Both the position numbers and the translations under genes were made by a program. Under the pieces are notes generated by a model, which was not told the origin of the DNA, did no database searches, and was given only the letters and a program-made list of their open reading frames with translations. Below, in pieces: positions 1 through 20,457 of a stretch of 20,457 nt of DNA. Numbering within the stretch: the first letter of the stretch is position 1; each line of letters opens with the position of its first letter. The DNA is from a virus: positions 1 through 20,457 of the IMG/VR virus record IMGVR_UViG_3300031801_001259; one strand, 5' to 3'.

Positions 1-231
1 GGTTCCCCTGATTATGTTGGACTTCATCATATTGGCTTCTGGGTAGATGATCTTGAAAAATCTGAGAAAAAAATAGAAGATGCGGGTGGTGAATACTTTA
101 TGGGACGACCCACTAAAGATACTCCCAATACGTTTTACGAAATGAAATTTCATGATCCTAATGGTATTATTGTTGATGCTAGCCACTTAGGGTGGGCTGG
201 CTCAGTTAAAGACGTTGTGAAAAAGTATTAG
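1..231 (+). CDS. VOC/glyoxalase-fold protein, C-terminal part (5' end outside window)
   Basis: The frame is open from base 1 to a TAG at 229-231, giving 76 residues with no start in view, so this is the C-terminal part of a gene entering from the left. The visible residues include LHHIGFWVDD (a beta strand with a candidate metal-binding His followed by the acidic turn usual in VOC domains), a helix rich in Glu and Lys, then FYEMKFHDPNGIIVDASH, the closing strand typical of glyoxalase/bleomycin-resistance/dioxygenase (VOC) domains. The carboxylate metal ligand expected in this strand may be the Asp before ASH. VOC proteins range from glyoxalases to dioxygenases and antibiotic-binding proteins, so the substrate cannot be named. 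It is the first visible gene of a short rightward unit. A second, different VOC gene lies on the other strand at 3666-4094. Confidence 0.7.
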   Translation, partial: GSPDYVGLHHIGFWVDDLEKSEKKIEDAGGEYFMGRPTKDTPNTFYEMKFHDPNGIIVDASHLGWAGSVKDVVKKY

Positions 232-238
232 GAAAAAT

Positions 239-424
239 ATGAGTTTTTCATCTACGAATGTTGTTGAAGCAAGAGAGTTCTGGGATCGAAAGATTAATTT
301 TTATATTCAACGATATGAATATGGAACAGATAGTCGTAGTAAATTTATAAATAATTTAGTACGAATGGGTTATAGACGCAAAGTAGTGGAAGACATACTT
401 AGGAGAGAAAAAAATGGCGGATGA
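239..424 (+). CDS. Small hypothetical protein, 61 aa
   Basis: A 61-residue protein that I do not recognise. The start ATG at 239 follows an AGGA ribosome binding site at 230-233 that overlaps the stop codon of the preceding gene. The protein is rich in Arg, Tyr and charged residues (REFWDRKINFYIQRYEYG, then MGYRRKVVEDILRREK), has no hydrophobic segment, and probably folds as two or three helices. Its last 11 bases overlap the start of the holin-like gene at 414, and its 3' end carries that gene's ribosome binding site (AGGAGAG, 401-407), so the two are probably translated together. No function can be assigned; the position suggests a late or lysis-associated accessory protein. Confidence 0.6.
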   Translation: MSFSSTNVVEAREFWDRKINFYIQRYEYGTDSRSKFINNLVRMGYRRKVVEDILRREKNGG

Positions 425-737
425 CGTAATAAAAGTAGTAGAAACTACTAAAGAATATGAATTACTAAAAAGCGATCTTATTCCAGAAGCAGGTGATGAG
501 CAACTTACGTGGTATAATCAAACAGCGGGAATGTTAGATAAGTTTAGAGTGATTCCTAGATTGATTATGCTCGCGTATATTTATGCGTTCTATTCAGCAA
601 CAGTTTGGTTTATGGGGTTAGTTGATCCTACCAATGCACAAGCTGCATTTATTTCTACTATTGTAGGTGCGGGTGCTGCTTTCTTTGGTCTATACGTTGG
701 TAAACCTGGTGCATCTTTGCCTAAACGTAAGAAATAA
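414..737 (+). CDS. Two-helix membrane protein, putative holin
   Basis: A 107-residue protein with a strong AGGAGAG ribosome binding site just upstream of ATG 414. Residues 1-45 are polar and acidic. Two hydrophobic segments follow, about residues 48-69 and 75-96; the second is rich in small residues (STIVGAGAAFFGLYVG). The end is basic (KPGASLPKRKK). Small size, two transmembrane helices and a charged tail match class II holins, which form the membrane lesions that release endolysin. The T4-type lysozyme at 3224-3664 in this window would be the natural partner, although it sits on the other strand about 2.5 kb away. The holin call rests on topology only; it could be another small phage membrane protein. 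It is the last gene of the rightward unit, ending 25 bases before a hairpin terminator. Confidence 0.5.
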   Translation: MADDVIKVVETTKEYELLKSDLIPEAGDEQLTWYNQTAGMLDKFRVIPRLIMLAYIYAFYSATVWFMGLVDPTNAQAAFISTIVGAGAAFFGLYVGKPGASLPKRKK

Positions 738-752
738 AATTAATTTAATAAT

Positions 753-781
753 AAAAAAAAAGCCCCTTACGGGGCTTTTTT
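753..781. terminator. Bidirectional intrinsic terminator between convergent units
   Basis: A perfect five-pair G+C stem (GCCCC 762-766 with GGGGC 771-775, loop TTAC) is flanked by a run of nine A on the left (753-761) and six T on the right (776-781). Read rightward the stem is followed by U6; read leftward it is followed by U9, so it can stop transcription from both sides. It lies between the rightward holin-like gene (ends 737) and the leftward secreted protein gene (ends 805), where convergent transcripts would meet. Confidence 0.92.
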
Positions 782-804
782 ATTGTCTACATGGGAACTA
801 CTAT

Positions 805-1722
805 TTAATTTGCCCATACTTGTATATTGGAAATAGACCAAATACTTTTACCAGTGGTATCACATAGGTTACCCCATGAACAAGCATCTGTCCATATACC
901 ACCAGCTCCTGGAGACCATCCTTGCCAGAAGCTAACTTCTAACCAGTAACCGTCAGCCATACTGCTGATTACTCGATCACGGTCAATTGTACCAGAACCT
1001 TCGTATCCAGATCCGTTATCTAAATTATAGACTTCAACACTTGCACTTCCTTGAGTATAGGTTACTGTCATATTACCTTGATCAAATTCAACTGTCATAT
1101 CAAAAGGCTGACTGATATCAATTTCACTCATACTGTGCATACCAGTTGATGATGTATTTAATTTACTTTGATCGTAACATTGACTTCCTACAGCAGTTGA
1201 GCTGTAAGTCATTTCATAACGTTGCGGAGCCGAGCTTCCACCATCACCTATATGCATTGTACTTTGTAAGAGAGAGTTACCATTTGTTTCAAAGAAATCT
1301 AACTCTTGACAATTCCATTCAGTATGAGAACCACCAGCATCACAATAGGTATCGGTACTAGATTTGGGTGTTTGACTAGGATTAGTGGGATTTGAAATGG
1401 CGTAGAATGTAGCATTTATAAATTGATTATCTAATTTGCTTAAATCTACTGTTGCAGTTATTTTGGAGATATTTTTATATGCTTTGTCGCTGTATAAACG
1501 TCCTGCACATGAGTTATTGCCTGAACCAAAAGTTATTGAGTTCCCGCCAGTGACTTTGGGGGGTCCTCCCGTACAACCTTGGTCATAATCCAATATCATG
1601 TTGGGCGTATAGGAATCAGAATTAGGAGTCAATACTCTCCATTCCACCTGGTCTATTTTGTCACACGCGCTTCCTAATAGTGCGGTGCCTATTACTAACA
1701 TTATAGGTAATATTTTCTTCAT
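805..1722 (-). CDS. Secreted or lipid-anchored protein with glycoside hydrolase clan GH-B-like motif
   Basis: A 305-residue protein with a signal peptide: positively charged MKK, a hydrophobic core to about residue 17, then GSAC with Cys20. That resembles a lipobox but has Gly instead of an aliphatic residue at -3, so lipoprotein versus ordinary secreted is open. Six further Cys follow the motif region and its surroundings (50, 72, 127, 138, 182, 281) plus Cys287, suggesting disulphides outside the cytoplasm. Residues 139-148 read QELDFFETNG: the ExDxxE pattern (E140, D142, E145) matches the catalytic motif of GH16 and GH7 glucanases, and H157 follows at the distance of the conserved His in GH7. 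The C-terminal half is rich in strands and aromatic residues, fitting a concanavalin-like sandwich. Substrate is unknown; a binding-only lectin is possible. It is the last gene of the leftward block, its ATG sharing one base with the dUTPase stop (TAATG). Confidence 0.6.
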   Translation of the reverse strand: MKKILPIMLVIGTALLGSACDKIDQVEWRVLTPNSDSYTPNMILDYDQGCTGGPPKVTGGNSITFGSGNNSCAGRLYSDKAYKNISKITATVDLSKLDNQFINATFYAISNPTNPSQTPKSSTDTYCDAGGSHTEWNCQELDFFETNGNSLLQSTMHIGDGGSSAPQRYEMTYSSTAVGSQCYDQSKLNTSSTGMHSMSEIDISQPFDMTVEFDQGNMTVTYTQGSASVEVYNLDNGSGYEGSGTIDRDRVISSMADGYWLEVSFWQGWSPGAGGIWTDACSWGNLCDTTGKSIWSISNIQVWAN

Positions 1723-2249
1723 TATTGTACTCCTGTACTTCCGAAGCCCCCTCTTTTTTGTAAAAGTTTAGCTTTCATTTCTTCGGCAAGCGAGATATTT
1801 TTTTCTTCTACTTTTTCCGAAATTTCATTTACATAAGTAAAATTAACTTGCGGAATTTCTCTAAAACATGCTTGAGCAATACGATCTCCTGGACGGATGA
1901 TAAAATCATTGAACATATCACAGTTGTAGAGTATAATTTGTACTTCTTTACGATATCCGAAATCAATAGTTCCGGGGGAGTTTAGAACAGAAATTCCTAA
2001 TGTATCTGCAAGGCCGCTACGAGAGCGTATTTGAATTTCCCAATTTGAATCACCTAACTCAAAATGTAATCCACTCGGGATAGTTGTGTGTCCCGTAGGT
2101 AGTAAAGTGAGGGGTCGAGAAATACAAGCTCGTAAATCAAATCCTGCATCATAAGGGAATTGTTGTACTAAATCCCACTTAATATTACATTGGATTTCTA
2201 GTTCTTTGGCTAATTTTGTTTTTTGAATTTTAACGTCTAAGTTCGACAT
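1722..2249 (-). CDS. dut: dUTPase (deoxyuridine 5'-triphosphate nucleotidohydrolase)
   Basis: Trimeric-type dUTPase, which hydrolyses dUTP to dUMP and pyrophosphate, keeping uracil out of phage DNA and feeding dTMP synthesis. All five family motifs are visible in order: YDAGFDLRA, RSRSGLA, the uridine-binding stretch SPGTIDFGYRKEV, RIAQACF, and the C-terminal RGGFGSTG arm that closes over the active site. The frame opens with an ATG at 2279, but I prefer the internal ATG at 2249, because it follows AAAGGA at a good distance while the upstream ATG has only a weak site; this gives 175 residues and a 20-base overlap with the exonuclease gene. Compared with about 150 residues in many bacterial enzymes it carries extra residues before motif 5. 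It works alongside the RNR at 4880-7003. Confidence 0.95.
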   Translation of the reverse strand: MSNLDVKIQKTKLAKELEIQCNIKWDLVQQFPYDAGFDLRACISRPLTLLPTGHTTIPSGLHFELGDSNWEIQIRSRSGLADTLGISVLNSPGTIDFGYRKEVQIILYNCDMFNDFIIRPGDRIAQACFREIPQVNFTYVNEISEKVEEKNISLAEEMKAKLLQKRGGFGSTGVQ

Positions 2250-3090
2250 ATTTGTTAAGTCCTTTCCATACTTCGTCACCGTCTTTTCCAGCTATAATTG
2301 CGTCTTTATTATATTTAGTAAGATTAATCATTTTTTCATTTCGAGATAATAAAGATTTACTTTCGTTAAGATTTCTAATATATTGACTTTTCCCTCGAAG
2401 GGGTAATGATTCTGTTAATGCAGGTAAATTGCGATATTTTTTAGCAAGAGTTTGTGCCCGTTTAGGACCAATTCCTGTAACTCCTATAATTGCATCACTT
2501 TTATCTCCTTCGATGTAACGAGATAGTAAATACTCTTTAGGAGTTATTTCGAGATTTTCTTCTAAATATGCTGGGGTAATTTCTTTTCGTGAAAATATAT
2601 TAAATATACTTACATTTTCATTAAGTAACTGATATAAATCTCTGTCACTTGAAATAATCCACGTATGTTCATACGAAGAAGATAATTTGATAGCTAAAAA
2701 TGCCATTAAATCATCGGCTTCTATACCTCGATATTTATGTTTGTCATAAGACATATCATCATAAATAGCATTAAGACAGTCAAAGAATTCATGATATTTT
2801 TGAATTTCTTCTTCATCAGTAGGCTTTTTGCGAGTACTTTTATAATCATCAGCGAGATTCATTCGATAATAGCTTTTACCAAAATCAAAACACACAATAA
2901 TGCGTTTAGCTTTATAACTATTACCTAAACTTTCAATTGTTCTGACGTAATCTTCTTCAAAATGGTTATAATTTTTTCTTTGAATCCACCTATAAGCTAG
3001 GTTATTTCCATCTATAATTAAAAGATTATTTTTTTCTCCTAGTTGATTTTGTACTGCGGCTAGATCATTCCAGCCTTTGGAGTCAATCAT
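2230..3090 (-). CDS. 5'-3' exonuclease / flap endonuclease (FEN family)
   Basis: A 286-residue structure-specific 5' nuclease of the family that includes T5 D15, T4 RNase H and the N-terminal domain of DNA polymerase I. It would remove RNA primers and 5' flaps; the family A polymerase encoded here has no such domain of its own. Visible: IIDGNNLAYR (Asp27), VCFDFG (Asp69), EADDL (Glu124, Asp126, Asp127), SSDRDL (Asp149, Asp151) and GDKSD (Asp196, Asp199), together the usual two-metal acidic cluster, then a helix-hairpin-helix IIGVTGIGPKRAQTLAKKY (201-219) that grips duplex DNA. ATG 3090 follows AAAGG (3099-3103 on this strand). It is preceded by the largest gap in the leftward block, which contains a promoter candidate (3114-3122). 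Confidence 0.93.
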   Translation of the reverse strand: MIDSKGWNDLAAVQNQLGEKNNLLIIDGNNLAYRWIQRKNYNHFEEDYVRTIESLGNSYKAKRIIVCFDFGKSYYRMNLADDYKSTRKKPTDEEEIQKYHEFFDCLNAIYDDMSYDKHKYRGIEADDLMAFLAIKLSSSYEHTWIISSDRDLYQLLNENVSIFNIFSRKEITPAYLEENLEITPKEYLLSRYIEGDKSDAIIGVTGIGPKRAQTLAKKYRNLPALTESLPLRGKSQYIRNLNESKSLLSRNEKMINLTKYNKDAIIAGKDGDEVWKGLNKYVELRR

Positions 3091-3113
3091 ATATTAGACC
3101 TTTCATTTCTATT

Positions 3114-3122
3114 ATTATATCA
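3114..3122 (-). promoter_or_regulatory. Extended -10 promoter candidate upstream of the 5'-3' exonuclease
   Basis: On the minus strand these bases read TGATATAAT, a full match to the extended -10 element TGnTATAAT. No good -35 hexamer is present 17 bases upstream, which extended -10 promoters tolerate. Transcription would start near 3107, giving a leader of about 17 bases that contains the AAAGG ribosome binding site of the exonuclease gene (ATG 3090). The surrounding gap (3091-3223, 133 bases) is AT-rich and shows no gene or terminator. Such sites arise by chance in AT-rich DNA, so the call rests on position as much as on sequence. Confidence 0.45.
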
Positions 3123-3223
3123 TTATTTCTAATACTGCACCAGCATTAATTTATTGTATCAACCCTTGGAGATACTTATTTTGTCATTTTCTTTGGTTTC
3201 TATATCTGGCAGATGATTAAATG

Positions 3224-3664
3224 TCATATATTTCTCATCCTTTCAACTAATCTATCTGCTCTATTGGTTACTTGCTTGTACCAATTGCTATCAATCATCT
3301 CATCTGCGGCTGCGTTCCAATCACGCGCATCCACTCCACGTTTCATACCCTTGAATTTGCTCAGCCGAGGCAGACCCATATTGAACATCATATTAGCAAT
3401 CACTTGTTGAACTTCTTCGGGTAGGTGCTCAAACTGCACATAAAGTTTTTCACAATCTGACAGTACGTTTTGGACATCAAGATAAAATGCCTCTTGCACT
3501 CTATGTTCCTCAATCTCCGTTCCCACAGACCAACCATTTTCTGGATCGTGTACTGTTATCAAATGGCCGATGCCAAAAGTATCATAACCAAGATGATCTT
3601 TGTAGACCTCGTATTTGACGCCCTCATCTATTTCAAGTTGTTCTCTAAGTCTTTCTAAATTCAT
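3224..3664 (-). CDS. T4-type lysozyme / endolysin (GH24)
   Basis: A 146-residue muramidase that would cleave the glycan of peptidoglycan for host lysis. The N-terminus LEIDEGVKYEVYKDHLGYDT then GIGHLITV aligns with phage T4 lysozyme. The catalytic triad is conserved with identical spacing: Glu14, Asp23 and Thr29 match T4 Glu11, Asp20 and Thr26. The C-terminal helical lobe includes VIANMMFNMGLPRLSKFK, the family's typical NMxFNMG-like segment, and DWNAAADEMIDSNWYKQV. There is no signal peptide, so export depends on a holin; the protein at 414-737 is a candidate. The start ATG lies two bases after the stop of the VOC gene, and GAAAGGA inside that gene's 3' end serves as ribosome binding site. 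Its DNA is clearly richer in G+C (53 % in the 60-base line 3301-3360) than the exonuclease gene next to it (30 % in line 2941-3000). Confidence 0.95.
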   Translation of the reverse strand: MNLERLREQLEIDEGVKYEVYKDHLGYDTFGIGHLITVHDPENGWSVGTEIEEHRVQEAFYLDVQNVLSDCEKLYVQFEHLPEEVQQVIANMMFNMGLPRLSKFKGMKRGVDARDWNAAADEMIDSNWYKQVTNRADRLVERMRNI

Positions 3665-3665
3665 T

Positions 3666-4094
3666 TTATTTCATCCTTTCTTCAAAATTCTCGATGTCAA
3701 TACCTTCGGTTGCGACTTCGTAACCAAGTTCGATCAAGACCCCGTTGGGGTCGTAGAGAAATATTTGGGCGATCCTGTCACCACCAGCCAGACGGTTTTC
3801 GAAATCGATTGACATACTATCTAACTGTCTCACCATATCGTGATAGCCTGAAGCAAACAAACCAGTGTGATCGAGTCCGTCACCCATTGCATCGGGAACC
3901 GTCCGAGATGGCTTGCCTTCTTCGCTGTAAGATAGGTGGACAATTGCGGTGTCACCGGCATAAAGCCAATAACCATGCTCGTCAAATGGTGGACGAAACC
4001 CGGGCCTGAGACCGAGCACGTTACAATACCAATCCTTAGTTTCTTCCATCTTCATCGTGCGAATGTTGATGTGGTTGAGATTATCAATTTTCAT
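3666..4094 (-). CDS. VOC-superfamily metalloprotein (glyoxalase/dioxygenase-like)
   Basis: A 142-residue single-domain VOC protein. It begins with LNHINIRT (His8 as first metal ligand), has YCNVLGLRPGFRPPF, the common loop after the first helix, then DHTGLFASG (His76) and IFLYDPNGVLIELGYE (Glu122). His8, His76 and Glu122 form the His-His-Glu pattern of metal-dependent VOC enzymes such as extradiol dioxygenases and FosA-type proteins. Its substrate is unknown. Upstream AAAGGAAGA gives a good ribosome binding site for ATG 4094. It is immediately followed by lysozyme (one base between genes). The G+C content is about 50 % (48, 52 and 55 % in the 60-base lines 3721, 3841 and 3961), far above the nuclease gene upstream (23 % in line 4201), suggesting recent acquisition together with the lysozyme gene. 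It differs in sequence from the partial VOC gene at 1-231. Confidence 0.82.
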   Translation of the reverse strand: MKIDNLNHINIRTMKMEETKDWYCNVLGLRPGFRPPFDEHGYWLYAGDTAIVHLSYSEEGKPSRTVPDAMGDGLDHTGLFASGYHDMVRQLDSMSIDFENRLAGGDRIAQIFLYDPNGVLIELGYEVATEGIDIENFEERMK

Positions 4095-4120
4095 TATTCT
4101 TCCTTTATATCTAACTTCAT
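4094..4120 (-). other. Eight-codon mini-ORF before the VOC gene
   Basis: ATG 4120 opens an eight-codon frame (MKLDIKEE) whose TAA overlaps the VOC start codon as TAATG, and which contains the VOC ribosome binding site. A 12-codon frame (MQVQKRAHIAAE, 4124-4162) precedes it in the same 79-base gap (4095-4173). Either could be a translated leader peptide, the remnant of a lost gene, or chance. Neither has a convincing ribosome binding site, and I see no terminator or clear promoter in the gap. Confidence 0.2.
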
Positions 4121-4173
4121 TTTTTATTCTGCCGCTATATGCGCTCTTTTTTGAACTTGCATATTAACTAAAT

Positions 4174-4626
4174 CTATATGGTTGTTACTATACTCTTTTT
4201 GTATTCTATTAACCAGTCTGTTAATAAGCCCATTTTAAAAGAATAATCAAAACAATTAATTTCTATTTGATTAGATAGAATTATATCATCATTCCAACAT
4301 ACATAATCTTTTGATCTATTCCATCTATAAATTAACAATGGTTTTTTCTTCATTACTTCTGCTTCGCGCATACATTGCTTCCAAAAATCATATAAGTCAG
4401 AAGATTTTGCTGTTAATAAACCATTCCAGTTTACTTCTTTATAGTGTTTACATTCAATACAGTATGGCCATCCAGCAGTATCAAAAGGAGTCCATAAATC
4501 TCCTTTTAAATATTCTAGTGCTCCACTAAGAGGCATTCTTTTAAATTCAATTTTTAATTCAGCTGTTAGTAAATCTCTAATTTTAGCTTCATAAGCAGAG
4601 CCTTTAATTTTACTTCGGTTCACCAT
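4174..4626 (-). CDS. PD-(D/E)xK nuclease, probable Holliday-junction resolvase
   Basis: A 150-residue protein with the layout of small archaeal-Hjc-like and phage resolvases: a basic N-terminus with KIKGSAYEAKIRDLL (Glu13 in the first helix), a strand with GDLWTP (Asp43), and CIECKHYK (Glu58-x-Lys60), the D...ExK active site of the PD-(D/E)xK fold, then a conserved aromatic helix (DLYDFWKQCMREA). Such enzymes cut branched DNA. With the UvsW-like helicase and gp46/gp47 in the same block, resolving branched replication intermediates before packaging is the likely role. A general restriction-type or VRR-like nuclease is the alternative. The start ATG 4626 lies 17 bases inside the end of the glutaredoxin gene, suggesting translational coupling. 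Confidence 0.72.
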   Translation of the reverse strand: MVNRSKIKGSAYEAKIRDLLTAELKIEFKRMPLSGALEYLKGDLWTPFDTAGWPYCIECKHYKEVNWNGLLTAKSSDLYDFWKQCMREAEVMKKKPLLIYRWNRSKDYVCWNDDIILSNQIEINCFDYSFKMGLLTDWLIEYKKSIVTTI

Positions 4627-4864
4627 TCTGTTGTTGTAACCGATTGAAAAATTCTACAAGCTCAGTATACCCTCCTATATGAATTCCATCCAGTACTATT
4701 TGAGGAACAGTTGTAAACTGGATGTCTAATTCTTCAAATGCTTTTTCTTTAGAAATATCAACCCCAATAGTTAATTCCTTATAAGGAACTTTTTTTTCTT
4801 TCAAAAGTTTTTTTGCCATTTCACAATAGGGACATAAAAGTTTACTATAGATAATTGCTACCAT
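4610..4864 (-). CDS. Glutaredoxin
   Basis: An 84-residue glutaredoxin with the dithiol active site CPYC (Cys11, Cys14) after the first strand, the cis-proline segment TVPQIVLDG, and the glutathione-binding GGYTEL. It would reduce protein disulphides, very probably in the ribonucleotide reductase encoded 16 bases upstream, whose C-terminal Cys pair needs regeneration after each turnover. The start ATG 4864 has an AAGGA ribosome binding site. Order in the operon is RNR, glutaredoxin, nuclease. Class II reductases are usually paired with thioredoxin; a glutaredoxin partner is common in phages and is inferred here from gene order. Confidence 0.94.
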   Translation of the reverse strand: MVAIIYSKLLCPYCEMAKKLLKEKKVPYKELTIGVDISKEKAFEELDIQFTTVPQIVLDGIHIGGYTELVEFFNRLQQQNGEPK

Positions 4865-4879
4865 TTTAATGTGTCCTTT

Positions 4880-7003
4880 TTAAACTTCACAACCATCTGA
4901 ATCACAAAACTTAGTTGCATTCATATTTTCGCCTTCTTCATTGAGACTAGCAAAATCTAGAGGTTCTAAAGTATCACTGTACTTTTGCACTTCTTGTATA
5001 CTTGCTGAAATATAAGGTGCCTGTTTATATCCATGCTCGGAAAGGGGTAATAAAGATACTCCTTTTAATCTGTTATCAAAACACGATAAGGCTCGGGCAA
5101 TTTGATTTGTTTCATTATTATTAAAAGTAATTGTAATAGAAACTTGATTATCGGCCCAATAATATTGCAAATCTACAGCATTTGTAAATTGTTCCCAAAT
5201 TGAAACTTCTTTTTTTGAAATAATTCCCTCTGGGTGAATAACAGGAAAATAAACAACAATTGTTCGTATAGGATCTGATATAGCTGGTTCTATTCGATAA
5301 TTAGCTTTTTTTAATATTTTTATAAGAGGTGATATGGCTGATAAACGAATTGTTCTGTAGTATGATCTACTTTCGGCATAATGAATACCTGGTAATGATC
5401 CTGCTACTAGACTTACTGTTCCACTGGGTTTTATAGAAGTAGTTTTTCTAGAAAGGGGAATTCCAATCCATTCACTATACTTTTTATCTGCATATTGAAT
5501 ATATGAGTATGCTCTATCACAAAATTCATCTAAATACTTACGCCTTCCAAATTTTATAATAGCTTCTTGAATACCGCTTTGAGAACAACCAATTCGGTGA
5601 TTTCGTTTTATAACGTCATTGGTTTCCGACCAATGTGTTGCCATTAATGTAACTGTTTTGGCATAAAGATAAGCAAACTTAAGAGTTCTTTGATAGTCCC
5701 AATAATCTTCGTGTTTTGCAGGAAATGTTTCCACTAAACAACAAAGTTCGTAGGATTCTAACGACTGTTCTAAACAGGGATTCCCACCTTTAACTCGGCG
5801 ATCCTTCCAATCAGCCGGATCTTTCATTCGACTAAATTGTCGCATATTTTCTAACCACGCAAATCCTGGTTCACCACTATTGGCAATAGAATTTGCGGCT
5901 TCAGTGTAATCCATTCCAACTTCTGCAAATAATGAATTATTTGAAGCCCACCGCCATCCTCCAAATTTATATGCCCATTGCTCTTTACTGTATTTTTTCG
6001 CTATTTCTGTGCGGCTATCCAAATCTTTATTATAATGATTATACTCTTCTTCATTGATGGCTTTTAATTCTTCTGGAGCTTTCATTCCTGTTTCAACTTG
6101 GGCTGTTTCCCAATTTTTCATATTCATGAAATCCTCATCAGACGGATCAGAAAAAGCAATTTCTGCTGTTCTACGAACATTCCCTGCTACTACAATTTTA
6201 CCGATAATATTCATAATATCAACAATATCAACGGAGGTTAAAAGAGGATTTTCTGATAAAGCTCGTTTTTCTAAAATATCTTTAATTCCATAAAAACCTT
6301 GTACCAAAGGTTCAGGACCTGAAGCTACTCCTCCAAATCCTTTAATTGGTGCTCCATAAGGTCGTACTTGAGAGATATCAATATTAATAGATGCCGATCC
6401 TTCTTCTAAATAAGAATCGATTAGACAAGAAATAGCTTCCACCCAGCCTTCTCTCGAATCTTCTACTTGAAGTAACTCAGGTGCTCCTTCTGGAAGAGTA
6501 GATATAATTTTATTGGCACCTTTGGTATCAAAACCAACGCCTACACCCACCATACTCATATCCATTAAAAATGCAAATGATTTAGATAATTCAGCATCAA
6601 TATCTTCTGTTGAAACAAAAGCACAGTTATTAAGTGCTGCTCCACCTTTTTCCCAAATAAAAGGAGTTCCCATCATCCAGAGTCCTCGTCCTGGAGGCAT
6701 CCATTTAAATTCAAAAAGTCTTTCAGCGGCTTCTTGAGCTAGTTTATGTCCTTTATTTTCTTGCCAGGTAATCATAGAAGTTAGAGAATGAGTTTTTAAA
6801 ATTGAAAAAGTACCTTCGATTACTCGAATAACACAATCTGCCCATGTTTCTAGCTGTCCATTAGGTTGTTTTCTGGCATAAGTTCTGTAATAAGTAAATT
6901 CTGAGAGTCCTCCATAACCCCAGTTAACTTTTTTGTTCTTTAATTTTTCTTTAAAATCTTTTCGTAATAAAAAGGCAATTGGATTTTTTCCAGGTGCTAG
7001 CAT
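4880..7003 (-). CDS. nrdJ: Class II (adenosylcobalamin-dependent) ribonucleoside-triphosphate reductase, monomeric type
   Basis: A 707-residue enzyme resembling the monomeric Lactobacillus leichmannii reductase, which makes dNTPs from NTPs. The N-terminus has FTYYRTYAR and ETWADCVIRVIEG. Catalytic residues by alignment: Cys127 in NNCAF and Cys421 form the redox pair; Cys410 (thiyl radical) and Glu412 lie in GGNPCLEQSLESYELCC, with Cys410 to Cys421 spacing identical to Cys408-Cys419 of that enzyme. KPSGTVSLVAGSLPG binds substrate phosphate. The tail CDSDGC (Cys700, Cys705) keeps the CxxxxC shuttle pair. No separate small subunit is needed; the cofactor is B12, so the phage depends on host cobalamin but not on oxygen. 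ATG 7003 follows a strong AAGGAGA site. Glutaredoxin follows 16 bases later. A promoter candidate lies in the 58-base gap upstream. Confidence 0.95.
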   Translation of the reverse strand: MLAPGKNPIAFLLRKDFKEKLKNKKVNWGYGGLSEFTYYRTYARKQPNGQLETWADCVIRVIEGTFSILKTHSLTSMITWQENKGHKLAQEAAERLFEFKWMPPGRGLWMMGTPFIWEKGGAALNNCAFVSTEDIDAELSKSFAFLMDMSMVGVGVGFDTKGANKIISTLPEGAPELLQVEDSREGWVEAISCLIDSYLEEGSASINIDISQVRPYGAPIKGFGGVASGPEPLVQGFYGIKDILEKRALSENPLLTSVDIVDIMNIIGKIVVAGNVRRTAEIAFSDPSDEDFMNMKNWETAQVETGMKAPEELKAINEEEYNHYNKDLDSRTEIAKKYSKEQWAYKFGGWRWASNNSLFAEVGMDYTEAANSIANSGEPGFAWLENMRQFSRMKDPADWKDRRVKGGNPCLEQSLESYELCCLVETFPAKHEDYWDYQRTLKFAYLYAKTVTLMATHWSETNDVIKRNHRIGCSQSGIQEAIIKFGRRKYLDEFCDRAYSYIQYADKKYSEWIGIPLSRKTTSIKPSGTVSLVAGSLPGIHYAESRSYYRTIRLSAISPLIKILKKANYRIEPAISDPIRTIVVYFPVIHPEGIISKKEVSIWEQFTNAVDLQYYWADNQVSITITFNNNETNQIARALSCFDNRLKGVSLLPLSEHGYKQAPYISASIQEVQKYSDTLEPLDFASLNEEGENMNATKFCDSDGCEV

Positions 7004-7029
7004 TATTTATTTCTCCTTAAACACATTTA

Positions 7030-7059
7030 AGAGTACCGACAACAACTCGTTGTAGTCAA
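7030..7059 (-). promoter_or_regulatory. Promoter candidate for the RNR-glutaredoxin group, with internal palindrome
   Basis: On the minus strand, TTGACT (7054-7059; five of six -35 bases) is followed after 18 bases by TACTCT (7030-7035; only the T, A and final T of a -10 match). Transcription would start near 7023, about 20 bases before the reductase ATG, and the short leader would contain AAGGAGA. The spacer contains an inverted repeat, ACAAC-GA-GTTGT, within a longer imperfect dyad (7038-7057). A dyad between -35 and -10 is a usual operator position; as RNA it could also form a small hairpin, but no T run follows, so it is not an intrinsic terminator. The promoter is of moderate quality at best. 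Confidence 0.33.
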
Positions 7060-7061
7060 TA

Positions 7062-8897
7062 CTAATGTATGCTGCTAATATTATTATCTTTTATGATTGA
7101 TATTTTATTAATTAGGGGGTGGGTGAAATCGTGAGAAATGAGGAAAATATTTAAATTATCTTCTATTTGAAGAAGCTCAATTAATTTTTCTTTTCCTGCA
7201 TCATCTAAAACCCCAGTAATTTCATCTAAAAATAACAAATTAATGTAATTACCACCAATTTTAGATAGTACGTTTCGAATAGCTAATAAAATTGCAGTTT
7301 GAATTCTACTAAATTCTCCGCCAGAAACTGTTTCTATAGGTGCTTCTTGTCCATTATTGATAACAATAATATTTAATTTTTCCCCTGTTAAACGAAAAAT
7401 AACTTGAAATTGACCATCCGATAAATCTGACAAATAATCGTTGATCACTGTTTCAAGTTCTTTAGTTAAATTCTCTAACTTATATGCTACAATTCCAGTT
7501 GTGCTAAACGCCTTCCTTAGAATATTTAAATTTTTAATTTTTGACTTGAGTTTTAGTATATCATTATTTAATAGCTCTTGTCTAGCTAAAAAATATCGTT
7601 TTTGTTCAATTAGGGCATCTACTTTTGTATTATGAGTTTTTATTTTTTCATTGTGTTCAACAGCGTCTTCTCGATTTTGTTCCTCAATTTTTAATTCATT
7701 TTTTATGCTTTGTATTTTTGATTTTAACGCATTAAAATTAGGATAATGTGTAGGAATAGAAGAATCTATAAATTGACTTAGTTGTTCAAATTTTTCAATG
7801 GCTTTTTTATTGGTTTCCCATTTCTTGATGCTTGTTTCATAACTAGTGATTTCGTCATTTAGTATATCGATTTGTTTATCTAGCTGAGTAATTTGAGCAG
7901 CAGTTTTAAACAAATCTTTTTCTAAACTATCTTTTAACTTTACTGTTTGAGAGTTATCAATGGGTTGGTTGCATGCGTAACAAACATCTGATAAATCTAA
8001 GTGTTCTAACGAATTGGTAATATTCTTTTTATGAATTGTTAATTCAGTTAAATTTGTTTTAATTTTATCTGAATCACCGTATAAAGTAAGTTTTAACACG
8101 GGTTCGGAGAGCGACATATCAAATATTAAAATATCTCTATCTTTAATATAAAGATTATTTTTGTCTATCTTTTTACAGAGAGTTTCATATTCATCAGCTT
8201 CATTTTCGGCTTTGGCTAGTTGATTTCTTTTTGTTTGATTAATAACTGGAACATCTATAAGTGGTTGTTTTTCTTGAATAACTGCTTCGTTTAAGAAATC
8301 TTTAACACTTTTTATCTCTCCATCAAGTTTGTAGGATAATTTTTCTGATTCCGAGAGTTTTAATTTAATTACTTCGCCTATATTGGGATATTTTTCCAAA
8401 TTAAATAAATTTATTAAAAACTTCTTTCTATTAGTATCAGTAGCTTTAAGAAATTCTAATAAATCTGTACTACTTTGATAAGTTAATTGTGAAAATATTT
8501 CAAAATCTAGTCCAATAAGTTCTTGTATCTTTTTATAGGTATCAGGAATCTTGTGTTCAGTTAAATCAGTGGTATCTGAGTCTTGTTGTTGGTAAAATTT
8601 TACTTTACTCTGATTTTTAGTTCTTCTAACTTCAACTCCATAATTTTGATCATCTACTGTAAACTCAATTTTACCTGACCACGTATCATTTTTCGTATAC
8701 CTATTAAGAATATCTGCTTTTTTTATATTTTTTATATTTTTGCTGTAAAGTAATTCTTGTAAAATAAAAGCAATAGAAGACTTTCCGCTCCCGTTTGGGG
8801 CCGTAAGCTGGGTAATTTTGTTAGAACTGAGATCGATTTCGTTATTTTGTCCATAACTGAACATATTACTCATAGTAAGTTTATTTAAGGTAATCAT
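7062..8897 (-). CDS. gp46 / Rad50 / SbcC-like recombination nuclease ATPase subunit
   Basis: A 611-residue SMC-like ATPase that pairs with the Mre11-type nuclease encoded directly upstream to resect double-strand ends for recombination-dependent replication. Walker A is APNGSGKSS (residues 33-41); the ABC signature is VSGGEFSR (524-531); Walker B is LLFLDE (554-559) and is followed by a D-loop-like GVLDD, then ISHDF with the H-loop His. The middle, about 180-460, is rich in Glu, Lys, Ile and Leu, fitting an antiparallel coiled coil, with CYAC (Cys306, Cys309) near its centre as the zinc hook that joins two complexes. The coil is short compared with cellular Rad50, as in T4 gp46. The ATG overlaps the stop of the nuclease gene by four bases (ATGA), so the subunits are translationally coupled. 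Confidence 0.95.
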   Translation of the reverse strand: MITLNKLTMSNMFSYGQNNEIDLSSNKITQLTAPNGSGKSSIAFILQELLYSKNIKNIKKADILNRYTKNDTWSGKIEFTVDDQNYGVEVRRTKNQSKVKFYQQQDSDTTDLTEHKIPDTYKKIQELIGLDFEIFSQLTYQSSTDLLEFLKATDTNRKKFLINLFNLEKYPNIGEVIKLKLSESEKLSYKLDGEIKSVKDFLNEAVIQEKQPLIDVPVINQTKRNQLAKAENEADEYETLCKKIDKNNLYIKDRDILIFDMSLSEPVLKLTLYGDSDKIKTNLTELTIHKKNITNSLEHLDLSDVCYACNQPIDNSQTVKLKDSLEKDLFKTAAQITQLDKQIDILNDEITSYETSIKKWETNKKAIEKFEQLSQFIDSSIPTHYPNFNALKSKIQSIKNELKIEEQNREDAVEHNEKIKTHNTKVDALIEQKRYFLARQELLNNDILKLKSKIKNLNILRKAFSTTGIVAYKLENLTKELETVINDYLSDLSDGQFQVIFRLTGEKLNIIVINNGQEAPIETVSGGEFSRIQTAILLAIRNVLSKIGGNYINLLFLDEITGVLDDAGKEKLIELLQIEDNLNIFLISHDFTHPLINKISIIKDNNISSIH

Positions 8898-9853
8898 TGA
8901 ATGTTTAATTCTTGAAATTCAGTGATAATACTTTTGGTATCTTCAATTTTAATATATTGAAGGTAAGCTTTAAGCTCTTCAATTAAAGTAAGGTCTTTTA
9001 ATTCTAATTTAGAGGATTCTTCGGGTTTAAATGCAATTTTTTTATCTAATTGATCATGGTTAGCTATTTTTGATAATTCATCAATACTTCCTGTAATTTC
9101 GTAAATAACATGATGATAGTCGTCTTTTTGCAATGTGTCACCTACTTTAATAGTTTTTCGAATTAATTTAGGGAGTTTGAGATCAATAAATTTTACTTTA
9201 TAGTCATTTATACTGTTAAAATCAATAATATCTATCCCATATTGTCTATTTTGATCTCTATCAAAAGAAACATTTAAAGGACTACCAGGATAATGAGCTG
9301 GATAATCCAAGTAACGATGATTAAAGTGTAAGTCACCCAAAAGTATAAGTTTCCAGGGACGAAGCTTTTCAAAATCATACTCGGGAGTGATGTGAGGTGG
9401 TACTTCTCCTCTAATATGCGTAACCAATATATCGTTAGGAACAGGCTTTGGTAAATTATCAATTTGCATTTCCCCATAAGGAAAAAACTGAAATCCTTGA
9501 CCGAGGAATTCTTTGCGTGAATTTTGAGTAATAACTTCCACATTTGAATTCTTAATAGCATTATCTTCATGAAAATGAGATAAGAATGTATGGCCTTTTT
9601 TAGTTGCTTCATGATTTCCCGGTATAATAAATGTTGGAATTGAGACTGAATTTACATACCTTAAAAATAAACAGATTTCATCTGGTTCTGGTTTTTTATC
9701 AAATATATCCCCCGCAATAATGTGAATATCACAATTTTGTTCATACTTTTGTAGCTTTTCATAGAATAACCTAAATCGATTAGCTTGCCATAGGCTTGGA
9801 ATTTTCTTTTTATGTAAAGCAATATGCCAATCAGCAGAAAGTAAGATTTTCAT
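8894..9853 (-). CDS. gp47 / Mre11 / SbcD-like recombination nuclease
   Basis: A 319-residue metallophosphoesterase-family nuclease, partner of the gp46-like ATPase. The metal-binding motifs appear in the family order: SADWH (Asp8, His10), AGDIFDKKPE (Asp49), PGNHE (Asn80, His81), VTHIRGE (His146) and LGDLHFNH (Asp174, His176). The C-terminal hundred residues, rich in Lys, Glu and Ile, would hold the ATPase-binding region. The complex trims DNA ends and gives 3' tails for strand invasion. The start overlaps the stop of the methyltransferase gene by four bases (ATGA) and its own stop overlaps the ATPase start the same way, making a tightly coupled trio. Confidence 0.95.
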   Translation of the reverse strand: MKILLSADWHIALHKKKIPSLWQANRFRLFYEKLQKYEQNCDIHIIAGDIFDKKPEPDEICLFLRYVNSVSIPTFIIPGNHEATKKGHTFLSHFHEDNAIKNSNVEVITQNSRKEFLGQGFQFFPYGEMQIDNLPKPVPNDILVTHIRGEVPPHITPEYDFEKLRPWKLILLGDLHFNHRYLDYPAHYPGSPLNVSFDRDQNRQYGIDIIDFNSINDYKVKFIDLKLPKLIRKTIKVGDTLQKDDYHHVIYEITGSIDELSKIANHDQLDKKIAFKPEESSKLELKDLTLIEELKAYLQYIKIEDTKSIITEFQELNIQ

Positions 9854-10575
9854 CTATTTACTTCCAATAGTAAGACGGATGTATTAAAATTAGCATGTTC
9901 ATGCGTGGGATGGTCATGTAAAAAACGATATCCAAGAAATTCGGGGTAATCTTTCCATAGAGTTTCTAAATTATTCGTATTAGGAAAATCGTTGTCATTA
10001 GTCCAATGCTTATCATTAACAAAAAAAGCATTTACCCCATTAGAATGAACTAATGAGTAGCCTTTGTTTCTAGCTAAGTTATAAAATGCTCGTAAACTGG
10101 CTCCATGATAAATATTATATGGTCCGGCATCCCAAAAGTCTGCATCATACTCAATAACTTGGTCACGTTCAACTCCTAGACAGGCATTATATTCGCATAC
10201 AAATGCTCTAACTTCATAATGAGTAAGAACTTCATATAAAATATACCAATCAATCCCATCAATATCAAGTGAAAAATAATCAAATTTTTGAGGAACATCA
10301 TATGATTTAAGAATATCAATAATATTTTCTCGGGTAATCATATGTTTTTTGAGATTAATTAAAGGATTTTCGTATTTAGCATCAATTTGAATACCATTCC
10401 AACTTAATTTCTCTCTGAGAAAACGAGTATTACATTCACTTCCGTCTTGAGTACCGATTTCTACAAAATAAAAAGTTTCTGTTCCAATTGCTCCAAAAAT
10501 ATGATTGGTAATACCATCTTCCCCAAATTGAGAATAAATTTTAGTTTCATATTGGTCTAGATTTTTAATTGGCAT
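9850..10575 (-). CDS. FkbM-like SAM-dependent methyltransferase
   Basis: A protein of 241 residues from ATG 10575; the frame runs to a TTG at 10599, but the ATG follows a GGAG-type site within the upstream gene and is preferred. YSQFGEDGITNHIFG is typical of FkbM-related proteins. FYFVEIGTQDGS (36-46) is the glycine-rich SAM-binding motif I; GIQIDAK places an acidic residue for the cofactor ribose; DYFSLDIDGIDW (99-110) is the downstream motif IV-like segment. FkbM relatives mostly O-methylate sugars or other small molecules. It follows a glycosyltransferase with an 11-base overlap, so the two may build or cap one glycan, on a virion protein, the host envelope or DNA; the target is unknown. 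It sits between the SSB-glycosyltransferase pair and the gp47/gp46 pair, an odd place for a decoration enzyme. Confidence 0.68.
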   Translation of the reverse strand: MPIKNLDQYETKIYSQFGEDGITNHIFGAIGTETFYFVEIGTQDGSECNTRFLREKLSWNGIQIDAKYENPLINLKKHMITRENIIDILKSYDVPQKFDYFSLDIDGIDWYILYEVLTHYEVRAFVCEYNACLGVERDQVIEYDADFWDAGPYNIYHGASLRAFYNLARNKGYSLVHSNGVNAFFVNDKHWTNDNDFPNTNNLETLWKDYPEFLGYRFLHDHPTHEHANFNTSVLLLEVNR

Positions 10576-11452
10576 TATGTTGAACAGCACTCCAATCAAA
10601 AATTTTATTTACATCACCTTCAAAAGTATAGCTTCCAACATGATTAAGTTTAGTATTTGGATCTAACCAAATTTGACCCCCTATTTTTTGCCAACGACGA
10701 CAAAAGGTATAATCTTCTGATAAGTAACGATTATCATCAGGATCATGAATTGTGTCAAAAAATGAATAACAATGTGGATTAAATTTGGCATCAATACTAC
10801 TATCATTCAAATAATGTAATTCTGGATAGCCTTCAATCATTTTATTCACTACCTCACGCTTCATTAACCAAAAACCAGTACTGGCATCGAGAACTTCTAC
10901 TGCTCCCATATCTACTCTAACTTGGTGTCTTTCTGGATCTGAAAATTTTAGATTAATAGCATAATCTACGGGTAAAGTTTTTTTCGGATAAGCTCCTGTA
11001 ATTAAATCTTTATCCATTGCCAGCATACGAATAACAGATTCTGGCTCAAATTCAATATCAGCATCAATAAACATTAGATGTGTACATTCTGTAGCTTCAA
11101 GAAACATTGCATTTAGAATATTACGTGCTCTAGGTACTAAACTTTCGTTTCTTAGAGTGGTGATTCTAAAATTAATATTATATTTTATAAGTTCTTGAGT
11201 TAAACGAAATATACTTAAAAAATATTGGTCGGTAATGAGTCCTCCATAACAGGGAGTAGCAAAGAAAATATTATGTTTTCTAATAAGATCCATGTCAATA
11301 ACGACTTGATCTCCGTCAATTTTTTTAAATGCGCCCCCAATATGTTCCTGTGTTGTTGGTATTGGAATAGTATTTGGGGAGGCCGCTGCCTCCCCAATTT
11401 TTTGTACCTGACCAGTATTTTGCACTAACTCATTAAGTTTGTACTTTTTCAT
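10565..11452 (-). CDS. GT-A-fold glycosyltransferase
   Basis: A 295-residue protein with a polar 55-residue N-terminal extension and then a nucleotide-diphospho-sugar transferase-like domain: NIFFATPCYGGLITDQYF opens the Rossmann half, RNESLVPRARNILNAMFL contributes a conserved Arg-rich helix, and HLMFIDADIEFEP carries the DxD metal motif (Asp130, Asp132). Later STGFWLMKREVV and LSEDYTFCRRWQKIGGQIW match the acceptor-side acidic motif of GT-A enzymes. Related genes are common in marine myoviruses, where targets are unknown. ATG 11452 follows the SSB stop codon directly, and AGAGGAT in the SSB gene end is the likely ribosome binding site. The next gene is a methyltransferase, which suggests glycan synthesis; no acceptor protein can be identified here. 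Confidence 0.78.
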   Translation of the reverse strand: MKKYKLNELVQNTGQVQKIGEAAASPNTIPIPTTQEHIGGAFKKIDGDQVVIDMDLIRKHNIFFATPCYGGLITDQYFLSIFRLTQELIKYNINFRITTLRNESLVPRARNILNAMFLEATECTHLMFIDADIEFEPESVIRMLAMDKDLITGAYPKKTLPVDYAINLKFSDPERHQVRVDMGAVEVLDASTGFWLMKREVVNKMIEGYPELHYLNDSSIDAKFNPHCYSFFDTIHDPDDNRYLSEDYTFCRRWQKIGGQIWLDPNTKLNHVGSYTFEGDVNKIFDWSAVQHNAN

Positions 11453-12109
11453 CTAGTCGAGATCCTCTGCTGTTTCTGATGGAACAAAATCATCACTTGT
11501 AGCAGAAGCAAATAGCGCAGTATTGTCTAGCATCCATTTTTTCTGCTCTTCATAAGTCTGGCGTTTATAAATTCGCCCTAAGTCGAAAAGTTCGGTTTTT
11601 TGCTCGTCCTCAGATAGAGCTGTACTTGCTCGGGCGGGTAAGCATGTGTACTTTACATTTTGTGGAAGAGGTCCGGTTTTTTCTTTTTTAACGGTAATAT
11701 CATATCCAGTTGCTGAATCCGCTGGATTACCGTATTCTGGATTTGAAGCAAAATCTACGATTTGACGATAAATAGTGCTTTTTAGATCAAAAATTTTAAT
11801 TTGTCCGTCACTACGATCAATCACATTACAAATATATGCAAATTGTGGTTTATCACTGAAAACATCAGCTTCTAGTTCTCTAAAAGGATCATCGTTTGAA
11901 TCGATAAATTTTTCCTCTTCACGCACAAAACGTAAACATTCTAAAGGCATTCTTTTACCCTCAGTGGTAGTTATCCAATAAACATAACGCGGCATTACTT
12001 CTCCGATTAGTCTAACTTTAGTGTCTCCAATTGGAAGTGTTAGACGTTGAATTTCACGTCTTTCTCCGCCACCTTGTGACGGAACTTTGGCTTGGTCCCA
12101 AGATACCAT
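11453..12109 (-). CDS. Single-stranded DNA-binding protein, gp32-like
   Basis: A 218-residue protein that I read as the phage SSB. After a polar N-terminus, residues 20-60 form strands (LPIGDTKVRLIGEVMPRYVY, then an aromatic-rich stretch) fitting an OB fold. FAYICNVIDRSDGQIKIFDL and GYDITVKKEKTGPL continue the barrel, and the last residues, SDDFVPSETAEDLD, form the acidic C-terminal tail by which SSBs bind replication partners. The four-ligand zinc site of T4 gp32 is not evident: only Cys57, Cys95 and Cys156 or close neighbours are present. ATG 12109 has a strong AGGAGA site, consistent with high expression. It is followed without gap by the glycosyltransferase. A general hypothetical nucleic-acid-binding protein is the alternative, but position and acidic tail support SSB. 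Confidence 0.75.
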   Translation of the reverse strand: MVSWDQAKVPSQGGGERREIQRLTLPIGDTKVRLIGEVMPRYVYWITTTEGKRMPLECLRFVREEEKFIDSNDDPFRELEADVFSDKPQFAYICNVIDRSDGQIKIFDLKSTIYRQIVDFASNPEYGNPADSATGYDITVKKEKTGPLPQNVKYTCLPARASTALSEDEQKTELFDLGRIYKRQTYEEQKKWMLDNTALFASATSDDFVPSETAEDLD

Positions 12110-12121
12110 TGTATTTTTCTC

Positions 12122-12553
12122 CTATTCTAGTATCAATTCCAATTTATCTGGTCGTTCTTTGACGAATGTATTGCCCCAATGTTTGGACGATACATATTTC
12201 TTTGGAATATAGTGGTTGTTGTTAGCAATTGAGCGTTTGCTCAATATATAAAGATATTCTACTTTTACAGTAGGATTTACAGTACTAAATAAAAATTCCT
12301 TATTTTTAAAGTAACTTTGTTTATCTTTACATTGGTAAGTACTCAAAATAGAATTATTTTTAAGCACTTTTAATTTGTTAGTCTGAAATAACTGTAAATT
12401 TATAGAATTAATAAAAAGTTTTTTCATTAAGTCTTTTCCAGAACTAGCAATAATATTATTATACCCTATTGTTAGAGCATGTGTCAATATCAAGATTGAT
12501 TCAGATTGCCCTTTACTATGTATCCATAAATTTTTCCAATTAAAATAATACAT
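12122..12553 (-). CDS. Hypothetical protein, 143 aa
   Basis: I do not recognise this 143-residue protein. It is basic and unusually rich in Asn, Lys, Ser, Tyr and Ile. It lacks a signal peptide or clear membrane segment; ILILTHALTIGYNNIIA (20-36) is moderately hydrophobic and probably a buried helix. The last third (NHYIPKKYVSSKHWGNTF, then KERPDKLELILE) looks like a folded basic tail. The start ATG 12553 lies three bases after the NifU-like gene stop, with no good ribosome binding site, so translation probably depends on coupling to the gene before it. It lies between a NifU-domain protein and SSB. Coding is supported by gapless fit between neighbours on both sides. Confidence 0.6.
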   Translation of the reverse strand: MYYFNWKNLWIHSKGQSESILILTHALTIGYNNIIASSGKDLMKKLFINSINLQLFQTNKLKVLKNNSILSTYQCKDKQSYFKNKEFLFSTVNPTVKVEYLYILSKRSIANNNHYIPKKYVSSKHWGNTFVKERPDKLELILE

Positions 12554-12556
12554 TAA

Positions 12557-12832
12557 TTAATAATAGGGCTTAACCTCTGAATCAGGATCATCAATACCTT
12601 CTATCGTTTTAACTTCTGGAATATAATGTTTGATCATCCCTTCTACTCCTTGTTTTAAGGTAACACTTGACATCGCACATCCACTACATGCTCCCTTTAA
12701 AAATAAGTATAAAGTTCCTGTATTTTCATTCCATTCTCTAAACTCAATTAAGCCTCCGTGCATAGCTACAGACGGGTTAATTTTTGTTTCTAGTAGACTT
12801 TCTATTTCGTTTAGTAAAGAGTCTTGTTTCAT
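12557..12832 (-). CDS. nifU: NifU C-terminal domain protein (Fe-S cluster scaffold)
   Basis: A 91-residue protein made of just the NifU C-terminal domain (also called Nfu), which holds a labile Fe-S cluster between two subunits and passes it to target enzymes. INPSVAMHGGLIEF is the typical first helix and strand, and LKGACSGCAMSSVTLKQGVE carries the CxxC cluster ligands (Cys49, Cys52). The frame can be extended to a TTG at 12859, but ATG 12832 overlaps the helicase stop as ATGA and follows AAGGA, so it is chosen. There is no A-type or NifU N-terminal domain. In a phage this is an auxiliary gene; possible clients are host Fe-S proteins drawn into phage metabolism, or the Cys-rich YkgJ-like protein encoded at 15911-16330, which is only a guess. 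Confidence 0.93.
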   Translation of the reverse strand: MKQDSLLNEIESLLETKINPSVAMHGGLIEFREWNENTGTLYLFLKGACSGCAMSSVTLKQGVEGMIKHYIPEVKTIEGIDDPDSEVKPYY

Positions 12833-14127
12833 AGTATAAATCCTTGTTCTTGATACCAATTTAGTCTATTAAGCTGTTGTTTATGAACAATGGTGCCTCT
12901 AAATTGAAAATCTCTTATTAACGGATGTTTTTTATTGGGATGCTCTCGTAGAATTCTTCCAATTCGTTGCTCTAATTTAATAGGATTATTACTAGGACAT
13001 GTTAAATATAACGTATCTAACCTATGACAACTAATTCCTTCATCAAAGATTTTCGTAGATAAAATAGATTTATATTTAGTACCAGTGTGCGTTAAAATAT
13101 CTTTTCGTTGTTCTTCTTTAGTTTCTCCGATTAATAATACACTTCCTTTAATTAACTTTTGTAAAGCTTTTAACATATTAACTCTGTCAGATAAAATAAG
13201 AGGACATCGTCCATTAGCAATGTCCTGAGTGGCTATTTTACTAATTAAATTAATATATTCATGGCGTTCAGTTAGTTTATTTAATTGACGACTCCAATCT
13301 CTTTTAGGGTCTAAAACATGAAAAGGAATATCTGTATTAACTAATTCTACGAGTGGGTTGTCTTTTTTACTTAAATCTTCAGCATAAATTTTAAAAGGAG
13401 TGAAATAATCATTTAAAACTACGTGTTTTCCGTCTTTTCTTTTAGGGGTTGCTGTAATAGCTATCTTAATTTTACAATTAATATTATTAAGAGCGGCAGA
13501 AAAAAGCTCCGCTGGACATAAGTGGGCTTCGTCAACCATCACCATACTAAACTTATTATTAAGGGAGGGTAGCTTATTATATATACTTTTATATATTCCG
13601 ACAGTGACTTCTTGAAGATTAAACTCTCCATCTCCTATTGTTCCAATAGGAATACCTGGTAACTGTTTTTGAAGTTCCTCTTGCCATTGTTTAAAAAGTA
13701 ACTTAGTATGAACCATTATTAATGTAGGTAAATTGGCTTTAGCTATAATGTTACATCCTACATAAGTTTTTCCCCACCCACAAGGAGCTTGAAAAAGTCC
13801 ACTAGTTATGCGATCTTTTCTATTAAAAAATGCATCTACTACTTTTTGTTGTTCGGGACGTAATTGTCCTTTAAATGTAAATTTAGTTTGAGCTTTGGTA
13901 AATTTTCGGTGGTCTGTATAATTTTCTAAATCAAGTTTATAGTAGGCGTTACTAGGAATTGTATACAATTCACTTTCTTGATCATAGTTAAACCATTCAA
14001 ATATTTCTTTATCAATAATTTCTCGAAATTGAGATTCAAACTGAGCAGAATCGTAGATATCTTTTTTAAAAATATATATTTTATCTTGTAAAATAGCATT
14101 TTTAATTTTAATTTTTTGGTTCATCAT
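12829..14127 (-). CDS. uvsW: Superfamily 2 DNA helicase, UvsW-like
   Basis: A 432-residue SF2 helicase resembling T4 UvsW, which remodels branched DNA (R-loops, stalled forks, Holliday junctions) and favours recombination-dependent over origin-dependent replication. An N-terminal domain of about 85 residues precedes LRPEQQKVVDAFF (Q-motif-like), Walker A APCGWGKT (114-121, Lys120), PTLIMVHTKLL (motif Ia), MVMVDEAH (Walker B, DEAH at 199-202), AITATPKRKDG (motif III) and EQRIGRILRE (motif VI with arginine finger). The start ATG 14127 (or the ATG one codon on) overlaps the PyrB gene by about 20 bases with no clear ribosome binding site. Its stop overlaps the NifU start as ATGA. RadA-like and UvsX-like recombinases are not in this window. 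Confidence 0.92.
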   Translation of the reverse strand: MMNQKIKIKNAILQDKIYIFKKDIYDSAQFESQFREIIDKEIFEWFNYDQESELYTIPSNAYYKLDLENYTDHRKFTKAQTKFTFKGQLRPEQQKVVDAFFNRKDRITSGLFQAPCGWGKTYVGCNIIAKANLPTLIMVHTKLLFKQWQEELQKQLPGIPIGTIGDGEFNLQEVTVGIYKSIYNKLPSLNNKFSMVMVDEAHLCPAELFSAALNNINCKIKIAITATPKRKDGKHVVLNDYFTPFKIYAEDLSKKDNPLVELVNTDIPFHVLDPKRDWSRQLNKLTERHEYINLISKIATQDIANGRCPLILSDRVNMLKALQKLIKGSVLLIGETKEEQRKDILTHTGTKYKSILSTKIFDEGISCHRLDTLYLTCPSNNPIKLEQRIGRILREHPNKKHPLIRDFQFRGTIVHKQQLNRLNWYQEQGFIL

Positions 14128-14989
14128 CGAGGAAACTTCTTAATAAGGATTTTCTTATAAGTAAGCCATTAGCAATTTGTTTAAAATATTTAGCACGCGG
14201 ATCTACGTCAAACCATGTAGGTATTTCATTTTGTCGAGGAAAAGGATGCATCACAATCATATTCTTTTTAAAGTTCTTAACATTATTCTTAGTTAATTCA
14301 TAGTTTCCTACAGAACCTCTTTCTTTTTGAACTCTGGTTATGTACAGAACATCAGACTGTTGACAAATATTCTTGGTTAAGATTAAAGAAAGAGAAATAT
14401 TTACTCCGTGAGCATATTCAAAGGGAGCAGCTAAATTATCAGGACTGACTAAATTAATTTTTACATTAAAATCTTTTAAACTATGTAATAAACTATGAAT
14501 AGTTCTTCCATTTTTTAAATCTCCCATTAAAGTAATGGTAAGATTATCAATAGTGCCTTTTTCGTTCCAAATAGTATATAAATCTAATAAAGTTTGTGTT
14601 GGATGTTCTCCTATCCCGTCTCCTGCATTAATAATAGGAACTGTAGATACTGCAGCGGCTCTTTGAGCCGCGCCTTTTTCGCCATGTCGTAATACAATAA
14701 GATCTACATAACTTGCTATAGTTCTAATGGTATCCTCTAACGTCTCTCCTTTTGTAACACTTGAATAATTTACTTCGTTAATAGGAAGAACAGCATATCC
14801 TAATTGTGTAGCGGCACTATGAAAACTTGCACTTGTTCTTGTAGAAGGTTCATAAAATAAAGTAGCAATTTGTTTTTTAGTAGTAAAATCTTGATATTTA
14901 AATCCATATTTTTCGCTGTCTATTGATTTAAAAAGATTATAAAGACTTTTTTTGTCGTATTGATCTATAGATACTAAATGTTTCATCAT
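14108..14989 (-). CDS. pyrB: Aspartate carbamoyltransferase catalytic chain
   Basis: A 293-residue enzyme that joins carbamoyl phosphate and L-aspartate to carbamoyl-aspartate, the committed step of pyrimidine synthesis. FYEPSTRTSASFHSA holds the carbamoyl-phosphate site (Ser49, Arg51, Thr52), SSVTKGET has Lys80, VLRHGE has Arg101, GDGIGEHPTQTLLDLYT has His129 and Gln132, GDLKNGRT has Arg162, TRVQKERG has Arg219, and MHPFPRQNEI is the 260s loop. These match E. coli PyrB Arg54, Lys84, Arg105, His134, Gln137, Arg167 and Arg229, so it should be active. It is the catalytic chain only; no regulatory PyrI is present, so feedback control by CTP may be absent. ATG 14989 overlaps the preceding stop as ATGA; an upstream TTG (15001) is less likely. 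Ornithine carbamoyltransferase is excluded by the aspartate-type motifs, judged by eye. Confidence 0.95.
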   Translation of the reverse strand: MMKHLVSIDQYDKKSLYNLFKSIDSEKYGFKYQDFTTKKQIATLFYEPSTRTSASFHSAATQLGYAVLPINEVNYSSVTKGETLEDTIRTIASYVDLIVLRHGEKGAAQRAAAVSTVPIINAGDGIGEHPTQTLLDLYTIWNEKGTIDNLTITLMGDLKNGRTIHSLLHSLKDFNVKINLVSPDNLAAPFEYAHGVNISLSLILTKNICQQSDVLYITRVQKERGSVGNYELTKNNVKNFKKNMIVMHPFPRQNEIPTWFDVDPRAKYFKQIANGLLIRKSLLRSFLDDEPKN

Positions 14990-15393
14990 TGCAGGGCCCA
15001 AACATATTCCAAGTTATTAGGCTCAATCCACCCATATTTACCATAAAATTCAGGGTCTTTTCTGAGTAGATTTGACCTATGACTAGCATGAAGTTTTTCA
15101 TCTCCAAACCAAGGGGGGTAGTCATCATCACTTAATTCACCTACATCTACAATTTTCATGGTATTTTTATACCCTCTACCTTTCCATAAAATAATAGAAA
15201 GATTCATGTATTCTGTAAGTGCTTTTTCATATCCACGCCACATTTTGGTTGCAGGGTGGTTAATCCAACCACCTTTTTCACGTTTCATAGCATTAAGTAG
15301 TTGCATTGCTTCTACTCGTTGTTTACCTAAACGTCGATAATCAAGACAATCTAGGGATAAAACAAAATCATCATAAGGTAAAAATGTTTGCAT
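14986..15393 (-). CDS. Pyrimidine-dimer DNA glycosylase (Pyr_excise / MSMEG_6728-like) family protein
   Basis: A 135-residue protein that closely fits the bacterial MSMEG_6728-like family, assigned to the pyrimidine-dimer glycosylase/endonuclease V group. It starts MQTFLPYDDF, and has LDYRRLGKQRVEAMQLLNAM (17-36), NHPATKMWRGYE (45-56) and PPWFGDEKLHASHRS then LLRKDPEFYG (93-118), all hallmark segments. T4 endonuclease V removes UV-induced pyrimidine dimers using its N-terminal Thr amine and Glu23. By eye the Glu position here is Asp18 and the residue after Met is Gln, so activity by the T4 mechanism is uncertain. A repair role would suit a phage in sunlit water. The start codon shares one base with the stop of the preceding unknown gene (TAATG). 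Confidence 0.85.
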   Translation of the reverse strand: MQTFLPYDDFVLSLDCLDYRRLGKQRVEAMQLLNAMKREKGGWINHPATKMWRGYEKALTEYMNLSIILWKGRGYKNTMKIVDVGELSDDDYPPWFGDEKLHASHRSNLLRKDPEFYGKYGWIEPNNLEYVWALQ

Positions 15394-15914
15394 TATAATT
15401 TAATTTCCGTTGTATAGTTATGTTCGTGAGTAAATTCTTTAATGTACCAAGTACTATTTACATTTACTAGTAAAGCATATAAATCTTTTGATTTAAAATC
15501 ATCAATATCATAAGGTAGTTCAAAAGGATACGAAATTCCTTCAATCCATAAGAGATTATCGTTTTTCTTTTTAACTTGTGCTATTTTAGCTTTAAATTTT
15601 TGTTTACGAGTTAAATTAAAATTTTTTCCTGCGCTATCTAGTCCCCATTTTACTTGATCTACAGATTTTATGAGTTGACGTAGAGAAGTAAATGTAAAAT
15701 CAAATACTATTCTTGTTTGAGGATAAGCTGCATCTAATTTTAATAATCTTTCAGAGTAACTATTTCCTTCTAATTTGGGATCATCAAGTACATATACTTT
15801 CCCATATTTAAACTTGGTTAAGACTCTTTGACCTTGAAGAGAAAAAGAAATTTGATGGGGTTTATTTTTAAGACCAAAAAAAGGGAATTCGATACCATCA
15901 AATTTTATACTCAT
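15393..15914 (-). CDS. Hypothetical protein, 173 aa
   Basis: An unrecognised 173-residue basic protein, probably mostly beta in its N-terminal half (IKFDGIEFPFFGLKN, QISFSLQGQRVLTKF, KYGKVYVLDD), with a helix-forming middle (SLRQLIKSVDQVKWGLDS) and a Lys-rich segment NLTRKQKFKAKIAQVKKKND (99-118) that could bind nucleic acid. The C-terminal part, LWIEGISYPFELP and ALLVNVNSTWYIKEFTHEHN, returns to strands. There is no signal peptide or membrane segment. It overlaps the YkgJ-like gene by ATGA and the Pyr_excise gene by TAATG, so it is firmly embedded in the replication operon and surely coding. A link to DNA metabolism is inferred from position and charge only. Confidence 0.8.
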   Translation of the reverse strand: MSIKFDGIEFPFFGLKNKPHQISFSLQGQRVLTKFKYGKVYVLDDPKLEGNSYSERLLKLDAAYPQTRIVFDFTFTSLRQLIKSVDQVKWGLDSAGKNFNLTRKQKFKAKIAQVKKKNDNLLWIEGISYPFELPYDIDDFKSKDLYALLVNVNSTWYIKEFTHEHNYTTEIKL

Positions 15915-16330
15915 ACTTTTTTGCCAAATATTGGAAAATATCTCCCGACCACAAGGGTGTAGTTTTTTTTAGTAGCGTTTTTCATTCTTTTGATTGTAGC
16001 TTGACCTTCTAGAGTTTTAGCTGCTCTATTCCAAACTTCGAATACTCTATTACTATCAAATAAAAGTCCTGAGAGTTTAGGTTTATCTTTTTCTTCTCCA
16101 AATCCTTTCACCCAATCACACAAATATGTGTTACAAGTGAAACATTTAGTATTATAAATGGAACAGCTAGAGTTATAGTTTTTCCATAATTCTTTATTGT
16201 TACTTCTTAAAGAAAATTGAGGTGGTTTATCTTTTAAATAATGACAAAATTGCTTTGATGCTTTATCTAATCCAGTATCGTGAATTTCTAGAGAATAACA
16301 ACACACGGCACATCCATCACAATTTCTCAT
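15911..16330 (-). CDS. YkgJ-like zinc/iron-chelating cysteine-cluster protein
   Basis: A 139-residue protein with nine cysteines, starting CDGCAVCC (Cys4, Cys7, Cys10, Cys11), then Cys29 in FCHYL, Cys56 in SSCSIY, and CFTCNTYLCDW (Cys63, Cys66, Cys71), followed by KDKPKLSGLLFDS. The order of CxxCxxCC, a lone Cys-His, a C-x-I-Y segment and a Cys-rich FxCxW segment, then a Pro-containing strand, matches the YkgJ family (putative zinc- or iron-chelating domain). The family's biochemical role is unclear; some members are linked to methylation or oxidation, others to metal binding. The ATG overlaps the DNA polymerase stop as ATGA, and its own stop overlaps the next gene the same way. The presence of NifU in the same block makes an Fe-S cluster conceivable, but that is speculation. 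Confidence 0.75.
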   Translation of the reverse strand: MRNCDGCAVCCYSLEIHDTGLDKASKQFCHYLKDKPPQFSLRSNNKELWKNYNSSCSIYNTKCFTCNTYLCDWVKGFGEEKDKPKLSGLLFDSNRVFEVWNRAAKTLEGQATIKRMKNATKKNYTLVVGRYFPIFGKKV

Positions 16331-18573
16331 ACCATTTCATAAGGTATTAAATCGCCCCAACTAGAGCCGACCTCAAATTCTACCCCTATTGGGCAGTTAC
16401 GAATTTCCATTCCTCTGGGTTGTTGTAAAAATTGTTGCACATTAGTTACCCACTCATCAATATAATCATTTTGAATTTCGGCTACAATTGAATCATGTAC
16501 TACGGTAAAAGGTATCATTACTTTTTGATACTTATTTTTTTGAATCCAATTCATTGTATCAATTAAGCCTAACACATTAATATCGCTGGCTACGCTTTGT
16601 ACTAAGAAGTTAACTCCACTTCGAACAGCGTGTTTTGCGACACCTTTATTAGAGCTTTTGCTCTCTGGTAATCGTCTTTTTCTTCCAAATTCACTATAAA
16701 TATACGCATGATTCTCAATAAATACATTTGACCTTTCAATCCATGTTTTTAGACTTGAGGCTTCTCTAAAATATTTAGCAATAAATTGTTTAGCTTGTAC
16801 AAAAGAAATATTAGCTGTTTCTGCAACTTTCGCTGGCCCTGCTTGGTACATTATTCCGAATGTAATTGCTTTTGCATATTGTCTTTGCTCTGGATAACGT
16901 GTTTTAATTTCAGCAATTTCACACGGTAAACTAAATATTTGTTTGGCAACATAAGAATGAAAATCTAAATTTTCGATAAAAGCTTTTTGTAGAAAGGAAT
17001 CATTACTTAATACTGCAGCGTAATAAACTTCGGCTGTTTTTAAATCGCATTGAACAATTTGAAAATTATCTCTTGCTTTAAAGAGTTTTTTAATATCTTT
17101 ATTATCTCGTGGAATATTTTGATAATTTAAGGTTCCTGAACTACTTAGTCGACCACTGGTTGTTCCGTGAATATTAAATGAGGAACGAAGTCTATGATCT
17201 TTATCTAATCCCTTTAATATATTTCGAATATAAGTATTACTTAGTTTCGTCTTTTCTCGCAAGTCTAGAATAGCATCCGATAATGGATGGTCTAACTCTG
17301 CTAGAACTTCTTTATCCGTTGATTGGGCTCCTGTGGCTGTCTTTTTAGTAGATCGCAACTTTAAAATATTAAAAAATACTTCTCTGAGTTGATGAGTACT
17401 ATTGGGGTTAAATGTTTTTTCGTGAATACGTTCAAATCTTTGAATGGATTCATCCATTGAAATTTCATTAATACATTCTTCAATATCAATTTCATAATTT
17501 TCTTGAAGTGAGATAGCGTGCTCGACACTAATAGGTCCACCGTTGTTTTCTAATTCTGATAAAGCAACTATGGCTGGTTTTAGAATTTCATTATAAAGTT
17601 TATTAAATTTTTCGTTATCACTAACAATTGGATAAAATTTACTATATAGTTGAAAAGTAGCATCAGCATCTTTACAAGCATAGGGAGCTAAAATATCAAC
17701 AGGTAACATTCCATAATTAAAATCTTCTAATTTTATTTTATGCTTACGAGCAAATGATTTCTTATAATCATCTAATTCTTTTTCGTAGTCTCCTAAATCT
17801 GTGAATCGCAATGCTAATTGTTTTAAACCATGTGTTCCAACAGCTTCTTCTAAACAATAGTGAAGTAACATTGTATCTTCAAAATGAGGAAATTCAAAAC
17901 CAAATTCATAGGCAAGAAAACTCATGTCAAATTTAGCATTATGAAAAATACATATTTTTTCTTTAAATAAATCAGATAACTCTTCTAAATAGAGTTCTGC
18001 TACTTCTGCAGTTACATACCTACCCTCGTGATTTTGAGTACTTAATGCAATTCCTAAAACAGCTCCTTTGCGAGGAGATAAGGAAGTAGTTTCAATATCG
18101 ACAACAATTTGTTTACTATTTTTAAGTATTTCTAAATAAGGATTAAACTCTGCCTGAGTATCAATCATTCGATGGTCTTTTTCATATTTAGATGAATCTA
18201 TAGTTCCACTTAATACTTTTTCTATTGTAGAGAAAGCTTTTTGAATTTCTTCTTTGTATTGTGGTTTGAATACGGTTAGATTAGGATGTATAATTGGAAT
18301 ATAGCGTTTTTCTATAAAAACTCCGTTATATTTTGTAATTCCTGTCATTCCGCATACATATTTTAAAGCTTCTGCTCCAACAGGACAAACTACTGTATAG
18401 TTATCCAATAGCGTGAAGTCTAAATCCACATCCTTTTTTAGAATTTTTTCTTTTTCTTTTGAACAAAGAAAGTAAGTATCATAATTTCCAAGTTTTTTAT
18501 CATAGTCTGATAAAGTCTTGGAAGGATTTTTTTCGGAGGCGGAGGCAAAAATAAATGCAATAGTGTTATTCAT
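16327..18573 (-). CDS. polA: Family A DNA polymerase with N-terminal uracil-DNA-glycosylase-like domain
   Basis: A 748-residue replicative polymerase. Residues 1-122 look like a UDG-superfamily domain: a first strand IAFIFASASEKNP, VVCPVGAEALKYVCG (61-75) and IPIIHPN (92-98), the last resembling the HPS motif. The 3'-5' proofreading domain keeps ExoI VVDIETT (Asp159, Glu161), ExoII FHNAKFD (Asn212, Asp216) and ExoIII YACKD (Tyr298, Asp302). The polymerase domain has TSGRLSSSGTLNYQNIP; motif A CDLKTAEVY (Asp510, Glu515); motif B RQYAKAITFGIMYQ (Arg564, Lys568, Phe572, Tyr576); motif C VVHDSIVAE (His693, Asp694). Phe572 corresponds to E. coli Phe762. Deviations are Gln577 for the Gly after Tyr in motif B, and Ser695 where E. 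coli has Glu883. It lacks a 5' nuclease domain; the separate enzyme at 2230-3090 supplies it. Confidence 0.95.
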   Translation of the reverse strand: MNNTIAFIFASASEKNPSKTLSDYDKKLGNYDTYFLCSKEKEKILKKDVDLDFTLLDNYTVVCPVGAEALKYVCGMTGITKYNGVFIEKRYIPIIHPNLTVFKPQYKEEIQKAFSTIEKVLSGTIDSSKYEKDHRMIDTQAEFNPYLEILKNSKQIVVDIETTSLSPRKGAVLGIALSTQNHEGRYVTAEVAELYLEELSDLFKEKICIFHNAKFDMSFLAYEFGFEFPHFEDTMLLHYCLEEAVGTHGLKQLALRFTDLGDYEKELDDYKKSFARKHKIKLEDFNYGMLPVDILAPYACKDADATFQLYSKFYPIVSDNEKFNKLYNEILKPAIVALSELENNGGPISVEHAISLQENYEIDIEECINEISMDESIQRFERIHEKTFNPNSTHQLREVFFNILKLRSTKKTATGAQSTDKEVLAELDHPLSDAILDLREKTKLSNTYIRNILKGLDKDHRLRSSFNIHGTTSGRLSSSGTLNYQNIPRDNKDIKKLFKARDNFQIVQCDLKTAEVYYAAVLSNDSFLQKAFIENLDFHSYVAKQIFSLPCEIAEIKTRYPEQRQYAKAITFGIMYQAGPAKVAETANISFVQAKQFIAKYFREASSLKTWIERSNVFIENHAYIYSEFGRKRRLPESKSSNKGVAKHAVRSGVNFLVQSVASDINVLGLIDTMNWIQKNKYQKVMIPFTVVHDSIVAEIQNDYIDEWVTNVQQFLQQPRGMEIRNCPIGVEFEVGSSWGDLIPYEMV

Positions 18574-18579
18574 ATCTTT

Positions 18580-18608
18580 ATTATACTCTTTTATTAAGAA
18601 GTTGACAA
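18580..18608 (-). promoter_or_regulatory. Sigma70-type promoter candidate at the DNA polymerase start
   Basis: On the minus strand TTGTCA (18603-18608; five of six -35 bases) is followed after exactly 17 bases by TATAAT (18580-18585; perfect -10). Six bases (AAAGAT) separate the -10 from the polymerase ATG at 18573, so the expected +1 falls on or next to the A of that ATG. Such a transcript would be leaderless or nearly so, which agrees with the lack of a good ribosome binding site upstream of this gene. The -35 overlaps the last codons of the primase gene. In AT-rich DNA a chance -10 is likely, but the joint match and exact spacing make this the best promoter candidate in the window. Confidence 0.5.
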
Positions 18609-19460
18609 GTAGTATTTAATTTCATCTGTGCTTAAAGCACCTGGGTCCATATGAGATGGTAACTTTATAGTTGTAGTTTGAAAATCAAACTTTTCGAGGA
18701 GACGACTAATTTTTTGAGCTGCTAAAGCACCTGCTGAATCTCCATCCATCATTAATTTAACAGAAGTAACTCCTAGTTTATCCAGTAATTCAATCTTTTT
18801 TTCTCCAAAATTTTGGGTTCCAAAAGTGCAGAGAACATTATGATAACCGTGTTGCCATAAATTCATCATATCAAATAAACCTTCTACAATAACAACTTCC
18901 ACAGTCGGCATTAGTTTATCAACTGGAAATAGAATATTCATAACAGTAGCCCCACCAGGTCTACGCATGTATTTAGGTTTATCTGGTCCTTTAAATCTGT
19001 ATCTTCCTTCAATAAATCTTAGTTTATTAAATTGATAAATGGGAACACATAAATAATCATTTAAACCATACTGATCAGTAAAAAAAGCATCAAATTCTTT
19101 TAATATTTGCGCTGAGATATTTTTATACGCTCCTCGGGCTGGACGCCTAATAGTAGGCATATTGATAGTATCTTTTTCAATTAACTTTTTGATTTTTTGT
19201 TTAACTTTGAGAATTTTATAAGGTTGTTTAGTATCTAATTTTAATTTAGTAGTAATACCAATACTATCTAAAAATTTATTTTTCCCACCACTAAATCCAC
19301 AACTCCAACAATGAAAAATATTATCTTCTAAATTATAACTTAAACTAGGATTCTCATCATTATGATTACCACCCGTACATTTAATGAGAACTTCGGTAGG
19401 ATTATTAGTTTTTTTATAAGTTATTTTATTATTATCTAGTATTTCTAATAATTCTGTCAT
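18594..19460 (-). CDS. DnaG-type DNA primase (CHC2 zinc finger and Toprim)
   Basis: A 288-residue primase from ATG 19460, which overlaps the HIT-gene stop as ATGA; a GTG at 19469 is the other possible start. The N-terminus holds a zinc-binding motif of CHC2 type, with ligands Cys28, His33, Cys51 and Cys54 (IFHCWSCGFSGG). The Toprim catalytic domain follows: VVIVEGLFD (Glu193) and LMMDGDSAG (Asp239, Asp241). RFIEGRYRF and CVPIYQFN belong to the N-terminal RNA polymerase-like region. It makes RNA primers for the polymerase. It is short compared with bacterial DnaG (about 580 residues) because the helicase-binding C-terminal domain is missing; the helicase is a separate gene upstream, unlike the T7 primase-helicase fusion. 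Confidence 0.93.
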   Translation of the reverse strand: MTELLEILDNNKITYKKTNNPTEVLIKCTGGNHNDENPSLSYNLEDNIFHCWSCGFSGGKNKFLDSIGITTKLKLDTKQPYKILKVKQKIKKLIEKDTINMPTIRRPARGAYKNISAQILKEFDAFFTDQYGLNDYLCVPIYQFNKLRFIEGRYRFKGPDKPKYMRRPGGATVMNILFPVDKLMPTVEVVIVEGLFDMMNLWQHGYHNVLCTFGTQNFGEKKIELLDKLGVTSVKLMMDGDSAGALAAQKISRLLEKFDFQTTTIKLPSHMDPGALSTDEIKYYLSTS

Positions 19461-19882
19461 TGGAGACACTCATATTGTGGATGATTTTTATAAGAAGTTG
19501 GGTGTTTTCCACCTACTCGGGCTAATCTTACGCTTCCAACATTTTCATTATCTCCGTTATCTTGATAATGCCGAGGAATAAAATGTACGTGAGGCCAGTC
19601 TACTGATTGACCACCAGCTCGGTGCATATTCATACCTAAATGATATCCATTAATTATATCCTTTTGAGTCTGAGTTTCCCCTTCTTTCAATGCATATTTA
19701 AATGCTTCTTGAATATCATCAGCACTATTAATTTTAGGTATAAATAATAGATGTCCTGTACAGACAGGATACTTATCATAAATAGCTATACAATTTTTAT
19801 ATTCTTTATAAATTTTATTATTTGATTCCATAAAAGGAGTTTCTAAATAAGAATTATATTTATTAGGTGTTCCGTAAGTCAT
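19457..19882 (-). CDS. HIT-family (histidine triad) protein with altered triad
   Basis: A 141-residue protein of the HIT superfamily, nucleotide hydrolases and transferases acting on AMP-linked substrates. Recognisable are the start NKIYKEYKNCIAIYDKYP, GHLLFIPK, and GGQSVDWPHVHFIPRHYQD. The usual H-x-H-x-H-xx motif here reads W-P-H-V-H-F-I, so the first His is Trp96, while His98 (the expected nucleophile) and His100 remain. PRHYQDNGDNENVGSVRL matches the following conserved stretch. I chose ATG 19882; TTG 19924 and ATG 19909 are also in frame. It overlaps the helicase end by 20 bases and the primase start by ATGA. In replication operons such a protein might handle nucleotide by-products, but no substrate can be deduced. 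Confidence 0.85.
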   Translation of the reverse strand: MTYGTPNKYNSYLETPFMESNNKIYKEYKNCIAIYDKYPVCTGHLLFIPKINSADDIQEAFKYALKEGETQTQKDIINGYHLGMNMHRAGGQSVDWPHVHFIPRHYQDNGDNENVGSVRLARVGGKHPTSYKNHPQYECLQ

Positions 19883-20457
19883 TTTCTGATTCTGTTTTAT
19901 CTGATCCATATTTAGCAACGCCAAGTGGTTTTTCGTTAATTAAGCGACTATCTGCTGAGACAACTTTAGTACATTCCCAATCCATTCCAATATCAAAATT
20001 CATAGCTTTACCATTTCTAATTTTAGTAGTGTGAACTATGATTCTATTGGGATCATCGTTTTCATTGGGGGGAAAGAAATTAAAACCTCTATCAGCACTA
20101 TCTAAAATTCCTTTTGCATAGCGAGCTTCGCCTCCTGCATCAATTTGATAAGGACTAAACATTGTTATATCATACTTTCGACTCATTAATTTAAGAGCCT
20201 CAGCGATAGCTATTTGTGATTTCCAGTCTTTTTGGTCGTCATATTTGACAATATTAATATAATCTACTACTCCCATTGTAAATGAAGAATATTTATTGTG
20301 AAACATATTACAATAATGATCAATACGATTAAGAGAAATAGCTGCATCATCAATAATAAAAAATCGCCGATTTAACATTTCGGGTTTTTGAAGTTTAAAA
20401 GATTCTTCAAAATGATTAAAATTATAATCGTTTTTTAGTTTAGCGAGTTTGTCTCTT
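19863..20457 (-). CDS. Replicative DNA helicase, DnaB-like C-terminal part (5' end outside window)
   Basis: The frame is open on the minus strand from the right edge, and its TAA ends at 19863, leaving about 197 residues of the C-terminal half. The visible part is RecA-like: RRFFIIDDAAISLNRIDHYC, then MGVVDYINIVKYDD, whose Asp is the Walker B residue, QIAIAEALKLMSRKYDITMF, SPYQIDAGGEARYAKG (Gln of helicase motif H3 and a loop Arg), ILDSADRGFNFFP, then the last strands with HTTKIRNGKAM containing the C-terminal K-x-R segment used in ATP hydrolysis between subunits. This fits a hexameric DnaB/gp41/T7 gp4-type helicase that unwinds the fork. It is the most upstream gene visible in the leftward operon and leads into the HIT and primase genes. 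Confidence 0.85.
   Translation of the reverse strand, partial: RDKLAKLKNDYNFNHFEESFKLQKPEMLNRRFFIIDDAAISLNRIDHYCNMFHNKYSSFTMGVVDYINIVKYDDQKDWKSQIAIAEALKLMSRKYDITMFSPYQIDAGGEARYAKGILDSADRGFNFFPPNENDDPNRIIVHTTKIRNGKAMNFDIGMDWECTKVVSADSRLINEKPLGVAKYGSDKTESENDLRNT

Follow-up and report, generated by a model that had tools for sequence, protein, structure and literature searches.

A phage-encoded secreted protein family related to GH7 glycoside hydrolases

What is a secreted protein with a motif recalling glycoside hydrolases doing at the end of a phage operon, and which enzyme family, if any, does it come from? The question was raised by the window analysed here, the whole 20,457-base record of an uncultured virus, for which a preliminary description had proposed a clan GH-B glucanase or a lectin derived from one. 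The features of the window needed to answer it are as follows.

805-1722, minus strand: GH7-like secreted protein (GH7L), 305 amino acids, ATG start, described from the family alignment and a structure model
1663-1722, minus strand: predicted signal peptide (residues 1-19) and lipobox Cys20 (LGSAC) with Asp at +2, by the PS51257 pattern, not SignalP
1339-1347, minus strand: invariant Y126-C127-D128, aligning with GH7 'YCDa/s'
1288-1305, minus strand: putative catalytic E140-x-D142-x-x-E145, aligning with GH7 ExDxxE, on predicted strand 139-147
1252-1254, minus strand: invariant H157, aligning with the GH7 histidine
1730-1734, minus strand: Shine-Dalgarno sequence AGGAG, preceding the GH7L start
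756-781, minus strand: strong 11-pair intrinsic terminator just 3' of GH7L, ending the operon
1722-2279, minus strand: dUTPase, co-transcribed, upstream of GH7L
2230-3090, minus strand: 5'-3' exonuclease
3224-3664, minus strand: phage lysozyme of the GH7L operon, a candidate endolysin
4880-7003, minus strand: ribonucleotide reductase, upstream in the GH7L gene string
414-737, plus strand: small membrane protein, convergent to GH7L, phrog_10198

The ATG of GH7L overlaps the dUTPase stop codon (TAATG), and the gene string that ends in GH7L comprises DNA polymerase, SbcCD-like genes, ribonucleotide reductase, phage lysozyme, exonuclease and dUTPase. Since the terminator (781-756) lies directly 3' of it, GH7L is the last gene of the operon, as had been proposed; the operon itself is not the purely replicative one of that proposal, for it includes the lysozyme gene (3224-3664). 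The same gene string also carries an aspartate/ornithine carbamoyltransferase gene at 14108-15001 on the minus strand (PF02729, 5.5e-41; PF00185, 6.8e-20), which is unusual for a phage. Glyoxalase-like (PF00903; 3666-4094) and NifU-like (PF01106; 12557-12859) genes of this phage were found on the minus strand as well.

As a single sequence, GH7L gave no significant match in Pfam, PHROGs, NCBIfam, PDB (phmmer), INPHARED or PLSDB. The GH7 model PF00840 was not found in the window, even as a one-genome search, and no scanned family member reached it. In IMG/VR, 103 stretches matched a degenerate DNA pattern encoding C-x-E-[hydrophobic]-D-[hydrophobic]-x-E-[TA]-N-G, and all 103 decode to the GH7L family. 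The members found in this way share a wider signature, YCDAG...C.E[IL]D..ETNG....Q.T.H, and were 33-52% identical to the window protein. A family-profile search of IMG/VR yielded 111 relatives; 72 distinct relatives formed the set for the locus counts, with 73 distinct members in the lipobox count and 74 sequences in the alignment. When three family members were compared with INPHARED (50,697 phage records) by tblastn, no match was obtained, and thus no phage in INPHARED is known to carry GH7L. The family is missed by annotation pipelines, being detected by no tested model.

Y126, C127, D128, C138, E140, D142, E145, N147, Q153, T155 and H157 were invariant in 74 of 74 aligned sequences. For C138, E140, D142, E145 and N147, which are part of the search pattern, this invariance arises partly by selection, while Y126, C127, D128, Q153, T155 and H157 lie outside the pattern, as do R75 and D93, which are common to the pattern-found relatives. 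The placing of E140, D142, E145 and H157 around QELDFFETNG in the preliminary description was correct in its numbering. With regard to the disulfide set typical of GH7, conserved cysteines are few (positions 50, 127, 138, 182, 281 and 287), and W266 is replaced by His in 10 of the 74 members. The dN/dS values of close pairs, where computable, were 0.07-0.18, indicating that GH7L is under purifying selection.

When a profile of 38 members was searched against PDB, the best match was 8pof (the GH7 RsSymEG1; E=8.8e-13), followed by 6su8, 1q9h and 1a39, and all matches with E<0.5 were GH7. In the alignments to GH7, the YCD, the C-x-E-x-D-x-x-E-x-N and the histidine all line up. Comparison of the family with four GH7 segments, taken from printed alignments, by hhalign gave a probability of 97.9% (E=6e-13). 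PF00722 (GH16) was not found in the window, and the family profile gave no sequence-profile match to GH16 in PDB. An AlphaFold model of GH7L (pLDDT 85.3, pTM 0.84) is a beta sandwich in which predicted strand 139-147 bears the motif, aligned with GH7 ExDxxE. With this model, ranks 1-37 in Foldseek were all GH7 (best 6.6e-10) and GH16 appeared from rank 38. Against 8pof, VIA gave a Z of 16.9 over 243 residues (rmsd 4.0, 22% identity) and against GH16 a Z of approximately 15.5, where values within Z 1 count as tied and several GH7 entries tie with 8pof. That the motif was a coincidence was therefore rejected: every pattern match belonged to one family, and GH7 matches were obtained both by profile and by Foldseek. 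Profile, hhalign and structure agree on the homology to clan GH-B that had been suggested, with GH7 nearer than GH16. They support the reading of GH7L as a divergent phage branch of this clan, closest to GH7. We call it GH7-like and not a formal GH7 member because the PF00840 cut-off was not passed.

The N-terminus of GH7L, MKKILPIMLVIGTALLGSAC, fits the PROSITE lipobox pattern PS51257 with Cys20, so that a signal peptide with a 'near-lipobox' cysteine was a fair description of the window member. Of 73 distinct members, 54 passed the pattern, frequent forms being LAAC, LSAC and LFGC, and several of the failures were truncated or near-misses. From its Asp at +2, the window member would be predicted to stay in the inner membrane, and most other members, which have no Asp at that position, would be expected in the outer membrane. 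Apparent cleavable signal peptides replaced the lipobox in L127, L141 and L163; L082 and L103 had no clear export signal at the N-terminus. Judged from these N-terminal patterns, export of GH7L is supported across the family.

The carriers of GH7L are tailed phages of bacteria, including T4-like jumbo phages, and not viruses of eukaryotes. A T4-type gp23 was present on 10 of the 40 GH7L contigs tested, among them contigs of 524, 303, 267 and 231 kb, and the gp23 of the 524-kb contig shared 64-67% identity with its counterparts in jumbo phages of Vibrio, Sinorhizobium and Pseudomonas. This contig (L245, IMGVR_UViG_3300027749_002876, 524,565 bases) carries GH7L beside nrdB. Across 84,980 species (one genome per species), a scan with two strict peptide patterns, by which distant bacterial relatives may be missed, returned a sole bacterial relative, L185, in a planctomycete MAG with ordinary chromosomal neighbours. 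In a sample of 392 genomes from its phylum, 1 had a GH7L relative, namely L185 itself, with no second. The L185 protein (9386-10762, 458 residues) combines a sub-threshold dockerin-like N-terminus with a GH7-like C-terminal domain and, from its sequence, is a possible bacterial GH7-like enzyme.

A second secreted family, family F, was recognised by the signature C-[GA]-[AG]-S...P-T-G...C-P (examples: L105:7640-8359 and L127:9854-10453; F loci L256-L335). It is found on at least 547 IMG/VR contigs, had no match in Pfam, PHROG, PDB or INPHARED, and its AlphaFold model (pLDDT 83) is beta-rich. GH7L and F occur in a common locus or fused in 16 of 72 distinct loci, with F as the C-terminal part of a GH7L fusion in L111, L128, L169 and L251; neither the window nor the majority of GH7L loci contains F. 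As judged by neighbour clustering and the PHROG names of representatives, a holin or endolysin gene lies within four genes of F in 52 of 77 F loci. In L095 (4154-5437), GH7L is C-terminally fused to another domain, 'NDTDQDM', which matches no known family, and a lipoprotein resembling it follows the fused GH7L gene in L111 (4690-5202).

Taken together, GH7L is probably an exported GH-B retaining endo-beta-glucanase, nearest to GH7, whose substrate would be an envelope or extracellular glucan and whose action would come late in infection, a reading to which we give slightly better than even chances. The protein would leave the infected cell via Sec and, in most members, would be tethered as a lipoprotein. 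The roles of the catalytic triad are well established for GH7. By this correspondence, beta-glucan would probably be hydrolysed by double displacement with retention, E140 being the nucleophile, E145 the acid/base and D142 assisting. An endo mode is likely since GH7L, at about the size of RsSymEG1, is too short to accommodate the long loops with which cellobiohydrolases form a tunnel. The target would be a glucan of the envelope, the capsule or the surrounding matrix; we infer this target, and a late action, from the export signal, the indirect link to lysis through F and the lysozyme gene in the window operon. The benefit may be help in the release or spread of progeny or, as a second choice, a surface change excluding other phages. 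In a bolder form, tailed phages would be the main prokaryotic home of a deep GH7 branch, which an ancient transfer may connect with the cellulases of eukaryotes, and GH7L and F together would form a lysis exit module acting on envelope or matrix glucan; we regard this extension as rather unlikely.

The genomic setting bears on a different role for an active GH7-like hydrolase, in which it would serve nutrition or metabolism as an auxiliary metabolic gene, supplying sugar to the infected cell alongside nucleotide synthesis. In L081, whose dUTPase is 71% identical to that of the window, the same operon stops at the dUTPase without GH7L and a phrog_10198-like small membrane gene adjoins it, while L056 (dUTPase 74% identical) has two small lipoprotein-like genes in the GH7L position. 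GH7L was in the locus of none of the 21 ribonucleotide reductase relatives with at least 1.5 kb after the dUTPase. GH7L is thus an accessory gene, close relatives of the window phage being without it at the same locus. At 52-55% identity, the GH7L proteins nearest to that of the window come from other phages, some of them of the T4-like group, and the position of the window sequence in the tree was not secure. Across the family, GH7L most often neighbours genes of nucleotide metabolism, from which no substrate can be guessed: nrdA or nrdB lies within two genes of GH7L in 40 of 72 distinct loci, with GH7L between the two or after either. This proximity, the ribonucleotide reductase and dUTPase genes of the window operon and the carbamoyltransferase of the same phage would suit a metabolic role. 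However, the varying position beside nrd fits a variable insertion slot as well as it fits a function, and no sugar uptake genes were noticed near GH7L; such a role seems unlikely to us. A nucleotide-pathway function drawn from the nrd neighbours was rejected because the position is not constant and because F is found at a comparable one in L258 and L333. In these two T4-like loci, F is beside nrdB and next to ORFs that by eye resemble homing endonucleases. An HNH-like ORF between nrdA and GH7L in L092 had no Pfam match. Cargo genes appear to have a hot spot in the nrd region.

The lectin half of the original proposal has fared less well than the GH-B relation, which stands. A lectin that descended from GH7 and lost its catalytic activity could, when displayed on the surface of the host, block adsorption of other phages, for example. 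Phage lipoproteins are able to exclude superinfection, T5 Llp being an example, and lipoprotein display by the lipobox pattern and the accessory, mobile distribution of GH7L are compatible with such a role. Some loss of catalytic residues would be expected of a lectin, whereas E140, D142, E145 and H157 are kept throughout the alignment (74 of 74), which makes a lectin quite improbable. Very improbable is a virion-associated depolymerase used for entry, for although phage tail proteins can have GH-B-like folds (weak BFVD matches) and a PAAR protein gene lies 3-5 genes off in T4-like loci, nearly all full-length members have a signal peptide or lipobox, no tail-attachment domain was seen in GH7L and the genes expressed together with it in the window are nucleotide genes rather than tail genes.

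A secreted endo-beta-glucanase of this descent in phages would matter for GH7, which is a leading cellulase family. GH7 was long thought to be fungal and was later found in other eukaryotic kingdoms, and a 2015 review described it as exclusively eukaryotic, its role in prokaryotes being filled by other families (PMC7571853). Our literature search, which covered open-access papers and had most subscription papers outside its scope, found no report of GH7 in phages. Sandaracinus, considered as a lead to a bacterial GH7, was rejected because the source (PMC5010890) is a statement of absence. With a phage branch, the phyletic range of GH7 would need revision, its origin could be approached from a new starting point, and the family would gain a compact lipoprotein form. 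The known equipment of phages, T4-like jumbo phages and others, would in turn include one more component that acts on polysaccharides.

Among known systems, the GH75 viral chitosanase V-Csn of soil viruses is, like GH7L, carried by phages and wide in IMG/VR, but it belongs to an unrelated family, and its activity has been demonstrated (PMC9485262) whereas that of GH7L is predicted. The GH16 glucanases, such as VvEG16 and the laminarinases, share the GH-B sandwich with GH7L; the YCD and ExN motifs of GH7L point to GH7. The fungal and crustacean GH7 cellulases (Cel7A/Cel7B) were top Foldseek matches and have the fold, the ExDxxE and the YCD in common with GH7L. They differ from it in sequence (13-20% identity) and in length, having 370-445 residues with loops that GH7L is too short to hold. 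The closest counterpart is RsSymEG1 (8pof), the GH7 endoglucanase of a termite protist symbiont. This enzyme is eukaryotic, only 22% identical and has a different cysteine set, the W and A of its WEAN are replaced in GH7L by [FILMV] and the T of ETNG, and, unlike RsSymEG1, the GH7L family is mostly lipoprotein-like. RsSymEG1 is nevertheless the best match of GH7L by both profile and structure, and it resembles GH7L in being short and in its aligned YCDA, CNELDxWExN and histidine.
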